The translations under genes were made by a program, and so were the position numbers. Shown piece by piece: positions 1-64,000 of a stretch of DNA of 64,000 nucleotides. Source of the DNA: Geovibrio thiophilus. GTDB lineage: Bacteria; Chrysiogenota; Deferribacteres; Deferribacterales; Geovibrionaceae. The DNA lies in contig NZ_CP035108.1 in the NCBI RefSeq assembly GCF_004087915.1, positions 682,001 through 746,000 of the forward strand, given 5' to 3'. Under the pieces are notes generated by a model. The model saw nothing but the letters and a program-made list of their open reading frames with translations. It made no database searches and was not told the DNA's origin. Positions within the stretch are counted from its first letter, which is position 1. Each line of letters starts with the position of its first letter.

Positions 1-400
1 CGGGTCTGTTCAGATCGGACGGCTTGGCTCCGTCCTTTATAGCGGCTCTCACCGTGGTTACCCTGTCAGCGGCTGAGACGCCCGTGGTTACCCCTTTTGC
101 CGCCTCTATGGTAACTGTGAAGCCTGTTCCGTAGCTGCTGGTGTTGTTCTGCACCATCATGGGCAGCTCAAGCTCTGCGGTCTTCTCCTCTGTGAGGCAG
201 AGACAGACTATGCCGCTGCACTCTCTTATGAGAACAGCCATCTGCTCGGGGGTGATTGTTTCTGCGGGGAAGATAAGATCCCCCTCGTTCTCCCTGTCCT
301 CATCGTCAAGGACAAGTATCCCGCCGCCGTTTCTCAGCGACTTAAGGGCGTCTTCTACTCTTTCGGGAGATGTTTTGGGTAAAATACATTTCTGATTCAC
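1..400 (-). CDS. ribB: 3,4-dihydroxy-2-butanone 4-phosphate synthase (5' part; cut by window edge)
   Basis: The enzyme converts ribulose 5-phosphate to formate and 3,4-dihydroxy-2-butanone 4-phosphate for riboflavin synthesis. The minus-strand translation contains the family signature [17 protein letters not shown] near residue 30, followed by the expected SGIVCLCL and GFTVTIEA...GVTTGVSA...R segments. Only about 133 codons are inside the window, so a C-terminal RibA domain (RibBA fusion) cannot be excluded. I place the start at a GTG at 400 because AGAGG at 407-411 sits 6 nt upstream; an in-frame ATG at 415 is the alternative. The upstream FMN riboswitch supports riboflavin feedback control. 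Confidence 0.93.
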
Positions 401-480
401 GGTAAACCTCTTCATTTTCGTAAATCAGGGCAAGATTAAAGGGGAAAATTAAGGCATGGAGTTTCTTGGCATGCGTTTAA

Positions 481-613
481 TCCTCTTTCGTCCGGACTGT
501 ACCGTCGGCTTCGGAATCTCACCGAATCTGCTGACCTCCGCATCTGCGGAGCGCTCGCGGGCTTGCCTGTCGGGCTTACCGCCGGTGGGGAATTTCACCC
601 CGCCCTGAGAATA
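481..613 (-). promoter_or_regulatory. FMN riboswitch (RFN element) upstream of ribB
   Basis: Read on the minus strand this stretch has the conserved RFN blocks: a CAGGGCGGGGTGAAATTCCC start, CCGGCGGTAA, AGCCCGCGAGCG, GGTCAGCAGATTCGGTGAGA and CCGACGGTACAGTC, closing with a GAAAGAG arm. It lies between a sigma-70 promoter and ribB. I see no T-tracted terminator between aptamer and gene (401-480), only a weak GCATG/CATGC stem, so control may be at translation; that is inference. Confidence 0.95.
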
Positions 614-620
614 TGGTTCT

Positions 621-648
621 ATTATAGTCTTTTATATTCCTCTGTCAA
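621..648 (-). promoter_or_regulatory. sigma-70 promoter of the FMN-riboswitch/ribB transcript
   Basis: On the minus strand TTGACA (643-648) and TATAAT (621-626) are both perfect consensus hexamers with a 16-nt spacer, and the riboswitch begins about 8 nt downstream of the -10. Confidence 0.85.
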
Positions 649-754
649 TATTCAGCAGTATTGTTATATCATTCTGTACACACGTACGGTAAACTAATAT
701 TGACACATGACGTAAACCTCTATTCAAAGGTAATTGACTGTTATTCGGATTATT

Positions 755-772
755 TGTCATCAAAAGTTGACA
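755..772. promoter_or_regulatory. palindromic upstream activator site candidate 1 (TGTCA-N8-TGACA)
   Basis: TGTCATCAAAAGTTGACA has inverted TGTCA/TGACA arms. It is centred about 155 bp upstream of the predicted sigma-54 start, a usual distance for enhancer sites. The same arm and spacer layout recurs at 822-839. Confidence 0.5.
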
Positions 773-821
773 TAATTCTAACTCCTTAGAGATAAAGCTT
801 TTTCATTTATTTGCTATTCTT

Positions 822-839
822 TGTCAATTATCGTTGACA
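822..839. promoter_or_regulatory. palindromic upstream activator site candidate 2 (TGTCA-N8-TGACA)
   Basis: TGTCAATTATCGTTGACA has 6-bp inverted arms, TGTCAA and TTGACA, and is centred about 88 bp upstream of the predicted sigma-54 start. It shares the 18-bp layout of 755-772. The half-sites resemble those of the FleQ type (GTCA...TGAC), but with a longer spacer. The binding protein is unknown. Confidence 0.55.
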
Positions 840-892
840 TAGATATAATATGTATCATTTTGTAACACGTTGTTATTTAAGGTGTTTATTTT

Positions 893-908
893 TGGCACAC
901 CTGTTGCT
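893..908 (+). promoter_or_regulatory. sigma-54 (-24/-12) promoter of the chemosensory block
   Basis: TGGCACACCTGTTGCT has the invariant GG (894-895) and GC (906-907) exactly 10 nt apart and matches the TGGCAC-N5-TTGC consensus. The predicted transcription start is 12 nt after the -12 base, at about 919-920, which is the first base of the downstream ATG. Confidence 0.85.
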
Positions 909-919
909 TAACTATCCGT

Positions 920-1321
920 ATGGAAAACACCGAAAATCTTGAAATACTTTTTGCAGAAGACGAAGAAGAACTGAGAAGGGGCGTATGCCTTTACTTCAGA
1001 AGATTCGGATATAAAGTCACTGAAGCCGCCAACGGATTGGCGTGCATTGAGAAAATTAAAGAAAAAGAAAAAGGCGGAAAAGGTTTTGACCTTATCCTTC
1101 TGGATGTGATGATGCCGGAGATGACAGGGCTTGAGGTTCTTGATTTTCTGCACAGAAACGGACGCAGTACCCCCGTTCTTCTCATAACAGGCTATCTGGA
1201 TGTGAGACCGGAGGACGAGTATATGAAAGAAATGGTGATAGGTCTTCTTCATAAACCATTCAGCCCATCTGAGCTCATTGAGAGTACACACACAATTTTG
1301 CAAAGGAGCAAAAAAACATGA
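920..1321 (+). CDS. single-domain response regulator (receiver only)
   Basis: This 133-residue protein is a bare CheY-like receiver: acidic pocket AEDEEE near residues 12-17, phospho-acceptor D62 in LILLDVMMPE, T88 in LLITGY and K110 in LLHKPF. It has no output domain, so it should act by protein contact. It is the first gene of the chemosensory block. There is no Shine-Dalgarno sequence before the ATG, and the predicted sigma-54 start coincides with it, so the transcript may be leaderless. Its stop overlaps the next start (ATGA). Confidence 0.9.
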   Translation: MENTENLEILFAEDEEELRRGVCLYFRRFGYKVTEAANGLACIEKIKEKEKGGKGFDLILLDVMMPEMTGLEVLDFLHRNGRSTPVLLITGYLDVRPEDEYMKEMVIGLLHKPFSPSELIESTHTILQRSKKT

Positions 1322-1509
1322 ACTCAGTTATTTTCGGAATCGGCGTTACGGTTACAGCAGTATCGGGAATTTTTATGGCTTTATTCGAGTATTTTCATAT
1401 CAGCACTGTTTCCGCCGCGCAGATGGGACTCTTCCTTACTTTGTCCTTCTCAGGAATAGCGGCAGCGGCAATAAAAGCAAAAAGGACATACTATGCGAGA
1501 ACTGACTGA
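1318..1509 (+). CDS. small two-helix membrane protein, unknown function
   Basis: A 63-residue protein with two hydrophobic segments (about residues 3-25 and 34-52) and a basic tail ([11 protein letters not shown]). It is translationally coupled on both sides: its ATG overlaps the upstream stop, and the receptor gene starts inside its last codons. I recognise no family. Its position directly before a receptor with a similar short membrane anchor suggests it acts with that receptor, which is inference. Confidence 0.7.
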
Positions 1510-2734
1510 CAAGACAGGTATATACCTGTCGCTTTGCTCCGGTGCGGCAGCCTCAGCGGCTGTTTTTTTCACAGGGGGCGCACTATCGTTTTTTATCACG
1601 CTTCTTCTTGCGGCAGCGGGCGTTTTTGCGGTTTATTTTTCTTCCGTTAAAACAGCGGAGAAATGCGGAGTCCGCGCCGAGGCAGAGAAGCAGGCTGAGA
1701 TGAACAAGCTTCAGGAGTTTATGAAGTGCACCAAAAAGCTTCTTGATGACAGAGCGGAGCTTATGCCTATGTTTTCCGTTCAGCTCCAGAAGGTTATTAA
1801 GGATACGGAAGAATCTTCAAACGAAATCAGCAGCAACTTCATGAGCATTGTGGATCAGGTTGAATCGCAGGGCGAACTCGCCGGATCCGCCATCCTGAAC
1901 CTGATGGATAATGACAGAGGCGGTCAGTCCATGATGGAAAAAAACAGGATTGTTCTTCTTGAGGTCATAAAAACACTGAAGGAAACCGGTTCCTTTTCTG
2001 ATCTGGTCAGCTCCCGTTTGAATCTGATAATGGAAGGGGCGAGCAAGGTCAACGCCACAGTCTCTCAGGTGGAGTACATTGCGGATCAGACAAACCTTCT
2101 GGCGCTTAACGCAGCCATAGAGGCAGCAAGAGCCGGAGAGCACGGACGGGGCTTCGCTGTTGTTGCGGATGAAATCAGAAAACTCTCCGAGCAGTCAAAC
2201 CGCTTTGCCATGGACATAAGAAACTCTGTAAAGGCGATTACTCACGATATAGAGGGAATATACAATGAATCATCCGGAAACGCGGAGAAGATGAACGAGC
2301 TTGCCGCGTCTTCCGAAAAGGATGTGGATGAGGCGCTGAGTCTTCTTGACGGCGGTATAAACTCCGCAAAGGAAACTATCGGGCGCCTTCAGGAAGAAAC
2401 AGCGAAAACCGCAGAGCGCATAAGAGGAATCGTTATCTCCCTCCAGTATCAGGATATAAACAGACAGAGGATTGAACACGTAATCGAACCGATTGACATA
2501 GTCGGCAAGGATCTCATTAACCTTTCCGCCGCTATGAATGATGTAGGCGGAAACCTGTGCACCCTGCGCCTGAGTGACTTAAGCACCCACCTTAAAACCA
2601 TGTACACCATGGAAAGTGAAAGAGCGATATTTGAAAAACACATAAAAGGGTTCGGCGGAAGCGGCAAAAGCGGAAACGGTGTAAGCCGGAAAAGCAAATC
2701 AGCCGTTGAAGCGGACAATGTCGAATTATTTTAG
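1493..2734 (+). CDS. methyl-accepting chemotaxis protein without a sensor ectodomain
   Basis: 413 residues. An N-terminal hydrophobic hairpin (about residues 9-50) is followed directly by a cytoplasmic coiled coil, so no periplasmic ligand domain is present. The receptor tip that binds CheA and CheW is clear: [20 protein letters not shown] followed by [19 protein letters not shown] later [14 protein letters not shown] segment is typical of receptors of this short class. It may sense membrane or redox state, or take its signal from the 63-residue neighbour. It lacks the C-terminal aromatic pentapeptide found on the two later receptors. Confidence 0.9.
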
Positions 2735-2743
2735 GAGTATGCA

Positions 2744-3094
2744 ATGCTAGACATCACAGAGGAAAAAATCGGTTCGGACTGCGTTCTTTCCTTATCGGGC
2801 GATCTTACCGTATGCAACATAGGGCAGGTGCGCGAAAAGCTTATGGAACTTTATTCCACGGAAAACAGCGTAAGGGTGAACATAGCCGGGGAATCCAGCA
2901 TAGATTTCACGTTTTTTCAGCTGATGTGCTCTGCCCACCGCACCTTTTCGTCGGTAGGCAAAAATATATCGTTCGATAAAACAGAGGGCTGCCCGCTGGA
3001 ATTAAAGAAATTCAGCCTCGGTTTTTCAAGGCGTTCGGGATGCAGTCAGGATAAATGCGGAAGCTGCCTTTGGGCGGTAAAGGAGAATGTTTAA
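2744..3094 (+). CDS. STAS-domain protein with a cysteine-rich tail
   Basis: 116 residues with a STAS (anti-sigma-antagonist-like) fold pattern: an LSLSGDLTV strand, a helix around 26-38 and the core SSIDFTFFQLM, where T56 occupies the usual phosphorylatable Ser/Thr region. Such proteins occur in several chemosensory clusters and probably serve as regulatory partners. C83, C100, C105 and C108 give a CX4CX2C tail (CSQDKCGSC), which could bind metal or respond to redox; that is inference. Its stop overlaps the cheY start (TAATG). Confidence 0.75.
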   Translation: MLDITEEKIGSDCVLSLSGDLTVCNIGQVREKLMELYSTENSVRVNIAGESSIDFTFFQLMCSAHRTFSSVGKNISFDKTEGCPLELKKFSLGFSRRSGCSQDKCGSCLWAVKENV

Positions 3095-3459
3095 TGGGGA
3101 AAATAATTCTTAGCGTGGATGATTCCGCCAGCATACGCCAGATGGTGAAGTTCACTCTGACAAAGGAAGGCTACGAGGTTATAGAAGCCTCAGACGGCGT
3201 TGATGCACTTGCAAAAATAACCGGCAAAAAGGTTGATATGGTTGTGACAGACCTTAATATGCCCAATATGGACGGCATAACACTCATAAAAGAGCTGAGA
3301 AAACAAGCTGCGTACAAATTTATACCCATAATAATGCTGACCACGGAATCTCAGGATTCAAAAAAACTGGAAGGAAAAGCGGCAGGCGCTACGGGCTGGA
3401 TAGTAAAACCTTTTAAGCCCGAACAGCTTCTGGGAGTAGTAAAAAAAGTATTAGGATAG
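3094..3459 (+). CDS. cheY: chemotaxis response regulator CheY
   Basis: 121 residues forming a single receiver domain that CheA would phosphorylate to act on the flagellar switch. It shows the acidic pair in LSVDDSAS, the acceptor Asp in MVVTDLNMPNMDG, the Thr in IIMLTTES and the Lys in WIVKPFKPEQ. The start is the ATG overlapping the STAS stop, with AAAGGAG upstream. Four nucleotides separate it from cheA. Confidence 0.92.
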   Translation: MGKIILSVDDSASIRQMVKFTLTKEGYEVIEASDGVDALAKITGKKVDMVVTDLNMPNMDGITLIKELRKQAAYKFIPIIMLTTESQDSKKLEGKAAGATGWIVKPFKPEQLLGVVKKVLG

Positions 3460-3463
3460 GCTT

Positions 3464-5527
3464 ATGTCCGCTGATATTCACAAACAGGCATTTGTAACCG
3501 AGGCAGGAGAGCTCCTTGAGGAGCTTGAGCAGTCTCTGATGGAGCTTGAAAACACACCGGATGATTCTGATCTGGTAGCCAAGGTTTTCAGAGCTATGCA
3601 CACCATCAAGGGCTCCGGTTCGATGTTCGGATTTGACAATCTTGCCGCATTTGTTCACGGCATAGAGACCGCTTACGATCTCGTGCGTGAAGGGAAACTG
3701 GCAGTGACTCAGGAGATGATAGAAAACTCACTTAAGTCCTGCGATGTTATCAAAGAAATGGTGGCTGATGAGACCATTGATTCATCTGGAGGCGTGGCAG
3801 CCGCTCTCAAGAATTTTTTCGCTGCTCTTCAAGGCGGCGGAGCTTCCGCAGCTAAACCTGCGGAAAAAGCCAGAGAACGCAAAAGCTCGCTGACCACGTT
3901 CAGGGTTCAGTTCAAGCCCCACGAGGACATTTTCACCAGAGGGGTAAATGTTCAGCTTCTTCTTAATGAGATTGCGGAGCTGGGCGAATGCAAGGTTATA
4001 GCACATCCTGAGAATGTTCCTTATCTGGATGAGCTTGAAAGCGAGAAATGCTACGTTAACTGGGACATAATACTCACAACGGATAAAGGCGAAAACGCCA
4101 TACGCGATGTATTCATCTTTGTTGAGGACGACTGCGACATAACTATAACCCCCGTGGCTTTTTACGATGGCGAGTCAGCGGATGATCACGAACGGATCGG
4201 GGAAATACTTGTAGAAAAAGGTGACATATCCAGAATTGAGCTGGAGGCGATTCTCTCCGAGAAAAAACGTCTGGGCGAAATACTGGTGGAAAAGGGCGCT
4301 GTGGCTCCGTCTGCCATTGATGCGGCGCTTGAGGAACAGAAACACATCAGGGAAATAAAAGCCAAAAAGAGTGAGGCGGAGGGCATGACCTCCATAAGGG
4401 TTCAGTCGGATAAGCTGGATTTTCTTGTGGATCTCGTCGGCGAGCTTGTCACGGTGCAGGCACGCCTCAGCCAGACGGCGGCGAGGAAAAACGAGCCAGA
4501 GCTCCTCAAGATAGCGGAGGATGTTGAAAGGCTTGTGTGGGATCTGCGGGATAACACAATGAGCATCAGGATGCTCCCCATAGGCTCCACATTCAGCAAG
4601 TTCAACAGGCTTGTGAGAGACCTTTCCCACACTCTGGGCAAAAAGATAGATCTCGTCACCGAAGGCGCTGAAACCGAGCTTGACAAAACTGTTATCGAAA
4701 AGCTTAACGATCCCCTTGTTCACCTCATAAGAAACAGCATAGACCACGGTCTCGAAATGCCCGAGGAGAGAAAATCGGCGGGCAAGAAGGAAACAGGAAC
4801 AATAACGCTCAGCGCCAGACATTCAGGCGACAGTGTTCTCATACAGATAACCGATGACGGCAGAGGCATAGACCCTGAGAAGGTACGCAGAAAAGCTATC
4901 GAAAAGGGGCTCATCGCTGAAACAGTGGAACTCACGGCTAAGGAAGCATGCGAGCTTATACTCGCCCCGGGCTTTTCCACCGCGGAAGCCGTTTCCAACA
5001 TCTCCGGACGCGGTGTCGGCATGGATGTGGTGAAAAGGAATATAGAAGCGCTTAAGGGCACGCTGGATATTACATCAGAGAAGGGGAAAGGCACGGTGAT
5101 AAGCCTGAAGCTTCCTCTCACTCTGGCGATAATAGACGGGCTTCTGATCAAAGTCTCGGATCAGTTCTTTATAATACCTCTGGCTGTCGTGGAGGAGTGC
5201 ATAGAGCTCACCCCCAAGGACATAGCCAATTCCCACGGGCGGAGCATAATTCAGGTGCGCGGCGACATAGTTCCCTACATCAAGCTCCGTGAGCTCTTCG
5301 GTATCAGGAGCGAAGTGCCGGAGATTCAGCAGATAGTCGTTACTGAGATAGACGGAAGAAGGGTTGGTTTCGTGACGGATTCGGTTATAGGCGATCACCA
5401 GACAGTTATAAAATCACTCGGCAAAATATTCAAGGAGGTTCACGGAGTATCAGGAGCATCGATACTCGGCGACGGATCGGTTGCGCTGATCATAGATGCC
5501 GTGAAGATATATCACGGCATAGAGTAG
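3464..5527 (+). CDS. cheA: chemotaxis histidine kinase CheA with tandem MshEN-like motifs
   Basis: 687 residues. The P1 Hpt domain carries H46 in RAMHTIKGSG. A linker and P2-like region (about 141-235) follow. Residues 244-267 and 269-292 are two consecutive RxGEILVEKG...L..AL.EQ repeats. The P3 dimer helices are at about 308-380. The ATPase domain has the N box (N424, H428 in LIRNSIDHG), DDGRGID at 464-470 and GRGVGMD at 515-521. The C-terminal CheW-like domain starts near 555. The repeats match the RLGxxLxxxGxI...L...L..Q pattern of the c-di-GMP-binding MshEN motif, which is unusual in CheA. Confidence 0.95.
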   Translation: MSADIHKQAFVTEAGELLEELEQSLMELENTPDDSDLVAKVFRAMHTIKGSGSMFGFDNLAAFVHGIETAYDLVREGKLAVTQEMIENSLKSCDVIKEMVADETIDSSGGVAAALKNFFAALQGGGASAAKPAEKARERKSSLTTFRVQFKPHEDIFTRGVNVQLLLNEIAELGECKVIAHPENVPYLDELESEKCYVNWDIILTTDKGENAIRDVFIFVEDDCDITITPVAFYDGESADDHERIGEILVEKGDISRIELEAILSEKKRLGEILVEKGAVAPSAIDAALEEQKHIREIKAKKSEAEGMTSIRVQSDKLDFLVDLVGELVTVQARLSQTAARKNEPELLKIAEDVERLVWDLRDNTMSIRMLPIGSTFSKFNRLVRDLSHTLGKKIDLVTEGAETELDKTVIEKLNDPLVHLIRNSIDHGLEMPEERKSAGKKETGTITLSARHSGDSVLIQITDDGRGIDPEKVRRKAIEKGLIAETVELTAKEACELILAPGFSTAEAVSNISGRGVGMDVVKRNIEALKGTLDITSEKGKGTVISLKLPLTLAIIDGLLIKVSDQFFIIPLAVVEECIELTPKDIANSHGRSIIQVRGDIVPYIKLRELFGIRSEVPEIQQIVVTEIDGRRVGFVTDSVIGDHQTVIKSLGKIFKEVHGVSGASILGDGSVALIIDAVKIYHGIE

Positions 5528-5574
5528 ATACATTTTAAGTAAATTTTTTTTATCTGAAAACCTTGGAGGTTGTT

Positions 5575-7572
5575 ATGTTGAAGAATCTGAAGATCGGCAT
5601 GAAGCTGCTGATAGGCTTCGGTATTGTCCTTCTGCTTACCCTTATGGTAGGTCTTGCGGGATACACCGGAATGAACAAAGTGCTCGGAAGCGTGGAGTAT
5701 TCCGAGGATATGTGGACAGTGGGCGAATTTATTCTCAATGCCCGCACGCAGGAAAAGAACTACATCATAAGAAAGGATCAGGCTTCTCTGGACAATATAC
5801 ACAAGGAGCTTGACGGGCTTAAGGCAAGGGCTGAGGAAACAGCCAAAAAAATGGACGATCAGGCGATCACCGCTGATATAAACAAGATAATCGATGGTGT
5901 GGGCAAATACGAAGCTGCTTTTGATAAGTATGTGAATGTGGATAAATCAAAAATCGATGATGAAGCAAGGATGGTTGTTGCCGCTCTGAACGCCATATCC
6001 GAGGCGGAGAAAACAGCCAAGGATCAGGTTAAGCAGTTTAACGATATTCTTTCCTCATCAAAAGACGCTGCGGCGCTTGATGACAAAATGAACAAGGTCA
6101 ACAGTTCTTACATCATCATGATGGATATAGCGGAAGCCAGAAGGCTTTTCTGGCAGTTTAAGAGCACAGGGGATCCTAAAGACGCCGAAAACGTCCGTGA
6201 GCGTATTGAAAAAGCCAGAGCAGCGGCAGAAGCTCTGAAGGCTTCATTCGTTAACAAACACAATATTGAAAGCGCCGAATCACTTATAAAGTCAATCAAG
6301 GACTACAGCGACAATCTTACGGTTTATGTTGAACGCACGGCAGAGCAGGTAAACATTGATCAGGAAATGGTAGACAGCGCCAGAGCGGCGGCGGAAGTTA
6401 CAGCGGTTGCCAACGCCGCAAGCTCCGAGATGATGATGTCCGACTTCAGAAGCGCTCTTGTGATGATCCTTATTATGTCCGCGGCGGCTTTGGTTTTCGG
6501 TGCTGTTGCGGGTGTGGTTATAGCAAAAGGGATCACAGGGCCTATTAACATGGGTGTATCGTTCGCGCGGGAAGTTGCAAACGGTAATCTGGACGCCGAT
6601 ATGAATCTGGAACAGAAGGATGAGGTGGGGATGCTCGCCGCAGCCATGAAGGATATGATAAATAAGCTCCGCAGTATAGTTCTGGAGGTCAAGGCGGCTT
6701 CGCTTAATGTTTCCTCCGGAAGCGGACAGCTCAGCAGCGCGGCGCAGGAAATGTCTCAGGGAGCGACAGAGCAGGCGGCAGCGGCGGAAGAAGCTTCAAG
6801 CTCAATGGAAGAGATGACCTCCAACATCAATCAGAACGCCGACAATGCTCTCCAGACCGAGAAAATAGCCCGCAAGGCCGCCGACGATGCTAAAGAGGGC
6901 GGACACGCAGTAGACCAGACAGTGAAAGCGATGAAGGATATAGCGGGTAAAATCTCAATCATAGAAGAGATAGCCCGCCAGACAAACCTCCTTGCCCTCA
7001 ACGCCGCCATAGAGGCAGCACGGGCAGGGGAACACGGAAAAGGCTTCGCAGTTGTGGCAAGCGAGGTTCGCAAGCTCGCCGAACGCTCACAGGAAGCAGC
7101 GAGAGAGATAAGCGACCTTTCCACCACCAGCGTGGAAATAGCGGAAAAAGCGGGCAGTCTGCTCCAGCAGATCCTCCCCGATATACAGAAAACTGCCGAA
7201 CTGGTTCAGGAAATAACTGCATCAAGCAGTGAGCAGAGAACCGGAGCGGAGCAGATAAACAGCGCGATACAGCAGCTTGATCAGGTTATACAGCAGAATG
7301 CCGGCGCGTCCGAAGAGATGGCGTCAACAGCGGAAGAGCTCTCAAGTCAGGCGGAAGCACTTGAGCAGACAATGCAGTTCTTCAAAATGAAGGACAACTC
7401 GGGCATATCCTCATCAAGAGGCAGAAAAACCGCTATCAAAGCCGCGCACATTAACTCAAACAAAACCCCCGCGCTGAAAGGCGCCAAAGGCAAACAGCAA
7501 GGGGATGGAGTGGAGCTGAACCTTTCGGGCAGCGACCACGATAAACTTGATGACGAGTTTATAAGTTACTGA
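5575..7572 (+). CDS. methyl-accepting chemotaxis protein with large periplasmic helical domain
   Basis: 665 residues. TM1 is at about 11-30, followed by a helical periplasmic domain (about 35-290, with an [13 protein letters not shown] segment like the HBM/4HB class), TM2 near 295-320, HAMP ([20 protein letters not shown]) and the signalling hairpin ([20 protein letters not shown]). The last residues are EFISY, which fits the aromatic pentapeptide pattern x-F-x-x-Y used to tether CheR or CheB, after a flexible Lys/Ser-rich linker. I chose ATG 5575 because GGAGG lies 5 nt upstream. Its cytoplasmic half is nearly identical to that of the receptor at 8261. Confidence 0.93.
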
Positions 7573-7588
7573 CAAATCGGAGGTAGTT

Positions 7589-8086
7589 ATGTCGGAAAGC
7601 ATAAACGACACTGGAAGCTGCCAGGTGCTTACCTTTAAGATGGGCGAAGAGGTGTTCGGAGTGAACATCATGTCCGTCAGGGAGGTGCTTGACTACACCA
7701 ATGTTACCAAGGTTCCCCAGACTCCGGATTTCATGCGGGGGGTCATAAACCTGCGGGGCAATGTTGTTCCTGTTATTGACCTTAAGCTGAAGTTCGGCAT
7801 GTCTGCGACGGAGCGCACAGTGAATACGTGCATAATCATAGTCGAGGTTTCCCTTGACGGTGAGAGCGCTATTCTCGGCGCACTTGCGGACTCGGTGCAG
7901 GAAGTGGTGGACTTTGAGAAGGAGTTCATTGAACCCGCTCCCCGAATAGGCACGCAGCTCAACACTGAGTTTATTCAGGGGATGGCGAAAAAGGGTGAAG
8001 GTTTTGTAATCATACTGAACATTAATAAGGTTTTTTCCGCTGATGAGCTGAATATGTATTCGGGCTTACAGGAGAACGCTTCTTAA
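7589..8086 (+). CDS. cheW: chemotaxis coupling protein CheW
   Basis: 165 residues forming one CheW domain that bridges receptors to CheA. Typical segments are LTFKMGEEVFGVNIMSVREV, VINLRGNVVPVIDLK, the DSVQEVVDF strand and the terminal KGEGFVIILNINKVFS. AGGTAG precedes the ATG. It sits between two receptor genes. Confidence 0.94.
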   Translation: MSESINDTGSCQVLTFKMGEEVFGVNIMSVREVLDYTNVTKVPQTPDFMRGVINLRGNVVPVIDLKLKFGMSATERTVNTCIIIVEVSLDGESAILGALADSVQEVVDFEKEFIEPAPRIGTQLNTEFIQGMAKKGEGFVIILNINKVFSADELNMYSGLQENAS

Positions 8087-8118
8087 ACAGGGATTTATCC
8101 CGGAATTTTATATCTGAC

Positions 8119-8190
8119 GACGGATGAGCCGTCACTTTTTATCTGACGCCCTTGTGAGCGGTAAAGAAGGGGGGAGGATTTCCTCCCCCC
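8119..8190 (+). terminator. two hairpins after cheW (likely terminator/attenuator region)
   Basis: GACGG/CCGTC (8119-8133) followed by ACTTTTTAT resembles a weak intrinsic terminator. A very strong 9-bp stem GGGGGGAGG/CCTCCCCCC (8169-8190, ATTT loop) follows without a T-tract. Together they could reduce read-through into the next receptor gene or stabilise the upstream mRNA. Confidence 0.55.
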
Positions 8191-8260
8191 TGAAACCGTT
8201 ATATCTGATCTCTGCATGTGAGCAGCTTAGTTCATTGCTAATACAAAGCGAGGGATCGAA

Positions 8261-10312
8261 ATGTTCAAGAATATGAAACTTGGAATGAAACTCGGCATGG
8301 CTTTCGGGCTGCTTATTCTGATTATCGCCGTACTGGGTTCAGTGGCGATGCTGAACATGTCAAGGGTTAAAACGGAGTCGCTCAAGCTCTCCGAGGAATA
8401 TGTGCCGGAAGTGGATCTGGCAGGGAAGATTGAAAGGACAAATGCCTCCGTCATGCTGAATATGCGTACATATCAGTATTCTAAAAACGAAGAGGATTAT
8501 AAGAAGGCACAGCAGGGCTTTACCGAGCTGAAAAGGTACATAGCCGATGCGCAGGCTCTGGCAGGCAGATCCAAGAACCTTAAGGCTCTGAACGCGGAAG
8601 CGGAGAGTGTGCTCAACGCTGCCAATGAATACGAGGCTCTGGCGAAGTCCACTGATGAGATAAACAGAGCAATACTCGGAACTCTGAATAAAATGGGCAC
8701 AGCCGCAGCAGCTTTTATGCAGAACTCCGAGTCCTTTCTGTATGAGCAGGAAAGGGAGCTTCTCAGCGAAATAAGAAGCGGACTGAGCGCAGACAAGCTG
8801 GCTGAAAGAAGCAGCAAAGTTTCCATGATGAACAGTATTGTAATAGACGGCAACTTCATACGCATCGAGGTATGGAAGGCGCAGTCGACCGGGGATATAG
8901 AGGCTCTTAAGGGGACGTTTGCTAAATTTGCCGAAATCGAAGAAGTGCTGAACAAAATGACATCCGTCACCCGCAGGCAGAACAACCTGAACCAGCTTGC
9001 AGGCATTAAAAAAGCGCTGGAAGATTATGAAAAGGGCATGCAGGAGCTTGTCAGCGCATGGGAAGAGTCAAACAGGCTCGGAGAGAAACGCGGCGCTACT
9101 GCCGCAAAACTCCTTGAAGGCGCACAGACTATAGCCGTTGCGGGCATGACCCAGACATCGGAGATAGCCAATCAGGCGGTATCTGTTCTCAATGCTTCTT
9201 CGTTTACCGTTATGACCGGACTGATAATCTCGCTTGTCATAGGTGTTATTCTTGCGGTAGTAATGACAAGGATGATCACCAGACCGCTTTTCATGGGAGT
9301 CGAGTTTGCCAGACAGGTTGCGGCTGGTAATCTTGATGCGCATATAGACCTCAGCAGCAGGGATGAGATAGGGCAGCTCGCCGCCGCACTCAGAGATATG
9401 ATAAGCAAGCTGAGAGAGATAGTCTCGGATGTGAAGAATTCATCCGAAAACGTTTCCTCCGGCAGCGAACAGCTCAGCAGTTCCGCTCAGGAAATGTCGC
9501 AGGGCGCAACCGAACAGGCGGCAGCGGCGGAAGAGGCTTCCAGCTCAATGGAAGAGATGACCTCTAACATCAACCAGAACGCCGACAACGCCCTCCAGAC
9601 CGAGAAAATAGCCCGCAAGGCGGCTGACGATGCCAAACAGGGCGGAAGCGCCGTGGCACTCACTGTAAAAGCCATGAAGGATATAGCAGGCAAGATCTCA
9701 ATCATTGAAGAGATAGCCCGTCAGACAAACCTCCTTGCACTCAACGCCGCCATAGAGGCCGCAAGGGCAGGGGAACACGGAAAAGGCTTCGCCGTGGTGG
9801 CAAGTGAGGTTCGCAAGCTCGCCGAACGCTCACAGGAAGCGGCAGGAGAGATAAGTGAGCTCTCCATCAGCAGTGTAGAGGTCGCCGAACGCGCGGGATC
9901 ACTCCTTGAGCAGATACTGCCCGACATACAGAAAACAGCGGAGCTTGTGCAGGAGATAACCGCCTCCAGCACGGAACAGAGAACAGGAGCCGAGCAGATC
10001 AACAGCGCAATTCAGCAGCTTGATCAGGTTATACAGAGAAACGCCGGAGCCTCCGAAGAGATGGCGTCCACGGCGGAAGAGCTTGCCAGTCAGGCGGAAG
10101 CGCTTCAGCAAGCCGTTGCCTTCTTCAAGATGAGCGGCGGTTCATCCGCAGACAGCGGCTACAGATCGAAACCGTCCGGAGGACGCAGACAGGGGAGACC
10201 CTCTGCTCTGCCCTTAAACAGGGAACCGAAGGCAAAAAGCACTTCAAAAGGTGTGAGTCTTAATCTTCATGAAGATAACGACAAGCTTGACGAAGAGTTT
10301 GTGAGTTACTGA
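8261..10312 (+). CDS. methyl-accepting chemotaxis protein, paralogue of 5575
   Basis: 683 residues: TM1 at about 10-30, a periplasmic four-helix-type domain rich in Ala and Glu (35-300), TM2 near 305-330, HAMP ([19 protein letters not shown]), then a signalling domain almost identical to that of the receptor at 5575. The ligand domains differ clearly, so the two should sense different cues through one kinase. It ends in EFVSY, again the x-F-x-x-Y tether pattern. It is separated from cheW by strong hairpins, so its level may be set separately. Confidence 0.93.
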
Positions 10313-10335
10313 CATGAACGTTATATAGAAAAAAG

Positions 10336-10369
10336 CCCGCTCCGCGGATGCAGTATTCTCCGGAGCGGG
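10336..10369 (+). terminator. intercistronic hairpin before cheR
   Basis: CCCGCTCCG (10336-10344) pairs perfectly with CGGAGCGGG (10361-10369) across a 16-nt loop and is followed by only a short TTAAT. It is probably a partial terminator or mRNA-processing hairpin. Confidence 0.45.
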
Positions 10370-10388
10370 TTAATATTAAAGGTGAAGT

Positions 10389-11237
10389 ATGTCTTCAAAT
10401 TTTGATGTTTTCCGCCAGAATCTTTCATCTGCGGAGTTTGAGAGAATAAAGCATTTTATTGAAAATCACTGCGGAATCAAACTCCCGCCCACAAAAAAGC
10501 AGATGGTCGAGGGACGCTTAAGAAAACGGCTGAGAAAACACGGCTTCACCAACTATGAGGAATATCTCAACTTTGTTTTCAGCTCCGGCGAAGGAGAGGA
10601 GGAGATAGTCAGCCTCATTGATGTGCTTACCACCAACAAAACGGACTTCTACCGTGAACCCGGTCATTTTGAATACATGCGGGACAGGGTTCTTCCTTAT
10701 CTGCTGAAGGATAACGACAGCGCTAAGGTCAAGGTCTGGAGCGCAGGCTGTTCCAGCGGTGAGGAACCGTACACCGTTTCCATGGAGCTGCACGGCTTTT
10801 TTGAGAGCATTAAAGGCTGGAATTTTGAAATTCTCGCAACGGATATTTCCACGGAGGTGCTGAGAAAAGCGTGCACCGCTATCTATGATGAGGAGAAAAT
10901 AGCCTCCCTTCCTTTTGAAATCAAAAAAAAGTTTTTTCTGAAATCCAAGGACAAAAACGACTGCAAGGTGCGTCTGAAGCCGTTTATAAGAAAATCGGTG
11001 AAGTTTGCGCGGCTTAATCTTATGGATGAAAAGTTTTCCCATGATAAGGATTACGATATAATATTCTGCCGTAATGTTATAATATATTTTGACAGAGAAA
11101 CTCAGGAGAAAATCCTGAGCAGGCTCGTGAGTCATCTGAAGCCGGGAAGGTTTCTTTTTCTCGGACATTCGGAGACAATACACGGGATGAATCTTGATGT
11201 GGAAACAGTCGCACCTACAGTTTACAGAAAATTATGA
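10389..11237 (+). CDS. cheR: chemotaxis protein methyltransferase CheR
   Basis: 282 residues. It methylates receptor glutamates with S-adenosylmethionine. An N-terminal helical domain (1-90, GIKLPPTKKQMVEGRLRKRL) precedes the SAM-binding domain with VWSAGCSSGEEPYT (about 117-130), LATDIS and FCRNVIIYF. The C-terminal LFLGHSETI is typical. The two receptors ending in x-F-x-x-Y are its expected substrates. It is followed by cheD and cheB. Confidence 0.96.
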   Translation: MSSNFDVFRQNLSSAEFERIKHFIENHCGIKLPPTKKQMVEGRLRKRLRKHGFTNYEEYLNFVFSSGEGEEEIVSLIDVLTTNKTDFYREPGHFEYMRDRVLPYLLKDNDSAKVKVWSAGCSSGEEPYTVSMELHGFFESIKGWNFEILATDISTEVLRKACTAIYDEEKIASLPFEIKKKFFLKSKDKNDCKVRLKPFIRKSVKFARLNLMDEKFSHDKDYDIIFCRNVIIYFDRETQEKILSRLVSHLKPGRFLFLGHSETIHGMNLDVETVAPTVYRKL

Positions 11238-11253
11238 CTCCGGAATAAAACCT

Positions 11254-11748
11254 TTGATCAAAAATATTTATCTGAAGCCTTGTGAAATGTACCTTGATAA
11301 GGAACCTGCGGTGGTCAGCACTGTTTTGGGTTCGTGCGTTTCCGTGGTGATGTTTTGGTCTGCGGTGAGGATCGGTGGCATGTGCCATGCCATGCTCCCG
11401 TCCGCCAATTTCTGCGTTGTCGGTGAAGGAGCGTCTTATACCAATAAATTCGTTGACGCTTCAATATCTTACATGCACAGTCGCTTCTATGCGTGGGGGG
11501 CTTTTCCTTCGGATATAGAGGTAAAGGTTTTCGGCGGCGCGGATATGTTCCGCACCGAATCGGGTACAATGAAGAGAGAGACCATAGGCGCAAAGAATAT
11601 TCAGGCGGCTTTTACAAAACTTGCCAGCCTTGGCTATAGAATCACCGCGCAGGATGTGGGCGGAGATATGGGCAGAAAGCTCTATTTTTATTCCTCAGAA
11701 GGGCGCGTTTTTATGAAAAATCTTAGGAATACAGTAAACGCAGGTTGA
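11254..11748 (+). CDS. cheD: chemoreceptor glutamine deamidase CheD
   Basis: CheD deamidates receptor Gln residues to Glu. The signature [13 protein letters not shown] includes the catalytic Cys, and [10 protein letters not shown] supplies the His. [10 protein letters not shown] and the C-terminal [13 protein letters not shown] also fit. The start is uncertain: a TTG at 11254 gives a normal 164 residues, while a TTG at 11194 or ATG at 11197 would overlap cheR by about 40 bp. No strong Shine-Dalgarno decides the matter. Confidence 0.9.
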
Positions 11749-11752
11749 TAAT

Positions 11753-12817
11753 ATGGGTCTGAAGGTTCTTGTTGTAGATGATTCAGCCGTTGTCAGACAG
11801 ACTCTCACTGAGATTCTTTCATCGGATCCTGAAATAAGCGAGGTCGCTTCCTGTCAGGATCCCTTTTACGCAGCGGAGAAGATGAAGCATTTTATTCCGG
11901 ATGTCATAACTCTGGATGTGGAGATGCCCCGCATGGACGGCATCACTTTTCTCAAAAAGCTTATGTCACAGCATCCCATTCCGGTGGTGATGTGCTCAAG
12001 CCTTACTGTTGATAACTCCCAGACGCTGATGAAGGCAATGGAATACGGTGCTGTGGATGTTATCCAGAAACCGAAATCCGGCACAAAGGCGTTTCTGGAG
12101 GAATCCAAAATCCTCATCTGTGATGCGGTTAAGGCTGCCGCGAAGGCTTCGGTCAGGAAAATATCCGCGTCCTCATATACTGTTCAGCCTAAGTTTACGG
12201 CGGATGTCATAATGCCTAAGAGCACCAACAAGGCGATGATGGAAACCACAGAGAAGGTTATCCTTGTGGGCGCTTCCACAGGCGGAACCGAGGCTCTTAC
12301 CGTCTTTCTCACGGCTATGCCGCTTGATTCGCCGGGGATAGTGATAGTTCAGCACATGCCCGAAAACTTCACCGCCTCCTTTGCCCAAAGGCTGGACTCC
12401 CTCTGCAAAATAAGCGTGAAGGAAGCCGAGAACGGAGATACTGTTCTGTCCGGCAGGGCGCTCATTGCCCCGGGCAACAGACACATGCTGATCAAGAGAA
12501 GCGGAGCCAGATACTTTGCCGAAATAAAGGAAGGACCTCTGGTCAGCAGACACAGACCCTCCGTTGACGTGCTTTTCCGCTCCGGAGCCAGATACGTCGG
12601 CTCAAACGCGGTTGCCGTCATTATGACCGGAATGGGGGATGACGGAGCCAAGGGGCTTCTTGAACTCAAGGAGGTGGGAGCCTACACAATAGCGCAGGAT
12701 GAAGCAACAAGCATTGTTTTCGGAATGCCGAAGGTCGCAATCGAGCTGGGAGCCGCCCAGAAAATTCTCCCGCTGGGGAGCATAGCTCCGTTTGTTGTCT
12801 CATATTGCAGAAGCTGA
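11753..12817 (+). CDS. cheB: chemotaxis methylesterase/deamidase CheB
   Basis: 354 residues. The receiver domain has D55 in [13 protein letters not shown] and K in VIQKPKSG; a linker (about 125-160) leads to the CheB catalytic domain with the Ser motif [10 protein letters not shown], the His motif [15 protein letters not shown] and the Asp motif [11 protein letters not shown]. It removes methyl groups from receptors when phosphorylated by CheA, opposing CheR. It starts 4 nt after cheD. Confidence 0.96.
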
Positions 12818-12833
12818 GACAGGAGCGGATAGT

Positions 12834-15188
12834 ATGAACACCGGCTACATTCATGAAATAATAGGTATTCTCACGGCGTCCGTCGCAGTGATGTTCATGT
12901 TTATGTACCTTTACATTAACGAAAAGAACGACTACCTGAAAATTTGGGGCTACAGCTGGTTTTTTAACACTCTCAGATATATGGTGCAGTTAATCATCTG
13001 CATTCAGGGTGAGACTGCTGTTCTGGTTTTCCTCAAGCTCAGCTTTGTGCTCGCCGGGGCAGTGCTCCTGATTATGGGCGCTCATATGCTGATAGACAGA
13101 AAGAAGCCCCGTTTCATAGTTCCTGCGTCGCTTGCCGCGGAAGCAGTTCTGCTGGTGGCTGTGTTCGCCGGAGTTAACTTCTACACGGCGGATACGGCGG
13201 TTTTCATACTTTCATCCGCCTCGTTCATATACACTGGCGTGATTATAATTATATCAAAATCGTTTTCGGGTTTCGGAAAAAATATCACGGGAATCTCCCT
13301 GATCCTCTGGGGGATTCATAAGCAGAGCTATCCGCTGCTGGAACAGAGCGCAAGGGAGGGTACTGTGAATATACAGTATTTCTCTGCCGGTTTTCAGCTT
13401 GCCGCGTTTTTCACATTCACTGTTTCTGTGGGTGTAATCATCATGCACTTTGAAAAAGTGAAAAAGCTGGAGAGGCACCTCTCCGTTATTCTGGACAAGC
13501 TGAGCAGCGCAGGCAGCTCAGCCTATTACAGCTTCAGCTTCAGACCACGCCCTTCCGTGGAGGTGCTCAGTGCCAACGCCTCAAAGCTCATGGGATTCAG
13601 CGGGGATGAAAACAGAAACTCGGAAATAATTACCCGTATTGCCGATTATGAGAGAAGAAGGGCGAAAGCGGAAAATTCAGCCGACATGGAATCGCTGCCT
13701 TTTACCGATTCGGAAGGGAGGCTGAGGTGGCTGGAGTTTTACAACATGGCGGAATATGCCTCGGACGGGAGCTTTTCAGGGCTTACCGGTTTTGTGTTTG
13801 ATGTTTCGGAAAAATACATGAAATTCAGGGAAAGCCTCAACCGGATGGAATGGTATGAGGGCATGTTCCGGCTTTCCGGCGCTCCCATGCTTTTCATAAA
13901 CATAAACACTCTTATGATAGAGGACGCTAACCGCGCCGCCGAAATCTTTTTCGGAACAGGCGTGGGGATGATGAAAAACCGTGCCCTTTCCGATTCTTTT
14001 TTCAGGGAAAATCCTTTCTCCTCAGAATTTCTCAGGAAAATAGAAACCGAAGGACAGGGGAAAATGCAGTGTACCCTGAAAAGTGAAAAGGATGTCACCA
14101 AGGATTTCCTCCTTCTTTGTGCCAAGGTGCGTTTCAGGGAGATGGAATATATTTTCGCGGTCATAATGGATAAAAGCAACGAAAAATACCTGACAAACCG
14201 CCTGTTCAGCCTTGAGAGCATACATAAGGCTCTTCTTAACGCCATGGACGAAGGGGTGACTGTTTTCAACGGAGCGATGAATATAACCTTTATGAACAAC
14301 TCAGCGGCGCGGATTCTGAAATATGTGCCTTCCGCCCAGCCTGAAAATATCAGGGATATGCTTCTGCCCGGAGCAGAAGGGGAGGAATCGTCCATACTGG
14401 AGGCGGTGGCTAAAAACAGAGGAATACACAGAGGTGAGACCTCCTTCCGAAACAGCGGCGGAAGTGTTATTCCCGTTGCCTACAGCATCAATAAAATTGA
14501 GCACGATTCATATGACAACGGCGGTGTGCTTGTTTTCAGAGATATTACGGAAGAGCGGAATATAAAGGACGGACTCATAGCCGGACTGGAGGAGAAGAAT
14601 TTTCTTATAAGAGAGATACACCACAGGGTCAAAAACAATCTCCAGATAGTCAGCAGCCTTCTCAGCATTCAGAGCGAGTATCTGAATGACGAAAAGGCGG
14701 TAAGCTATTTCAAAAACAGCATACAGCGAATAAAATCCATGGCGATAATACATGAAATGCTTTACAGGGGAGACAGCGCACAGGGGCTTGACTTCCGAGC
14801 GTATATAACAAGGCTTGTCGGGGAAATAGCCATGACATATATCTCGGTCTGCCCCGTTTATGTGGATGTGGACTGCTGCGAGATGCGGCTTAATCTGGAC
14901 GAATCCATAGCCATAAGCCTGCTCATAACAGAGATAATCACTAACTGTTATAAGCACGCATTCAGTAAAAACTCTGTTGATGCACGCATAAATATACGTG
15001 TATGCTTTACTGATGACGGAAAAAGAGAGGTCCGCATATCTGACAACGGAACAGGGATAAATGACGCTGAAAGCTTTAGAAGCTCAGATACCCTTGGCTC
15101 ACAGATAATTACGTCTCTTTCAGCTCAGCTTGCCGGAGATTTGCGGATCGAAAATAACGGCGGAACTGCTTTTATTTTGAAATTTTAA
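12834..15188 (+). CDS. membrane histidine kinase, HisKA_2 type, with PAS domains
   Basis: 784 residues. About seven hydrophobic segments (8-215) form an integral-membrane sensor. PAS-like regions follow (about 225-330, 335-450, 460-570), the last ending in GGVLVFRDITEERN. The kinase core has the HisKA_2 phospho-acceptor motif IREIHHRVKNNLQIVSSLLS, an N box (LLITEIITNCYKHAF) and DNGTGIND. The ATG at 12834 follows AGGAGCGG; a longer start inside cheB is unlikely. With the next two genes it forms a signalling trio appended to the chemosensory genes. Confidence 0.9.
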   Translation: MNTGYIHEIIGILTASVAVMFMFMYLYINEKNDYLKIWGYSWFFNTLRYMVQLIICIQGETAVLVFLKLSFVLAGAVLLIMGAHMLIDRKKPRFIVPASLAAEAVLLVAVFAGVNFYTADTAVFILSSASFIYTGVIIIISKSFSGFGKNITGISLILWGIHKQSYPLLEQSAREGTVNIQYFSAGFQLAAFFTFTVSVGVIIMHFEKVKKLERHLSVILDKLSSAGSSAYYSFSFRPRPSVEVLSANASKLMGFSGDENRNSEIITRIADYERRRAKAENSADMESLPFTDSEGRLRWLEFYNMAEYASDGSFSGLTGFVFDVSEKYMKFRESLNRMEWYEGMFRLSGAPMLFININTLMIEDANRAAEIFFGTGVGMMKNRALSDSFFRENPFSSEFLRKIETEGQGKMQCTLKSEKDVTKDFLLLCAKVRFREMEYIFAVIMDKSNEKYLTNRLFSLESIHKALLNAMDEGVTVFNGAMNITFMNNSAARILKYVPSAQPENIRDMLLPGAEGEESSILEAVAKNRGIHRGETSFRNSGGSVIPVAYSINKIEHDSYDNGGVLVFRDITEERNIKDGLIAGLEEKNFLIREIHHRVKNNLQIVSSLLSIQSEYLNDEKAVSYFKNSIQRIKSMAIIHEMLYRGDSAQGLDFRAYITRLVGEIAMTYISVCPVYVDVDCCEMRLNLDESIAISLLITEIITNCYKHAFSKNSVDARINIRVCFTDDGKREVRISDNGTGINDAESFRSSDTLGSQIITSLSAQLAGDLRIENNGGTAFILKF

Positions 15189-15229
15189 CCTGATCTTTGT
15201 TAAAATTGCTATGAGCAAAAGGAATTATT

Positions 15230-17116
15230 ATGGGAAAGATACTGATAGTTGAAGACGAGGCTCTTATAGCAATGGATATAAAGTCGAAGCTCCTGAGCTT
15301 CGGCTACTCTGAAATCGTGTACGCGGTGAGACCGGAAGACGCGATGAAGGAGATAGAGAAGGAAGTACCCTCCCTTGTCCTCATGGATATAAATCTTAAG
15401 TCTGATCTGGACGGCATTGATCTTGCGGGAATCATAAACACAGCTTACAGAATCCCTATCGTGTTTCTTACAAGCTATTCGGATATAAGCACAATGGACA
15501 GAGCCAGCGAGGCGGCCCCATATGGGTATATAGTCAAGCCTGTGGATACTCAGTCCCTTTATTCCGTTGTGTCCATGGCGATCAGAAGAGCTGCTGTGGA
15601 GCGCAATCTTGTGGAGCAGAACGGGCTTTTCGAGGCAGTGCTTGAAAACTCCGCGGAAGGCATAGTCGTTGCGGACGAGACACTGAAAATAAAATACTTC
15701 AACCACATCTTCATGGAAATTTTCGGCATAGAAAGAGGCGATATATACGGGGAAGACGTTGACAGAGTGATCACCGACATTGAACCTTCGCTCAGGGGTT
15801 TTGTGCCCGCTGTGCTTGAGGGCAGGGAGAGCAGCGCCAGAAGGCTTGATATTCTCCGGAACGGCAAACAGAAAACGGTTTTCATGAATATCTCCTCATT
15901 CAGTCTGGATGGGGAAACCACAAGATACCTTTTCATTTTTTCCGACTTAAGCGAGCTGGAAAGAATGAAGAACGAGCTGGACACCACCGCCAGAAATTTT
16001 GACGAGATTTTTGAGAAAAGCCGTGATGCTCTCGTGCTGCTTAAAATACCCGAGCACACTGTATCAGACCTGAACCCCGCCGCTGAAAAGATGTTCGGCT
16101 TCAGAAAAATGGAGATGCTGGGCAAGGTTCCGGAGGAGCTGATCCGTGTTCTGGCGGTGAGCGGCTGTATTCTGGGGGATTCAGGACAGGATGAAGCGGT
16201 ATGCGTTATGACACGCCTCACCGGTGAAACGTTCACCTTCCTTGCAAATTCCCAGAGACTCAGTATCGGAGGCACGGAATATCTTTATCTCTCCCTGAAA
16301 GATATAACCGAGGCGAAAAAGCTTGAAAAAAGAGAGCGTCAGTTACAGGAAAAACTCATACAAACCAATAAAATGACGGCGCTCGGAACTCTTGTGTCGG
16401 GCATTGCCCATGAAATAAACAACCCCAACAACTTCATAATGTTCAACAGCAAGATGATGCTGGATCTGTGGAAGGGTTTCAGCGCTGTTCTGGACAGGGT
16501 TTATGAGAGAGAAGGGGATTTCGAGATAGAAAACCTCCCTTACTCGGTTCTGCGGGAGGATATTCCGAAGCTTCTGGAAGGGATAGCCGGCGGTTCGGAG
16601 AGAATCAAGAAGATAGTTCATGAGCTCAAAACCTTCTCAAGGGGAGACACCGAGAACATGGACGACAGAATAAGCATTGACGAGGTTGTAGCCTCTGCGG
16701 TGAAGATTTTAAATCAGCATATACTCAGGTACACCGCCCACTTCTCAGCAGAAGTAGTTAAGCCTGTGCCTTATTTCAAAGGAAACAGGCAGAAGGTTGA
16801 ACAGGTGCTTATCAACCTTATACTCAATGCCCTTGAGGCGCTCAAGGATAAAAACGGCGCAGTGAGGCTTGTCTGCTCTGCGGATGAGAGCGGAAATCTG
16901 AAAATATGCGTTTCGGATACCGGTGTGGGCATCCCCGGGGATATAATAAGAAGGATAACCGAACCCTTCTTCACCACAAAGCTCAAGGACGGCGGAACCG
17001 GACTGGGGCTTTCAATCGTTTATACTTATGTGAAGGAGCATAAAGGGGAGCTGGACTTTTTCTCAGAGCCGGAGAAAGGAACCTCTGTAACGGTGACATT
17101 TCCCGCACAGGGATGA
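15230..17116 (+). CDS. receiver-PAS-PAS-histidine kinase
   Basis: 628 residues, soluble. The N-terminal receiver has D53 (LVLMDINLKS) and K103 (YIVKPVD). Two PAS domains span about 131-245 and 255-365. The HisKA motif LGTLVSGIAHEINNPNNF has H394, and the ATPase domain has LILNALEAL, DTGVGIPGD and GGTGLGLSIV. A receiver ahead of the kinase suggests it is phosphorylated by another kinase, perhaps the HisKA_2 kinase just upstream, and relays to the NtrC-type regulator just downstream. That order is inferred from gene order. Confidence 0.92.
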   Translation: MGKILIVEDEALIAMDIKSKLLSFGYSEIVYAVRPEDAMKEIEKEVPSLVLMDINLKSDLDGIDLAGIINTAYRIPIVFLTSYSDISTMDRASEAAPYGYIVKPVDTQSLYSVVSMAIRRAAVERNLVEQNGLFEAVLENSAEGIVVADETLKIKYFNHIFMEIFGIERGDIYGEDVDRVITDIEPSLRGFVPAVLEGRESSARRLDILRNGKQKTVFMNISSFSLDGETTRYLFIFSDLSELERMKNELDTTARNFDEIFEKSRDALVLLKIPEHTVSDLNPAAEKMFGFRKMEMLGKVPEELIRVLAVSGCILGDSGQDEAVCVMTRLTGETFTFLANSQRLSIGGTEYLYLSLKDITEAKKLEKRERQLQEKLIQTNKMTALGTLVSGIAHEINNPNNFIMFNSKMMLDLWKGFSAVLDRVYEREGDFEIENLPYSVLREDIPKLLEGIAGGSERIKKIVHELKTFSRGDTENMDDRISIDEVVASAVKILNQHILRYTAHFSAEVVKPVPYFKGNRQKVEQVLINLILNALEALKDKNGAVRLVCSADESGNLKICVSDTGVGIPGDIIRRITEPFFTTKLKDGGTGLGLSIVYTYVKEHKGELDFFSEPEKGTSVTVTFPAQG

Positions 17117-17130
17117 GCGGGAGGAATTTT

Positions 17131-18522
17131 ATGCTGAAATATGACGTTCCGATACTTCTCGTGGATGACGAGGAGGATATTCTTTTTTCGTACAATTTCG
17201 CTCTTAAAAGCGCCGGATATAAAAATATTACCGCTGCCTCCGGCGGCAAAAAGGCGATGGAAATTCTCGGACAAAGAGCGTTTGCTCTTGTGGTGCTGGA
17301 TCTCTATATGCCCGAAGTGGACGGTAATGACATTCTGGATTTTATATCAATCAGGCATCCGGGCACTCCCGTAATAATCATTACCGCCGCGGACGATTCC
17401 CAGACAGCGGTAAACTGCCTCAAAAAGGGCGCGGACGACTATATCCTCAAACCCGTGGACAGTCTGCGCTTTATCACCACTATCAAAAATATTCTGGAAA
17501 AAGAAGAGCTTAAACGTCAGGTAGAGAGCTTTGCCGAGGCGGCGGAGGCATCTCACCTGAAATGTCCCGTGGACTTCGGCTCCATCGTCACCAAGGAAAG
17601 CAGCATGTACGCCGTATTCAAGTATATTGAGGCTGTGGCGGGCGGAATGCAGCCTGTTCTCATATGCGGTGAAACAGGCACAGGCAAGGAGCTCATGGCG
17701 GAAGCGGTGCACAAGGCGAGCAAGCGCAAAGGGGCGTTTGTACCCGTGAATGTGGCGGATGTGGACGACACTGTCTTTTCGGACACTCTCTTCGGTCACA
17801 GAAAGGGCGCCTTCACCGGAGCGGACAAGGTACGGCGGGGTCTTCTGCTGGAGGCATCCGGCGGAACGATTTTTCTGGACGAGGTGGGCGACATCTCGGA
17901 AAACTCTCAGATTAAGCTTCTCCGGTTCATTCAGGAAGGCACATTCCGTGCCATGGGCAGCGATACAGAGGACAAGGCGGACGTGCGCATCGTTCTTGCC
18001 ACCAATGCCGACCTTGAAAAGAAGGTGGAGGACGGCAGGTTCAGAAAGGATCTTTATTACAGAATAGCCACACATAAAATCCACATGCCGCCGCTCAGGG
18101 ATAGGAAAGGGGACATACCACTGCTGTTCGCGCATTTTTACAAACTGGCGGGCAAGGAGCTTGGCACCCCCGCCAAAACGTTTGAAAAAACGGCGGCAGG
18201 TGTTCTTTCATCTTACACTTTCCCCGGCAATATACGTGAGCTCCGCTCTATTGCCTACGACCTTGCGGCAATAAGCGGGGATATGCTCACCGCAGGTGAG
18301 GTCATTGCCTATCTGGAATCCACGGGAAGAAGCAGAGGAGCGGTAAGCACCGTCTCCCCGGGCGGCACACAGTTCACTTACTCCGGCAAGTTCCCTTCAC
18401 TGAAGGATATGGAGGATATTTTAATCAGCGAGGCGCTGAAAATCAGCGGCGGAAACCAGAGCAAGGCGGCGGCGCTCCTTGGAATATCCAGACAGGCAAT
18501 GAACAAAAGAGTCAAGGGCTGA
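17131..18522 (+). CDS. NtrC-family sigma-54-dependent response regulator
   Basis: 463 residues. The receiver has D57 in LVVLDLYMPE and K in YILKPVD. The AAA+ domain has Walker A GETGTGKE, the sigma-54 contact loop GAFTGA in HRKGAFTGADK, Walker B GGTIFLDEVGD and an arginine-finger region. The C-terminal Fis-type helix-turn-helix is GGNQSKAAALLGISRQAMNK. It should activate a -24/-12 promoter, and the one at 893 heading this block is an obvious candidate. ATG 17131 is preceded by GGGAGG; an ATG at 17113 overlapping the upstream stop is the alternative. Confidence 0.93.
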   Translation: MLKYDVPILLVDDEEDILFSYNFALKSAGYKNITAASGGKKAMEILGQRAFALVVLDLYMPEVDGNDILDFISIRHPGTPVIIITAADDSQTAVNCLKKGADDYILKPVDSLRFITTIKNILEKEELKRQVESFAEAAEASHLKCPVDFGSIVTKESSMYAVFKYIEAVAGGMQPVLICGETGTGKELMAEAVHKASKRKGAFVPVNVADVDDTVFSDTLFGHRKGAFTGADKVRRGLLLEASGGTIFLDEVGDISENSQIKLLRFIQEGTFRAMGSDTEDKADVRIVLATNADLEKKVEDGRFRKDLYYRIATHKIHMPPLRDRKGDIPLLFAHFYKLAGKELGTPAKTFEKTAAGVLSSYTFPGNIRELRSIAYDLAAISGDMLTAGEVIAYLESTGRSRGAVSTVSPGGTQFTYSGKFPSLKDMEDILISEALKISGGNQSKAAALLGISRQAMNKRVKG

Positions 18523-18581
18523 GAAGAGCTGTTTTCATTTCCTACCAGTGATATAGGATTAAATCTGTCTTTTTAAATCTG

Positions 18582-18610
18582 TTGACACAGGAGAGAAAGA
18601 GGGGTATTGT
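18582..18610 (+). promoter_or_regulatory. sigma-70 promoter of the Rrf2 regulator
   Basis: TTGACA (18582-18587), a 17-nt spacer and TATTGT (18605-18610). The leader to the TTG start is short, about 13 nt. A second GTTGAC just after the -10 (18609-18614) repeats the -35 sequence and could be part of an autoregulatory operator. Confidence 0.65.
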
Positions 18611-18629
18611 TGACCTATGAGGTAAACAA

Positions 18630-19028
18630 TTGGACTCGTTCATTGCAAGGGAAGGCGACTACGCCATACGTATTGTTGTTTATTTAGCCGAAAACGGCGG
18701 GATGAAAAAAGTGGAAGAAATAAGCGCAGCAATCGGGGTTCCCAAGCCCACAACTGCGAAAGTGATCAACAGACTTAAAAAAAGCGGTCTTATCACGACG
18801 CGCACGGGTAAAAACGGCGGCATTGAGGCTGCCCCCTCTGCTCTTGATTCCAGTCTCTATGATATTCTCAAATGTATGGGCGTTACGCTGGACATAAACG
18901 TGTGCGTCGCACATCCGTCCGCCTGTTCCAGAAAACCCTTCTGCCGCGTTACCCACAGGCTCGCCGAAATCCAGTCCGTAATGACGGAACAGCTTATGAA
19001 CTCCAAAGTTAAAGACTTCATTTTTTAA
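18630..19028 (+). CDS. Rrf2-family transcriptional regulator with three cysteines
   Basis: 132 residues. A winged helix-turn-helix (DYAIRIVVYLA, VPKPTTAKVINRLKKSGLI, TRTGKNGGIEAA) is followed by a Cys loop, NVCVAHPSACSRKPFC, with spacing CX6CX5C. In this family (IscR, NsrR, RirA) three such Cys bind an Fe-S cluster that senses iron, NO or oxygen; this spacing is close to but not identical with those. The start is a TTG after GAGG at 18619-18622. Its position 46 bp before ccoN suggests it controls the oxidase genes. Confidence 0.88.
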   Translation: MDSFIAREGDYAIRIVVYLAENGGMKKVEEISAAIGVPKPTTAKVINRLKKSGLITTRTGKNGGIEAAPSALDSSLYDILKCMGVTLDINVCVAHPSACSRKPFCRVTHRLAEIQSVMTEQLMNSKVKDFIF

Positions 19029-19074
19029 TTTTTTATACATGTCGCTGCTATAAAAAGGCAGCAGGAGGTTCTAA

Positions 19075-20484
19075 ATGAATGAATACTCATATGACTACAG
19101 AACGGTGCAGGGGTTTATACTCTCTGCGATCTTCTGGGGAGTCATCGGGCTTGTCATCGGGCTTCTTATCTCCGTGCAGATGTGGAATGCCGATTTCAAC
19201 TTCGGTGAATACTTCTCCTACGGAAGGCTGAGAACCATCCACACCAACGTCCTTGCCTACGGGCTGGGAATCGGCGCGGAGTTCGGTGTTTTCTACTATC
19301 TCACAATAAGGCTTACTAAGAGGAACCTTGTTCTCGGCAAGCTGGCCAGATTCCATCTCTGGCTGTTTAATGTCGGCATGGTTCTGGCTACTTTCACGCT
19401 TTTCATAGGCATGAACCAGTCACTTGAGTACGCCGAGTTTGAATGGCCCATCGACATAGCCATTGTTATTCTCTGGGTGATTTTCACCATTGTTATTCTC
19501 ACCAACATTTTCAAAAGGAAAGAGGAGCATATGTATGTTTCACTCTGGTACATTATCGCAACACTTATTGCCGTTGCTATCCTGTATATTGTGAACAACC
19601 TGCATATCCCCGCTACGCTGACAAAATCTTACCACCTGTTCGCAGGGACAAACAGCGCGAACGTTGAATGGTGGTACGGACACAACGCCGTGGGCTTTCT
19701 TTTCACAACGCCCATACTTGCGATGTTCTATTATTTTCTTCCCAAAGCGACAGGACTCCCCCTCTACAGCCACAGACTTTCCATTATATCTTTCTGGTCG
19801 CTTATATTCGCCTACCTCTGGACAGGCGCACACCACCTTGTCTACACCCCCCTGCCCGACTGGATTCAGACTCTGGGCATAGTGTTCACGCTGTTCCTTA
19901 TCGCTCCGTCATGGGGTTCCGTTATCAACGGCTACTTCACGGTTGACGCCGACTGGGGCAAGATGAGAACAAACTACCTCACTAAGTTTTTTGTACTAGG
20001 CATCACCTTCTACGGTCTCCAGACCATTCAGGGTCCCTCACAGGGGATCAGGGTGATAAGTTCGCTTATCCACTACACAGACTGGGTTCCCGGTCATGTT
20101 CACATGGGTACGATGGGCTGGGTCACTATGATAATCTGTGCCTCTGTATATGTGATCATTCCTCACATATACAATACAAAAATCTTCAGTGAAAAGGTGG
20201 CGAACATCCACTTCTGGCTTGTTCTTGTGGGACAGCTGATGTTCTCCATCACAATGTGGGTTACAGGCATTCAGCAGGGCGCTATGTGGAAAATGACAAA
20301 CGCCGACGGCAGCCTTAAATATACCTTCATGGAAACTCTTGTGGGCAACTACCCCTACTGGCAGATGAGAACCGTAGCCGGAGTTATCTTTGTAGTGGGC
20401 ATGCTGTTCTTTGTTTATAACGTATTCATGACTATCAGACAGGGGCAGGCGAAGGCTTCCCTTGCTGATGTGAAAGCGGCGTAG
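19075..20484 (+). CDS. ccoN: cbb3-type cytochrome c oxidase catalytic subunit I
   Basis: 469 residues, about twelve transmembrane helices. Heme and CuB ligand histidines are visible in RTIHTNVLAYG, WWYGHNAVGF, WTGAHHLVYTP and DWVPGHVHMGTMGW. It reduces O2 with high affinity in the inner membrane. AGGAGG precedes the ATG, with a small GCTGC/GCAGC hairpin (19044-19062) directly before that ribosome-binding site that could modulate translation. It is the first gene of the oxidase locus. Confidence 0.96.
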   Translation: MNEYSYDYRTVQGFILSAIFWGVIGLVIGLLISVQMWNADFNFGEYFSYGRLRTIHTNVLAYGLGIGAEFGVFYYLTIRLTKRNLVLGKLARFHLWLFNVGMVLATFTLFIGMNQSLEYAEFEWPIDIAIVILWVIFTIVILTNIFKRKEEHMYVSLWYIIATLIAVAILYIVNNLHIPATLTKSYHLFAGTNSANVEWWYGHNAVGFLFTTPILAMFYYFLPKATGLPLYSHRLSIISFWSLIFAYLWTGAHHLVYTPLPDWIQTLGIVFTLFLIAPSWGSVINGYFTVDADWGKMRTNYLTKFFVLGITFYGLQTIQGPSQGIRVISSLIHYTDWVPGHVHMGTMGWVTMIICASVYVIIPHIYNTKIFSEKVANIHFWLVLVGQLMFSITMWVTGIQQGAMWKMTNADGSLKYTFMETLVGNYPYWQMRTVAGVIFVVGMLFFVYNVFMTIRQGQAKASLADVKAA

Positions 20485-20496
20485 GGAGGTGCGGTG

Positions 20497-21381
20497 ATGA
20501 GTCAGAAAAAAGATATTTACTCCAAAACCATACCGTTTGCGCTGATGGTAGCCGTGACAATCCTTATAGGTACTGTCGTGACTATGTTTGCGCCAATGTT
20601 TACCAAGGGCATGCACCCGAAGCTTGAAAACCTTCAGCCTTATACAATACTTCAGCTAGCCGGGCGTGATATTTACCAGAAAGAAGGCTGTGTAAACTGC
20701 CACACTCAGACAGTAAGACCCCTCAAGGCGGATGTTCTCCGTTACGGCGACTACTCAAAAGCGGGTGAATTCGCATACGATCGTCCGTTCCTCTGGGGCT
20801 CAAAACGCACTGGTCCCGACCTCGCCAGAATCGGCGGCAAATACCCCGATGAATGGCACATTCAGCATATGGAAAATCCTCAGGCATTCTTCCCGAAATC
20901 GAACATGCCTAAATACCCGTGGCTGAAAGATAAACTCCTCAATGTCAACGAGATGAAGGCTAGAATGAACGCCCTCGGCTTCCCTTACACTGAGGAAGAC
21001 CTCGCACAGGCTGCGGAGTCAACAGAGCTTGACGCAATGGTAGCTTATCTCCAGATTATAGGTACGGCTGTTGAGAAGGAAGGCGCAATGGTTATAGAGG
21101 AGGATTCCGTTGAGGAAACCAATCCTCTCGCCGGAGACGCCGCTGCTCTTGAAGAAGGCAGAGCCCTGTACGCGGCGGAGTGCGCAGGCTGCCACGGTGT
21201 CAGCGCTGAGGGCAACATAGGCGCGTCCCTTGTGGATTACGCTGCGTCTGAGCCCGCTTCCAGAGATACTTACCTTGTGGTAGCCAACGGCTACGAAGGC
21301 GTGATGCCCGGTTTTGCCTCAACTTTCAGCAAGGAAAGGATATGGGCACTGGTTGAGTACATAGAATCTCTCGGTAAATAA
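20497..21381 (+). CDS. ccoO: CcoO fused to a C-terminal cytochrome c domain (CcoO-CcoP hybrid)
   Basis: 294 residues. TM anchor at about 13-31, then a CcoO monoheme domain with CVNCH (65-69), GSKRTGPDLARIGG and the axial Met in SNMPKYPW (M137). After an acidic linker (193-212) comes a second cytochrome c domain with CAGCH (229-233) and a VMPGFAS axial Met. Normal CcoO ends before this point; the extra domain resembles the distal heme domain of CcoP. GGGAGG precedes ATG 20497 (a GTG at 20494 is possible). The CcoP N-terminal segment is a separate gene next door. Confidence 0.92.
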   Translation: MSQKKDIYSKTIPFALMVAVTILIGTVVTMFAPMFTKGMHPKLENLQPYTILQLAGRDIYQKEGCVNCHTQTVRPLKADVLRYGDYSKAGEFAYDRPFLWGSKRTGPDLARIGGKYPDEWHIQHMENPQAFFPKSNMPKYPWLKDKLLNVNEMKARMNALGFPYTEEDLAQAAESTELDAMVAYLQIIGTAVEKEGAMVIEEDSVEETNPLAGDAAALEEGRALYAAECAGCHGVSAEGNIGASLVDYAASEPASRDTYLVVANGYEGVMPGFASTFSKERIWALVEYIESLGK

Positions 21382-21391
21382 GGAGAAGGTC

Positions 21392-21580
21392 ATGCAGAAA
21401 GAAGAATTCGACAACTTTGAAAGCTTTAGCCGCAAGGACACGGAGCATAAGCTCCCCTTAGGCTGGCTTGTGCTTTTTTTCGGGCTGATTCTCTGGGGTG
21501 CGTACTATTTTGTTATGTATACTCCCTCAATCAGCGGCTGGACACAGGAAAAGGCATATCAGGAAAGTATAGAAAAGTAA
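21392..21580 (+). CDS. stand-alone CcoP N-terminal (FixP_N-like) membrane subunit
   Basis: 62 residues: a polar N-terminus (FDNFESFSRKDTEHKLPLGW), one transmembrane helix (about 24-44) and a YTPSISGWTQEKAYQES tail. This matches the N-terminal anchor region of CcoP/FixP, including the conserved ...GW motif after the helix, but no heme domain follows. With the cytochrome c domain moved onto CcoO, the pair appears to replace a conventional CcoP. AAGGAG lies before the ATG. Confidence 0.8.
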   Translation: MQKEEFDNFESFSRKDTEHKLPLGWLVLFFGLILWGAYYFVMYTPSISGWTQEKAYQESIEK

Positions 21581-21597
21581 CCTGACATAAACAAAAA

Positions 21598-21633
21598 CCC
21601 TTCGCCGCAGACGCTACACCCTGCGGCGGAGGG
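21598..21633 (+). terminator. strong hairpin between oxidase genes
   Basis: CCCTTCGCCGCAG (21598-21610) pairs with CTGCGGCGGAGGG (21621-21633) along 13 bp with one T-G wobble. No T-tract follows. It probably protects or processes the structural-subunit mRNA, or partly terminates before the assembly genes. Confidence 0.5.
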
Positions 21634-21657
21634 CATATAAAAAGGACGGATAAGCTG

Positions 21658-21828
21658 ATGAAACCGGATGTACTGTCATTTCTGTTATACGGCATTCTCC
21701 TCTCCGCTGTTTTTGCGGGGCTGATCTTCTACTACTTTTCATCCAAACGCAAAGACAGGGTGGAAAAGCCGAAGTACAGAATGCTTGAAGACGACGACGA
21801 GCAGGATGAGAAAGAAGAGAATAAATGA
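21658..21828 (+). CDS. small CcoQ/CcoS-like membrane protein
   Basis: 56 residues with one transmembrane helix (about 6-26, FLLYGILLSAVFAGLIFYYF) and a charged tail containing KPKYRMLEDDDE. Its size and place fit CcoQ, but the tail repeats the GPKYRMLDDDED tail of the CcoS gene at 23562, so it may be a CcoS relative. Its stop overlaps the ccoG start (ATGA). AAGGA at 21642-21646 is the nearest ribosome-binding site and is rather distant. Confidence 0.75.
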   Translation: MKPDVLSFLLYGILLSAVFAGLIFYYFSSKRKDRVEKPKYRMLEDDDEQDEKEENK

Positions 21829-23033
21829 CCGCTGACTTGCAGTTCTACAGAAGGGCTGTGCGCTGGGGAGCGACACTGCTGTTTTTTGCTGTTCCCTTCG
21901 TGCGCCTGAATGATGAAAGCCTGCTGAGGTTCGATATAGAGACCCTCAGGCTGTTTTTTTTCGGGAAAGCAATATGGATAGAGGATTTTTTCCTGATTCT
22001 TCTGTTCATATTCGCGCTGACGTTTCTGTTCATATCCGTCACCCAGCTTTTCGGGCGGGTGTGGTGCGGGTGGCTCTGTCCGCAGACACTGATAGTCGAC
22101 TTCACCAGAAAGATGGACAGAAAAAAGCAGACGATGCTTTCAAGGGCGGAAGGGCATATTTTCACAGCGGTTTTCAGCATACTGATCTCCGCCTGTATGA
22201 TATGGTACTTCATATCACCATACGACTTTATAACTGATCTGGCAGGACTCAGGCTGGGCAGCGTCACCCTGTGGTTCTGGGGCGTGCTCTCGGTTATCAC
22301 ATATATAAACTTCGCGTTTTTCCGCCACGGCTTCTGCACCACTGTCTGTCCCTACGCCAAGCTTCAGGGGATTATGTTTGACGCGCACACCATGGCGATC
22401 ACCATGCACCCCGAAAGGCGGGATGAGTGTATAAAGTGTCTCGCCTGCGTTAAAACCTGCCCCACAGGGATTGACATACGCCAAGGCTTCTCGCAGGGGT
22501 GCATCAACTGCGCCGAGTGCATTCAGGCATGCGGCAGAGTGATGGCGAAAAAGGGTAAAACATCGCTCATAGGCTATGTGTACGGTCTTGAGAACAAGCC
22601 TAAGTTTTTCAGGGCTAACGTGCTGATAACTGCGGGGCTGTTTCTGGTATTTACGGTTCTTTTCTCCGTGAGACTGCTGTTCAGCGATCCGTTCGGCTTT
22701 GAGGTTTATCCGGCTTCAAAGATTATGCCGAGGGAACAGGGGGGGCGGATAATAAACGCCTTCGATGTGAGGCTCACAAACCGCACAGGCAGCGAAATGA
22801 ACATAAGACTCAGCCTTGAGGAAGCAGAAGGATACGAAATTCAGCCGGAGCGCCGCTTTGAGCTCGGCTCAGGTGAATCTGTAAGAAAAGAGATATACAT
22901 TGTCCTGCCGGAGGCGGCTTTCGGGAAATATCCGGTGCGGACATTTAATTTAAAGGCGGAGACCGAAGGGGATAACCCTGCGTCCGTATTGGCGGAAGCC
23001 GGGTTCCGCAAACCCATAGGGAGGAAAAAATGA
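21825..23033 (+). CDS. ccoG: cbb3 oxidase assembly ferredoxin-like protein CcoG
   Basis: 402 residues. N-terminal membrane segments with the WCGWLCPQTL motif, further helices to about 195, then two 4Fe-4S motifs (CIKCLACVKTCPTG and CINCAECIQACG), another helix near 260-280 and a periplasmic immunoglobulin-like C-terminal domain. CcoG (FixG/RdxA) is reported to handle copper redox state during assembly of the CcoN CuB centre. It overlaps its neighbours by 4 bp on both sides. Confidence 0.94.
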   Translation: MTADLQFYRRAVRWGATLLFFAVPFVRLNDESLLRFDIETLRLFFFGKAIWIEDFFLILLFIFALTFLFISVTQLFGRVWCGWLCPQTLIVDFTRKMDRKKQTMLSRAEGHIFTAVFSILISACMIWYFISPYDFITDLAGLRLGSVTLWFWGVLSVITYINFAFFRHGFCTTVCPYAKLQGIMFDAHTMAITMHPERRDECIKCLACVKTCPTGIDIRQGFSQGCINCAECIQACGRVMAKKGKTSLIGYVYGLENKPKFFRANVLITAGLFLVFTVLFSVRLLFSDPFGFEVYPASKIMPREQGGRIINAFDVRLTNRTGSEMNIRLSLEEAEGYEIQPERRFELGSGESVRKEIYIVLPEAAFGKYPVRTFNLKAETEGDNPASVLAEAGFRKPIGRKK

Positions 23034-23452
23034 AAGTGACTCTTCTGATATTTCTGCTGGCGCTGATCACCATCGCTCCTTCAGTGGTAGTGGGTAAGAA
23101 GCTTTTTGACGGCAGAGTTGAGGACAACTCATACGAAAAAGGGCTCGTCTATGACGACATGCGGCACACAGTAATGGAAAAGGGACTGAAACTCACTGTG
23201 AAAAAAATCGAGCAGACGGATAAAAACGTCATGCTTGATTTCAGTCTCGGCGGAACCTGCAAGCCCGCCGATATAAAGGCGGAGATTGAAAGACCCGTGG
23301 GCGGCAGAACGCTTGAGGTAAAGCCGTCTGAGAGCGCCGAAGGCTATACTGCGTCTCTCCCCGCGCTGGAAAAAGGCTACCATATTCTTAAAGTGAGCTT
23401 TGCTGTTGACGGCAAAGAGGTAAGGCTCAAAAAGAACTTTTATATTAACTAA
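23030..23452 (+). CDS. ccoH: FixH/CcoH family oxidase assembly protein
   Basis: 140 residues: one N-terminal membrane helix (about 2-20) and a periplasmic domain with the FixH-like pattern SYEKGLVYDD...LDFSLGG...AEIERPVGG...GYHILKVSF. It is needed for stable assembly of cbb3 oxidase in organisms where it has been studied. Its ATG overlaps the ccoG stop. Confidence 0.85.
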   Translation: MKVTLLIFLLALITIAPSVVVGKKLFDGRVEDNSYEKGLVYDDMRHTVMEKGLKLTVKKIEQTDKNVMLDFSLGGTCKPADIKAEIERPVGGRTLEVKPSESAEGYTASLPALEKGYHILKVSFAVDGKEVRLKKNFYIN

Positions 23453-23474
23453 TTTTCATTTCAGGAGGTTTTTT

Positions 23475-23561
23475 ATGAGAAAGGGAACAATTCTGATGAT
23501 AATAAGTCTGATCACGATGATAGGCATCCCGCTTCTGTTCGCGCTTAAATACGCCGGATAA
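23475..23561 (+). CDS. 28-residue single-helix membrane micro-protein
   Basis: A complete small reading frame, MRKGTILMIISLITMIGIPL and eight more residues, is almost wholly a transmembrane helix. A perfect AGGAGG lies 6 nt before its ATG, and its stop is immediately followed by the ccoS ATG (TAAATG), so it is very likely translated and coupled. Single-helix accessory subunits (CcoM, CcoH-type) are known in cbb3 oxidases; whether this is one is unknown. Confidence 0.65.
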   Translation: MRKGTILMIISLITMIGIPLLFALKYAG

Positions 23562-23711
23562 ATGGCAGCCTTATACCTGCTGATTCCGGTCAGCCTGATC
23601 CTCGGCGCTATTGCGCTGGGGCTTTTCCTTTACGCGGGCAAAAAAGGGCAGTTTGACGATATTGAAGGTCCTAAGTACCGGATGCTTGATGACGACGAAG
23701 ACGACAAATAG
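23562..23711 (+). CDS. ccoS: cbb3 oxidase maturation protein CcoS
   Basis: 49 residues: one transmembrane helix (about 3-25), then the CcoS signature KKGQFDDIEGPKYRML and an acidic tail. CcoS is required for cofactor insertion in cbb3 oxidase. It overlaps the start of the copper ATPase gene by 23 bp in another frame, as ccoI and ccoS are commonly adjacent. Confidence 0.88.
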   Translation: MAALYLLIPVSLILGAIALGLFLYAGKKGQFDDIEGPKYRMLDDDEDDK

Positions 23712-26130
23712 GAAGTGCGCGCACTGCCTGCTGGATGTTAAGGAAAACTCCGCCGTAAAAATCGAAAAAGACGGAGAAACCCTATACTTCTGCTGTCACG
23801 GCTGCCTGAGCGTTTACGGACTGATTCATAACGCGGGACTTGATTCCTTCTACATCCGCCGCACGGACTGGAAAGAGGGCGGGGTGGATTCCGCCCGCAT
23901 TTCGGATGAGCTTTTTGAGGATGACCTCACTGAAGCGGACGGGGAATGCTCTCTTGATGTGGTGCTTTCCGGTGTCCGCTGCTCCTCCTGCATATGGCTG
24001 GTGGAAAACTTCTTCCGCAAGGATGAAAACATAACCTATGTGCGGGTGAACTACGCCACGCACAAGGCGAGAGTGCGCTGGAAAAAAGGCTCACTGAGCC
24101 TGAGCGACATGCTGGAGAAGTTCCGCTCTCTCGGCTACCCGCCCATGCCTGCGGGCAAAGGAGGCAGGAACAGCGTCCTTGAGGAGGAGCGCAGGGACTA
24201 CTTCTACCGCTTCTCCGTCGGTTCGTTCTTCGCCATGAACGTAATGCTCTACACATTCGCCATGTATGCCGGATATTTTCACGGCATGGATGACGGGCTT
24301 AAGAAATTTTTCAAGCTTCTCTCATGGGCGCTCGCCACGCCTGTAATGTTCTATTCCGGCTATCCGTTCATAATAAACAGCTTTAAATCTGTCCGAAACC
24401 GTGTGCTGAATATGGATGTTCTGGTTTTTCTCGGTTCGTTCAGCTCATATATCTACAGCGTGAGCGCTGTTTTCGGCGATCAGGAAGTCTACTTCGATAC
24501 CACCTGCATGATAATAACCCTCATTCTTCTGGGGAGATTCATAGAAACCGGAGCCAAGCTCCGCCACAGCGGCGCTGTTACCCGTCTTTTGTCATACCAG
24601 CCGCAGACTGTGCGGCTGATAAGGGATTTTGAACCCTCTGCATACGCCGAAGGGAGGCTTGAGGCTGTGCTTATTCCTGTCAAATCGGTGAAAACCGGTG
24701 ATTTCCTTGAGGTTCTGCCCGGTTCCTCCGTGCCAGCTGACGGACAGGTGATCCACGGTGAGAGTGAGGTGGACGAATCCATGCTCACAGGGGAAGCATC
24801 CCCCGTGTTCAAGACCGAAGGAGCAGATGTGTTCGCCGGAACGTCAAACCTCAACGGAAACCTTGTGATAGAATGCTTTCAGGCAGGGAACGGAACTGTT
24901 CTCTCCCGTATTGTGAAGGCAGTTGAGGAGGCTCAGGCGGAAAAAGCGCCGATCCAGAATCTTGCGGACAGTCTGGTCGGCTGGTTTGTGCCCGTGATAA
25001 TCACCATAGCCGCGGGAACCTTCTGCTGGTGGTATTTCCGCTCGGGGAGCGGGCTTGAAGGACTGATGAACGCCGTATCCGTTCTGGTTATTGCCTGTCC
25101 GTGCGCCTTGGGGCTTGCCACGCCTCTGGCGGTGATGATCTCCACCACGAAGACAGCCTCCTTCGGCGCACTGGTGCGCAGCGGAGAAGTAATGGAAACA
25201 CTCAGCCACATAAACTGCTGGTGCTTCGACAAAACCGGAACAATTACCAGAGGCGAGATGAAGGTGGCGGATATTTATGATTTAGGCTCGGGGCGGACGC
25301 TGGCTTTGGCTGCGTCTGCGGAGCGTTTTTCATCCCACCTCATATCAAAAGCCGTCACCGACTATTATGACGGTGAATTTCTTCCGGCAGAAAACTTCCG
25401 TGAAATCCCCGGGAACGGTGTGGAAGCGGACATAAACGGAAAAAGGGTCAGAGCAGGCAAGCTGAAATTCATCGCCGAGTACGCAGAAGTAACGTCCGAA
25501 ATGCGGGAGCAGCATGACTATTTCTCCGCAAAAGGGCACACTGTGGCGGCGGTTGCGGAAGAGGACGAACTCATCGGCTTCATTCTTCTTTCCGATTCAG
25601 TGCGGGAAGAGGCTGGCTACACTCTGACTGAGCTTATGAAGCGCAGAAACAGGGTGCTTATACTCACAGGCGACAGCCGCAAGGCGGCGGATAAGCTTAT
25701 CAGCGCACTCGGAGCGGACGGAGTAGAATGTCTGGCTGAGGTCACCCCTTTTGAAAAGGCGGAAACAATCAGAAAGCTCAGGCAGGAGGGCTATAAAGTC
25801 GCCATGGTCGGTGACGGCATCAATGACGCTCCGGCGCTCACCGAAGCGGATGCGGGCATAGCCATGGGCAAGGGGACTGATATAGCCATAGAAAGCGCGG
25901 ACGCTGTGCTGATGCGTGGAGATCTCTCCGTGATCTTAAAGTTAAACAAAACCGCTAAAAAGACATTTACTATCATAAAGGAAAACCTTTTCTGGGCTTT
26001 CTCCTATAATTTTATCGCCGTTCCTCTCGCCGTGACAGGTAAGATACACCCCATATTCTCCGCCGCTTTCATGGCGGTGAGCTCTCTGATCGTGGTGTTC
26101 AACTCAATGCGGATCAACTCGAAGGACTAA
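23689..26130 (+). CDS. ccoI: copper-transporting P-type ATPase CcoI/FixI
   Basis: About 813 residues. A N-terminal Cys cluster (CAHC...FCCHGC) and a metal-binding domain with CSSC are typical of CcoI. Eight membrane helices, the CPC motif VIACPCALGLATP, phosphorylation site DKTGTIT, TGDS and GDGINDAPAL follow. It delivers Cu for the CcoN active site. I place the start at ATG 23689, inside ccoS, because the protein then begins MTTKTTNRKCAHC; upstream in-frame codons run through ccoS and look non-native. Its stop overlaps that of the convergent gene. Confidence 0.95.
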   Translation: MTTKTTNRKCAHCLLDVKENSAVKIEKDGETLYFCCHGCLSVYGLIHNAGLDSFYIRRTDWKEGGVDSARISDELFEDDLTEADGECSLDVVLSGVRCSSCIWLVENFFRKDENITYVRVNYATHKARVRWKKGSLSLSDMLEKFRSLGYPPMPAGKGGRNSVLEEERRDYFYRFSVGSFFAMNVMLYTFAMYAGYFHGMDDGLKKFFKLLSWALATPVMFYSGYPFIINSFKSVRNRVLNMDVLVFLGSFSSYIYSVSAVFGDQEVYFDTTCMIITLILLGRFIETGAKLRHSGAVTRLLSYQPQTVRLIRDFEPSAYAEGRLEAVLIPVKSVKTGDFLEVLPGSSVPADGQVIHGESEVDESMLTGEASPVFKTEGADVFAGTSNLNGNLVIECFQAGNGTVLSRIVKAVEEAQAEKAPIQNLADSLVGWFVPVIITIAAGTFCWWYFRSGSGLEGLMNAVSVLVIACPCALGLATPLAVMISTTKTASFGALVRSGEVMETLSHINCWCFDKTGTITRGEMKVADIYDLGSGRTLALAASAERFSSHLISKAVTDYYDGEFLPAENFREIPGNGVEADINGKRVRAGKLKFIAEYAEVTSEMREQHDYFSAKGHTVAAVAEEDELIGFILLSDSVREEAGYTLTELMKRRNRVLILTGDSRKAADKLISALGADGVECLAEVTPFEKAETIRKLRQEGYKVAMVGDGINDAPALTEADAGIAMGKGTDIAIESADAVLMRGDLSVILKLNKTAKKTFTIIKENLFWAFSYNFIAVPLAVTGKIHPIFSAAFMAVSSLIVVFNSMRINSKD

Positions 26131-26786
26131 AACCTCACTCCCTGCCAGATGAACCACACTCCCATACAGATAAGCAGAATGAGGCTGAGCAGATTGAAGA
26201 TTCCTCTCCTGCCCATGATGAAGTTGCCGAAGACTGCGGCGAGCATCATAGCGGTTATAGTGCCTATGCCGAACAGGAACATGGAGAAGGCGCCCTTGGC
26301 GGCGTTTGCTGAGGCGGAGGCGGCGATAAGCGCACCGTACACAAGCCCGCAGGGTATGAGCCCCAGAACAAGCCCGCTGCCGAAGGCGGTTTTCGGCTGA
26401 ATCCTTTTGATCAGGTTCATTATTTTCTCGGCGGCGAATCTGTTTTCCAGCTTGTTCAGCAGGTTATAGCCGAAGAAGGACAGCAGTCCGTAAAGTATGA
26501 GGAACACGCCTGCGAATACGGCGGATGTTTTCTGTATACCCGCCATGTTTCCGGCAAGGGTAGCTATATTACCCAGCGCACCCGCCGCCGCACCCATCAC
26601 AGCGTAAGTGACTGAGCGTCCGAGGTTGTATTTCAGATGGGGCGCATACATCTTGGAGTAGCCTCTGTTTCCGCCCACGAATCTGCCTGAGATATACAGG
26701 ACGAAGGGGTGGCACATGCCTATACAGTGCCCGAACCCCCCGAAAAAACCGAGTGACAGAAACCCCAGAAGATCAAGGTTCTGCAA
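26127..26786 (-). CDS. TauE/SafE (DsbD-like) family membrane protein, probable metal/oxidase maturation factor
   Basis: 219 residues with about six transmembrane helices. Motifs GHCIGMCHPF near residue 20 and GLIPCGLVYGA near 145 pair Cys residues within membrane helices, as in the cytochrome-biogenesis/SafE family. Genes of this kind regularly sit beside cbb3 oxidase operons, and a copper role has been suggested. It is convergent with ccoI with overlapping stop codons and follows the FixH-like gene after 3 nt. Confidence 0.85.
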   Translation of the reverse strand: MQNLDLLGFLSLGFFGGFGHCIGMCHPFVLYISGRFVGGNRGYSKMYAPHLKYNLGRSVTYAVMGAAAGALGNIATLAGNMAGIQKTSAVFAGVFLILYGLLSFFGYNLLNKLENRFAAEKIMNLIKRIQPKTAFGSGLVLGLIPCGLVYGALIAASASANAAKGAFSMFLFGIGTITAMMLAAVFGNFIMGRRGIFNLLSLILLICMGVWFIWQGVRF

Positions 26787-26789
26787 GGC

Positions 26790-27236
26790 TTACTCCTTTT
26801 TGTTGGGTATTTTGAAGAAAAATACCTTGGAGCGCTCAGAGCCCTTGTGGGAGAAGGTGAGCTTGCCGAACCAGATTTCCCCGCCCATCATGCACTTGGG
26901 TAGAACAGCCGTTGCGGTGTATTTTCCGTCCACCTTGGCGAGGTCATAGGAGTATTCGCCCATGTCCATCTTCATGTTGAATTTGATTTTACCGTTTTCA
27001 ACAGCAACGGGCGCGCCTTTTTCAGAGAAGGCGAAAGTGAAGCTGATGGGCTGGAAGGCGGCTGTGGGGCGTGACATAGCGGCGGCTATTTCTATACCGT
27101 CAACGGTGAAGGTCTTGTCCGCCGTGTAGAGGTCGTTTTCCGCATCAAGGGGGATGACGAAGCGCTCCGCAGCGAAAGCGGCAGAGAACATGCACATAAT
27201 CATTACCGCAGTTAAGAATGTAATAAATTTTTTCAT
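26790..27236 (-). CDS. periplasmic FixH/YtkA-like protein
   Basis: 148 residues with a clear signal peptide (FLTAVMIMCMFSAAFA, cleavage before AERF). The mature part is a small beta domain with KFNMKMDMGEYSYDL, resembling the Met-rich strand of YtkA/FixH-like domains. That part may bind copper, which is inference. I use ATG 27236, preceded by GGAGG, rather than the upstream ATG. It is co-transcribed with the TauE/SafE-type gene. Confidence 0.75.
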   Translation of the reverse strand: MKKFITFLTAVMIMCMFSAAFAAERFVIPLDAENDLYTADKTFTVDGIEIAAAMSRPTAAFQPISFTFAFSEKGAPVAVENGKIKFNMKMDMGEYSYDLAKVDGKYTATAVLPKCMMGGEIWFGKLTFSHKGSERSKVFFFKIPNKKE

Positions 27237-27263
27237 AGGGAATACCTCCGCAATATTCATATG

Positions 27264-27292
27264 ATATTACTCCTTTTATAGATCGTGTTCAA
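27264..27292 (-). promoter_or_regulatory. sigma-70 promoter for the FixH-like/TauE operon
   Basis: Minus-strand TTGAAC (27287-27292), 17-nt spacer and TAATAT (27264-27269), ending about 28 nt before the ATG at 27236. Confidence 0.7.
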
Positions 27293-27323
27293 GCTAATGT
27301 GAGCATCAGCCCAACAAATATGA

Positions 27324-27344
27324 TCTGTGCAGAAACTGCACAGA
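27324..27344. promoter_or_regulatory. perfect 9-bp inverted repeat, candidate operator in a divergent intergenic region
   Basis: TCTGTGCAG AAA CTGCACAGA lies between the minus-strand promoter at 27264-27292 and the plus-strand promoter at 27416-27443. No T-tract follows on either strand, so an operator is more likely than a terminator. The regulator is unknown. Confidence 0.5.
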
Positions 27345-27415
27345 GAAACGGAGAAAAAATGCCAGAGGAGTATTTTCTCTATGATTATTCCGTGCATGTA
27401 CAGATACTTTATTTC

Positions 27416-27443
27416 TTGTTATAAATAAGTTATCAGATATAAT
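27416..27443 (+). promoter_or_regulatory. sigma-70 promoter for the DUF2318/ABC operon
   Basis: TTGTTA (27416-27421), 16-nt spacer and consensus TATAAT (27438-27443). A leader of about 190 nt follows. Confidence 0.65.
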
Positions 27444-27553
27444 TTTTTTCCTAAGTAAGCTGTTGCCACATGAAATTCAGTCGTCTATATTTCCTATAAA
27501 GCAGATATGAATACGGCTTTCAGGACTTCTCGGGGGAGGAGTCTTCCGCAGAC

Positions 27554-27583
27554 GGCACTGCCCACTCCGCAGGGGGCAGTGCC
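27554..27583 (+). promoter_or_regulatory. stable hairpin in the leader of the DUF2318 gene
   Basis: GGCACTGCCC (27554-27563) pairs perfectly with GGGCAGTGCC (27574-27583), followed by a second stem GCGGAA/TTCCGC (27590-27605). They lie 40-90 nt before the start codon. No T-tract follows the first stem. They could be a cis-regulatory structure; I recognise no known riboswitch. Confidence 0.45.
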
Positions 27584-27642
27584 GCATGGGCGGAACTTTT
27601 TCCGCTCTGAATGGTTCATACATAAATACACATGGAGGAAAA

Positions 27643-28083
27643 ATGAAGATTTTGTTTAAATTAATGCTGTTAGGCATTCTTGTTATGTCGGTTGCGGCTT
27701 GGAGCTGGGGCGGCAGCAAAACAAAAGAAGCAAAGGCTCAGAACGGCGTGGTCAAAATCGCTCTCAAAGATGTAAACGATGGAAAAGCTCACTATTACCA
27801 TACAGAAATCAACGGCAAGGACGTCAAGTTCTTTGTTCTCAAAAGCAGTGACGGCGTTATCCGTGCGGCGTTTGATGCCTGTGACGTGTGTTACCGTGAA
27901 AAGAAAGGCTATTCCCAGCAGGGTGATTTCATGGTCTGCAACAACTGCGGTATGAAGTTTCACTCCATGAAGATCAATGAGGTTAAGGGCGGCTGCAATC
28001 CGTCACCCCTTGCCAGAACGGTGGATAAAAACTTTGTCTATCTCAAGACAACTGATATAGCCGCAGGCTCGATGTACTTCTAG
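27643..28083 (+). CDS. DUF2318 periplasmic Cys-rich (Fe-S/metal) protein
   Basis: 146 residues with an N-terminal hydrophobic signal or anchor (3-21). The conserved DUF2318 core is present: FDACDVCYREKKGYSQ and MVCNNCGMKFHS followed by GGCNPSPL. Its Cys pairs suit a metal or Fe-S site. In Campylobacter a DUF2318 protein is encoded with two ABC permeases and an ATPase in the p19 iron-uptake locus; here one FtsX-type permease and an ATPase follow directly. GGAGG precedes ATG 27643. Confidence 0.85.
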   Translation: MKILFKLMLLGILVMSVAAWSWGGSKTKEAKAQNGVVKIALKDVNDGKAHYYHTEINGKDVKFFVLKSSDGVIRAAFDACDVCYREKKGYSQQGDFMVCNNCGMKFHSMKINEVKGGCNPSPLARTVDKNFVYLKTTDIAAGSMYF

Positions 28084-28091
28084 GAAGGCTG

Positions 28092-29333
28092 ATGAATCTT
28101 TTTACAATACCTTTAAAGAATTTGCGCCGTAAAGCGCTGCGCACAGCCATGCTGACGCTGGTTTTCTCGGCGGGGATAATCTCTGTTGTGGGGCTTTACT
28201 ATGTTTCCGCCACAGTTGGAGAGAGTCTGGAGCAGAAGCTCACCGCATACGGAGCAAACATTCTTGTGCGTCCCCATTCCGAAAGTCTGGACGTGAGCTA
28301 CGGCGGTTTTTCCATGGGAAACCTTTCCTACAATGTTCATAAGCTTAATATGGAAGAGGTGGAGAAGGGAGTGAGAAGCATAGGCTACAGGGAGCGCATA
28401 AGCTCTGTCGCCCCCAAGCTTCTGGAAACATCTTCCTTAGACGGCAGAGAGTTTGCCGTGGTAGGGATAAACTGGATAGAAGAGCTTAAAATAAAAAGCT
28501 ACTGGTATATAGACACCGCCGACCACAAGGCGCACGGGCATGAACCGGCTGAACTTCCCGAAGGCACGGAAATGGTCATGGACGGTCTTGAACAGGGAAG
28601 CGAGTTCGGACGCTATGACATAATAGCGGGCAACACCGCTGCGAAGCTTCTCGGGCTTGAAAAAGGCTGGGAGACGGAGATTGAAGGGAAAACCTTCAAT
28701 GTGGCGGGCGTGCTTGCTCCCATGGGCACGGATGAGGACAAGCTCGTGTTCATGGACATAACAGCTCTTCAGGAACTGAAGAACAAACCCGGCGAAGTGA
28801 CGTTCGTTGAGGTGTCCGCCCTCTGCTCCGGCTGCCCCATTGACGACATAGTGGCGCAGATCAAGCAGGCTCTGCCTGATGTGGACGTGACGGCGATGCA
28901 GAGCGTGGTTAAACAGAGGATGTTCACAGTCAATTTCGTTAAAAACCTTGTGCTTGTGATAAGCGCAGTGATCCTCGTCATAGCGTGCTTCATGCTCGCC
29001 GTGTTCATGATGGCATCGGTGGCGGAGCGCAGGAGTGAGATAGGCATACTCCGCTCAATGGGCTATTCAAGATTCAAGATATTCTGCCTGTTCAGCTTTG
29101 AATCGCTGGTAATAGGCGCCGCGTCAGGCATAGCCGGCTTCGGCGCGGGATATTTCACAGCGGTGAAGATCCTTGAAAAGATGGAGCTTACGGACGGCGC
29201 TTCGGTGCATTTTGAGCCTGCTCACCTGCTTCTCAGTGTGGGCGTTGTCTGCCTTGTTTCTGTGGCAGCATCGGTTATTCCGGCTCTTAAGGCTGCCAGA
29301 ACCGAACCGGCAAGCGCCATTATAAGGCTGTAG
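28092..29333 (+). CDS. FtsX/MacB-type ABC transporter permease
   Basis: 413 residues: one N-terminal helix (about 17-40), a large periplasmic domain (45-285) and three C-terminal helices (about 290-315, 335-365, 375-400) with the ERRSEIGILRSMGYSR coupling motif. This MacB-type architecture usually performs mechanotransmission or extrusion rather than classical import. The periplasmic domain contains a CSGCP motif near residue 240, possibly redox-active or metal-binding. It lies 8 nt after the DUF2318 gene and 5 nt before its ATPase. Confidence 0.9.
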   Translation: MNLFTIPLKNLRRKALRTAMLTLVFSAGIISVVGLYYVSATVGESLEQKLTAYGANILVRPHSESLDVSYGGFSMGNLSYNVHKLNMEEVEKGVRSIGYRERISSVAPKLLETSSLDGREFAVVGINWIEELKIKSYWYIDTADHKAHGHEPAELPEGTEMVMDGLEQGSEFGRYDIIAGNTAAKLLGLEKGWETEIEGKTFNVAGVLAPMGTDEDKLVFMDITALQELKNKPGEVTFVEVSALCSGCPIDDIVAQIKQALPDVDVTAMQSVVKQRMFTVNFVKNLVLVISAVILVIACFMLAVFMMASVAERRSEIGILRSMGYSRFKIFCLFSFESLVIGAASGIAGFGAGYFTAVKILEKMELTDGASVHFEPAHLLLSVGVVCLVSVAASVIPALKAARTEPASAIIRL

Positions 29334-29338
29334 GTGAA

Positions 29339-30025
29339 ATGATGCTTAAGGTAAATGATATATATAAAAGCTACAACGGCAGCGGAGTCGTTACTCCTGT
29401 ATTGAGAGGGGTTTCCCTTGAAGTGGGCAGAGGCGAGTTCGTTTGCCTTCTGGGGCGTTCCGGCTCGGGTAAAAGCACTCTGCTTAACATAATGTCCTCC
29501 CTCCTTGATGCGGACAAAGGTGATATAGTGTACATGGAGAAGCCTTTCAGAGGCATGAAGCGCTGCGAGACAGACCGCTTCCGCAGGGAAGAAGCGGCTA
29601 TGATATTCCAGTTTCATCACCTCATGCCCTATATGACCGCCTTTGAGAACGTAATGCTTCCGTTTCTTTCGGGTATCAGACCAGCAGGGAAGGAGCAGAA
29701 AGCAAGTGCGTATGAAGCCCTAGCCAAGGTCGGGCTGGAGGGCAAGGAGAAGCGTCTCCCCTCGCAGCTTTCCGGCGGCGAGCAGCAGAGAGTGGCAATA
29801 GCCAGAGCCATAGTCGGCAAGCCTGCGATCCTCTTTGCGGACGAGCCCACGGGCAGTCTGGACAAGGCGAACGGGGACGCCGTTATGCGGATACTCAGCG
29901 GGCTGAACAAGGAAGGGCTGACTGTAGTCATGGTGACTCACCAGAGAGATTATGCGGAATATGCCCACAAGGTTGTGGAGCTTTCCGACGGGAATGTAGA
30001 TAAAATAACTGTTAAATCAGCATAA
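29339..30025 (+). CDS. ABC transporter ATP-binding protein (MacB/LolD type)
   Basis: 228 residues. Walker A GRSGSGKST, Q loop FQFHHLMPY, ABC signature LSGGEQQRVAIARA, Walker B ILFADEPTGSLD and the switch His in MVTHQRDYAEYA. It drives the permease encoded just upstream. The start may be either of two consecutive ATG codons (29339 or 29342). Confidence 0.95.
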   Translation: MMLKVNDIYKSYNGSGVVTPVLRGVSLEVGRGEFVCLLGRSGSGKSTLLNIMSSLLDADKGDIVYMEKPFRGMKRCETDRFRREEAAMIFQFHHLMPYMTAFENVMLPFLSGIRPAGKEQKASAYEALAKVGLEGKEKRLPSQLSGGEQQRVAIARAIVGKPAILFADEPTGSLDKANGDAVMRILSGLNKEGLTVVMVTHQRDYAEYAHKVVELSDGNVDKITVKSA

Positions 30026-30031
30026 AAGCAT

Positions 30032-30055
30032 GGCTGCCATCATGGCGGCCTTTTA
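30032..30055 (+). terminator. intrinsic terminator after the ABC operon
   Basis: GGCTGCC (30032-30038) and GGCGGCC (30044-30050) form a 7-bp stem with one wobble and a 5-nt loop, directly followed by TTTTATTTT. Confidence 0.8.
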
Positions 30056-30116
30056 TTTTCTAATAGTTTATAAGTATTAAAAAATTTAGTTTTCTAATCA
30101 AAAAAGCTCATATCCC

Positions 30117-30145
30117 TTGGAAACTTCACTATTGAGATGTAAAAT
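30117..30145 (+). promoter_or_regulatory. probable sigma-70 promoter of the heme-sensor kinase
   Basis: TTGGAA (30117-30122), 17-nt spacer and TAAAAT (30140-30145), about 35 nt before the start codon. Confidence 0.5.
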
Positions 30146-30180
30146 AAAAGTAAACATACAAGCATACATCGGAGTTTTTA

Positions 30181-31929
30181 ATGCGTGAGGAAATCAGAAG
30201 GGTTAGGCTTTATTCAGTGCTGCTTGTCTGCATCTGGACCGGTCTTATGGCTGTGCTCTGGTTTCTTCAGTTTCTGGAGATACATAACTCCACCAAGAGG
30301 ATCGCCGCGATAATGGCGGAATCCGCCTTCACAAAGGATGAGCTTTACAGAAGGTGGAACACCAGCCACGGCGGAGTTTATGTTCCCGTCAGCGAAAGCA
30401 CCAAGCCTAATCCTTACCTCAGCCATGTTCAGGACAGGGATATTATTACAGACTCTGGGAAAAAGCTTACGCTGATGAATCCTGCGTATATGAGCAGGCA
30501 GGTCTTTGAAATGGCTCAGGATACAGATGTCATACAGACGCATCTCACCAGCGATATTCTCATAAATCCTGTCAATAAACCGGATACATGGGAGAAGCTT
30601 GCTCTTGCAAAGCTTTACGGAGGCGCACAGGAATACGTCTCTGTGGACAGCATAAACGGTGAGGAATATCTGCGTTTCATGCGCCCTTTTATCACAGTTG
30701 AAGGATGCCTGAAGTGTCACGCTGTTCAAGGCTATAAAGTCGGCGAGATAAGAGGCGGGATAAGTGTGAGCGTGCCACTGACAAGGCTTGCTTTTATTGA
30801 GAATAATGAAGTGATTCTCGCTTCGCTGACACACGTATTTATCTGGGCTGTGGGGCTCATGGTTCTTGCCGTGGGTTATAGGAGAATTTACGGTATGATG
30901 TACGAACTGGCTGAAAACAAAGATAAACTTCAAGATATGAACGAGCAGAAAACGACGATCCTCTCCTCCACCGGAGAGGCTATTCTCGGCGTGGACAGCG
31001 CTGGGGTTATTGTTTTTGTGAACCCTGTTGTTGAGCAGATTACCGGATATTCAAGAGAAGAGCTTCTGGGCAGACCTCACTCTGTCCTCCACCGTATGGA
31101 CAAGCAGGAAGAAGGCTCTGACGAATCCGGCTGTTTTGTATACCAAACCATTCAGGACGGCGAGAGGAGAAAGGAAGAGCAGGTTTTCAGCCGTAAGGAC
31201 GGAACCTGCATCAATGTGGCGGTTTTGGCAGCCCCCATCAAAAAAGCCGGCAGGGTTCAGGGCGCGGTGGTTTCCTATTATGATATAACCGAGCAGATAA
31301 AAAACAGAGAGACCATAAAGCGCTCTCTGAATGAAAAGGAGATTCTGCTTAAGGAGATACACCACAGAGTTAAGAACAACCTCCAGATAATAAGCAGTTT
31401 TTTAAGCCTCCAGAAGGAAGCCAGCGGCTCAAAGGAAACAGAAGACGCACTTGGCGAGGCGGAGAGCAGGGTCATGGCAATGGCTCTTCTGCATCAGTCT
31501 CTCTACCGTTCGGAAGATATGTCGGTGGTCAGGCTGGATACTTATTTCCACAGCCTGCTTGACAACATGCGCAAAAACATGAAGTGCATTCCCGTGGAGA
31601 TTAAAGAGGATGTTGAGCCAGTTTCTCTGATGATAGACACGATAATGTGCTGCGGGCTGATAGTGAACGAGCTGGTGACGAACAGTATTAAATATGCCTT
31701 TACCGCCGAGAGTGAGAGCCCTGAGATAGTCTTCTCATTCAGAACCGAAGGAGAGCTCTGTATAATGACTGTCAGAGACAACGGCAGAGGTTACCCTGAA
31801 GGGTTTGATATAAATTCTCTGGAAACCTTGGGTCTGCCCATTGTTGTCAACCTTGTAAAACAACTCGGCGGGGAGCATACCTGCGGAAATGACGGCGGAG
31901 CATGGTTCAGGGTTTCATTCAAAATATAA
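30181..31929 (+). CDS. Tll0287-like (DUF3365) heme-motif histidine kinase, HisKA_2 type
   Basis: 582 residues. TM1 at about 11-32 and TM2 near 207-228 bracket a periplasmic domain of the Tll0287/DUF3365 type with CLKCH (C176, C179, H180), a c-type heme motif. A PAS domain (about 255-375) leads to a HisKA_2 core with LKEIHHRVKNNLQIISSFLS, N-box LIVNELVTNSIKYAF and DNGRGYP. It probably senses redox state or a gas in the periplasm. No partner regulator is adjacent, so the target is unknown. Confidence 0.9.
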   Translation: MREEIRRVRLYSVLLVCIWTGLMAVLWFLQFLEIHNSTKRIAAIMAESAFTKDELYRRWNTSHGGVYVPVSESTKPNPYLSHVQDRDIITDSGKKLTLMNPAYMSRQVFEMAQDTDVIQTHLTSDILINPVNKPDTWEKLALAKLYGGAQEYVSVDSINGEEYLRFMRPFITVEGCLKCHAVQGYKVGEIRGGISVSVPLTRLAFIENNEVILASLTHVFIWAVGLMVLAVGYRRIYGMMYELAENKDKLQDMNEQKTTILSSTGEAILGVDSAGVIVFVNPVVEQITGYSREELLGRPHSVLHRMDKQEEGSDESGCFVYQTIQDGERRKEEQVFSRKDGTCINVAVLAAPIKKAGRVQGAVVSYYDITEQIKNRETIKRSLNEKEILLKEIHHRVKNNLQIISSFLSLQKEASGSKETEDALGEAESRVMAMALLHQSLYRSEDMSVVRLDTYFHSLLDNMRKNMKCIPVEIKEDVEPVSLMIDTIMCCGLIVNELVTNSIKYAFTAESESPEIVFSFRTEGELCIMTVRDNGRGYPEGFDINSLETLGLPIVVNLVKQLGGEHTCGNDGGAWFRVSFKI

Positions 31930-32055
31930 TATTCAGCCGGAACAGTTTCTTTTCTTTTCTCTTCATGTTAATAATTGTATTGATGCCGCTGCGTTCGCCT
32001 GCTTTTGCAGAGTCGGGCTGATGGCAGGTTAATGAAGTTGATATTGCAGATTGAT

Positions 32056-32128
32056 GAGATTGCTTCACTAACGTTCGCAATGACAGTAAATTATGTCACT
32101 GTGAGGAGCAGGGCTCCGCAGCAGTCTC
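32056..32128. repeat. imperfect palindromic interspersed repeat (GAGATTGC...GCAATGACA type)
   Basis: GAGATTGCTTC...GCAATGACAG (32056-32086) and TGTCACTGTGAGGAGC...GCAGTCTC (about 32094-32128) form an imperfect long palindrome. The sequence style (ATTGCGAGGAGC / GCAATGACA) is a small mobile palindrome type seen across many bacterial genomes. It abuts and seems to have replaced the 5' part of the first unit of the adjacent repeat array. Confidence 0.6.
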
Positions 32129-32566
32129 TGCTTTACAGACCGCGAGCGTGTATCTCAAATTTTTACGGATGGTAAATTTTGAATAATATAAATGGATGGT
32201 AAATTTGGAATAATCATGCACAACACTCCCATGGAAGGGGGTGCGCCGTGCGTAGCGAAGGTCTGTTTTACAGACCGCGAGCGTGTATTCAAAATTTCCA
32301 TGGATGGTAAATTTTGAATAATATAAATGGATGGTAAATTTGGAATAATCATGCACAACACCCCCATGGAAGGGGGTGCGCCGTGCGTAGCGAAGGTTTG
32401 TTTTACAGACCGCGAGCGTGTATCTCAAATTTTTACGGATGGTAAATTTTGAATAATCATGCACAACACTCCCATGGAAGGGGGTGCGCCGTGCGTAGCG
32501 AAGGTCTGTTTTACAGACCGCGAGCGTGTATTCAAAATTTCCATGGATGGTAAATTTTGAATAATA
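32129..32566 (+). repeat. array A of a three-hairpin repeat (one partial and three full units)
   Basis: Units start at 32216, 32351 and 32459, with a truncated unit before them. Each has hairpin 1 (ACTCCC/GGGGGT or ACCCCC/GGGGGT), an invariant TGCGCCGTGCGTAGCGAAGG, hairpin 2 (GGTCTGT/ACAGACC), an invariant CCGCGAGCGTGTAT and hairpin 3 (TTCAAAATTT/AAATTTTGAA around CCATGG). Units 0 and 1 carry an extra 27-bp copy of the hairpin 3 right arm. The array lies between two co-oriented kinase genes and ends 15 nt before the second one. The region 31930-32055 shows nothing further. Confidence 0.85.
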
Positions 32567-32581
32567 TAATAGGAGCTGACA

Positions 32582-34288
32582 ATGAGAATCTACATACGTC
32601 TTTTCTCTTTTATAATAATTCCGGTTATGTGCTTGACACTGCTGATGTTTTTTTCTTATCAGCGGCAGCTTCTCGCAAATGCCGAAGATGAGCTCATCCA
32701 CGAGCTTAAAAACAAATGGGAGATAATAAACGCATCGGGCGTTCTCGAACTCCCTCCCCATGAATCCCGTGCGAGGCTTGAATCCATAAGTCTCGCCACG
32801 CCTCTGAGAATAACTCTGATCAGTTCCGAAGGTGTGGTTATCGATGATTCTTACGTTGCGGCAGATTCCGTTCCGGATATTGAAAACCATAAATCCCGAC
32901 CGGAAATTCAGGATGCTTTTACAGAAGGCGAAGGAGTGGAGAAGCGTTTCAGCGCAACCACCGGACAGAGAATGATTTACTACGCAAAAGAGCTTAAGGA
33001 AGGCGGCAATGTTCTCCGCATAGCTTACCCCATGCTTTATGTGGAAAGCCTGAAGAAGAAGATGAAGGAGCAGGCATACGCAACGTTCTTCGGTCTGTTT
33101 GCCGTGCTGTTCGCGGTTCTGTGGTTCATAAGCCTGAGAGTCAGCAGACCCGTGGTGAAGATAAGCAGGATAGTTGAGGATATAGAAAGCGGCAGACCGC
33201 CCTTGTTTCCCATATTTAAAAGCAGGCTCATGGACAAGGTGGCAGGGCTGATTTACCGCACTTACAACGCACTGGAGAAGCAGAAGCATACGCTTGAGGC
33301 GGAAAAGAAAAAACTGAACGGTCTTGTAAATCTTCTTGAAGAGGGAATAATCAAGCTGGATGAAAACGGCAGGGTTGAGCTTGCCAACAAAAGAGCTGAA
33401 AAGATACTCGGCTGCTCCCTCCGGTACGGGGACGATGTTCTGGGCAGGGTCACGGACAGAGACGCCATAGTGCTGGCGAAGGAGATCCTCTCCTATGAAG
33501 CGGACTGCACAAAGGTCTACGAACTCCAGAATAAGGTTTATGAAATCTATGTGCGCTTCATGGAGGGCTCAAGAATTATAGTGCTCACGGATATAACAGA
33601 CAGCGAGCGCTACAGCACTTACAAAAGCGAGCTCATAACAAACATCTCTCACGAGCTGAAGACCCCGCTGGCGCTTGTCATGGGGTATGCGGAAACACTT
33701 ATGGAGCACCCCGACATGAAGCCGGAGGACAGAGAAAAATTCCTCGGCAAGGTCTACAAAGGCACAATGCAGCTTAATCAGCTTATTAATGATGTTATAG
33801 AGCTTCACAGATACGAGTCCTCATCAGAGGAAGATATTGAGGTCGGAGAGGAGACGGAACCCGCTGAATACGCGGAGGAGATCAGGGAGTATTACTCCGA
33901 TAAATTCGCACCCGGGATAAGGATTACCGCCGAAGGGGTGCCTGTGAAAATAAACAGGGCGCACCTGAGCAGTCTGGTGACAAACCTGATTGAGAACGCA
34001 GTCTCCTATTCCGGCGGGGATTATATTGAGGTGAGAATGCTCAGCACGGTGGACGAGTTCAGCCTTGACGTTGAGGACGGCGGTCCCGCCATACCCGCAG
34101 AGGAGAGGGAGCGGATCTTCGAGCGTTTCTACACCGTTTCCAAATCACGCAATAAGAATATATCAAGCACCGGACTGGGGCTCTCCATAGTGAAGCACAT
34201 ATGCAGGCTGTACAGAGGCGGAATAAGCCATGAAACAAACAGCAGGGGCGGCAACTCCTTCAAAGTGCGCATTACTCAGCCGGAATAA
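32582..34288 (+). CDS. phoR: PhoR-like sensor histidine kinase
   Basis: 568 residues. TM1 at about 7-26, periplasmic sensor (27-165), TM2 at about 168-188, a HAMP-like linker, PAS domain (about 245-340), HisKA with ISHELKTPLALVMGYAETLM and HATPase with LVTNLIENAVSYSG, EDGGPAIP and STGLGLSIVKHI. This architecture is that of PhoR. It is convergent with a Na/phosphate transporter gene that carries Pho-box-like repeats, which supports a phosphate role. No phoB lies beside it. GGAG lies 9 nt before the ATG, immediately after the repeat array. Confidence 0.75.
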   Translation: MRIYIRLFSFIIIPVMCLTLLMFFSYQRQLLANAEDELIHELKNKWEIINASGVLELPPHESRARLESISLATPLRITLISSEGVVIDDSYVAADSVPDIENHKSRPEIQDAFTEGEGVEKRFSATTGQRMIYYAKELKEGGNVLRIAYPMLYVESLKKKMKEQAYATFFGLFAVLFAVLWFISLRVSRPVVKISRIVEDIESGRPPLFPIFKSRLMDKVAGLIYRTYNALEKQKHTLEAEKKKLNGLVNLLEEGIIKLDENGRVELANKRAEKILGCSLRYGDDVLGRVTDRDAIVLAKEILSYEADCTKVYELQNKVYEIYVRFMEGSRIIVLTDITDSERYSTYKSELITNISHELKTPLALVMGYAETLMEHPDMKPEDREKFLGKVYKGTMQLNQLINDVIELHRYESSSEEDIEVGEETEPAEYAEEIREYYSDKFAPGIRITAEGVPVKINRAHLSSLVTNLIENAVSYSGGDYIEVRMLSTVDEFSLDVEDGGPAIPAEERERIFERFYTVSKSRNKNISSTGLGLSIVKHICRLYRGGISHETNSRGGNSFKVRITQPE

Positions 34289-34298
34289 ACGCCGTTTC

Positions 34299-34325
34299 CG
34301 GGGAGACTTAAAAAAGCTCTCCCCG
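34299..34325. terminator. bidirectional terminator between convergent phoR-like and Na/Pi genes
   Basis: CGGGGAGA (34299-34306) pairs with TCTCCCCG (34318-34325) around an A-rich loop; it sits between two convergent stop codons. Confidence 0.65.
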
Positions 34326-34333
34326 TAATACGC

Positions 34334-36001
34334 TCAATGAGGGTTGGCTACGGGGGCGTTTTCGCCCGCCATAAGCACCTGAGCGATGTTGAAAGTATGG
34401 TCGCCTATTTTCTCAAGGCAGTTGAGTATATCAACGTAAATAAGTCCGGCGTCTATGGTGCATTCCCCTGCGTTGAGCCTTTTAACATGGTTCTTCTTAA
34501 AGCGTTTTCTAAGGCTGTCTATTATGTCTTCATCTTCCGTGTCTATTTTTGATGTGCCGTTCATGTAGCTGTTCATGGTGTGCGTGTAGAATCTTTCCAC
34601 AACATCATAAATGTTTTTCAGCTCTTCATTGGCTTCGGGGGTGAAGACGATCTGTTTCTTTTTGATTTTTTTAATTGAGTTGTAGATACTTTCGGAATAG
34701 TCGCCTATTTTTTCCAGATTATGAACGACATGGTGCATTCTGTTGATCTGGTTTGCGGAGTTCTGGCTGATATTTTTCATGGACAGCTTAACAAGGAAAG
34801 CAGAAATCTCCTTATCGAACGTGTCCAGATACCCCTCAAGGGTTTTAACATCCGCAAGCCCTGACTCATCCCCATCGACAAGATATTTTCTTGTAGCCAC
34901 CACCATGCTTTCCGCATAGCCGGACATGCGCATAAGCTCCTTTTTTGCCTGCTCAACGGCTATGGCAGGTGTGCTCATTATATTGTCGCTGAGGCGCACC
35001 ATCCTGTTTTCATCCGGCTTGTCCGGCTTGATGATAACTTCGCAGAGTCTGGCAAGGTAATGTATAAACGGCAAAAACACGAGCATGTTGATCAGGTTGA
35101 ACATTGTATGAAGGTTCGCTATGTGGCGGGCGATATAAGGTTTGGAGCCGTCTGATGCCACAAAATCAGCGTCATGGGGAGTCATAATATTTACGAAATC
35201 CACCAGATAACGGAGTAAGAACAGCATGTAAACAACGCCTATGAAGTTGAGCAGAAAGTGACCGAAGGCAGCCTGCTTCGCCGTGCGGTTTGTGCCTATA
35301 GCGGCGAGATTTGCGGTGATTGTCGTACCTATGTTCTCTCCGAGAACAAGGGCGCAGGCGCCGTAAAAGTCTATGAGTCCTGTGGTGGCAAGTGCTATTG
35401 TTATACCTATCGTGGCTGAGGAGCTCTGAACGATTACTGTGAGAAGCGCCCCCGCAGTGACTGCCAGAATGGGGTTGCTGGAGAAGAATACGAACATATC
35501 TCTGAAACCGTCTGTTTTGCGCAGAGGCACGAAGCCGTCTTTCATTATCTCCATTCCTATGAAAAGCATTCCGAAGCCGAGGAGAATCTCGCCCCAGTAC
35601 TGCTTGGTTACGTCCTTGGAGAACATTTTCATCATCATGCCTATGGCTATGGCGGGGAGCGCGAACGCCTCAATATCAAAAGCGATGAGCTGCGCTGTGA
35701 CGGTCGTTCCGAGGTTTGCCCCCAGAACAACGCTGAGAGCCTGTGTGAGGTTCATCAGACCTGCGTTGACAAACCCCACCACCATTACGGTTGTGGCGGA
35801 GGAGCTTTGTATGACGGCGGTAACCGCCAGCCCGACAAATGTTCCTACAAATCTGTTGCTGGTGAGCTTTTCGAGGGCTTTTTTAAGCCCCTGTCCCGCG
35901 GATTTCTGAAGTGCTTCGGACATGAGCTTCATGCCGAAAATGAAAAGACCGAGACCGCCGAACAGTCCCGCGATCAGGTTAAACCAGTCTGATGACGTCA
36001 C
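34334..36001 (-). CDS. Na/phosphate cotransporter family protein with PhoU-like C-terminus
   Basis: 555 residues. The membrane part (1-310) contains the two inverted QSSSATT/QSSSATIG repeats that define the Na/Pi cotransporter family, each in a re-entrant segment. The C-terminal part (about 340-550) is helical and PhoU-like, with MHHVVHNLEKIGDYSESI and CLEKIGDHTFNIAQ motifs. It would move phosphate across the inner membrane. It starts with GTG after GGAG. A run of TGTCA half-sites upstream suggests PhoB control. Confidence 0.93.
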   Translation of the reverse strand: MTSSDWFNLIAGLFGGLGLFIFGMKLMSEALQKSAGQGLKKALEKLTSNRFVGTFVGLAVTAVIQSSSATTVMVVGFVNAGLMNLTQALSVVLGANLGTTVTAQLIAFDIEAFALPAIAIGMMMKMFSKDVTKQYWGEILLGFGMLFIGMEIMKDGFVPLRKTDGFRDMFVFFSSNPILAVTAGALLTVIVQSSSATIGITIALATTGLIDFYGACALVLGENIGTTITANLAAIGTNRTAKQAAFGHFLLNFIGVVYMLFLLRYLVDFVNIMTPHDADFVASDGSKPYIARHIANLHTMFNLINMLVFLPFIHYLARLCEVIIKPDKPDENRMVRLSDNIMSTPAIAVEQAKKELMRMSGYAESMVVATRKYLVDGDESGLADVKTLEGYLDTFDKEISAFLVKLSMKNISQNSANQINRMHHVVHNLEKIGDYSESIYNSIKKIKKKQIVFTPEANEELKNIYDVVERFYTHTMNSYMNGTSKIDTEDEDIIDSLRKRFKKNHVKRLNAGECTIDAGLIYVDILNCLEKIGDHTFNIAQVLMAGENAPVANPH

Positions 36002-36016
36002 AAGATTCTCCTTTGG

Positions 36017-36065
36017 ATGACAAAAATCTGACAGGAATATAACTGAATCCTGACAAATTTGACAA
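36017..36065 (-). promoter_or_regulatory. Pho-box-like TGTCA array and promoter of the Na/Pi transporter
   Basis: Minus-strand CTGTCAGATTTTTGTCAT (36017-36034) matches the 7-4-7 Pho-box layout. A second TTGTCA...TTGTCA pair lies at 36051-36065, with a TATATT -10 (36036-36041) about 18 nt from its distal TTGTCA. Because the best box overlaps the probable start site, its effect could be repression or use of another start. Confidence 0.5.
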
Positions 36066-36137
36066 CCTTAACATGAAGGGAGAATCAAAGTTTTTTAAGG
36101 AAACCGCCTAACGAACTGATGGTAATAAAGGCTTTAT

Positions 36138-36815
36138 TTACTTGCCCAGTACGCTGACGAGCATGAAGCTTTCTGCTTCGTTAAATGGTGTGCCTGCAAA
36201 ATCGCCGTAGTGGACACAGGATGAAAAACCTGCCTTAACTGCCGCTTCTGAAAGCTCTGTATGGGTGAGCGGATAAAGCATTACGGATGATGAGTATGCC
36301 TGCCCGCCTGCGGTGAGCGAACCGATGAACTCTATTCTGCCGTCCGTGTACCTGTATTCTCTTTTGAAGCGTACACCTTCCGTTTCGATAAGCGGAAGCT
36401 CAGCCGGACGCTTTTCAAGTATTCCGGCGTAGTTCAGGATCTGGATTACTGCTGTGCCGCCGTCTTTCAGCGAGCGGGCAAACCCGCTGAGGATGCTGCG
36501 TGCGTCTTCAGCGTCTGTGCAGTGGGCTAGGGTGTTGCCTATGCAGTATACAAGGGAGAACCTGCCCGAGAAGCTTTCCGGCAGGCGGCGCATGTCTCCG
36601 GCGGATATGTTTATGCGATACTTCATCAGCTCCGGCACATACTCAATCCCTTCGGCTTCGCAGCCTTCCTCATGGAACCTTTTTACGTAGGCGCCGGTGG
36701 CGCAGCCCACGTCCAGCACGCTTGTTCCGGCATATTTTCTGAGGAAGCCGAAGGTGGTTTCGGAAAAGGGGAAAACCTCATCGTAGGCTTTTGCGAGTAT
36801 GCGGTAGAACTCCAT
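36138..36815 (-). CDS. class I SAM-dependent methyltransferase, substrate unknown
   Basis: 225 residues. The SAM motif I is TSVLDVGCATGAYVKRF (about 31-47), motif II AEGIEYV, then an RRLPESFSG segment and LVYCIGNTLAH as motif IV. Downstream strands fit the class I fold. No neighbour identifies the substrate. It follows the barrel gene after 9 nt, so the two may be co-transcribed. Confidence 0.85.
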   Translation of the reverse strand: MEFYRILAKAYDEVFPFSETTFGFLRKYAGTSVLDVGCATGAYVKRFHEEGCEAEGIEYVPELMKYRINISAGDMRRLPESFSGRFSLVYCIGNTLAHCTDAEDARSILSGFARSLKDGGTAVIQILNYAGILEKRPAELPLIETEGVRFKREYRYTDGRIEFIGSLTAGGQAYSSSVMLYPLTHTELSEAAVKAGFSSCVHYGDFAGTPFNEAESFMLVSVLGK

Positions 36816-36824
36816 TTATCTCTC

Positions 36825-37688
36825 CTAGAACATTATGCGCAGTTCGGCGCTGCCTGTTGCTCCGCCGCTGATTTTTTTGTCGCGGAGAACTTCATCGTCA
36901 TCATCCAGAATATAGTATCTGGCGCTGGTGATCATCCCTGCGGAGAGAACAAGCTTGGCGTATTCGTAAATATCTTTCTCCGCCTCAAGGCTGACGGAGG
37001 CTATGCGTATTTTGAGCTCGGAATCCTCAGGATAATCTCTCCCGAGATAGTATGTGTCCGTGTCATTTGAGTATACCAGAGAAGTTCTGAAATCCCTGCT
37101 CCAGTGGTATGTTCCCTTCACTTTGCCCTGTCCCAGAACGGAGAGCGAGGCCTCAAAGCTTACCTTCTCCGCCGGTTTCCACTTAATCATATTAAGCGAA
37201 CCCGCCAGAATATAAAGGTTTGGGGCGGTGTAGGAATAGCCGAAGGCTGGCAGAATGTACATGTCGTCCAGAAGTTCTTTATTGGAGGCGACCAATCCGA
37301 GATAAAATTTATGCGGTCCGCTTTCGTAAACGTTTTTTGCAGCCATAATTCCGGCGAAATAACCGTCCGACTCTTCAAACGGCTCATCGGTTGATACTCC
37401 TGCTTTCAGGTTGAACAGGTATTCGGGTCCTGTTATATCAATCCCCAGCGCAGCCTGCGTAAGGGTATCGGGCATGAAGCCTGCCGCGTCGCTGAAATCG
37501 GTCATTTTATAATCCGCAGAGAGCTTGAGCTTATGGTTATTCGGTATATCGATTGTTTCGGAAACCTCCGCCCCGTAATACACGGCTCCCAGATCATCAG
37601 GGCTTGTGAAGCCGCCTTTGAAGCCGATTTCAGCGGCGGAAACAGGAAGCGTTAAAAAGCATAACAAAAAAGCTGCTGCGTATTTCAT
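36825..37688 (-). CDS. outer-membrane beta-barrel protein, unknown function
   Basis: 287 residues. Signal peptide YAAAFLLCFLTLPVSAA (cleavage before EIGFKG), then alternating amphipathic strands such as KLKLSADYKM, HKFYLGLVAS and VSLEAEKDIY. It ends AELRIMF, with the terminal Phe typical of BAM substrates. I recognise no family and cannot assign a ligand. Confidence 0.7.
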   Translation of the reverse strand: MKYAAAFLLCFLTLPVSAAEIGFKGGFTSPDDLGAVYYGAEVSETIDIPNNHKLKLSADYKMTDFSDAAGFMPDTLTQAALGIDITGPEYLFNLKAGVSTDEPFEESDGYFAGIMAAKNVYESGPHKFYLGLVASNKELLDDMYILPAFGYSYTAPNLYILAGSLNMIKWKPAEKVSFEASLSVLGQGKVKGTYHWSRDFRTSLVYSNDTDTYYLGRDYPEDSELKIRIASVSLEAEKDIYEYAKLVLSAGMITSARYYILDDDDEVLRDKKISGGATGSAELRIMF

Positions 37689-37837
37689 GAATTATTCTCC
37701 TTTTCCGGGTTTGTCATAAGTCTGAATATATTATATTATTTTATGCGGCATTTGTTGTTAATTTTACAGCTGCAATATTATTTAACAAAATAAGGACAAG
37801 GACGGCGGACAATAATTCACTTAAATGAGAGGCTGTC

Positions 37838-38560
37838 ATGACTAAATGTGTGCTTATAACAGGCGGAGCGGGCGGCATAGGTCTCGGGTGCGCCCTGTAT
37901 TTCGCTGATAAGGGCTGGTCTGTTTTCATCGCTGACATAAACGGGGAAGCCGGCAGGGACGCGGCGCAGAAGATCGGCGGCGCGGATTTCGCCTTGACGG
38001 ATGTTGCCTCGGAGGAGAGCGTGAAAGCCTGCGTTGAAAAATGCGTTCTCAGATTCGGGCGGATTGACGCCCTGATAAATAACGCAGGAATAGCGGATCC
38101 CTTTACGGAGCCGCTTGAGAAGCTCAGCCTTGAGCGCTGGAGCAGGATAATAAGCGTTAATCTCACGGGAGCCTTCCTTATGACCAAGCACTGCGCCGCG
38201 CACCTCAGAAGGGCAAACGGAGGCATAATCAACATGGCTTCCACAAGGGCTTTTCAGTCGGAGAAAAATTCAGAGAGCTACGCCGCGTCAAAGGGCGGTC
38301 TCTTGTCATTTACCCATGCCTCGGCAGTGAGTCTGGGACCTGATGTGAGGGTGAACTGCATATGCCCGGGATGGATAAATGTTTCCGGTTATCAGACATC
38401 GGAAAGGGATCACTCGCAGCACCCCGCCGGAAGAGTGGGAAAGGCGGAGGATATAGCGTCTCTGGCGTATTATCTGGTTTCGGATGAGGCGAAGTTCATC
38501 ACGGGACAGAGCTTCACAGCGGACGGCGGCATGACCGTTAAGATGGTATACGTGGACTAG
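37838..38560 (+). CDS. short-chain dehydrogenase/reductase
   Basis: 240 residues. The Rossmann motif is TGGAGGIGLG (about 8-17), then NNAGIA (about 78-83), catalytic Ser in NMASTRAF, and the YAASK motif supplying Tyr and Lys. GQSFTADGGMT near the end is typical. It uses NAD(P)H; the substrate is unknown. Its stop codon overlaps that of the convergent EAL gene (shared CTAG). Confidence 0.92.
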   Translation: MTKCVLITGGAGGIGLGCALYFADKGWSVFIADINGEAGRDAAQKIGGADFALTDVASEESVKACVEKCVLRFGRIDALINNAGIADPFTEPLEKLSLERWSRIISVNLTGAFLMTKHCAAHLRRANGGIINMASTRAFQSEKNSESYAASKGGLLSFTHASAVSLGPDVRVNCICPGWINVSGYQTSERDHSQHPAGRVGKAEDIASLAYYLVSDEAKFITGQSFTADGGMTVKMVYVD

Positions 38561-41289
38561 TCGATAAGCTCTTTTTCCGGTCTGCCTATGTGATAGCCCT
38601 GAGCATAGTCCACGCCGAGACTGGCTGCCGCCTTCAGAAGCTCTTCGCTGCTTATGAACTCGGCTATGGTTTTCAGCCCTGTCTGGCGGGCAAAGGTCAC
38701 AATGGAGCGGACTATCTCCGTCGCTCTCTCGTCCTCAAGCACGTGTCTCATTATGCCCGCGTCTATCTTAACATAATCGGCGTTCAGCTTAATGAGATAC
38801 TCAAAGTTGGAGTAGCCCGAACCGAAGTCGTCAATGGCTATTTTCACGCCCTGATTCTTGAGTTCCTTCAGTAGGGTGAGAACCTCCTCGAATGCCTGAA
38901 GCTCCTCAGTCTCAACTATTTCGATCACAAGCCTGTTCAGCACATCGTGGCTCTTGGCGTAAGTGAGCAGGTATTCCATGGTCTCGTCATTCATCAGGTC
39001 TTCTATGGTGAGGTTAATGGAAAACTCATGGGGCAGGTTTTTGAACTTCTGCACGGATTTTTCTATTATGATCAACGTAAGGCGGGGATATATCCTTGTT
39101 TTCTTACTTATATCCATGAAGTCGCCCGGAGTGAGTATTCTGCCGTTTTCATCCTCAGCCCGCATGAGGCATTCGTATTTTTCTATCCTGCCGCTTGCTA
39201 TGTTGTATATCGGCTGAAAGACAGGAAAAACTCCGTCATTCCTGATTGCCGCGTATATGCTTTTCAACACCGCTATGTCTTTTCCGTAACTCGCCGCCAT
39301 CTGGCTGTCGGCGGGGTCATATATGAAGAAGTCGGTATTTTTGACCTTGGCGTTGTTAAGCGCCATATCCGCATAGGCTAGAACATCCTTGCTGCCTTGA
39401 GCTATGCCGCTTCTCAGGGTTACGGGTATCTCCTCACCGTCTGTTTTCACCCCGGTGGAGGCTATGCTGTACTGAACATCTCTGATGTCGTTCATGAAAC
39501 GCTCAATATCCGTTCCGTCCGCCAGAACGGCGAAGGTGTCGGCGTTGACACGGTAGAAAGAGTAAGGCTTTCTGCTGAGCCTGCGAAAAATACCGGAGCC
39601 CACCTCACGTATTACCGCGTCCCCTGTCTTGTTTCCGTAGTGGTCGTTTATGGCGCTGAAACGGTCAATGTCGAGGAGCCCCAGAACAGGAACAGCTGTT
39701 TTTTCTATATCAGCCAGAAGCTTCATTCTGCTGCCGAGGCTGGTGAGCACATCCGTATTGAATATGTTTTCAAGCTTGTCTCTGTTTTCCATGAGCTCGG
39801 TTATGTCATGCCCTGAGGAGATGTATTCGATTATGCTGCCGTTTTCATCCTTAAGCGGAACAATGGTAGCGCTTTTGTAGTAGCTTGTGCCGTCCGCCTT
39901 TTTATTTTTCAGCACACCGTGCCATACCTTTCCGCTGCTGATTGTTTCCCACATTTTACGGAAGGTTTCCCTTGGTGTGGCGGGATGGCGCTCAACGTTG
40001 TGGGATTTGCCCATAACATCCTCTTTGGCGTAAAGAGTGGTGGAGCAGAACTTATCGTTGACGTAGTTTATCCGCCCTTGCAGGTCTGTCTTCGAGACGA
40101 TGGACGAAGCGTCCAGAACAAGCTTGTACTGCTCCAGCATGTTCATTTCACGCAGGCGGCTTCTCTCTATTTTACGGATATATATATTGATATATATGCT
40201 GATCAGCGCCGTTATCAGGATGATGATGCCGAGAACGGCGGCAATCCTTATGATGTCATTGTAGAAAATACCCTTCAGCTCGCTTCTTTCCCTGTCGAGA
40301 TAGGAATTAAAGTCGCTGGAGTAAAACCCTGTCGCCAGTATCCAGTTCCAGTCCGGAATTTTTGCGATGAAGGTGATCTTTTCCTCCGGCTCCTTCCCCT
40401 TAGGGGCTTCCCAGCGGTAGGAGACGTATGCCGAGCTCTCTGTCTTCAAGGCGGATGAAAACAGACCGCCGAGGTTTTTGCCGCTTGTATCAGCTATATC
40501 AAAAGTGCTCCTGTTTTCAAGCTCCTTCATTACAGGGTGCATGAGAATCCTGTAGTTCTCGTCCATGATGAAGAAATAGCCGTAGTCGTTGTAGCCGAAT
40601 CGTTCTTCTCTTAAAAGTTCCAGAATGTATTTTTTCAGTCCGGCGTCCTGATATTCGGTGTATGAGGCGGCTGCCACAAATAGCCCCAGCTCCGGCACTG
40701 CCTTTGCGAAGGCTATTTTCGGGTACAGGTCGTTTTGGTCTGAAAAGGGTTTAGACCAGTCGTAGGAGCCGAAGGTTTCGTTTTTCTCCCTGAGATCCGT
40801 AAGAAATTTTTCCAGTCCGCCGTTGCCTTCCACCGCATCCTGTATCTTTGTGCCTGTGAGAGCCTTGTTTCCGCCGTGGAAAATAAACCTGCCGCTGCGG
40901 TCAAAAACGAAGCAGTAGCCTGTTCCGCTGTCCCATTTTATGCTGTCCAGCGTCTGCGTGATTAAGGAGGCGGGGGCATCGACAGCGTATAGATTCTTTA
41001 AGATTTCCTCTGTGTTTTCAGCCCTGTTTTTCAGAAAGTCTTTTATCGCTTCCTGCCGCATGAGCCGCATGATCTCAATTTTTGCCGCTGCGCTGCGGAT
41101 CTCGGTCTTTATGTTCGCTTTCTGGGTTGCGATAAAGCGCTCGCGTATGTTTTCAGCGCGGGCTTCAAACTCCTTTTCCGCTTCATAAAATATAAAATAG
41201 CTTATAAGACATATAAACGACACAGAGATAAACAGCACATTAAGCATATTAAGTGTTGGAACAGAGACCTTCGGCTTGCGGTTTATCAT
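38557..41289 (-). CDS. Cache-PAS-GGDEF(degenerate)-EAL protein, probable c-di-GMP phosphodiesterase
   Basis: 910 residues. TM1 at about 12-33, a periplasmic double Cache-type sensor (40-330, with GTGYCFVFDRSGRF and GYFFIMDENYRI repeats), TM2 near 342-364, PAS (about 380-500), a GGDEF domain whose active site reads RVNADTF, so cyclase activity is very unlikely, and an EAL domain. The EAL motif is ECLMR, keeping the catalytic Glu; INLTIEDL, EIVETEEL, DDFGSGYSNF and VKIDAG are all intact. It probably degrades c-di-GMP in response to a small periplasmic ligand. Confidence 0.92.
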   Translation of the reverse strand: MINRKPKVSVPTLNMLNVLFISVSFICLISYFIFYEAEKEFEARAENIRERFIATQKANIKTEIRSAAAKIEIMRLMRQEAIKDFLKNRAENTEEILKNLYAVDAPASLITQTLDSIKWDSGTGYCFVFDRSGRFIFHGGNKALTGTKIQDAVEGNGGLEKFLTDLREKNETFGSYDWSKPFSDQNDLYPKIAFAKAVPELGLFVAAASYTEYQDAGLKKYILELLREERFGYNDYGYFFIMDENYRILMHPVMKELENRSTFDIADTSGKNLGGLFSSALKTESSAYVSYRWEAPKGKEPEEKITFIAKIPDWNWILATGFYSSDFNSYLDRERSELKGIFYNDIIRIAAVLGIIILITALISIYINIYIRKIERSRLREMNMLEQYKLVLDASSIVSKTDLQGRINYVNDKFCSTTLYAKEDVMGKSHNVERHPATPRETFRKMWETISSGKVWHGVLKNKKADGTSYYKSATIVPLKDENGSIIEYISSGHDITELMENRDKLENIFNTDVLTSLGSRMKLLADIEKTAVPVLGLLDIDRFSAINDHYGNKTGDAVIREVGSGIFRRLSRKPYSFYRVNADTFAVLADGTDIERFMNDIRDVQYSIASTGVKTDGEEIPVTLRSGIAQGSKDVLAYADMALNNAKVKNTDFFIYDPADSQMAASYGKDIAVLKSIYAAIRNDGVFPVFQPIYNIASGRIEKYECLMRAEDENGRILTPGDFMDISKKTRIYPRLTLIIIEKSVQKFKNLPHEFSINLTIEDLMNDETMEYLLTYAKSHDVLNRLVIEIVETEELQAFEEVLTLLKELKNQGVKIAIDDFGSGYSNFEYLIKLNADYVKIDAGIMRHVLEDERATEIVRSIVTFARQTGLKTIAEFISSEELLKAAASLGVDYAQGYHIGRPEKELID

Positions 41290-41321
41290 ATAAAATTACC
41301 TGTATCAGCGGATTCTAAAGG

Positions 41322-41349
41322 ATTATAGCCTAAATCGCCTCTTTTTCAA
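41322..41349 (-). promoter_or_regulatory. sigma-70 promoter of the EAL-domain gene
   Basis: Minus-strand TTGAAA (41344-41349), 16-nt spacer and consensus TATAAT (41322-41327), about 32 nt before the ATG at 41289. Confidence 0.75.
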
Positions 41350-41394
41350 TCAATAAAGCGGGGTGTAATACATAGTAAATCTATAGGTTTTATC

Positions 41395-41422
41395 TTGACA
41401 AAAGAAAAATATGGTTTATGCT
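41395..41422 (+). promoter_or_regulatory. sigma-70 promoter of the SAM-riboswitch/metY transcript
   Basis: TTGACA (41395-41400), 16-nt spacer and TATGCT (41417-41422); the riboswitch P1 stem begins 8 nt downstream. Confidence 0.7.
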
Positions 41423-41430
41423 TGAAATAT

Positions 41431-41539
41431 GCTTATCCAGAGCGGCTGAGGGACGGGCCCGATGAAGCCGCAGCAACCCTGCGCACGAAGGCGCAAAGGT
41501 GCTAACTCCCGCCCTTCATATTTTCAGGGGCAGATAGGC
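41431..41539 (+). promoter_or_regulatory. SAM-I (S-box) riboswitch controlling metY
   Basis: The P1 stem GCTTATC (41431-41437) pairs with GATAGGC (41533-41539). Between them are the conserved S-box elements AGAGCGGCTGAGGGACGGGC, CCGATGAAGCCGCAGCAACC and AAGGTGCTAACTCC. A terminator follows in the leader, so excess SAM should switch off the downstream methionine gene. Confidence 0.95.
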
Positions 41540-41573
41540 GGAGAAAATTCTCCGGTTATAGAAACTCCAAGCC

Positions 41574-41606
41574 CCCTGATCGTTTACCTGCGGTCAGGGT
41601 TTTTTT
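41574..41606 (+). terminator. riboswitch-controlled intrinsic terminator in the metY leader
   Basis: CCCTGATCG (41574-41582) pairs with CGGTCAGGG (41591-41599) with one wobble and is followed by seven T residues. It lies about 35 nt downstream of the SAM aptamer, the standard place for the expression platform. Confidence 0.9.
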
Positions 41607-41660
41607 ATAGCCGAATTATTCTCCCATCCGCATCCCCCGGCGTATCCAGAGGAGGACACT

Positions 41661-42935
41661 ATGCCGCACAGACAGGAAACCATAGCCGTAAGAGGGGGCT
41701 ATAAACCCGAAGAGCACAACGGTTCTATCACTGTTCCCATCTACCAGACGAACGCTTATCAGTTCAGGGATATTGAGCATGCCAGAAATCTGTTTGATCT
41801 CAAGGAGTTCGGGCATATATACACTCGGATCACCAACCCGACGACGGCAGTTCTGGAGGAAAGGCTCTGCCTGCTTGAGGGGGGAGTGCACGCAGTGGTT
41901 ACGTCATCCGGTCACTTTGCGGAGTTCGCCGCGATCAGCGTTATCGCAGGCGCAGGGGATGAAATAGTCTCCTCATCCAGACTCTACGGCGGCTCGGTGA
42001 ACCTGTTTACCTATTTCCTCGGTAACCTCGGCGTTAAGGTGAATATTGTTGATCAGTATGACCTTGCCGCAGTGGAAAACGCCATAAACGAAAAAACAAA
42101 GGCTCTTTTCATAGAAACCATAAGCAACCCCTCATGCGACATAGCGGACTTGGAGGCGTGGAGCGCAATCGCCAAAAAGCACAGGCTGCCTCTTATTGTT
42201 GACAGCACGCAGGCTACACCGCTTCTCTGCCGTCCGAAGGATTTCGGGGCGGATATAGTTATCCACTCGCTGACCAAATACATAGGCGGACACGCCAACT
42301 CAATGGGCGGAGTCGTGATCGACCTCGGAACATTCGACTGGGCAGGCTCCGGCAGGTTCCCGTCATTTACCGAGCCGAACCCCAGCTACCACGGAATTGT
42401 ATTCGCTGAAGCCTTCGGAGCGGCAGCATTCGGCGTGAAAGTGCGTGTTGAGGCTCTGAGGGATGCCGGCGGCTGCCTCTCGCCTCAGAACTCGTTTTAT
42501 ATACTTCAGGGTATCGAGACTCTTCATCTGAGGATCAAGGCTCATTCTGAAAACGCTCTTGCTCTCGCCCTGTTTTTGCGGGCTCATGAAAAGGTTGAGT
42601 GGGTGAACTACCCTGCGCTTCCCGACAGCCCCAACAAGGCAAGGGCGGATAAATATCTGAAAGGATACGGTTCAGGAGTGCTGAGCTTCGGAGTGAAAGG
42701 CGGTTTGGACGCTGCCGTAACGGTTATTGAGGCGCTTAAGATAGCTAACCATGTGGCGAATTTCGCCGATGTGCGGACCCTCGTCACTCACCCCGCAAGC
42801 ACCAGCCACAGACAGCTTACCAGCGAAGGCAGGAAAGCCGCAGGCTCACCCGACGAGCTTATCCGTGTTTCAGTAGGCATCGAACACATCGAAGACATCA
42901 AGGAAGACTTTGCCCAAGCTTTGGCGCAGATATAA
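41661..42935 (+). CDS. metY: O-acetylhomoserine aminocarboxypropyltransferase/cysteine synthase family enzyme
   Basis: 424 residues, PLP-dependent Cys/Met metabolism family. The Lys that binds PLP is in SLTKYIGGH, with ETISNPSCDIADL and VDSTQATPLLCRP as cofactor-contact motifs and SVGIEHIEDIKED near the end. It makes homocysteine from O-acetylhomoserine and sulfide, which agrees with the SAM-I riboswitch upstream. GGAGG precedes the ATG. The stop codon lies in the first bases of the repeat array that follows. Confidence 0.95.
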   Translation: MPHRQETIAVRGGYKPEEHNGSITVPIYQTNAYQFRDIEHARNLFDLKEFGHIYTRITNPTTAVLEERLCLLEGGVHAVVTSSGHFAEFAAISVIAGAGDEIVSSSRLYGGSVNLFTYFLGNLGVKVNIVDQYDLAAVENAINEKTKALFIETISNPSCDIADLEAWSAIAKKHRLPLIVDSTQATPLLCRPKDFGADIVIHSLTKYIGGHANSMGGVVIDLGTFDWAGSGRFPSFTEPNPSYHGIVFAEAFGAAAFGVKVRVEALRDAGGCLSPQNSFYILQGIETLHLRIKAHSENALALALFLRAHEKVEWVNYPALPDSPNKARADKYLKGYGSGVLSFGVKGGLDAAVTVIEALKIANHVANFADVRTLVTHPASTSHRQLTSEGRKAAGSPDELIRVSVGIEHIEDIKEDFAQALAQI

Positions 42936-43386
42936 AAAACGCTCCCAAGGATGGGAGTGCGCCGTGCGAAGCGAAGGCGGGTTTATCCCGCCGCGAGCGT
43001 GTATAAAAAATTCCCATGGAGGGAGAATTTTTTATAGTTAAGACAGAGCAGGTATAAAAAACGCTCCCAAGGATGGGAGTGCGCCGTGCGAAGCGAAGGC
43101 GGGTTTATCCCGCCGCGAGCGTGTATAAAAAATTCCCACGGAAGGAGAATTTTTTATAGTTAAGACAGATGGGAGTGCGCCGTGCGAAGCGAAGGCGGGT
43201 TTATCCCGCCGCGAGCGTGTATAAAAAATTCCCATGGAGGGAGAATTTTTTATAGTTAAGGCAGAGCAGGTATAAAAAACGCTCCCAAGGATGGGAGCGC
43301 GCCGTGCGAAGCGAAGGCGGGTTTATCCCGCCGCGAGCGTGTATAAAAAATTCCCACGGAGGGAGAATTTTTTATAGTTAAGACAG
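42931..43386 (+). repeat. array B of the three-hairpin repeat (four units, 122-bp period)
   Basis: Units run about 42931-43046, 43053-43168, 43169-43266 (5' truncated by 26 bp) and 43271-43386. Each has hairpin 1 CTCCC/GGGAG, the invariant TGCGCCGTGCGAAGCGAAGG, hairpin 2 GGCGGG/CCCGCC, the invariant CCGCGAGCGTGTAT and hairpin 3 TATAAAAAATTC/GAATTTTTTATA, then TTAAGACAG. The conserved strands match array A, while all three stems differ with pairing kept. It fills the gap between convergent genes. Confidence 0.9.
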
Positions 43387-43392
43387 ACGGGT

Positions 43393-44832
43393 TCAGTCGC
43401 TGTAATGCCCTGACTCCCTGTATTCGTTGAGTTTGTTGCGCAGAGTGCGCACTGTTATCCCGAGGAGATCCGCAGCCTTGGTGCGGTTTCCGCCCACTTC
43501 CTCAAGGGTTTTCAGAATAAGCTCTCTTTCCATCTCTGCGATGGTGACTCCGACTGTGGTGACAGACGGCACGGTTCTGCACACCTCTTCACCCGATGCG
43601 GTTTCGGTGCATACAGTTGCCTGCTGAGCGGGGAGTTCTTTCTGAAAATCGCTTTCCAGCAGAAACTGCTTTATTGTTATCCCGTGGAGGAACAGATCCC
43701 TCTCGCTTATCACCTTATCCCGGCAGAGAACGACAGCGCGCTCTACGGTGTGCTCCAGCTCACGGACATTCCCCGGCCAGTCATAGTCTATCAGAGCCTG
43801 AAGCGCCTTTTCGCCGAGAGAGCATGAGCCCTTGCGGTTTATTTCGGCGTATTTCAACATGAAAAACTCGGCAAGTTCACGCACATCCTCCCTGCGCTCT
43901 CTGAGAGGAGGGAGCTCGATCGCTATGACATTTAGCCTGTAGAACAGGTCTTCTCTGAAATTGCCTGATGCCACTTCTTTTTTAAGGTCTCTGTTGGTGG
44001 TGGCGAGTATGCGGACATTTATTTTTTCGGGGCGAATGGAGCCGAGACGCTCCACCTCACGCTCCTGAAGAACCCTGAGCAGCTTAGCCTGAAGATGGAT
44101 AGGCACTTCTCCGATCTCATCCAGAAGGATTGTGCCGCCGTCCGCCAACTCGAATTTTCCCGCTTTGCGGTTTATAGCTCCGGTGAAGGCTCCCTTCTCG
44201 AATCCGAAGAGTTCGCTCTCAATAAGGTTCTCGGGAATAGCAGCGCAGTTCACCGCAACGAAGGGACCGTCCGCTCTGGAACTGTTGTCATGTATGTAGC
44301 GGGCGAGAACTTCCTTGCCGGTGCCTGATTCACCTGTGATCAGAACTGTCGCCTCACTGCCTGCTACGTCCTTTGCCAGTGCGAACAGACGTGCCATGAA
44401 CGCACTGCGGAAAACCGCCTTGTTCTTTTTGCGTTTGCCACCTTTATTGAGGCTTTCTATCTCGAATGTGCGTCTTATGAGCTCTTCTATGACTTCCGGC
44501 GGAAACGGCTTGAGTATGTAGTCCGAGGCGCCCAGCTTCAGCGCTGCCACCGCGTTTGACACAGTGCCGAAGGCAGTGATGAAGCAGACCGGAGTTTCTA
44601 TGCCGGAGGAGCGCATCATGTTGAACATCGCCAGTCCGTCTATTTCCGGCATACGCATGTCGCTTACGATCAGATCATAGGGGCGGGAGGACGCCTTCTC
44701 GAACCCTTCACGTCCGTTTTCGGCTGTCTCCACCGAAAGCCCCATGCGGCGCACCGTTTCTTTGAGGGCTTCACGCATGTTGTCGTCATCATCGACTATG
44801 AGAACTTTTCTGCTTTCGTTTTTATCGCTCAT
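43393..44832 (-). CDS. NtrC-family sigma-54 response regulator (FlrC/FlgR-like)
   Basis: 479 residues. The receiver has D58 in LIVSDMRMPE and K in YILKPFPPE; the AAA+ domain has GESGTGKE, GAFTGA in FEKGAFTGAIN and GGTILLDEIGE; the C-terminal Fis helix-turn-helix is GGNRTKAADLLGITVRTLRN. It lies 7 nt downstream of a soluble PAS kinase gene, an arrangement typical of the FlrB/FlrC flagellar regulators, though no flagellar gene is in the window. I use ATG 44832 (MSDKNESRK), preceded by AGGTG, instead of a longer start that would overlap the kinase. Confidence 0.92.
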   Translation of the reverse strand: MSDKNESRKVLIVDDDDNMREALKETVRRMGLSVETAENGREGFEKASSRPYDLIVSDMRMPEIDGLAMFNMMRSSGIETPVCFITAFGTVSNAVAALKLGASDYILKPFPPEVIEELIRRTFEIESLNKGGKRKKNKAVFRSAFMARLFALAKDVAGSEATVLITGESGTGKEVLARYIHDNSSRADGPFVAVNCAAIPENLIESELFGFEKGAFTGAINRKAGKFELADGGTILLDEIGEVPIHLQAKLLRVLQEREVERLGSIRPEKINVRILATTNRDLKKEVASGNFREDLFYRLNVIAIELPPLRERREDVRELAEFFMLKYAEINRKGSCSLGEKALQALIDYDWPGNVRELEHTVERAVVLCRDKVISERDLFLHGITIKQFLLESDFQKELPAQQATVCTETASGEEVCRTVPSVTTVGVTIAEMERELILKTLEEVGGNRTKAADLLGITVRTLRNKLNEYRESGHYSD

Positions 44833-44839
44833 TAAACAC

Positions 44840-45973
44840 CTATACCGGAACCGCAACACGGAAGGTCGTGTAGGTTTTGCCGTCGCTGTCAGCCTCTATA
44901 TTGCCGCCGTGCGCCTTAACTATCTTGTAGACAATGGCGAGCCCCAGCCCTGTTCCCTTCGCCTTGGTGGTCTGAAACGGCATGAAGAGCTTGCCTGTCA
45001 TGGAGGGTTCAATGCCGCTGCCGTTATCCGTTATGGTAAACCAGCTTTCATTTTTGTCCGCTCCGGCTTCGATGCGTATCTCACCGCCGCTTTTCACGGC
45101 GTCCACCGAGTTGTGGATAATGTTCATCACAACCTGCTTGAAGAGCTCCGCGTCGCACTGTATCTTCTGGTTTTCGCCTATGCTGTTGATGAAGCGGACT
45201 TCTTTGTCACGCATTATATGCTGAAGGTAAAGTATAACATCGTCTATTATGTCGGACAGGAAATGCTCTTTTATCTCAAGCTGTATCTCCTTGGTGAAAA
45301 GGAGGATATTGGAGATTATGGAGTTTATTGTGCGCACACCCTTGATTATGGAATGAGTGAGGCGCTTCTTGTCCGGCGAATCCTCCAGATCACGCCCGAG
45401 GAGCGAGGCGAAGAGCTCAATGCTACCAAGCGGGTTGCGTATTTCGTGGGCGATGTTAGCCGCCATCTCCCCCATGAGCATCAGCTTCTCGTCCCTGTGC
45501 TTCTCCTTTTCAAGGGCTTTCAGGTCGCTTATGTCATCTATGACGTAGACAGTGCCGGATATGCCTTCTGCGCTGAGCTTGCCGAGGCTTATCTTGAGGT
45601 ATACGCCCCTTTCCGGCTCGTGCTCATAGAGCCCGGGTTCGATGAAGCCCGCCAGCATGGCGAGGAATTTCTCCTGCCCGAAGGCTGAGGACATTTTCTC
45701 CGCTTCCTTGTTCAGCGTGAGTATGGAGCCGTTTTTACCGATTGCGATTATGGCGCTTCCGGAGTTCATTAAAACCCCTTCCAGAAGGTTGCTGAGGGCG
45801 GACAGGCGGCGGTTTTTCTCCTCCACCTCTTCGCGCAGCTTGCGCGCCTCCTCCTGAATAACGCTGTAGGAGTCCTCCAGCTTGGTGGTGGCGAGGTTGA
45901 ACGACTCCATAAGGAGCTTAAGCTCTTCGATCCTGCTGTCTTTCACTGTCAGTTCGTCAGACTTTTCCGCCAC
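44840..45973 (-). CDS. soluble PAS-domain histidine kinase (FlrB/FlgS/AtoS-like)
   Basis: 377 residues without membrane segments. An N-terminal coiled coil (about 10-65) is followed by a PAS domain (70-155), HisKA with GEMAANIAHEIRNPLGSI, N box VVMNIIHNSVDAV, DNGSGIEP and GTGLGLAIVYKI. Kinases of this form with an adjacent NtrC-type regulator control flagellar genes in many bacteria by sensing assembly state. Its start overlaps the upstream TPR gene by 25 bp. Confidence 0.92.
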   Translation of the reverse strand: MAEKSDELTVKDSRIEELKLLMESFNLATTKLEDSYSVIQEEARKLREEVEEKNRRLSALSNLLEGVLMNSGSAIIAIGKNGSILTLNKEAEKMSSAFGQEKFLAMLAGFIEPGLYEHEPERGVYLKISLGKLSAEGISGTVYVIDDISDLKALEKEKHRDEKLMLMGEMAANIAHEIRNPLGSIELFASLLGRDLEDSPDKKRLTHSIIKGVRTINSIISNILLFTKEIQLEIKEHFLSDIIDDVILYLQHIMRDKEVRFINSIGENQKIQCDAELFKQVVMNIIHNSVDAVKSGGEIRIEAGADKNESWFTITDNGSGIEPSMTGKLFMPFQTTKAKGTGLGLAIVYKIVKAHGGNIEADSDGKTYTTFRVAVPV

Positions 45974-48570
45974 TGTATCTCCTCCAGTTCCGAACGTGCG
46001 GCGCTTGCGTAAACAGAGCTTGGCACGCTTTCCAGAAGCTCCATATAGTTTTTCACCGCATTGTCGTTGTCCTTCAGTTTAAGGTACGATTTGCCCATAT
46101 AGTAAAGCCCTTCGGCTCTTTTGTCATCTCTCGGAGCGTAGCTTTTCAGGAAAACACTCAGGGCGTCCACCGCTGGGCGGAAGCTGTTCTTTTTATAGTA
46201 AAGTATTCCCATATCAAGTGAAACTTCTTCGTATCCGACAAAGCGCTTGTTAGGGTCGCTGCTTACGTCCTGATATATTCTGACGAGAAGCTGCTCCCTT
46301 TTGGCATCATCTGAAATATTTTTTGATATTTTAAACTTCTGCTTCGCTGCGAGCTTGGGGTCTTTGGTGTATTCATTCAGCAGCTTCACCGCAGTGTCGG
46401 GGTTTTTCTTTTCAGCCTCATCCGCAAGGAATACCAGTGTTTCGGGGTCAAGGGAGTTAACCTGAAAGTTTATATCCCCGTTGTCGAGGAGAAGGCTTGT
46501 GAGCCAGTAAACCGGAGTCTTGGTTTTGCCGACTGCGGCAAGCAGCTCCGCCGCCTTGTCAGGCATGGACATTTTATACAGAGAGAACGCCGCGTAAGCC
46601 TTCACTGTGTCTTTGAAGGGCTCCTGCGGGGATGAGTCTATTATCTGCTGATTTTCCGAATAAGCCTGAATGACATCAAGGAATCTGTCACTCTCAAATC
46701 TCCGGCGGATCACGGTGAGCGTGAGTCTCTCCGCCATGCTGTTTATTTCCTTTATGTGGGTTCCGTCATTGTCGAACTGAGCGATGTACTGTTTGGCGTT
46801 AACCAGCGCCTGCGGCACTCTGGCGGCGTCAAAGTCCTTCTTCACCATGCCGAAATAGGCGTTGTCAAGGAGGCTGTTCCACTTGGCGGGTTCTATCACT
46901 TCTGTTTCGCCGGTGAGAAAGTTTTCTATGTAGTCTATAACGCCTCTGAAGTCTCCGTTTTTGTATCTTGCTTCAGTTTTGCCGTAGGATACAGCCTGAC
47001 TGATGGTTTTAGCCTCAAGTCTGTAAGGTGAGTCGGGGAACTCCTTAAGGAGAGAGCCCACATACTCCTGAGCCTGATCGAATCTGGTTTCATCATACGC
47101 CTGTCTTGCCTGCTGAAGCCTGATCTTTTGCTTTATTTCATAAACGGCGGGCATCAGGGGCGAACTGTAGCTTCTTCTTCCGAAACGCTCTATCCTCTCA
47201 AGAGCCTTGTCATAAGTCTTTTCATTGAAAAGGGATTTTATGATCATCAAATCCGCCTGCTCAAGGATTTCAATGTCTTTTGAAGCCAGAGCCGGAGCGA
47301 GAAATTTTTCCCAGTCCTGCGTATTTTTATCGCTTATGTGCGAATTGGCGTATCTGATCGAAGCCAGAAGCCCGCCGGATTTTGCGGGGTGTTTTTTCAC
47401 AGTGTCCAAAAGCTGCGTATCCGCCTGTTTTCTGTTGCCCATTTTCTCATACATCTGAGCTGCGCGGTACATTGCCATATCCGCTTTCTCGTGAGACGGG
47501 TAAAAACCGAACACTCTTCGGAAGGCGTTCAGCGCCTCTTCCGTTCTGCCTCGTTTGTCGAACACTTCGCCCATGGCGTAAAGGGAATCTGCCGTGAATT
47601 TGGAGTAGTCGATCTTCCTTCCTGTGAGACCTTGGAAATAACGGAAGGCGGTATCCGTATCCCCTTTATCGGCGTAAAGCATGCCGATGATCGCCGCTTG
47701 GGGGTCTCTGTCGTCCCTGAAGCGTTTGAGATAGTTTTCTCTCGCCTCTATAGCGCGGTCTGTCTGTCCCAGCGTCTGGTATATCTCGGCTATTTTTCTG
47801 GAGGAGTTCTTCTGTATATTCTCGTTCTGCACGAGTCGGATTATCTTTTCATGGGCGAATATGGCTTCGTAATACATATCGGCCTTTTCTTTTGAATCGG
47901 CGGATCTGACAAGAGCGTCCCTGAATAGGTATGAGTCGGGGTAAAGGTTTATAAAGTCGTCAAATATCTGAGATGCGGTGATGTAGTTCTTATATGATTT
48001 GGCGCCCATTTCATAATAGGCGTTTCCAAGGCGGAACAGGGCTTCCTGTCTGTAATAGTTGTTAATATCCGAAGCCAGCAGACCTTCGAGTGTCACAGCC
48101 GCCTGCTCATGAGCGCCTTTTGCCATGAGCTCATCGGCTACTCCGAGCTGCCTGTCCGCCTCGGCGTTTTCTATAATGCCGCTTCCTTTTTTGATGATTG
48201 CCTCTTCAATGCCGTAGCCGAGCTTAATATCATCGGCTTTTTTCTTGCGGGAGGCAACTATCTTGGCGTCCACCCCTTCGGTCATGAAGGTGAAGTCCGT
48301 GTCCTCAGCGAAGTCCAGAGTGAGTGTGGCGCCCTTGACGGTGATTTTTGAGATGAAGCGGTCGTCCAGTCTGCCCGAAAAACCGGCCGACAGGTTTTTG
48401 GCGAACAAAAGAGTGATGGTTCTTTCCCCTTTTTTTACATCTTTTATGTTTTCTGCGGCTCCGGCTATGACCAGTTCGGTGAAAAACCTGTTCTTTTTCA
48501 GGTAAATATCCTGAGCATTCGCGGTGAAGACAATAAGAAGGGCAAAGACAATAAAGCCAATATTTCTCAT
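45949..48570 (-). CDS. secreted/periplasmic tetratricopeptide-repeat protein
   Basis: 873 residues with a signal peptide (FIVFALLIVFTANA). A short N-terminal beta region (20-120) is followed by many TPR-like repeats, for example EALFRLGNAYYEMG, SLYAMGEVFDKRGR and GLYYMGKSYLKLKD, to the C-terminus. It is the first gene of the operon with the FlrB/FlrC-like pair, so it may supply a periplasmic or motility-related signal, which is inference. There is no Shine-Dalgarno; a TTGCTA-N17-TAAAAA promoter (48578-48606, minus) would start transcription almost at the ATG. Confidence 0.85.
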   Translation of the reverse strand: MRNIGFIVFALLIVFTANAQDIYLKKNRFFTELVIAGAAENIKDVKKGERTITLLFAKNLSAGFSGRLDDRFISKITVKGATLTLDFAEDTDFTFMTEGVDAKIVASRKKKADDIKLGYGIEEAIIKKGSGIIENAEADRQLGVADELMAKGAHEQAAVTLEGLLASDINNYYRQEALFRLGNAYYEMGAKSYKNYITASQIFDDFINLYPDSYLFRDALVRSADSKEKADMYYEAIFAHEKIIRLVQNENIQKNSSRKIAEIYQTLGQTDRAIEARENYLKRFRDDRDPQAAIIGMLYADKGDTDTAFRYFQGLTGRKIDYSKFTADSLYAMGEVFDKRGRTEEALNAFRRVFGFYPSHEKADMAMYRAAQMYEKMGNRKQADTQLLDTVKKHPAKSGGLLASIRYANSHISDKNTQDWEKFLAPALASKDIEILEQADLMIIKSLFNEKTYDKALERIERFGRRSYSSPLMPAVYEIKQKIRLQQARQAYDETRFDQAQEYVGSLLKEFPDSPYRLEAKTISQAVSYGKTEARYKNGDFRGVIDYIENFLTGETEVIEPAKWNSLLDNAYFGMVKKDFDAARVPQALVNAKQYIAQFDNDGTHIKEINSMAERLTLTVIRRRFESDRFLDVIQAYSENQQIIDSSPQEPFKDTVKAYAAFSLYKMSMPDKAAELLAAVGKTKTPVYWLTSLLLDNGDINFQVNSLDPETLVFLADEAEKKNPDTAVKLLNEYTKDPKLAAKQKFKISKNISDDAKREQLLVRIYQDVSSDPNKRFVGYEEVSLDMGILYYKKNSFRPAVDALSVFLKSYAPRDDKRAEGLYYMGKSYLKLKDNDNAVKNYMELLESVPSSVYASAARSELEEIQWRKSLTN

Positions 48571-48700
48571 TACATTATTTTTAGACTAACACGCAATTAA
48601 TAGCAATCCGATTTTAGAATGCTATACGTCTTTTAGGGGGCACCGGAATACTGCGCGGCTCAATGAATGAAATCTTCGGAAGAACCGTATCCGTCCGCTG

Positions 48701-48729
48701 TTGCATTCGGCGTAAATTTCCCTTAATAT
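48701..48729 (+). promoter_or_regulatory. sigma-70 promoter of glnS
   Basis: TTGCAT (48701-48706), 17-nt spacer and TAATAT (48724-48729), about 33 nt before the start codon. Confidence 0.65.
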
Positions 48730-48761
48730 TTGAGTTTAACAAAAAATAAGCGGTGAAACAG

Positions 48762-50447
48762 ATGAGCGAGTCAAAAGAAACTTACAAGGGTTCAAATTTT
48801 ATCAGGAATATAATCATAAAAGACCTTGAGGAAGGCAGGAACGGGGGCAGGGTTCACACCCGCTTCCCGCCGGAGCCTAACGGCTATCTCCACATCGGGC
48901 ATGCCAAATCGATCTGCCTCAATTTCGGCATGGCGGAAGAGTTCGGCGGAAAGTGCAACCTCCGCTTTGACGACACAAACCCCCTGAAGGAGGACACTGA
49001 GTATGTGGAATCGATCAGACGTGATGTAAAGTGGCTGGGGTTTGACTGGGAAGACAGGGAATACTTCGCCTCCGACTACTTCGGCAGGTTTTACGAATAC
49101 GCTGTCCAGCTCGTCAGGGACGGACTGGCGTTTGTGGACGACCTCACGGCAGAGGAAATAAGGCAGTACAGGGGTACACTCACCGAATCCGGCAGGGAGA
49201 GCCCGTACAGAAACCGCAGCGCCGAGGAGAACCTTGATCTCCTTGAGCGTATGAAGAAGGGCGAGTTCAAAGACGGTGAGAAGGTTCTGAGAGCGAAGAT
49301 AGACATGAGCTCGCCGAACATAAACATGCGTGATCCGGTTATTTACCGCATAGCGCACGCTGAGCACCACAACACCGGAAGCGACTGGTGCATTTACCCT
49401 ATGTATGACTTCGCCCACGGGCTTGAGGACTCCATAGAGGGCATAACCCACTCCATATGCACACTGGAGTTTGAGGATCACAGACCGCTTTATGACTGGT
49501 TTTTGGAAAAGCTCGGCGTGTATCACCCGCAGCAGATAGAGTTTGCGAGACTGAACCTCACCAACACCGTAATGAGCAAGCGCAAGCTGCTTAAGCTCGT
49601 GCAGGAAAAATATGTAAACGGGTGGGATGATCCCAGAATGCCCACAATAGCGGGTTTGCGCAGAAGAGGATTCACGCCGGAATCGATCCGCATGTTCACA
49701 GACATGATCGGCGTTTCCAAAAGCAACAGCATAATAGAATACTCCCTTCTTGAGAACTGTCTGCGGGATGACCTCAACAAGCGTGCCCACAGGCGCATGG
49801 CGGTGATTGATCCCCTTAAGATGGTGATAGTGAATTATCCGGAGGACACAGAAGAGCTTCTGGAAGCTGAAAACAATCCTGAAAACGAAGCGGACGGCAA
49901 AAGGATGATCCCTTTTTCCAGAGAGCTTTACATAGAGCGGGAAGACTTCATGGAAAACCCGCCTAAGAAATATTTCAGGCTTTTCCCCGGCGGGGAGATA
50001 AGGCTTAAACATGCCTATTACGTAACCTGCGTTAACGTGGTGAAGGACTCTGACGGCAACGTTACGGAAGTTCACTGCACGTACGATCCCGCAAGCAAAG
50101 GCGGCTGGACTGAGGACGGGCGCAAGGTCAGGGGCACATCCCACTGGGTGAGCGCGAAGCATGCCGTTAAGTGCGAAGTCCGAATGTATGACAACCTGTT
50201 CACCAAGGAAAACCCTGATGAAGCGGGAGACGGACAGGATTTCACGGCGAACATCAATCCCGATTCCCTCAGAATTGCCGAGTGCTGGGGCGAACCCGCA
50301 CTTGCGGAGGCAAAAGAGCTTACGTCATTTCAGTTTATGAGGCAGGGCTACTTCGTGGCGGATCCGGATACATCAAAAGAAAAACCTGTGTTCAACAGGA
50401 CAGTTTCGCTCAAGGACTCATGGGCGAAGGAACAGCAGAAAGGCTGA
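48762..50447 (+). CDS. glnS: glutaminyl-tRNA synthetase
   Basis: 561 residues, class I. HIGH motif [25 protein letters not shown], and the KMSKS-type motif [21 protein letters not shown] and the C-terminal anticodon-binding barrels (about 345-550) are typical of GlnRS rather than GluRS. It charges tRNA-Gln directly. The presence of GlnRS is informative, as many bacteria lack it. I choose ATG 48762; a GTG at 48753 is possible. Confidence 0.95.
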
Positions 50448-50463
50448 TTAGTGAGGAGGAGAC

Positions 50464-50985
50464 ATGCAGATACTTGAGGCTATATTCAACAGGAGAAGCA
50501 TCAGGCGCTTTTCCGTCGTGAAAAAGGTGGAGAAAGACAAAATCGAAACACTGCTTAAGGCGGCAATGAGTGCTCCATCCGCAGGGAATCAGCAGCCGTG
50601 GGCTTTCGTGGTGATTGAGGATGAATCAACCCTGAGGGAGATCCCGTCCATTCACCCTTACGGAGCTATGTTCTCTCAGGCTCCGCTTGGGATAGTCGTC
50701 TGCGCCGATCCCTCAAAGGAGAAACACAAGGGCTACTGGCCTCAGGACTGCGCCGCCGCCGTACAGAATATTCTCCTTGCCACTCAGGCTCTCGGGCTTG
50801 AGGCTGTGTGGTGCGGACTTTACCCCAATGAAAAACCGGAAGCGGCTGTGAAGGAACTGCTTAAAATTCCGGAGGACATACGGGCTATGGCGCTTATAGC
50901 TATCGGTTACTCCGATGCCAAGGGACACCCCGCTGATAGGTTTGATGCGGGCAGAGTGCACAAAAACCGCTGGGGCGGCAAATAA
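50464..50985 (+). CDS. nitroreductase-family flavoprotein
   Basis: 173 residues. FMN-binding segments NRRSIRRF (about 8-15), AMSAPSAGNQQPWAF (about 35-49) and AVWCGLYPNE; the C-terminal IAIGYSDAKGHP is typical of small nitroreductases. It uses NAD(P)H and FMN to reduce an unknown substrate. A strong GAGGAGG precedes the ATG. It is followed immediately by the EVE-domain gene. Confidence 0.92.
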   Translation: MQILEAIFNRRSIRRFSVVKKVEKDKIETLLKAAMSAPSAGNQQPWAFVVIEDESTLREIPSIHPYGAMFSQAPLGIVVCADPSKEKHKGYWPQDCAAAVQNILLATQALGLEAVWCGLYPNEKPEAAVKELLKIPEDIRAMALIAIGYSDAKGHPADRFDAGRVHKNRWGGK

Positions 50986-51453
50986 ATGAAATACTGGCTG
51001 ATGAAGTCCGAGCCGGAATCCTACTCAGTTGACAGGCTGGCTAAGGAAGGGAAAACCTTCTGGGAGGGCGTGCGGAACTATCAGGCACGCAACTTCATGA
51101 TGAATGAGATGAAAAAAGGGGACAAGATCCTCTTTTATCACTCAAACACCGCAGAGCCCGCAGTTGTGGGGCTTGCGGAGGTGTGCGCCGAAGAGTGCGT
51201 GCCGGACTTCACTTCATGGGATAAATCAAGCAGGTATTACGACCCGAAATCCCCGAAGGAAAAACCGAGATGGTTCATGACGGAGGTCAGGTTCGTCAAG
51301 AAACTTGATAAGCCTGTGACGCTTAAGGATATAAAAAATATGCCCGGGCTTGAGGGGATGAAGCTTGTCCGGAAAGGGATGCGCCTCTCCGTTCAGCCCG
51401 TTACGGCGGAAGAATACGCGGTGATCCTCGAAATGGCGGGGGAAAAAGCCTAA
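50986..51453 (+). CDS. EVE-domain protein
   Basis: 155 residues. The N-terminal MKYWLMKSEPESYSVDRL and WEGVRNYQARNFM are the EVE (PUA-like) signature, and FYHSNTAEPAVVG follows. EVE domains bind modified bases in nucleic acids and occur in housekeeping and defence contexts. It starts on the base after the nitroreductase stop, and its own stop overlaps that of the convergent marR-type gene. Confidence 0.92.
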   Translation: MKYWLMKSEPESYSVDRLAKEGKTFWEGVRNYQARNFMMNEMKKGDKILFYHSNTAEPAVVGLAEVCAEECVPDFTSWDKSSRYYDPKSPKEKPRWFMTEVRFVKKLDKPVTLKDIKNMPGLEGMKLVRKGMRLSVQPVTAEEYAVILEMAGEKA

Positions 51454-51857
51454 AACGCCCGCATCGCTTTGGTGAGAAGCCTTTCCAGAATCTGCCCTTC
51501 CTCCGGCGTAAGCTCGCTTAAGATCTCCTCCGTGAGCTCAATATGCAGCGCATGGTGGCGGCGGTAAATCACCTCCCCCTCTTCGGAAAGGGTCACATAA
51601 TAAGACCTTCTGTCTGTTTCGTTCGGCTTTCTGATCACATATCCCAGCCGCACAAGCTTGTCTATGTTCACCGTGAGCGTGCCTGTGGTTATTCCCATCT
51701 TTTCCGCCAGTTCCTTCATGCGGAGGGGTTCGCAGCCGCCCAGAACCTCTATGGTGTGCATCTGGGGCAGGGTAAGCCCGGTATCCTTCACGACAGAATG
51801 CTCCCATGAGGAGAGCTTTTCATAAAATTCAACGATAACGTTTGACAGCTTTTCCAT
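51450..51857 (-). CDS. MarR-family transcriptional regulator
   Basis: 135 residues. Winged helix-turn-helix: LTLPQMHTIEVLG, LRMKELAEKMGITTGTLTVN recognition region, VRLGYVIRKPNETDRRSYYV wing, then the helical dimerisation C-terminus. The DRR wing motif is typical of MarR. Its target and ligand are unknown; the convergent nitroreductase is one possible redox-related neighbour. Confidence 0.92.
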   Translation of the reverse strand: MEKLSNVIVEFYEKLSSWEHSVVKDTGLTLPQMHTIEVLGGCEPLRMKELAEKMGITTGTLTVNIDKLVRLGYVIRKPNETDRRSYYVTLSEEGEVIYRRHHALHIELTEEILSELTPEEGQILERLLTKAMRAF

Positions 51858-51967
51858 TTTTTCATTTTTCCATAATGATATAGTTAGATTCTAAGTGTAT
51901 CAGGATGGCTGTTTTTTTCAACTGAACTTTAATTTCCGTATAAAGTTTGATGTTCAAAATAAATTTG

Positions 51968-52017
51968 TTGACTGCAACAAAGAACCGGAGTAATTATACC
52001 CATACCCCTATGGGTAT
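51968..52017 (+). promoter_or_regulatory. promoter and CsoR-type palindromic operator
   Basis: TTGACT (51968-51973), 17-nt spacer and TAATTA (51991-51996). The perfect inverted repeat ATACCCATA CCCC TATGGGTAT (51996-52017) overlaps the -10 region. TACCC/GGGTA palindromes with a C-rich centre are the known operator type of the CsoR/RcnR family, and such a regulator gene follows. Confidence 0.85.
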
Positions 52018-52043
52018 AGCCGGCATAGCTATAGGAGGTTGAA

Positions 52044-52319
52044 ATGCGTCAGTGTATGGACGTTCCGAAGGTACGGACACGAATAAAAAAGATTGAAGGT
52101 CAGCTCAGGGCAATTTCGGATATGGTTGATAAGGATGTCCCATGCGAGGATATACTCATTCAGATAAACGCCGCCAAAAGCGCCTTGCATAAGGTGGGGC
52201 AGCTTGTTCTGGAAGGGCATCTCCAGCACTGCGTCCGTGACGGGATAGAGCACGGGGACGCTGACAAGACCATAGCCGAATTCGCGAAAGCCGTGGAGCA
52301 CTTTTCGAGGATTGGTTAG
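52044..52319 (+). CDS. csoR: CsoR-family copper-type metalloregulator
   Basis: 91 residues, all-helical DUF156 fold. C34, H59 and C63 have exactly the spacing of the Cu(I) ligands Cys-His-Cys in CsoR, whereas RcnR (Ni/Co) has His at the last position. RIKKIEGQLRAI is the DNA-contact helix. It should repress from the palindrome just upstream and release on metal binding. TAGGAGG precedes the ATG; the pump gene follows 6 nt later. Confidence 0.92.
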   Translation: MRQCMDVPKVRTRIKKIEGQLRAISDMVDKDVPCEDILIQINAAKSALHKVGQLVLEGHLQHCVRDGIEHGDADKTIAEFAKAVEHFSRIG

Positions 52320-52325
52320 CGAAGA

Positions 52326-54194
52326 ATGGATAAAATAAAGGAATTAATTGAGGATGAGGACAAACGGACGGTTATATTTCTGATACTGTCCTGCCTGTCC
52401 CTTGTTGTGAGTTTTTTTGAAATAAGCGTGCTGCCGTTTGATGCCGCATGGGTCGCGATTATACTCTGCGGCGTACCGATAATGAAGGGAGCCGTTATAG
52501 GGCTTTTCACTGAGTTTGACATTAAGGCGGATGTGCTTGTGGCGCTTGCCCTTACAGCCTCAGTGATAATAGGCGAGACCTTCGCCGCCGGTGAGGTGGC
52601 GTTCATTATGGCACTCGGCGCTATGCTTGAGGAGCGCACAGTGGCGAAGGCGAGGGCGGGCATAGAGAAGCTTGTTCAGCTTTCACCAAGAACTGCGAGG
52701 ATAATAACGCCGGACGGAGGCGAGACTGTCATCCCCGCCGAAAATGTTCAGGTCGGCGATCTGCTCCGTGTGCTCCCGGGTGAGACTGTGGCAGTGGACG
52801 GTGTGATCGTTTCCGGACAGACTTCCATAGACCAGTCTGTAATGACCGGCGAATCCCTCCCCGTTGACAAAGGTGTCGGGGATGAGGTGTCCAGCGGCAC
52901 GGCGAACCAGTTCGGCGCTTTTGACATGAAAGCGGTGAAAGTGGGTGAGGATTCATCATTGCAGCGGATGATCCGTCTTGTGGAATCCGCCGACGCGGGT
53001 AAGGCGAAGATTGTCGGGCTTGCCGACAGGTGGGCAACGTGGATAGTGGTAATAGCCCTTGTTTCCGCCGTCGGCACATGGTTTGTAACAGGCGAGATAA
53101 TCCGCGCGGTGACCATACTCGTTGTTTTCTGCCCCTGCGCCCTTGTGCTTGCCACGCCGACAGCTATTATGGCGGGCATCGGCAACGCCACAAAATTCGG
53201 AATACTGATCCGTGAGGGTGATGCCCTTGAGAGGCTGGCGAAGGTGACAAAAGTCGCTTTCGATAAAACAGGCACACTCACCTACGGTAAGCCGGAGGTG
53301 GCGGCTGTGGAGAGCTTTGATCCCCAAATATCCGCCGATCTGCTTCTGGAGCTTGCGGCGGCGGCGGAAGCCAGATCCGAGCATCCCCTTGGCAAGGCTG
53401 TTGTGACAGGCTTCAGAGCGAAATTCAAAACTGCCCCGCAGGAACCGAAGGATTTTCTTATGACCGCAGGCAGAGGGGTTAAGGCTGTTGTAGACGGCAG
53501 AACCGTGCTCGCCGGAAACGCGGATATGATGATTGAAAACTCTGTTGAGCTTTCCGAAAAGCTCAAAACTGCCGCGTCCGTCCACAGAAAGGAGGGCTGC
53601 ACGGTTATCTACATAGCTCTTGACGGCAAAGAGGCAGGCTTCATTGCCCTTGCGGACGCATTAAGGAGTGATTCAGCGGAGACTGTGCGGCAGCTTCTTA
53701 AGCTTAAGATAGAAAGCGTTCTTCTCACGGGGGATCATCAGGAAGCGGCAATGCACATAGCGAAAAACGCCGGAATCCCCAAGGTGCACTTCGACTGCCT
53801 GCCGGAAGACAAGATGTACTACATAGGCAAGTATCAGAAGCAGAAGCGGATGGTCTGCATGATAGGCGACGGCATAAACGACGCGCCCGCTCTGAAATGC
53901 GCCCATGTCGGCGTGGCAATGGGCGGAATCGGCAGCGATATAGCTGTGGAGGCGGCGGATGTCGCTCTTGTGGGGGATGAGATAAAGGCTATTCCCCACC
54001 TGCTGAAGCTGGCGAGAAAAACCATGTCCACCATCAATCTCAACATAAGCCTTTCGCTTATTCTCAATTTCGTGGCTATATTCATGGCTATGGGCGGGCT
54101 GCTTAACCCTGTTACCGGAGCTCTGGTGCATAATCTCGGCTCCGTGGCGGTGATTATAAATTCCGCTCTGCTGCTCAATTATAAAAGTCTTTAA
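52326..54194 (+). CDS. heavy-metal P1B-type ATPase without an N-terminal metal domain
   Basis: 622 residues. No HMA domain: the protein enters the membrane about 15 residues from the start. Motifs are TGESLP, CPCALVLATP in the transport helix, DKTGTLT, LTGDH and GDGINDAPAL. The last helices read VTGALVHNLGSVAVIINSALL. CPCALV is closer to Zn/Cd/Co pumps than the CPCALG of copper pumps, while the regulator upstream has copper-type ligands, so the exported metal is uncertain. Confidence 0.92.
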   Translation: MDKIKELIEDEDKRTVIFLILSCLSLVVSFFEISVLPFDAAWVAIILCGVPIMKGAVIGLFTEFDIKADVLVALALTASVIIGETFAAGEVAFIMALGAMLEERTVAKARAGIEKLVQLSPRTARIITPDGGETVIPAENVQVGDLLRVLPGETVAVDGVIVSGQTSIDQSVMTGESLPVDKGVGDEVSSGTANQFGAFDMKAVKVGEDSSLQRMIRLVESADAGKAKIVGLADRWATWIVVIALVSAVGTWFVTGEIIRAVTILVVFCPCALVLATPTAIMAGIGNATKFGILIREGDALERLAKVTKVAFDKTGTLTYGKPEVAAVESFDPQISADLLLELAAAAEARSEHPLGKAVVTGFRAKFKTAPQEPKDFLMTAGRGVKAVVDGRTVLAGNADMMIENSVELSEKLKTAASVHRKEGCTVIYIALDGKEAGFIALADALRSDSAETVRQLLKLKIESVLLTGDHQEAAMHIAKNAGIPKVHFDCLPEDKMYYIGKYQKQKRMVCMIGDGINDAPALKCAHVGVAMGGIGSDIAVEAADVALVGDEIKAIPHLLKLARKTMSTINLNISLSLILNFVAIFMAMGGLLNPVTGALVHNLGSVAVIINSALLLNYKSL

Positions 54195-54197
54195 CTG

Positions 54198-54222
54198 CAC
54201 AGGGCGCCCCGCGCGCCCTGTG
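54198..54222 (+). terminator. terminator hairpin after the csoR-ATPase operon
   Basis: CACAGGGCGC (54198-54207) pairs perfectly with GCGCCCTGTG (54213-54222) around a CCCGC loop, followed by TTTCCC. Confidence 0.7.
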
Positions 54223-54324
54223 TTTCCCTGAAAAACTCTTTTGACGGAATTTTTACACTGTTAATGCGATATTTCTTCACTATTGCTGTGTAATATTATA
54301 TGAAAGAGAGTAAGAGGTATCAGA

Positions 54325-55761
54325 ATGGCTGTCTCCGTGAAACCCAAGCTTATAACAATTTTATGTCTTATTCTTTTTACCGGATTCTTATGCGTGAATC
54401 TCATTAACTATTTCTCAGTAAAGGAAACAATGCGTGAGAATGAGATATACGGCTCGCTCCCTCTCACAAGGGACAATATCTACACCGAAATTCAGCGGGA
54501 CCTCATGCGTCCTGTGTTTGTCTCATCACTCATGGCGCACGACACCTTTCTTAAGGACTGGGTGCTGCACGGGGAGCTGAGCACGGGTGTGGTGGAAAAA
54601 TATCTTCAGGAGATAAAGAATAAATACGGTTTTTTCACCGCATTCTTTGTTTCCGAGAAAACAGGGAAATACTACTATCACGGCGGCGTGCTGAAAACCG
54701 TCAGTGAGGAAGACCCTCATGATGTCTGGTATTACGGTTTTAAAGATCTGCACAAGGATTACGACATAGTGATTGACGAAAACGAAGCGGAGGAGAACAC
54801 GCTTACAGTTTTCATAAACCACAGGCTCAACGACTACGATAACAATCTTCTCGGCGTAACCGGAGTGGGGCTTGAGCTCCAGCGGATAACAAACCTTCTC
54901 AGCGCCTATCAGGTGAAATACGACCGAGACATATACCTTGTGGACAGAACAGGCGATGTACAGATGTATCCGGGAGGGAAGAGCCTTGCGGATAATATAT
55001 ACAAAGAGGAAGGTCTTAAGGATGTGGCAAAGGACGCCCTCACAGTGAGTGAGGCTTCCGGCTTTTACGAATATAAAAGAGGCGGGGACGACATTTTCCT
55101 CACCGTACGCTATATTGAGGAACTGGACTGGTTCCTTTTTGTGGAGAACAACCAGAGCAAGCCCCTTGAGGGTTTGCGCAAAAACCTGTGGCAGAACATG
55201 TTTCTGGGCTTCTTCGTAAGCATTCTTGTTATTCTCATTAACATATTCACTGTCAACTTCTTCCAGAGCAGGCTTGAGAAAATGGCATCCACAGATGAAC
55301 TAACAGGGCTTCTGAACAGGCGAGCCTTCGAGAACGAGTTCCGCAGGGCAGAGTCCTTTGCCGACAGGAACGGAACTGTCTTTTCGATTATTCTCTTCGA
55401 TCTTGACGGCTTTAAAGCTATAAACGACACCTGCGGGCACAGCACCGGTGATGAGATACTGAAAAAGGTTACCCTCACCGCGGCGGAGAAGATCCGTCAG
55501 GTGGACGTATTTGCCCGCTGGGGCGGTGATGAGTTCATAATTCTTGCTTACGGCGGAGAGGAGATAGCCGCCGCCATAGCGGAAAGGATAAGATGCGGAA
55601 TAGACATCATAAGCTGCGGCGGGGCTCCGAAGATCACGGCAAGCTGCGGTGTGGCGAAATACATTCCGGGTGAAAACATGGACAGCCTTATAAAAAGGGC
55701 GGACGAGGCTCTCTATCTGGCGAAAAAATCGGGCAGGAACAGGGTCAGCACCTGCGTTTAG
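54325..55761 (+). CDS. membrane diguanylate cyclase with periplasmic sensor
   Basis: 478 residues. TM1 at about 10-29, a periplasmic Cache-like domain (30-290) with a DIYLVDRTGDVQMYP strand, TM2 at about 292-312, then a GGDEF domain with LTGLLNRRAFE, FDLDGFKAIND and an intact ARWGGDEF active site. RQVD five residues before GGDEF is the RxxD inhibitory c-di-GMP site. It should make c-di-GMP, opposing the EAL protein at 38557. Its stop overlaps that of the convergent transporter gene. Confidence 0.93.
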   Translation: MAVSVKPKLITILCLILFTGFLCVNLINYFSVKETMRENEIYGSLPLTRDNIYTEIQRDLMRPVFVSSLMAHDTFLKDWVLHGELSTGVVEKYLQEIKNKYGFFTAFFVSEKTGKYYYHGGVLKTVSEEDPHDVWYYGFKDLHKDYDIVIDENEAEENTLTVFINHRLNDYDNNLLGVTGVGLELQRITNLLSAYQVKYDRDIYLVDRTGDVQMYPGGKSLADNIYKEEGLKDVAKDALTVSEASGFYEYKRGGDDIFLTVRYIEELDWFLFVENNQSKPLEGLRKNLWQNMFLGFFVSILVILINIFTVNFFQSRLEKMASTDELTGLLNRRAFENEFRRAESFADRNGTVFSIILFDLDGFKAINDTCGHSTGDEILKKVTLTAAEKIRQVDVFARWGGDEFIILAYGGEEIAAAIAERIRCGIDIISCGGAPKITASCGVAKYIPGENMDSLIKRADEALYLAKKSGRNRVSTCV

Positions 55762-56636
55762 GAACGCAGAAAGTAGAATGTGGCGATGACGGAGGTAGCA
55801 ATTCCCGGGATTACCGCCGCGTGGGGCAGCCCTTTTCCTATGACAGTCTGAATAATTATCACGAATATAGGCGTCAGGTAAATATAGCTCATTACCTTGC
55901 TCACCGGAAGCTTCTTGCTGGAATACTGCACGATGAAAAAGGTGGCTATGGTGGCGAAAACGGTAATATACGCCACTCCCGCGAAGAAAGCGGCGTCCAG
56001 CAGGCGGATGTTTATTTCAAGTATTTTCACATTGGCGATCAGAAGCAGCCAGACAGTTCCCGTTATCATAGTCCAGAGAGTCAGCACAGGCATGGGCTCG
56101 CCCTTATGAAGTTTTTTGGAAAGCGGCGAATACAGCCCTATGCACAGACACCCGATGAGAAAAATTATGTCCCCTTTGTTGAAGTCAAGCTCAACGAGCC
56201 TTGACGGAGAACCGTCTATTATAACCCACATAGCGCCGAACATAGCGGCAAGCAGCACGATGAAATTCCTTAATGAAACCCTCTCTTTCAGCAGAAAGAT
56301 CCCGTATACGGCGGAAAACAGCGGAACCACGGTGTAGGTTATGGCTGTGTTCAGCGGAGTCGTATAGCGCAGAGCCTCAAACATCGCCCAGAAGTAGAAG
56401 ATCATGCTGGCGCTTATGGCGAAGTAGCGGGCTAAATCACTCGGAGATGGTACTCTGACCTCATACCGCGGGAAAACATATATCCCGAAAAGCACGGAGC
56501 CCATCAGGAACCGCACGAAGGTAAGCACTGTGGAGTCCATATAATTTACAAGAAAATGACCTATATGGAAGGAGCCTGAAACAAGCACTGTGTAGAGAAG
56601 CATCAGAAAATGAGGGTTGCTGTAATTATTTTTCAT
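55758..56636 (-). CDS. EamA/DMT-superfamily transporter
   Basis: 292 residues, ten transmembrane helices in two EamA repeats (about 8-140 and 150-290). FVRFLMGSVLFG, ALRYTTPLNTAITYTVVPLF and the second-repeat YSSKKLPVSKVMSYIYLTPIF are typical. It exports an unknown metabolite across the inner membrane. Confidence 0.9.
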   Translation of the reverse strand: MKNNYSNPHFLMLLYTVLVSGSFHIGHFLVNYMDSTVLTFVRFLMGSVLFGIYVFPRYEVRVPSPSDLARYFAISASMIFYFWAMFEALRYTTPLNTAITYTVVPLFSAVYGIFLLKERVSLRNFIVLLAAMFGAMWVIIDGSPSRLVELDFNKGDIIFLIGCLCIGLYSPLSKKLHKGEPMPVLTLWTMITGTVWLLLIANVKILEINIRLLDAAFFAGVAYITVFATIATFFIVQYSSKKLPVSKVMSYIYLTPIFVIIIQTVIGKGLPHAAVIPGIATSVIATFYFLRS

Positions 56637-56790
56637 CGGCGGAGATTATCACAAATCAGTAAAAAATAAACATATAATTACGAATATTTTTTTGCCTTAA
56701 AGATATTTTTATTTGCTTTACGTGTATAAATGGCTTAATGTATTGCTGAGATCTATTATTATAAGACAGTAAATTAATTCGGGCAGGTTT

Positions 56791-57294
56791 ATGTTCTGGA
56801 AACAGAAAACAGAGGATACACAGACATTCTCAGACCTCATAAGAGGCTTGCAGCACTCCATAAGCTCCGCCATGGAGATGATCGAGGCACGGAACATCGA
56901 AATACTTGGCAGGTATTTTGACCCGGCAAGCGGAGAGCCTGTCACCCGCCGCCTCCGTCTGGATGAGGAAACTGTCATAGACGTTCCTCTTATATCAGTT
57001 GTGAATCCCTCCACTCTGAATATCAAAGAGGTGGAGATGGATTTCTCCGTGAGGGTTAACCAGACGGAGCTCAAGCAGCGGCAGCCCGACACGTCACTTT
57101 TAAACAATAAGGAGAACAAGCTTTACGCAAACCGTGTCGAGCGTTCAAGCCTGAATGTGAGCTTCGGCGGCAAGGGCGAATCTGTGATGAATGTACGGGT
57201 GAAGTTCAGAGCCGCCCCCATACCGGAGGGGATGTCCAGAATAATAACCGATTTTGACAAAACCATACAGCCCAGAAAAGAAACTAATAAATAA
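56791..57294 (+). CDS. DUF2589-like protein A
   Basis: 167 residues, soluble. An N-terminal helix (FSDLIRGLQHSISSAMEMIE, 13-32) is followed by a beta-rich domain with VPLISVVNPSTLNIKEVEMD (65-84), a polar loop (90-115) and the ending RAAPIPEGMSRIITDF (140-155). The same two motifs occur in the next protein, so the pair are paralogues. The family has no established function. Directly upstream, 56637-56790 is AT-rich with no convincing promoter, although TTGCTT-N17-TAATGT near 56715 is possible. Confidence 0.75.
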   Translation: MFWKQKTEDTQTFSDLIRGLQHSISSAMEMIEARNIEILGRYFDPASGEPVTRRLRLDEETVIDVPLISVVNPSTLNIKEVEMDFSVRVNQTELKQRQPDTSLLNNKENKLYANRVERSSLNVSFGGKGESVMNVRVKFRAAPIPEGMSRIITDFDKTIQPRKETNK

Positions 57295-57305
57295 AGGAGT
57301 TTACC

Positions 57306-57869
57306 ATGCCTAACGTTGGTTCGGAGTTCAGGGGACTGCCCATTGAGGAGCTCATAGCCGCGCCTCTTAAGGCGGCGTGCGACGCGCAGAAGCATCTGGC
57401 GGTTTCAGCTTTTGCTTTTATGAAGGAGATAGGCTTTGACGGCGATAAGCCGAGGCTGCTTGAGTTTAATCTTCAGCGACCGCTGGGTGATCAGGGCGGA
57501 GTGTCAAATGTGAAGGTGCAGGCGCCTTTTATCGGACTCGTGCCGATTCCGTCGCTCCTTGTCGATGATGTTCAGATCGACTTTCAGATGGAGGTCACAG
57601 ACACCGCAACGGCAAAGGAGACAGATTCAAAGAGCGTGGACGCTGATGTTAACGCTAATTTCAAGTTCGGTCTATTCGGCAGCGGCGGGATCAAGATTCA
57701 CGGCAATGTCACCTCCACAAGAGAAAACACCAGAAGCACCAACCAGACAGCGAAATATCAGGTTCGTGTTTCCGCCAGACAGCAGCAGCCCACGGAAGGC
57801 TTAAGCCGCCTCATGGACATTATGGCATCCTGCGTTACGCCGATTCCTGTTTCCGGCAGCGGCGGCTGA
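57306..57869 (+). CDS. DUF2589-like protein B (paralogue of A)
   Basis: 187 residues, soluble. Helical N-terminus (LPIEELIAAPLKAACDAQKH, 11-30), then APFIGLVPIPSLLVDDVQID (73-92) and QQPTEGLSRLMDIM (160-173), which align with protein A. A Gly/Asn-rich region (115-150, FGLFGSGGIKIHGN) and a SGSGG tail are extra. AAAGGAG precedes the ATG. It lies 11 nt after protein A and 19 nt before the nuclease-like gene, so all three appear to be one operon. Confidence 0.75.
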   Translation: MPNVGSEFRGLPIEELIAAPLKAACDAQKHLAVSAFAFMKEIGFDGDKPRLLEFNLQRPLGDQGGVSNVKVQAPFIGLVPIPSLLVDDVQIDFQMEVTDTATAKETDSKSVDADVNANFKFGLFGSGGIKIHGNVTSTRENTRSTNQTAKYQVRVSARQQQPTEGLSRLMDIMASCVTPIPVSGSGG

Positions 57870-57888
57870 CGGAAACAGGAGAATACTC

Positions 57889-58365
57889 ATGTCTTTCTCG
57901 GCGCTTTTCAGAAGGGAAATAGTTAACTGGATTGGTGAAAACGAGCGTAAAATAAACTATATCAGCAGGCTGCCCGGCGGTTTTGAAATATGGTTTCAAT
58001 GCGAAATGGCATGCTTCTTTAATTCTAATAACGTGTTCTTTGAGCGTGAGGTGAATGTATACCGTAAAGCGGATTTAAAGGCTGACTTTTTACTTCATTT
58101 TGATGGCGAAAGTTATGTGGCTGAACTGAAATGCCAGTCATTCTATAACCGCGGGGCATTTTATCCGAGCATAATAAGAGATATAGAGAAGTTTTCGCAG
58201 ATAAAGCGTGAATACAAGGACTATAGGAAACTTGTTTTCGGGCTTATTACAGACGGTTACAGAGGGGAACTGCTGGAGTATGAGCGGGGTGAGAAGGAGT
58301 GCGAGCTGTGTTCTATAGACACCAGAGGTGCTTTGGGCTACGCTCTTATCTCTTTCAGTCCTTAA
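57889..58365 (+). CDS. PD-(D/E)XK nuclease-like protein
   Basis: 158 residues, not a family I can name. The arrangement E39 ... D66 (LKADFLLHF) ... E79-x-K81 (YVAELKCQ), on successive predicted strands, followed by a helix (SIIRDIEKFSQIK), fits the PD-(D/E)XK nuclease-like core. No DNA-binding domain is visible. It may be an active nuclease or an inactive relative. AGGAG precedes the ATG. Its 3' end overlaps the convergent amidohydrolase gene by 11 bp. Confidence 0.6.
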   Translation: MSFSALFRREIVNWIGENERKINYISRLPGGFEIWFQCEMACFFNSNNVFFEREVNVYRKADLKADFLLHFDGESYVAELKCQSFYNRGAFYPSIIRDIEKFSQIKREYKDYRKLVFGLITDGYRGELLEYERGEKECELCSIDTRGALGYALISFSP

Positions 58366-59020
58366 GAAGGGCTGCCGTTTTAGCGATTATTTCCTCCGGA
58401 AAGCGCCCGTCCGTGAGGAGTTTTTGATTGAGTTCAAGTTCAATGCCGGAGTAATCCGCATCGGGTATGAGCTTGCGGAGCCATGCAGCCGTGCCGTCGG
58501 ATTTGCCCTGATATGGGCTGTTTTTCATCACCTTATACGGCAGTGTCTTAAGTCCCCTAGCTAGGGCTGCTGCCGCCGCTTTTTCGCTCTCTCTTGCCGG
58601 ATTGTAAAGAATGCCTATGTCCGCCTTCCGTATATCGCCGTTCAATACCGGAGTGAATGAATGAACGGAAATATGGAGCACAGGTCTTTTCGCTTTTTCC
58701 GCAGCCTCAAGAACTTTTTTTCTGAACGGCGTGTGGTATTCATCGAAAAGCCTCTGTTTTTCCGTTGTACTGAGGTTTTTGGAAAATTCCGAGAAGACCG
58801 CCCTGTTGTGCGGCGAGCGGTTGAGGTCGATGATCAGGCGTGTGATGCTGCCCGTGATCGGAGTTATGCCGAGCAGCTTTCCCAGAAGAAGTGCCGCCTC
58901 AGCCGCTCCCGCGTCATAGCCTCTGTGTGATCGGAGAATGTCTTCATTTCCCCTGAACATATACCCGAACTCCGCAGGTACAGTGTTTACGGCGTGCTCA
59001 CAGATGACTATTACGCTCAT
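58355..59020 (-). CDS. N-formylglutamate amidohydrolase-like enzyme
   Basis: 221 residues. Family motifs are VIVICEHAVNTVP (about 3-15), SHRGYDAGAAEAA, GSITRLIIDLNRSPHN and LHISVHSFTPVLNG, with GIELELNQKLL near the C-terminus. Zn-dependent enzymes of this fold cleave amide bonds of acyl-glutamate-type substrates. It is the last gene of the four-gene operon; its ATG overlaps the stop of the GCS2-type gene, so tight co-translation and a shared pathway are likely. I see no histidine-degradation genes, the usual context of the classical enzyme. Confidence 0.85.
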   Translation of the reverse strand: MSVIVICEHAVNTVPAEFGYMFRGNEDILRSHRGYDAGAAEAALLLGKLLGITPITGSITRLIIDLNRSPHNRAVFSEFSKNLSTTEKQRLFDEYHTPFRKKVLEAAEKAKRPVLHISVHSFTPVLNGDIRKADIGILYNPARESEKAAAAALARGLKTLPYKVMKNSPYQGKSDGTAAWLRKLIPDADYSGIELELNQKLLTDGRFPEEIIAKTAALLKD

Positions 59021-60228
59021 GGCTGAAAGAATCTGTTTTCCGCCAGACACTCAGCCAGTTCTCCGTAAACTTCCCTGAGCCTGCCAACGGAAGGTCTGTT
59101 TCCAGTTTGGGACATTATTCTCTCCGCAAGGGAGTCAATGGAGCAGAGCTTCACCGCTTCGGCTTTATACGGCGCGTTTTCGGGCATCCTTTCAGCCAGC
59201 TCAAGGAGCAGCTCAGCCGCCGTCACCTTGCCTTCGATGTTCAGCAGGCTGAGATACGCAGGGTTTTCTATGTCCACATTGCGGGCGTCTTTCGCGCATT
59301 TATTCATGAGGTCAACCAAAAAAGCCTGATCCGCCTCCTTCTGTGAGGAATAGGTGCTCCACCCGCCGCTGATCAGCTTTTTCAATGTCTCTGTTATAAG
59401 AGAAACCGCCGCCATATCCGCCTTGGGGCATTCCTGTATATCCATAAGGCGTATCTCTATCGCCCTGCGGTCAAATCTCGCTATGGCTCCTCTTGAGTTC
59501 AGCCACTCCTCCTGAAGTATGCACTCCGGATCATAGGGTGCTATATCTCTGTACATGGGCTCCAGTATCCCCTTTTCGTAAGCTTCCCATGAAAAACACG
59601 GCTCGGGGATCACCTGTCCGGTGATGAAGGGGATCTTCTTCTGATTGTTTCTGTAAGTGATTATTCTTGTGTCCAGCCAGCCGGTGTGTTCCCCCTCACG
59701 GAACGGGGAGCTTGCGGCGAGAGCCGGAATCAGCGGCAGAAGAACTCTGATCGCCGCATGGAGTCTGCCGAATTCCTCGTCAGTGGCGAAGGGAAGGTTA
59801 ATGTGGGTGCTCTGAAGATTTGACCAGCCGTGCCCCTTGCAGTTGAAAATCCTGTTGTATGTTTCGTATATTTCCTTATCGCCGTGGTTCCAGAGGTGCA
59901 TGTCCGTATCGGGGTTCATGAACGGGTGCATGGCTGTGGGCATGAGCATCCCGCCAGACCCGCTGAGGATTGCGTTTATTTTTGCGATGTTTTCGGCAAA
60001 CTGAGTGTCCAGCCCGCTGATTTCCTTCGCCGGACCGTTTGTCTTAAGCTCTATTACGTGCAGAACAAGCTCGTTTGACCAGCCCACCGCTCCGTGCTCA
60101 AAGCACTGGGTTATTTCTCCGGCGGCGGCTTTAAGAAGCTGATCGCTGACGGGCAGTACTCCGAGTCCGTCTTTTGAGACTATCATGTACTCCAGTTCTA
60201 TTCCGCAAACGGAAAAAAGTCCGTACAT
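59017..60228 (-). CDS. GCS2-type carboxylate-amine ligase
   Basis: 403 residues of the glutamate-cysteine-ligase-2/YbdK-like family. GIELEYMI at residues 9-16 supplies the metal-binding Glu residues, GHGWSNLQSTHINLPF the central motif and FDRRAIEIRLMDIQE the C-terminal active-site strand. It should join an amino-acid carboxylate to an amine with ATP. It begins 2 nt after the ATP-grasp ligase stop, so the two ligases probably act in sequence. The substrate is unknown; glutathione synthesis is not supported, as no standard gshB is here. Confidence 0.88.
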   Translation of the reverse strand: MYGLFSVCGIELEYMIVSKDGLGVLPVSDQLLKAAAGEITQCFEHGAVGWSNELVLHVIELKTNGPAKEISGLDTQFAENIAKINAILSGSGGMLMPTAMHPFMNPDTDMHLWNHGDKEIYETYNRIFNCKGHGWSNLQSTHINLPFATDEEFGRLHAAIRVLLPLIPALAASSPFREGEHTGWLDTRIITYRNNQKKIPFITGQVIPEPCFSWEAYEKGILEPMYRDIAPYDPECILQEEWLNSRGAIARFDRRAIEIRLMDIQECPKADMAAVSLITETLKKLISGGWSTYSSQKEADQAFLVDLMNKCAKDARNVDIENPAYLSLLNIEGKVTAAELLLELAERMPENAPYKAEAVKLCSIDSLAERIMSQTGNRPSVGRLREVYGELAECLAENRFFQP

Positions 60229-60230
60229 AG

Positions 60231-61688
60231 TTACTTTACCTTCCTCGCGACAAGCCTGTTCACAAATTCGCCGATGATTATCTCATAGAGCTTTTTGCCC
60301 AGCACATTGTCCTCAACATCAGATTCTATGCTTGGGTTATCGTTTACCTCTATGACGTAGAATTTATCGCCGACCTGTTTTATATCCACTCCGTAGAGTG
60401 AGTTGCCTATGCACTTAGTCGCCTTGAGGGCAAGCTCCACTACTCCGGCGGGGGCGGCTTCAACGGGCATTGTGTCGAATTTTCCGTTGTGGAGCTGCCC
60501 GTTTTCATCGCATTCCACAATCTGCCAGTGATTGCCGTGCATGAAGTAACGGCAGACGTAAATCGGCTTTCCGCCTATTACTCCCACACGCCAGTCAAAG
60601 CTGGTGGGCATGAACTCCTGCGCCACCACAAGGGCGGACTTGTCGAGGAGCTTTTCCATGGCTTCCTTGTATTCCTTCTCGTCATTGACCTTCACCACAC
60701 CCTGAGAGAATGAGCTGTCAGGCTGCTTGAGGATGATCGGGAAGGGGAGAACCTTCTTTGCGTGGTTCATGTTGTGCCTGTGCAGAATGGTGGTTTTGGG
60801 CGTGGGTATCTTGTTTTTCTGCATAAGCTCGGACAGATAAACCTTGTTGGTGCAGCGTAGGATCGAGGCGGGGTCGTCCATCACAACAAGCCCTTCCGTC
60901 TCCGCCTTGCGGGAGAAACGATATGTATGGTGGTTTACGCTGGTGGTCTCTCTTATGAAGAGCGCGTCAAACTCGGGTATGCGGGTGTAGTCGTCCTTGC
61001 TGATTATCTCAGCGTTTACCCCTTCCTTCTCAGCAGCTTTCATGAAACGCTGAATCGCCACATCGTCAGAGGGTGGGGTCTTTTCAGAGGCATTGGTGAG
61101 TATGGCAAGGTCGAATCGGTAGTTCTTTTTCTGGGCTGCTCTGGGCTTACGGACGAAGAACTCTCTGGCAGCCTGCTCCACAAAGCCGAAGTGCTCTTCC
61201 GGAACCTGCGTCATGGATATGGGAGCTATGGCGTGGATCATCCACTTTTCCTTGAGCTTCACAAAGTCCGCCCGCACCATGGGGGCAACGAACATTCCGA
61301 AAAGGCGTGAGCTGAGCTTGTCGTATCTCTTGGCGAGGTTGCGCCCGAAGTATATGCTTAAGGTAAAGCTTTCGGATGTGAGATGTCCGAGGCTCTTCTG
61401 TATAAGCTCGTCTATTTCATCGGAAATAAGCTTCGCGAACGCCTTTGACTTAAAGTCCTGAATGGTCATAACATTCGGATAGGGTATATGGTTTCTGGCT
61501 GCCGCCAGAAGCGAAACATAGTATCCGTAGCTCTGGTACTGGTATGAACGGCAGAGGTTGAAAACCTTAGCTTTTTTCATGGTGTTGAATTCAGGGTCTG
61601 TGAGGTAGTTCCATGCGGAAACCACTCTTGCGTCGGGAGTGTCGAACTTCCATTCTGAGGGTGTGTTAACTACTATAATATTTGTCAT
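60231..61688 (-). CDS. RimK-like ATP-grasp ligase with RLAN-type N-terminal domain
   Basis: 485 residues. The N-terminal 200 residues (VNTPSEWKFDTPDARVVSAW, CRSYQYQSYGYYVSLLAAAR) fit the RLAN domain found before RimK-like ATP-grasp modules. The ATP-grasp part (about 270-480) has FPIILKQPDSSFSQGV, QEFMPTSFDWRVGVIGGKPI, LYGVDIKQVGDKFYVIEVND and NPSIES, with the metal-binding Glu and Asn. It probably adds glutamate or another amino acid to a carboxylate. Its ATG overlaps the stop of the C39-like gene. Confidence 0.9.
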   Translation of the reverse strand: MTNIIVVNTPSEWKFDTPDARVVSAWNYLTDPEFNTMKKAKVFNLCRSYQYQSYGYYVSLLAAARNHIPYPNVMTIQDFKSKAFAKLISDEIDELIQKSLGHLTSESFTLSIYFGRNLAKRYDKLSSRLFGMFVAPMVRADFVKLKEKWMIHAIAPISMTQVPEEHFGFVEQAAREFFVRKPRAAQKKNYRFDLAILTNASEKTPPSDDVAIQRFMKAAEKEGVNAEIISKDDYTRIPEFDALFIRETTSVNHHTYRFSRKAETEGLVVMDDPASILRCTNKVYLSELMQKNKIPTPKTTILHRHNMNHAKKVLPFPIILKQPDSSFSQGVVKVNDEKEYKEAMEKLLDKSALVVAQEFMPTSFDWRVGVIGGKPIYVCRYFMHGNHWQIVECDENGQLHNGKFDTMPVEAAPAGVVELALKATKCIGNSLYGVDIKQVGDKFYVIEVNDNPSIESDVEDNVLGKKLYEIIIGEFVNRLVARKVK

Positions 61689-62410
61689 TTCTGCACATCA
61701 CCGTCCGTTTCATTTTTTTCGATAACCAGCAGTTTGGCATCGTATGTGAGAACGCCCAGAAGGATGGCATTTATAAGATGCGTCATCCTTACGCTGTAGC
61801 GGCTTGTTTTCATAAACGGGTTGGGGAGCATGGGATCAGCCACGCTCACTTTTTTCGCCGGTTTATCGTATCCGGTTATGACAACAAAGTGACCGGAGGG
61901 TTCGCCTCTCAGGTCGTCATAGTCGGTGTTCTCAGGTATCTCTCTCGGGCTGCGGTAAAGGTATGTGGCGCTCAGCGCCGTTATTATGGGAGTCTGCCTG
62001 TCCAGATATTTCCGTATGAGGGCAGGGGAGAGATCCGCGAACTTCAGCTCACCGCCGAGTGTTAGGAACTCTATATACTTTTTGGAAGTATAGCGCAGTT
62101 TGCTGTCATTTTTCACTTCCATCTGCATTTTCAGCTTTTTAATCATACCGTCAGGGGGCAGCCTGAACCATGTAGGGTCGAAAACCATAAGGTTGTAAGA
62201 GTAAATCGTTGCTTTATAGCCCTTTTTCAGTGCGTGCAGACCGAGGATCACGGCGAGGGTTCCGCCTGTTTCCAGCTCGGTTATTTCATCTCTGAGGGTA
62301 GAAAGCTCTATGTCTTCGCCGTAGTAGGAATAAACGGCGTGAAGGCATGTCGGACCGCAGGAGGTATCATCCGGCTGCGGAAGAATGCTTATGTTCATGT
62401 CTCTGTTCAT
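61685..62410 (-). CDS. C39-like cysteine peptidase
   Basis: 241 residues, soluble, without a signal peptide or ABC domains. The papain-like triad is visible: C18 in DDTSCGPTCLHAVY, H174 in SGHFVVITGYD and D192 in VADPML. C39 domains usually cut after double glycine in bacteriocin leaders. Here the free-standing enzyme leads an operon with two amide-forming ligases and an amidohydrolase, so it may process a peptide substrate or act in reverse as a transferase; both are inference. It starts the operon, 71 bp after the DUF486 gene. Confidence 0.85.
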   Translation of the reverse strand: MNRDMNISILPQPDDTSCGPTCLHAVYSYYGEDIELSTLRDEITELETGGTLAVILGLHALKKGYKATIYSYNLMVFDPTWFRLPPDGMIKKLKMQMEVKNDSKLRYTSKKYIEFLTLGGELKFADLSPALIRKYLDRQTPIITALSATYLYRSPREIPENTDYDDLRGEPSGHFVVITGYDKPAKKVSVADPMLPNPFMKTSRYSVRMTHLINAILLGVLTYDAKLLVIEKNETDGDVQK

Positions 62411-62481
62411 ATGCGCTCATCCATAATTGTATATTTTACCTTTGAAGATAAATTATCAAGTATAAGTTAAGGTTTCTCCGC

Positions 62482-62826
62482 TTAAAGAGCCGCAGCGTCT
62501 CTGAATATGAAATACGCGGCACCCACCAGACACATAGAAGCGTAGAAAAAGTTCCGTGTCACAGGCACATTCATATACCACACTGCGAAAACTGCGAATA
62601 CCCCCATGGTTATTATCTCCTGCATAACCTTGAGCTGAGGCAGGGTAAACATGCCGAAGCCGTGCCTGTTTGCCGGAACCTGAAGACAGTATTCAAAAAA
62701 AGCAACGCCCCACGAAACAAGAATAGCGATCATAAGCGGCTTGTCTCTGAGAGTCTTGAGATGACCGTACCATGCGTAGGTCATGAAAATGTTGGACAAA
62801 ACGAGAAGAAAAACTGTGCGGAACAA
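62482..62826 (-). CDS. DUF486/DMT-family small membrane protein
   Basis: 114 residues with four transmembrane helices (about 3-18, 30-46, 68-85, 92-110). FMTYAWYGHL, FFEYCLQVPANRHG and LPQLKVMQEIITMGVF are the DUF486 signature. Function is unknown; the family belongs to the drug/metabolite transporter clan. Confidence 0.9.
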   Translation of the reverse strand: MFRTVFLLVLSNIFMTYAWYGHLKTLRDKPLMIAILVSWGVAFFEYCLQVPANRHGFGMFTLPQLKVMQEIITMGVFAVFAVWYMNVPVTRNFFYASMCLVGAAYFIFRDAAAL

Positions 62827-62908
62827 AGCCTGTACCTCATTCCCGTACCTGAAAATATAGTGGACGGACGAGATCAGACTATAATCCTATTTATGAGCAA
62901 ATCAATAT

Positions 62909-63763
62909 TTATTTGACGTGTTGCTTTCTGTTTTTCCCGCCGTATGCGAACAGCATGGCGCATGCGACCATGAGCCCGCCTCCGGCAAGGTTTCCGAGGG
63001 TTACGGCGATTATGTTTCCGGTGAACATGCTCCCCCAGCCGAGAACAGAAAGGGACGCCGGCTCAAGCCCGCTTGCAGTGACTGCCGCGGGAAAGGATTT
63101 GGCGAATATACCGGCAGGGATGAAGTACATATTCGCCACTGAGTGCTCAAACCCGCTGGCGACAAAAGCCATTATGGGAAAAAAGATTCCGAGTATTTTC
63201 CCGCCAATGTCCTGCGCACTCATCGCTATGAGAATAGCTAGGCACACCAGCCAGTTGCATAAAAGCCCCCTGAAGAAGTAAGCGTATTGATGCTCTATCC
63301 CGTAGACAGGTTCAGCGGTTTTGGCATAGGCGATCTTTATCGCCGTAGCACCGAACTGCCCGTCAGTCAGTCCGGTTCCCTTCACCACAAGCAGGGCGAG
63401 AAGCACGGCGCCTATGAGATTGCCCGTGTAAACTATCATCCAGTTCCGCAGCATGTCAGCGGCGGTTATCCTTTTATCCGCAACCCCTGCGATCATCATC
63501 GTATTCCCTGTCCAAAGCTCAGACCCCGGGATGACAGCCAGCATGAGCCCGAAGGAGAACACCGCTCCGGTGAGGAACCGCTGAACACCGACCCACTCTG
63601 TGCTGCCTGTGGTTACCATGGTAGCCAGATGTGCGGCAAAGCCTATGTACGCTCCCGCCAGAAGCGCCAAAACAAATGCTCTGGAAGCAGGCAGAGCGCA
63701 TTTTGCGGCGGCGGTTTCAAGCATGGCTTCGGTCATTTCGGGAGGGGTGAGGAATTTCCGCAT
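62909..63763 (-). CDS. formate/nitrite (FNT) family channel
   Basis: 284 residues, six transmembrane helices. FNT motifs are LLAGAYIGFAAHLATM, GSELWTGNTMM (the re-entrant loop), VYTGNLIGAVLLA, LCNWLVCLAILIAM and FVASGFEHSVANMYF with the central His. It conducts formate, nitrite or hydrosulfide; the sequence alone does not separate these. Confidence 0.92.
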   Translation of the reverse strand: MRKFLTPPEMTEAMLETAAAKCALPASRAFVLALLAGAYIGFAAHLATMVTTGSTEWVGVQRFLTGAVFSFGLMLAVIPGSELWTGNTMMIAGVADKRITAADMLRNWMIVYTGNLIGAVLLALLVVKGTGLTDGQFGATAIKIAYAKTAEPVYGIEHQYAYFFRGLLCNWLVCLAILIAMSAQDIGGKILGIFFPIMAFVASGFEHSVANMYFIPAGIFAKSFPAAVTASGLEPASLSVLGWGSMFTGNIIAVTLGNLAGGGLMVACAMLFAYGGKNRKQHVK

Positions 63764-63888
63764 CAGGCACCTGTAACAGAGTATGTTCGTTTTATTTTTT
63801 GTAAAAAAGAAGAAATTTTGATGATTAGTTTTCCGGAAAGTTCTATAATTCTATAATATCTGTACTTTTTATATCAGCAGGTGAAAAA

Positions 63889-64000
63889 ATGCAACTTTTA
63901 ATGACGGCAATGTCCGTCAGCGAGAAGATCAGAACAAAAGGAATCGAAATCGGCGAACGCACATCCCATCTCCCGCTGAGCTTCCGGCTGGGTGAGGATC
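63889..64000 (+). CDS. start of an unrecognised gene, cut by window edge
   Basis: An ATG at 63889 with AGGTG upstream opens a frame that stays open to the window end (37 codons, MQLLMTAMSVSEKIRTKGIE then IGERTSHLPLSFRL). Too little is visible to assign a family. Confidence 0.5.
   Translation, partial: MQLLMTAMSVSEKIRTKGIEIGERTSHLPLSFRLGED

Follow-up and report, generated by a model that had tools for sequence, protein, structure and literature searches.

CsrA sponges described so far are encoded by single sRNA genes. Among structured DNA elements, integron attC sites keep their structure while the stem sequence is free and carry a strand-specific bulge, and hairpins used in single-stranded DNA recombination carry a bulge that distinguishes the strands. 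TD-1 and TD-2 RNAs reportedly stem from a 2017 paper. FliW-type systems have no known need for RNA antagonists. Passages of three papers place the CsrA/RsmA recognition sequence ANGGA within hairpin loops, as in an RsmZ-2 hairpin with the loop AAGGAU (PMC4347634, PMC6692469, PMC3791407). For Campylobacter jejuni, a FliW-type organism, a passage of one of them states that antagonising sRNAs are absent (PMC6692469). Here we report on a repeat family of Geovibrio thiophilus that is best read as a mobile structured RNA element and has A(N)GGA in its outer loops. A literature search returned no apparent description of such an element, as judged from titles and the openings of abstracts, and a search on TD-1/TD-2 terms found nothing.

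Results

Two arrays and their family

The window, i.e. the whole stretch of 64,000 nucleotides that was analysed, holds two arrays in the same orientation. Each unit has the layout H1 - linker - H2 - linker - H3, in which the linkers are almost constant and the stems vary between loci yet keep pairing. Array A (32127-32576, + strand) comprises three full units and one 5′-truncated unit. The latter (32127-32198, +), recognised from its sequence, consists of the 3′ half of H2, the second linker and H3, and the covariance model R1 matches it weakly (32079-32198, 31.7 bits). Unit 1 (32222-32333, +; 117.8 bits) reads H1 - CGCCGTGCGTAGCGAAG - H2 - CGCGAGCGTGTAT - H3 - tail. It is followed by unit 2 (32357-32463, +; 98.8 bits), which has one G-T wobble in H2, and by unit 3 (32465-32576, +; 117.5 bits), which ends 5 nt upstream of a histidine kinase gene with HATPase_c and HisKA domains (32582-34288, +; ATG at 32582). 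Array B (42938-43389, +) has four units. Unit 1 (42938-43049, +; 120.7 bits) starts 2 nt past the stop codon of a metY-like gene for a Cys/Met metabolism PLP enzyme (41661-42935, +; PF01053, E 9.4e-125) with a SAM riboswitch upstream (41430-41540, +; RF00162, 83.8 bits). Unit 2 (43060-43171, +; 120 bits), unit 3 (43157-43267, +; seen in the sequence, without the 5′ arm of H1, and matched in the genome at C1:725129-725267) and unit 4 (43278-43389, +; 121.3 bits) follow, the last ending close to the convergent stop codon of a sigma-54 regulator gene. The orientation of both arrays, the invariant strands, the stem pairs and the GGTTTGT/ACAGACC unit are all present as an earlier note on this DNA had given them.

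That note had dealt with two arrays and some seven units. The units are real, but they are a small sample of an interspersed family: the linker CGCCGTGCGNAGCGAAG has 307 matches with at most one mismatch in the 3.0 Mb genome, on both chromosome strands, and none when reversed. Likewise, CCGTGCGNAGCGAAGG...CCGCGAGCGTGTAT occurs exactly 31 times and never in reversed form, so the family is not a product of chance. Two congeneric genomes have 141 and 112 linker matches. Searching the genome with a covariance model, as the note had proposed, bore it out, since at least 150 candidates, all of those scored, match over the full length; 155 of 170 model matches in the own DNA with E up to 1 exceed 50 bits. 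The copies are thus intact, which disposes of the idea that they are degraded IS ends. Some arrays repeat H2-H3 alone, without H1.

The proposed phylum search was also productive: a wider-class model matches 22 of 50 genomes, and the class spans two families of the order. The layout, GGA loops included, recurs in other genera and in another family, where the linkers differ. An exact-pattern scan directed at other phyla, which possibly left the own and near genomes uncovered, gave 40 stretches, 35 of them from genome G022 (Deferri_01); five single matches in unrelated genomes lacked the layout on inspection.

At the gathering threshold, the Rfam matches of the whole window are confined to FMN and SAM riboswitches. 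The nearest catalogued RNA is TD-2 (RF03162, clan CL00124), a weak likeness below threshold: it scored 31.4 bits at best, where the gathering score is 48.7, none of 12 genomes exceeded the latter, and unit 1 of array A gave a weak full-length match of 25.7 bits. Further low-scoring matches, such as tfoR, anti-hemB, plastid families and ST7-AS2, were attributed to chance.

Covariation of the stems

Three alignments were made, two of 21 units from among those inspected (A1, and A3 with units picked by hand) and one (A2) of 89 out of 104 first units. The 15 units missing from A2 were removed by hand because they had no alignable H1, were the second unit of a stretch or lay close to an edge, or were dropped to keep the list short. 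Covariation over 21 units was 0.505 compared with 0.182 after shuffling, a value reached in none of 500 shuffles. Over the 89 non-redundant first units it was 0.673 compared with 0.196, and slid controls stayed at or below 0.148; shuffling and sliding both model phylogeny incompletely. The compensatory changes asserted for the three-hairpin family are therefore confirmed, and the covariation supports selection as a folded single strand. Mismatches in well-paired H1 and H2 rows of A2 favour the displayed strand (nine G-T versus two A-C) in numbers that are too few.

Loop motifs and CsrA

Among detectable hairpins of the 104 first units, A(N)GGA lies in a five- or six-base loop in 83 of 98 H1 and 95 of 100 H3 hairpins. 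The motif is missing from about 15% of H1 and 5% of H3 loops (e.g. ATAGAT in L015, ACTGAC in L016). The longer pattern CA(N)GGANG, whose N position is unconstrained, is found in 74/89 H1 and 81/89 H3 regions, compared with about 0.02 occurrences per 20 nt in the DNA examined. Judged by its sequence, A(N)GGA of the H1 and H3 loops is the CsrA/RsmA recognition motif, and CsrA may thus bind the units.

In the own genome a CsrA gene adjoins a FliW-like gene, and its product matches RsmE of the 2jpp series. CsrA is encoded in all 22 carrier genomes versus 20 of 28 non-carriers, a comparison uncorrected for phylogeny; genome G018 and 19 more encode CsrA but lack the element.

Location at gene ends

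Gene neighbours were assigned by a longest-ORF heuristic without annotation, leaving 68 arrays that have a called neighbour on both sides. The arrays lie at the 3′ ends of genes, and 57 of the 68 share the orientation of the upstream gene. Twenty of these 57 start between -3 and +7 nt from the upstream stop codon, where 6.0 would be expected. Of the 11 arrays that are not co-oriented, seven are found at 1-33 nt from the stop codon of an opposite-strand gene. Furthermore, 36 of the 68 arrays are located between co-directional genes, some a few nucleotides ahead of a start codon.

Mobility

Site C (34289-34333, no strand assigned) is a terminator-like hairpin without a unit in the window. Empty in the own genome (G000), this site holds one unit in the relative G021 and three in the relative G022. 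Direct repeats of 14-69 nt flank 21 of 110 arrays versus none of 330 control pairs, although the 21 include a few repeats of another kind. Because the occupancy of sites differs between species and long direct repeats border some of the copies, the element is mobile. The duplications measure about 15-70 bp and often start with GA, and the 3′ edge is fixed. The surmise of a probably mobile, non-autonomous family is thereby supported; its suggested TnpA_REP partner is not. Y1 transposase/TnpA_REP (PF01797) has no match in the own genome, while the control was positive in 5 of 14 genomes, which eliminates TnpA_REP/RAYT as the mover. A search for reverse transcriptase (RVT_1, PF00078) found none in G000 and G021 and one in G022, and hence no such mover in the own genome. 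At orthologous gene ends the copies have kept linkers and pairing while most stems changed, and decayed copies are few, which argues for selection after insertion.

Discussion

The A(N)GGA loops, the co-oriented location at gene 3′ ends, the long direct repeats and the occurrence of the class in two of the order's families go beyond the earlier note. Taking these data together, we lean towards regarding the element as a dispersed CsrA ligand, in which paired CsrA sites on a mobile structured RNA are placed in 3′ UTRs and between cistrons. Each unit would land in a host transcript, either in its 3′ UTR or between its cistrons. H1 and H3 each have a stable stem that bears a single A(N)GGA loop; about 70 nt of sequence lie between the two, taken up by H2 and the invariant linkers. 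Together they resemble a CsrA/RsmA site pair, and one CsrA dimer could bridge both. Hundreds of unit-bearing transcripts would then bind CsrA as a dispersed sponge, and/or the units would deliver CsrA to where the host mRNA ends and to the following gene of the operon. We infer that the units are transcribed and that this has a regulatory outcome.

Alternatively, the element could act as single-stranded DNA, similar to REP/BIME or attC, with a recombinase or nuclease reading the DNA hairpins; mobility alone would keep the structure, and the RNA would have no role. The well-supported mobility, the 307 copies on both strands and a strand-distinguishing 3′ bulge of H3 in 87 of 100 units are in keeping with this. 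Nevertheless, we consider it unlikely, as the own genome lacks a Y1 transposase, selection appears to continue after insertion, unit orientation follows transcription, and mobility leaves the A(N)GGA loops unexplained. Less likely still is a stabiliser or terminator of mRNA 3′ ends that is similar to the REPs behind E. coli genes and whose loop motifs have nothing to do with CsrA. Such a role would fit arrays directly behind stop codons, the terminator-like hairpin that takes the place of units at site C, and the six terminator-like sites (a T run after a GC stem) in array B, where 1.1 are expected. However, array A has none, more than half of the 68 arrays sit between co-directional genes, and constant loops and linkers next to free stems would not be accounted for. 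Neutral palindrome correction, in which template switching at inverted repeats copies one arm to the other and yields compensation without selection, would suit the near-perfect pairing of most H2 stems and the near identity of units within an array, but is highly improbable, since it would not conserve loops, linkers, the 17-nt length of H2 (211 of 213) and the H3 bulge, or keep the layout across families.

If the dispersed CsrA ligand is real, a mobile RNA family of 300 copies with paired CsrA-type loops would connect transposition with how a global regulon evolves. A bolder version, which we put forward tentatively and think rather doubtful, is that the mobile element spreads CsrA-binding RNA modules by an undescribed mobility mechanism, that each insertion would give the 3′ end of another transcript a paired CsrA site, and that the distributed sponge built by transposition would set how much CsrA is free in a FliW-type bacterium. 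The long duplications, for which no enzyme is known, do point to such a mechanism. Moreover, free stems combined with frozen linkers make the family a natural data set well suited to work on RNA covariation.

Long variable flanking duplications and a fixed 3′ edge are shared with SINE/LINE-type retroelements, from which the element differs in that G000 and G021 have no RVT_1 domain. Integron attC sites have in common with it the conserved structure, free stem sequence and strand-specific bulge; here, however, no cassettes lie between the units and no attC boxes are recognisable. REP/BIME sequences with TnpA_REP (RAYT) are likewise interspersed hairpin repeats at gene 3′ ends and in arrays, whereas our element has no Y1 transposase and is set apart by free stems with fixed linkers, long flanking duplications and A(N)GGA loops. 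TD-2 RNA, in which the loops of the two outer hairpins are AUGGAU and ACGGAU, is of similar length and aligns end to end with a unit, except for the middle part, which stays unaligned. Finally, the CsrA-sequestering sRNAs CsrB/CsrC and RsmX/Y/Z resemble the units in having multiple hairpins whose five- or six-base loops contain A(N)GGA. These sRNAs do not share H2 and the invariant linkers of the element, and they have one dedicated gene or a few, whereas the mobile element is dispersed in about 300 copies behind protein genes.

Unit anatomy and copy number

Arrays A (32127-32576) and B (42938-43389) are both present and match their description in an earlier note. Array A is flanked on both sides by histidine-kinase genes, and array B lies 3' of a metY-like gene preceded by a SAM riboswitch and extends as far as the stop codon of a sigma-54 regulator gene in convergent orientation. 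Each unit of about 100 nt comprises hairpin H1 (stem of about 7 bp, ANGGAN loop), linker 1 (CGCCGTGCGNAGCGAAG), hairpin H2 (stem of 6-7 bp, loops such as TTTAT or CTTTG, 17 nt overall in 211 of 213 units), linker 2 (CGCGAGCGTGTAT), hairpin H3 (stem of about 7-12 bp, ANGGAN or ACAGGATGT loop) and a tail near ATTATTAAGACA. In 87 of 100 cases H3 carries a single unpaired base on its 3' side. Elsewhere in the window, an FMN riboswitch is located at 476-616 (-) (120 bits).

The G. thiophilus genome, one contig of 2,997,552 bases, contains 307 copies of the 17-base linker when up to one mismatch is allowed (159 forward, 148 reverse); two congeneric genomes hold 141 and 112, and one sister-genus genome holds 3. 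The linker read backwards as a control gave 0 matches in all nine genomes searched. A whole-genome search with a covariance model of the element (R1), as the earlier note had proposed, revealed at least 150 full-length copies (worst E 6e-16 among 150 scored). Decayed copies are scarce, with 155 of 170 matches to E 1 in about 431 kb of own-genome DNA scoring above 50 bits.

Covariation of the stems

The compensatory stem changes proposed from the two arrays hold in larger samples: covariation reached 0.505 versus 0.182 shuffled in 21 units and, for H1 plus H2 of 89 first units from three species, 0.673 versus 0.196, these shuffle controls ignoring relatedness. In the 89-unit alignment, slid controls stayed at or below 0.148, and 323 cells were altered on both sides versus 96. 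An alignment-free comparison found 62 distinct H2 sequences among 105 arrays, nearly all complementary. Since the stems are so diverse, one inherited change is an unlikely source of the covariation. A by-eye comparison of about 11 gene ends at which two species both carry the element shows linkers that are identical or nearly so and H2 stems that mostly differ (e.g. L010/L180, two element-bearing stretches); array B and L147/L071 retain theirs between species.

Placement and a likely CsrA-binding role

Upstream gene and array are co-oriented in 57 of the 68 arrays with both neighbours called (p ~1e-8). Twenty of these 57 start -3 to +7 nt from the upstream stop, where 6.0 would be expected; a count of 20 was reached in 0 of 20,000 simulations. 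At least one stop codon is bordered by 64 of the 68, and 7 of the 11 non-co-oriented arrays have their end 1-33 nt away from an opposite-strand gene's stop codon.

Among 104 first units examined, A(N)GGA occurs in 83 of 98 H1 loops and 95 of 100 H3 loops. The longer CA(N)GGANG is found in 74 of 89 H1 and 81 of 89 H3 regions, against a background of about 0.02 per 20 nt. Published work gives RUACARGGAUGU, its GGA located in the loop of a hairpin, as the CsrA/RsmA preference, and describes an AAGGAU hexaloop in RsmZ-2 and a five-base loop in RsmY-1 (PMC4347634, PMC6692469, PMC3791407). A single CsrA match (77 aa) is present in the own genome, and its closest solved relatives are CsrA/RsmE proteins; its gene overlaps a candidate fliW gene, the product of which we read from its sequence as FliW. 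The co-oriented 3' position, the RNA-type covariation and the constant CsrA-type loops, from which we infer transcription, binding and effect, argue that the element RNA is most likely a CsrA ligand located in 3' UTRs and between cistrons.

Mobility and array growth

The element has additionally spread by transposition. The window is syntenic with both congeners over most of its length; site A is filled in G. thiophilus and the congener G021 and empty in the congener G022, site C (34289-34333) is unoccupied in G. thiophilus but carries 1 unit in G021 and 3 in G022, and site B is filled in all three (4, 1 and 1 units). Direct repeats of 14-69 nt, with scores of 14 or more, flank 21 of 110 arrays versus 0 of 330 control pairs, the 21 including L156, L125 and L149, which resemble other repeats or element pieces; 11 of 41 single units are among them. 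In 7 of 17 listed cases the downstream repeat copy begins GA immediately after the tail. In L018, which has four units and five flank copies, the flank thus acts like a duplicated target and the array like an amplified form of it. In some arrays the repeated segment is limited to linker 1-H2-linker 2-H3 and recurs with a period of 90-97 nt; in L014, L110, L116, L143, L145 and L147, which have this period, H1 occurs in the first unit only. In L016, L019, L102, L118, L122 and others the last H3 is wholly unlike the internal ones, as if each duplication had added hairpin plus tail.

A search of the own genome for the TnpA_REP-like partner suggested earlier found no Y1 transposase; one for a reverse transcriptase likewise found none. 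Several arrays have next to or within them a second short palindromic repeat family, of the GAGATTGCTTCAC...GCAATGACA type (window 32056-32085; L009, L105, L109, L134), which is in places duplicated together with them. An AT-rich near-perfect hairpin at L029 1653-1704, with below-threshold scores to plastid 3' UTR families, is probably a terminator-like palindrome.

Relatives in the phylum and the nearest known RNA

R1 also detects relatives at weaker scores, both in sister genera and in a single further family. Most of those inspected retain the H1-H2-H3 layout and GGA loops, with linker 1 changed to CGCTTGCGNNAGCG and linker 2 to AGAGCGT-like sequences; a few (e.g. L057, L067, L068) have an H1 without GGA or a deviating layout. 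G023 (L056, L066, L074, L202), from a sister genus, has its own divergent version, with 59 R1 matches to E 0.01 and alternating orientation in some copies. A model of the wider class (R2), built from 21 hand-picked units (covariation 0.585 versus 0.206), extended the search to the phylum and matched 22 of 50 genomes, of which 11 belong to the own family (12 genomes searched) and 11 to one other family (15 searched). CsrA is encoded in all 22 carriers versus 20 of the 28 remaining genomes (hypergeometric estimate ~0.006, phylogeny ignored).

The nearest catalogued RNA is TD-2 (RF03162). With 25.7 bits in the window and at best 31.4 in the genus, the element scores below the gathering threshold of 48.7 and was not assigned to that family. 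The AUGGAU- and ACGGAU-loop outer hairpins of TD-2 nevertheless align end to end with the unit.

Follow-up and report, generated by a model that had tools for sequence, protein, structure and literature searches.

What do two DUF2589 genes do together, and is the nuclease-like gene that follows them a fixed or an exchangeable part of their work? This question is raised by a locus of Geovibrio thiophilus in which a shorter (A) and a longer (B) DUF2589 gene are followed by a third gene, C. The locus lies within the window, i.e., the whole stretch of 64,000 nucleotides that was analysed (Table 1).

Table 1. Coordinates of the features discussed, given for the window or, where a locus is named before the colon, for that locus
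Feature	Coordinates	Strand	Description
Gene A	56791-57294	+	167 aa, shorter DUF2589 paralogue; PF11655, E 6.7e-17
Gene B	57306-57869	+	187 aa, longer DUF2589 paralogue; PF11655, E 7.7e-37
Gene C	57889-58365	+	158 aa, PD-(D/E)XK-like; the gene of the unit that varies
B residues 101-146	57606-57743	+	column statistics over 77 B proteins; pLDDT <50 over residues 101-145
C codons D66 to E79-x-K81	58084-58131	+	putative catalytic core; from sequence and alignment
Gene D, examples	L014:8920-9192; L016:8948-9208
Proteins with a 'WWRRLFRK'-like stretch, examples	L082:8847-9251; L063:7374-7904; L202:6980-7369

The three-gene unit and its proteins

An earlier note on this DNA had read three plus-strand genes separated by 11 and 19 nt, of which the first two form a DUF2589-like pair of paralogues with two common motifs, while the third carries E39, D66 and E79-x-K81. 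These observations stood. The ORFs are real, with 11 nt between A and B and 19 nt between B and C; both paralogues score above the curated PF11655 cut-off of 23 (A 62.7 bits, B 127.4 bits; Pfam), their two motifs line up when the proteins are aligned, and the four residues are all present in C and invariant in three sequences, of which the farthest is 24% identical. As read from the sequence, Shine-Dalgarno-like motifs precede B (AAAGGAG) and C (CAGGAGA). The unit is flanked by two minus-strand genes named from their sequences, a DMT-type permease gene on the left and an N-formylglutamate-amidohydrolase-like gene ("FGase") on the right, and the end of C overlaps a converging gene. The unit consists of A, B and C only: no immunity gene stands beside C, as there is no further ORF in the unit of the window or in that of a relative from the same genus (G021), no holin match was obtained with Pfam, and no peptidoglycan hydrolase is encoded among the ORFs around the pair.

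Because direct BLASTP comparison of A with B alone gave 23% identity (E 0.001), it is the family profile that carries the case for their paralogy. Neither protein matched NCBIfam, PADLOC or PHROGs. For B, an AlphaFold model (pLDDT 63) comprises a long helix and, modelled with fair confidence, a small beta region. This middling-confidence model matched no solved fold in pdb_via, where the best hit (Z 3.9) concerned the helix only and the hairpin-like stretch of residues 101-146 was unmodelled. Against PDB sequences the best match was ribosomal (E 0.66), and a viral structure library yielded one nameless relative, A0A516MP19, and nothing else below E 0.5. Across 77 B proteins, residues 101-146 show Ser/Thr-rich ends and a strong alternating hydrophobic pattern of the beta type, albeit at low model confidence, and the family consensus has a glycine-rich turn within this stretch. 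It is possible that these residues form a membrane hairpin; the pattern presumably recalls the hairpins of beta-pore formers.

Protein C is harder to place. It found no match in Pfam at E <= 1, none in NCBIfam or PADLOC and nothing useful in a PDB sequence search, while PHROGs returned a weak match to an intron-nuclease profile (E 0.034). Its single-sequence AlphaFold model is unusable (pLDDT 38), with a crude order of a helix, a strand with D66 and a strand with the ExK motif. In plasmids, tblastn delivered one weak match (E 0.06), a Streptomyces protein with 24% identity to C over 123 residues. If C, its relative in G021 and the Streptomyces protein are aligned, 17 columns are invariant, including E39, D66, E79 and K81, which are all conserved between the two proteins of the genus as well. 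Both relatives gave sub-threshold matches to the DpnII-MboI profile (PF18742), with E values of 0.13 and 0.16 and in the same stretch. C shares the order E, D, E-x-K with PD-(D/E)XK restriction enzymes of the DpnII-MboI type. However, it differs from these in that C itself gave no PF18742 match at E <= 1 and no methylase gene adjoins it. Taken together, C probably holds a PD-(D/E)XK-type domain and is a putative active nuclease. Two further candidate relatives were discarded: a Bacteroidales match to the C profile (G283, E 6.5e-4) is a lipoprotein by sequence, and a viral match (L180) aligned over 33 residues only.

History of the unit in its genus and clade

Among 50 genomes of the phylum, five carry DUF2589, with two genes each, and C turned up in only two, the window genome and G021. 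In G021, A, B and C occupy the same site as in the window. Over aligned residues the two genomes are 95.2% identical in A, 98.9% in B and 37.2% in C, at dN/dS values of 0.025, 0.014 and 0.26, respectively. For six flanking genes, identity ranges over 77.7-95.5% and dS from 0.71 to 1.30; dS of A (1.12) and B (0.65) was compared with that range. Because of these identities, the low dN/dS values and the dS alongside the flanking genes, A and B are strongly constrained and were not recently transferred between the two species. A and B evolve slowly, while for C there are two options: either it diverged fast, or a distant homologue took its place. A third species of the genus (G022) shows the same gene order without A-B-C, and its FGase and permease genes are 37 bp apart. 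Since this site is empty while that of G021 holds all three genes, A-B-C was gained or lost as one unit of ~1.7 kb.

A tree of 156 B proteins places the window in a clade of twelve (support 1.0), whose other eleven members stem from Bacteroidales, Fibrimonadales and Treponema. The gene next to the pair differs within this clade. In four loci (L020, L022, L025 and L026), and more distantly in L029, it encodes a family with an invariant Gly-Cys and an invariant His; four members scanned (L020, L022, L026 and L029) gave no Pfam match, and the pattern presumably recalls deamidases of the CNF1/BLF1 type. In L021 an OTT_1508-like deaminase follows B, L024 has a GH19 protein and L028 an uncharacterised protein of 146 aa, while the uncharacterised neighbour in L030 is 26% related to a protein that adjoins another DUF2589 cluster, L201. 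The window has C, and no such neighbour is evident in L023 and L027. In the order to which L021 belongs, one to three DUF2589 matches were found in 8 of 149 genomes.

One might argue that C is a mere passenger, functionally unlinked to A and B. Its deviating G+C content (0.42 vs. 0.49 and 0.54) would fit this, as would the findings that, within the material examined, C adjoins DUF2589 in this genus only and that the search turned up just one other relative, a solitary gene on a Streptomyces plasmid. However, the gap before C is short (19 nt) and C has its own ribosome site, A-B-C is whole in two species and wholly missing in the third, and other members of the clade have a different gene in place of C. 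We thus regard the passenger explanation as highly unlikely.

Neighbours of DUF2589 pairs in bacteria and phages

To place the pair, relatives of B were collected from one genome per species (84,980 species) and the best 80 of 159 were fetched. With five records from plasmid and phage collections, and without one duplicate (L052, which repeats L016), these gave 84 loci, in which ORF calling followed a simple length criterion, so that GC-rich loci contain spurious ORFs. Within this set (best 80 of 159, plus five, minus one), exactly two DUF2589 genes are present in 78 of the 84 loci, the core genes lie on one strand in all 84, and 66 contain a third conserved gene of ~90 aa, here called D (Table 1). 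All seven whole genomes checked likewise have exactly two DUF2589 genes. Gene D was found in 3 of the 50 genomes of the phylum, all three among the five DUF2589 carriers, but not in the window genome, and it is absent throughout the clade of the window. The DUF2589 core spans Bacteroidota to Bacillota, plus a large phage group. Besides pairs, some Bacteroidales clusters (L197:6447-8978 and L201:6507-8502) have runs of three or four DUF2589 genes, followed by an M15 peptidase in L197 and by a relative of the L030 partner in L201.

The most frequent neighbours of the pair are enzymes that degrade the cell wall. Pfam assigned GH19 (8), GH108 (4), Amidase_2 (3), CHAP (3), N-acetylmuramidase (2), phage lysozyme (2), GH25 (1) and peptidoglycan-binding domains among 100 neighbour proteins, a sample drawn from an automatic list that was supplemented manually with ~11 lysozyme-like proteins and from which other members were omitted. 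In a far control of 96 random proteins, each at a distance above 4 kb (100 random ORFs less four from L015), no wall hydrolase appeared among the 25 families listed of 108. Employing HMMs made from hydrolase sequences on the 84 loci (best 80 of 159, plus five, minus one), a peptidoglycan hydrolase was detected within 2.5 kb of the core in 53, on the same strand in 52 of them, and none nearby in 31. Nine peptidoglycan hydrolase families are represented beside the pairs. Near the pairs 56 HMM matches fell in 406 kb, against 1 in 709 kb far from them, a contrast that is inflated because the seeds came mostly from near matches. An N-terminal hydrophobic stretch is lacking in 37 of the 43 seed hydrolases, the six exceptions being GH25 proteins of Cyclobacterium.

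Other kinds of enzymes occur as well, such as a patatin-like phospholipase whose gene immediately follows D in L071. In Vibrio neptunius (L057, 267-4445), a DUF2589 gene stands amid immunity-type genes, namely GAD-like plus Tdi1 C-terminal and SUKH (SMI1/KNR4). Some neighbours were noted by eye. Proteins of 130-200 aa with a 'WWRRLFRK'-like stretch (Table 1) often lie between pair and hydrolase and possibly form one diverse family. In Rheinheimera (L034:6104-6556), a protein of 151 aa upstream of the pair carries AHG and DACES motifs and looks caspase-like, yet gave no Pfam match. Related proteins with a signal-peptide-like start are found beside a GH19 gene, or replacing GH19, in three loci (L051:9288-9860, L082:9879-10442 and, in Mucispirillum, L090:3016-3597); they are possible periplasmic hydrolase inhibitors.

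A fixed system of pair plus nuclease was considered and dismissed, as two C seeds found no BLAST match among the ORFs of the best 80 loci. The earlier note had inferred that two structural or binding subunits together with a nuclease would suit a defence, competence or effector-type system, and had named a wide occurrence of DUF2589 pairs without a nuclease-like partner as refuting its reading; such pairs are indeed common, mostly beside peptidoglycan hydrolases. Its interpretation held in part, for the true pair, the nuclease-like third protein and a seemingly effector-like setting, whereas a dedicated system of pair and nuclease was not supported. In the gene neighbourhoods the pair is the constant part and the adjoining gene the variable one, and it is likely that the enzyme is exchanged as cargo, the nuclease being one of several such partners.

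Phages carry the pair too. In IMG/VR, the best 80 of 91 relatives were taken (L100-L179), with some near-duplicate contigs kept in. Two DUF2589 genes were present in 78 of these 80 contigs (best 80 of 91), with less than 60 bp between them in 62 of the 78, and an endolysin-like gene (PHROG 3000/33083) was present in 57 of the 80 at a median distance of 868 bp. In L172 a GTA-type holin gene comes first, then A and B, then a phage lysozyme gene. A gene matched by the same endolysin HMM precedes the pair in Flavobacterium (L091), a locus that is itself among the HMM seeds. As read from the sequences, many phage contigs contain YqaJ-like and RecT-like genes, often with the pair downstream. The pair is also found beside a terminase-like gene (L170) and in a repair region (L101), and lysis is therefore not its sole phage setting. 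All 79 phage B proteins form one clade (79/79, support 0.945) apart from that of the window, and PHROGs v4 holds no family for the pair, phage versions included.

The unit could be envisioned as an envelope-lysis or release cassette, kin to phage lysis genes, in which A and B aid or regulate an endolysin in a holin-, spanin- or anti-endolysin-like manner and the nuclease of the window is a late addition, for example degrading released DNA. The endolysin-like genes near pairs in 57 of the best 80 of 91 phage contigs, the gene order of L172 and the signal-less lysozymes that adjoin bacterial pairs speak for this scenario. However, the pair of the window has no adjoining holin or hydrolase, the phage B clade is separate from its own, deaminase, phospholipase and nuclease partners misfit lysis, and some phage pairs stand by terminase or repair genes. 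We thus consider the lysis cassette somewhat unlikely, while anyone weighing the phage context most would call the unit a variant of lysis-cassette-derived release.

Known systems and a possible delivery role

How does the unit compare with systems that move such enzymes? In Type 10 secretion a holin moves a signal-less peptidoglycan hydrolase, with or without spanins (PMC13284979). Lysis cassettes and Type 10 secretion thereby resemble the DUF2589 pairs, whose usual neighbour is likewise a signal-less peptidoglycan hydrolase and which in phages lie near endolysin genes. They differ in that the window pair has no adjoining holin, spanin or hydrolase, and DUF2589 is not among the components named in the passages of PMC13284979 consulted. 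T6SS and eCIS likewise combine a constant carrier with a variable enzyme, of wall hydrolase, phospholipase, deaminase or nuclease class. However, VipA (PF05591) and the tail sheath (PF17482) are both absent from the window genome, and delivery by T6SS or a contractile sheath was therefore rejected there. In Phocaeicola plebeius (L038:6128-9931), an AAA ATPase gene and a phage-type tail-sheath gene flank an incomplete DUF2589 gene; this arrangement was not accepted as support for sheath delivery, being a single case and involving a copy without the N-terminal helix region. Effector-immunity and toxin-antitoxin pairs differ from the unit by the missing immunity gene beside C. PF11655 itself is a family without assigned function, and neither the pairing nor gene D nor the variable enzyme partner appears in its Pfam description line.

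A different scenario is intracellular defence or abortive infection, with A and B as sensor or scaffold and C cutting nucleic acid in the infected cell. A small unit subject to gain and loss with a fast-changing nuclease-like gene would be in line with it, as would a genome without T6SS or sheath secretion machinery, and if C were held inactive, an immunity gene would be unnecessary. However, none of the three proteins matched PADLOC-DB 2.0.0 at E <= 10, most partners of the pair are wall hydrolases, which have no cytoplasmic substrate, and the pair is carried by phages themselves. Intracellular defence thus appears quite unlikely to us, and the role in defence or competence suggested in the earlier note is not indicated, given that A, B and C all lack a PADLOC match.

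No described system that could be compared has a DUF2589 pair as its core, and the unit of the window does not belong with contractile injection, lysis cassettes and Type 10 secretion, catalogued defence or effector-immunity pairs. We tentatively propose, as a possibility somewhat short of an even one, that the DUF2589 pair is a carrier or permeabilising unit for an exchangeable enzyme without signal peptide, here the PD-(D/E)XK-like C. According to this proposal, A and B would be the conserved core of a widespread module that opens or crosses a membrane, and the partner would be its working part. To act, an adjoining enzyme without signal peptide would need to get out of the cytoplasm or into another cell; A and B might bind, export or admit it, and its target might be a different cell or the envelope of the producer itself. 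The enzyme would usually be a phage-type peptidoglycan hydrolase, in the clade of the window often another putative effector enzyme, and in the window C. Since no holin is present beside the window pair, A and B may do holin-like work. One might speculate further that this is a new kind of delivery unit: two small soluble subunits, the longer one with a pore-hairpin-like stretch, that assemble across a membrane and let a signal-less enzyme through with no need of holin, needle or sheath, serving endolysin release in phages and exchangeable antibacterial enzymes, here a nuclease, in bacteria. This more specific idea we consider unlikely.

The carrier proposal draws on the pairing in bacterial and phage loci, on the nearby hydrolases of nine families, mostly without an N-terminal hydrophobic stretch, on the other enzymes in the same position, on the near-identical A and B beside a divergent C at a site that is empty in the third species, and on the lack of VipA and tail sheath in the window genome. 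The position of L057 amid immunity-type genes counts in its favour as well, in one relative. Its main difficulty is the missing immunity gene beside C. It is weakened, too, by the 31 of 84 loci (best 80 of 159, plus five, minus one) that lack a hydrolase nearby, and C might be fast-evolving rather than exchanged. In the archaeon Archaeoglobus fulgidus, the DUF2589-related genes AF0414-AF0417 are upregulated on lactate (PMC3949148), the sole mention of DUF2589 in the literature searched. Such a response would not be predicted by a role with wall enzymes and appears to misfit a wall-only role.

A two-gene core is tied to at least nine hydrolase families and to other enzymes, yet has no described function. 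The site in three species of the genus, which holds the unit with one version of C, the unit with a very different C, or nothing, offers a clean test. If enzymes are indeed carried or admitted across membranes by the pair, this would be a route of release or delivery distinct from holins, T6SS and eCIS, and DUF2589 pairs would be a guide to many unrecognised antibacterial enzymes.

Follow-up and report, generated by a model that had tools for sequence, protein, structure and literature searches.

An RLAN-RimK and GCS2 ligase operon in Geovibrio thiophilus: a candidate pathway for a small end-capped peptide

Two ligases and two hydrolases are encoded side by side on the minus strand of the Geovibrio thiophilus genome, which raises the question of what these enzymes make together, and whether they act on free small molecules, on a ribosomal peptide or on a cellular protein. 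The genes lie in a 64,000-nt window, the whole stretch of DNA that was analysed (NZ_CP035108.1, forward-strand positions 682,001 to 746,000), and all coordinates are positions in that window (Table 1).

Table 1. Genes of the operon, by position in the 64,000-nt window
Feature	Position	Strand	Evidence
C39-like papain-fold cysteine peptidase or transferase, 241 aa	61685-62410	minus	ORF; Pfam; AlphaFold2 model
RLAN domain and RimK-type ATP-grasp ligase, 485 aa	60231-61688	minus	ORF; Pfam; predicted structure
GCS2-family carboxylate-amine ligase, 403 aa	59017-60228	minus	ORF; Pfam; invariant residues
FGase-family (N-formylglutamate amidohydrolase-like) hydrolase, 221 aa	58355-59020	minus	ORF; Pfam; closest PDB 2odf

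The four genes and their proteins

Successive genes meet in a 4-nt overlap (61685-61688, C39 to RLAN-RimK), a 2-nt gap (60229-60230, RLAN-RimK to GCS2) and a second 4-nt overlap (59017-59020, GCS2 to FGase), just as an earlier, sequence-only reading had described them. For FGase the start codon was taken to be the ATG at 59020; a longer frame is also listed, which opens at a GTG at 59050. Promoter and terminator scans of the operon gave nothing better than shuffles. All four proteins exceed curated Pfam cut-offs, and their active sites, called intact in the same reading, hold catalytic residues that are invariant in aligned relatives.

The central ligase carries an RLAN domain (PF14401; 1.5e-45, 154.9 bits against a cut-off of 25) and a RimK match (8.9e-13, 48.7 bits against 21), and also matches ATP-grasp_3 and other Pfam families. 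It falls below the curated RimK family model TIGR00768 (85 bits against 143.4), and TIGR03103, the model for N-acetylglutaminylglutamine (NAGGN) synthetase, is absent among the NCBIfam matches listed for it. Residues K282, K321, R367, D435, E447, D450 and N451 are invariant in 57 of 57 rows of relatives. Its predicted structure (pLDDT 90) has ArgX, RimK and LysX as the closest PDB entries among the matches listed, which span about 300 columns, at RimK-like folds.

The C39-like protein matches Peptidase_C39_2 (4.2e-13) and Peptidase_C39 (1.6e-8). In the alignment of its relatives C18 is kept in all 61 readable rows, and H174 and D192 in all 62. Foldseek matches to its AlphaFold2 model (pLDDT 94) are papain-like, the PCAT1 peptidase and phytochelatin synthase Alr0975 being among the best; the papain fold and the C-H-D site are shared with Alr0975 and the C39 leader peptidases, although TM-scores are moderate (~0.45) and there is no close sequence kinship. 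The profile is weakly akin in sequence to the peptidase domains of C39 peptidase-containing transporters, and its homology to DUF3335 is distant only (hhalign 97%). The protein is free-standing, without the fused ABC transporter looked for as a mark of leader peptidases, and has no obvious signal peptide, so it is probably cytoplasmic.

The third protein (Pfam GCS2, 3.3e-32) is the sole GCS2 of the host genome. It lies below all curated YbdK/GshA cut-offs (46.1 bits against 176.4 for gshA_cyan_rel, 31.7 against 249 for gshA_cyano) and finds only weak kin in the PDB; judged by these distances, it is too remote from characterised members for their specificity to be transferred. Fifteen positions (E11, E13, N52, E53, E60, H101, H133, N137, Q139, N144, R161, E258, D263, Q265 and E266) are invariant in 60 of 60 relatives. 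Selenocysteine was rejected as the explanation of in-frame stops in the GCS2 genes of two related loci (L016 and L017), where the codons are TAG, not TGA, and fall at non-conserved positions.

The last protein is likewise the only FGase of the host (3.3e-22, 80.1 bits against 28.9), with the Pfam domain and conserved site expected of HutG-type N-formylglutamate amidohydrolases: E8, H9, H32, D36, R61 and H120 are kept in 38 of 38 relatives. Its closest PDB match is 2odf (1.7e-35), and neither a curated equivalog for the HutG type nor any other NCBIfam family was matched up to 0.01.

Conservation of the operon and exchange of the ligase partner

The order C39, RLAN-RimK, GCS2, FGase recurs far beyond close relatives, in 12 named phyla and the host's own (at least 13), and an arrangement so widely kept cannot be chance. 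Pontibacter and Marivirga are among the bacteria that have it. The four genes, taken as one unit in the sequence-only reading, are indeed conserved together, but the minimal unit is smaller. RLAN and GCS2 form the core. C39 accompanies them almost always (112 of 127 GCS2 loci, missing in about a tenth), and FGase is an optional addition, present in 44 of the 68 GCS2 loci of the longer-locus sets. Often missing, and diverging fastest of the operon genes between close relatives (57% in L013, against 94% for RLAN), FGase may have an accessory role. RLAN with GCS2, or with a GNAT, is also found without any hydrolase.

No fifth conserved gene accompanies the operon across related loci, and neighbour clustering revealed no conserved transporter, regulator, murein gene, target-protein gene or AsnO-like gene beside it; the commonest clusters, of response regulators, carA-like and dnaJ-like genes, lie at scattered distances. 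No conserved short precursor ORF flanks the operon in these loci, the search having yielded only widespread antisense readings of the C39 N-terminus and genus-level flanks. A role in anti-phage defence was rejected, the operon having no PADLOC match.

GCS2 is one of two alternative partners. Among 243 distinct RLAN loci, whose counts are not phylogenetically independent, 124 carry GCS2 only, 103 GNAT only, 3 both and 13 neither; including the three double loci, where the GNAT is a detached neighbour, GCS2 lies beside RLAN in 127. Several of the partnerless loci sit at contig ends. In the window, GNAT is absent among the operon genes and tested neighbours, so that this is not a GNAT-DUF3335 module. 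Either partner may be fused to the ligase in frame, as RLAN-RimK-GCS2 (L269, L270, L271 and L273; 990-1028 aa; L270 is from Planctomycetota) or as GNAT-RLAN-RimK (e.g., L226, L281 and L283), two fusions of each kind having been checked with Pfam. The RLAN tree rejects a single GNAT-type clade (p-AU 0.0002), and the partner swap must therefore have recurred. This exchange is a new result of the analysis; the GNAT flavour had gone unseen in the sequence-only reading.

The hydrolases follow the partner. Peptidase type does so with zero exceptions (114 C39 with GCS2, 62 DUF3335 with GNAT); where a GNAT stands inside the GCS2-type RLAN clade, C39 occurs in 0 of 12 loci, against its near constancy with GCS2, and FGase is found in none of the 103 GNAT loci. 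In even genome samples RLAN was present in 81 of 397 Pseudomonadota (~20%), where the GNAT flavour predominates, and sampled Planctomycetota and Bacteroidota gave 53 of 199 (27%) and 35 of 296 (12%), respectively.

GNAT-DUF3335 (C39-like) fusions have been attributed to Iyer et al. 2009 (PMC10318531). RLAN-RimK with GNAT-DUF3335 resembles the Geovibrio operon in its ligase family and its adjoining papain-fold peptidase, whereas the Geovibrio type has GCS2 for GNAT, a peptidase of the C39_2 branch and often an added FGase. As far as the citing paper's description of it goes, the GCS2 version is a distinct variant of this computationally described GNAT version.

Candidate product and rival explanations

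On balance, the four enzymes probably form a self-contained pathway in the cytoplasm that makes a small peptide with a capped end, by a logic like that of glutathione or NAGGN. In an ATP-dependent step, GCS2 would form an amide bond between a carboxylate, for which glutamate's gamma-carboxylate is the likeliest candidate, and the amino group of a further building block, either a second amino acid or an amine. RLAN-RimK would then activate the free carboxylate of the capped unit and add another amino acid or amine. The C39 enzyme may cleave or transpeptidate the product and the FGase-type enzyme may hydrolyse an acyl-amino-acid amide, probably a glutamyl one, the two together serving product remodelling or recycling. 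Substrates, step order, the product and its use, and the exact jobs of the hydrolases are here what we infer.

Acylation of an amine is common to GNATs and gamma-glutamyl ligases, and partner exchange thus suggests that GCS2 does the capping. The extension of C-terminal carboxylates is known from RimK-type enzymes (PMC8141765), and Ngg both acetylates glutamine and couples the acetylated glutamine to a second one (PMC8070244). This N-acylation followed by peptide bond formation in NAGGN synthesis (Ngg/AsnO) is also the logic of the GNAT-RLAN-RimK fusions; the Geovibrio operon differs in its GCS2, which takes the place of GNAT, and in lacking a conserved AsnO-like neighbour, and the GNAT of L009 matches the GNAT region of TIGR03103 weakly (35.9 bits against 569). 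A glutamyl-type conjugate built by two ligases, as first proposed from the sequence, is still the best reading and is strengthened by the RLAN-RimK-GCS2 fusions, its product being a candidate. A free metabolite had been held merely equally possible; the absence of a conserved precursor ORF now favours a free small molecule over a ribosomal peptide. The remoteness of GCS2 from characterised members, the 13 RLAN loci with neither partner and the frequent lack of FGase count against the small-peptide reading.

Enzymes of this kind could, by analogy, equally modify a protein. In that case RLAN-RimK and GCS2 would tag a protein of the cell with amino acids that C39 and FGase would take off again, as in the characterised ligase-protease pair RimK/RimB, where RimB reverses the polyglutamylation of S6 (RpsF) by RimK (PMC12239564). 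The operon shares with that pair a RimK-fold ATP-grasp core and counteracting hydrolases; the nearest listed structures to that core, ArgX, RimK and LysX, are enzymes of protein C-termini, and the GNAT of L009 lies just above the cut-off for the protein N-acetyltransferase RimI (87.4 against 86.4 bits). The operon differs from RimK/RimB in the extra RLAN domain of its ligase, in the GCS2/GNAT partner and in its unrelated hydrolases. Against tagging, the ligase scores under the RimK cut-off, no target-protein gene is conserved beside it, and to our knowledge GCS2-family enzymes of known function use free amino acids; reversible tagging is unlikely, if the most serious rival. Rather less probable still is peptide salvage or cell-wall-fragment metabolism, in which C39 and FGase would free amino acids from an unusual amide, such as a muropeptide isopeptide, and the ligases would re-activate the fragment. 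The confinement of both hydrolases to GCS2-type loci and a further Foldseek match of the C39 model, to the pseudomurein endoisopeptidase PeiR, fit this idea, but the conserved core consists of the ligases, which also occur hydrolase-free, and neither a transporter nor a murein gene is conserved nearby.

A graspetide-like pathway has precedents: double-glycine leaders are cut by the C39 domains that peptidase-containing transporters carry, and the cyclisation of graspetides is the work of ATP-grasp enzymes. Given these precedents and the weak kinship of the C39 profile to such domains, the ATP-grasp ligase might modify a ribosomal precursor whose leader C39 strips; the flanks, however, hold no conserved short ORF, an ABC transporter is lacking and C39 stands as a separate protein, and such a pathway is very improbable. 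An ordinary pathway, glutathione or ergothioneine synthesis, is scarcely credible and was rejected. In formal terms, pairing a GCS2-type ligase with a subsequent ATP-grasp ligase matches the layout of glutathione synthesis, but both enzymes fall below curated cut-offs, GCS2 far under every one for gamma-glutamylcysteine ligases, and two hydrolases are added. The host lacks gshB, proteobacterial gshA and egtD family members, with no match in its genome to the glutathione synthetase ATP-grasp domain (PF02955) or the EgtD histidine methyltransferase (PF10017), and at least 8 of 27 RLAN genomes additionally encode a strong canonical glutathione synthetase. At the three points where the sequence-only reading was most exposed, the genes thus proved to be co-conserved, their active sites intact and the pathway other than these two.

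Significance for the RLAN family

Extended to the family, the small-peptide reading is plausible but more tentative: RLAN-RimK ligases may make widespread end-capped small peptides with interchangeable caps, from ATP-dependent gamma-glutamylation by GCS2 or acyl transfer by GNAT, and with flavour-specific hydrolases. In this two-cap reading, the GCS2 cap would be found outside most Pseudomonadota, and the GNAT cap in Pseudomonadota and some Bacteroidota and Planctomycetota.

A literature search found no characterised RLAN, GCS2-operon or DUF3335 enzyme and no RLAN product. That so frequent a ligase family has two exchangeable amide-forming partners suggests that a metabolite or modification has been overlooked, and the partner exchange and fusions narrow its chemistry to the capping of an amine followed by the extension of a carboxylate. 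If this is true, the end-capped peptides of RLAN-RimK ligases would be a widespread undiscovered class.

The four-gene operon of Geovibrio thiophilus

The ORF listing bore out the four minus-strand genes proposed in the sequence-only reading, together with their junctions, namely a 4-nt overlap, a 2-nt gap and a further 4-nt overlap. The encoded C39-type peptidase, RLAN domain with RimK-like ATP-grasp ligase (RLAN-RimK), GCS2 ligase and N-formylglutamate-amidohydrolase-like hydrolase (FGase) each score above the curated Pfam cut-off. Their active sites, described as intact, are indeed so: across alignments of 38 to 62 relatives, drawn from many phyla, the catalytic residues show little or no variation.

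Features of the window and interrupted GCS2 frames of other RLAN loci (locus coordinates)
Feature	Location	Coordinates	Observation
C39 peptidase	window, minus strand	61685-62410	papain fold
RLAN-RimK	window, minus strand	60231-61688	ATP-grasp ligase
GCS2	window, minus strand	59017-60228	carboxylate-amine ligase
FGase	window, minus strand	58355-59020	hydrolase
DUF2589 genes	window	56791-57869	two, in tandem
158-aa protein	window	57889-58365	no Pfam match
GCS2	L016, host's family	7279-8394	two in-frame TAG codons
GCS2	L017	9440-10702	one TAG within frame
GCS2	L086	9400-10720	frameshift

Searches of the host genome (3.0 Mb, single contig) found no other copy of GCS2 or FGase, and the GCS2 is distant from all relatives in curated models and solved structures. 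Glutathione and ergothioneine synthesis, which the sequence-only reading had named as known pathways that would refute it, were rejected as the function of the operon, since the host has no member of the gshB, proteobacterial gshA or egtD families. A strong canonical glutathione synthetase (E < 1e-50) accompanies RLAN in 8 of 27 RLAN genomes.

Among close relatives, FGase diverges much faster than its neighbors, with 57% identity in locus L013 versus 94% for RLAN and 82% for GCS2, and 78% in L015 versus 95% for RLAN. Next to the operon, the DUF2589 proteins are 95-99% identical to those of L015 and the 158-aa protein only 43%, which points to unusually fast evolution or exchange of the latter. 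The interrupted GCS2 genes are otherwise well conserved, and may reflect errors, decay or TAG read-through.

Conservation of the gene order

RLAN is found in 6 of the 51 genomes of the host's phylum. Four further genomes, one from a different family, keep the order C39-RLAN-GCS2-FGase, with GCS2 broken by stop codons in one of the four (L016), and the fifth has RLAN alone. Scanning 84,980 species genomes with the RLAN alignment gave at least 593 candidate stretches, and relatives were encoded in 585 of these. In the best 80 of the relatives plus ten loci fetched earlier, where some missing genes reflect contig ends, all four genes were present in 45, FGase was missing in 20 and RLAN stood alone in 12, the remainder being RLAN+GCS2 (6), C39+RLAN (5) and RLAN+GCS2+FGase (2). 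The FGase of L082 was overlooked by the profile used here and picked up by Pfam. Three or more of the C39+RLAN pairs (L026, L030, L067, L079, L085) sit at the end of a contig; in L026 and L067 the absence of GCS2 appears real.

The co-occurrence that the earlier reading proposed to check extends, in the same order, to 12 named phyla: Bacteroidota, Pseudomonadota, Nitrospirota, Thermodesulfobacteriota, Ignavibacteriota, Planctomycetota, Spirochaetota, Omnitrophota, Balneolota, Verrucomicrobiota, Acidobacteriota, and Myxococcota. Packing is tight, with domains starting at most 60 nt from the preceding stop in 67/70, 66/73 and 41/47 cases. The neighbors of the compared loci include neither a conserved fifth gene nor, in line with the earlier reading, a conserved short ORF for a precursor peptide.

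Exchange of GCS2 and GNAT partners

Because the best 80 matches are biased toward the window's type, phyla were also sampled separately. An even draw of Pseudomonadota yielded RLAN in 81 of 397 genomes; in 80 loci, it adjoins a GNAT acyltransferase with a DUF3335 peptidase in 57, GNAT without a detected peptidase in 21, neither partner in one and the window's full operon in one. The GCS2 type prevails in both Bacteroidota (RLAN in 35/296 genomes) and Planctomycetota (53/199). By locus, 243 distinct RLAN proteins have GCS2 only (124), GNAT only (103), both (3) or neither (13). In the three double loci, GNAT lies on the opposite strand or about 2 kb away and looks like a chance neighbor, which sets an internal background of about 2%.

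The peptidase type tracks the partner with no exceptions (C39 with GCS2, 114; DUF3335 with GNAT, 62), the two groups being distant homologues (hhalign, 97%). C39 occurs in none of the 12 GNAT-bearing loci of the GCS2-type clade, a few of them placed by similarity to tree members, versus 112/127 GCS2 loci (p 3e-10), and FGase in 0/103 GNAT loci versus 44/68 GCS2 loci (longer-locus sets), all these loci being phylogenetically non-independent.

In an RLAN tree of 181 rows, most GCS2-type RLANs fall in one group of 121. Nested in that group are two GNAT clades, one of Bacteroidota fusions (support 99) and one of Nevskiaceae (100), as well as locus L061; the minimum is five partner changes. A single clade of all GNAT-type rows was rejected (AU test, 66 rows, p 0.0002), which is supportive rather than clean evidence, since the tree was quick and the groups were tested after the first tree had been seen. 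The RLAN-RimK of L010 (Aeromonas caviae), which adjoins an MgtC-family gene, is highly diverged, with 30% identity and a long branch.

Single-frame fusions, of which two of each type were Pfam-checked, join RLAN-RimK to GCS2 (~1000 residues, four Planctomycetota loci) or GNAT to RLAN-RimK (about 650-730 residues, some ten loci of the Bacteroidota sample). In Planctomycetota L274-L278, a short RLAN-domain gene precedes a separate RimK-like gene, and GNAT follows next in four of the five, L277 having three consecutive genes.

Proposed chemistry and relation to known systems

GNAT enzymes acylate amines from an activated donor, and GCS2 enzymes spend ATP to link a carboxylate, usually that at the gamma position of glutamate, to an amine. 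That they replace each other next to one shared ligase suggests that both form the capping amide. RimK-type enzymes elongate a free C-terminal carboxylate with further residues (PMC8141765), so the shared RLAN-RimK would extend the capped unit. A precedent for one protein performing both steps is Ngg, which N-acetylates a glutamine and couples it to another (PMC8070244). A plausible substrate of C39 and FGase, which accompany GCS2 only, is the GCS2-type amide; for C39, the structure model bears a moderate-score likeness to the PCAT1 peptidase and to the glutathione-cleaving phytochelatin synthase Alr0975. Substrates, step order and use of the product are what we infer.

Iyer et al. (2009) reportedly named RLAN and predicted peptide synthesis. 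GNAT-DUF3335 fusions are mentioned, citing that work, in PMC10318531. The GCS2 flavor, phylum span, partner exchange and fusions were worked out here, and the operon is the GCS2 variant of RLAN systems whose GNAT-DUF3335 form had already been mentioned.
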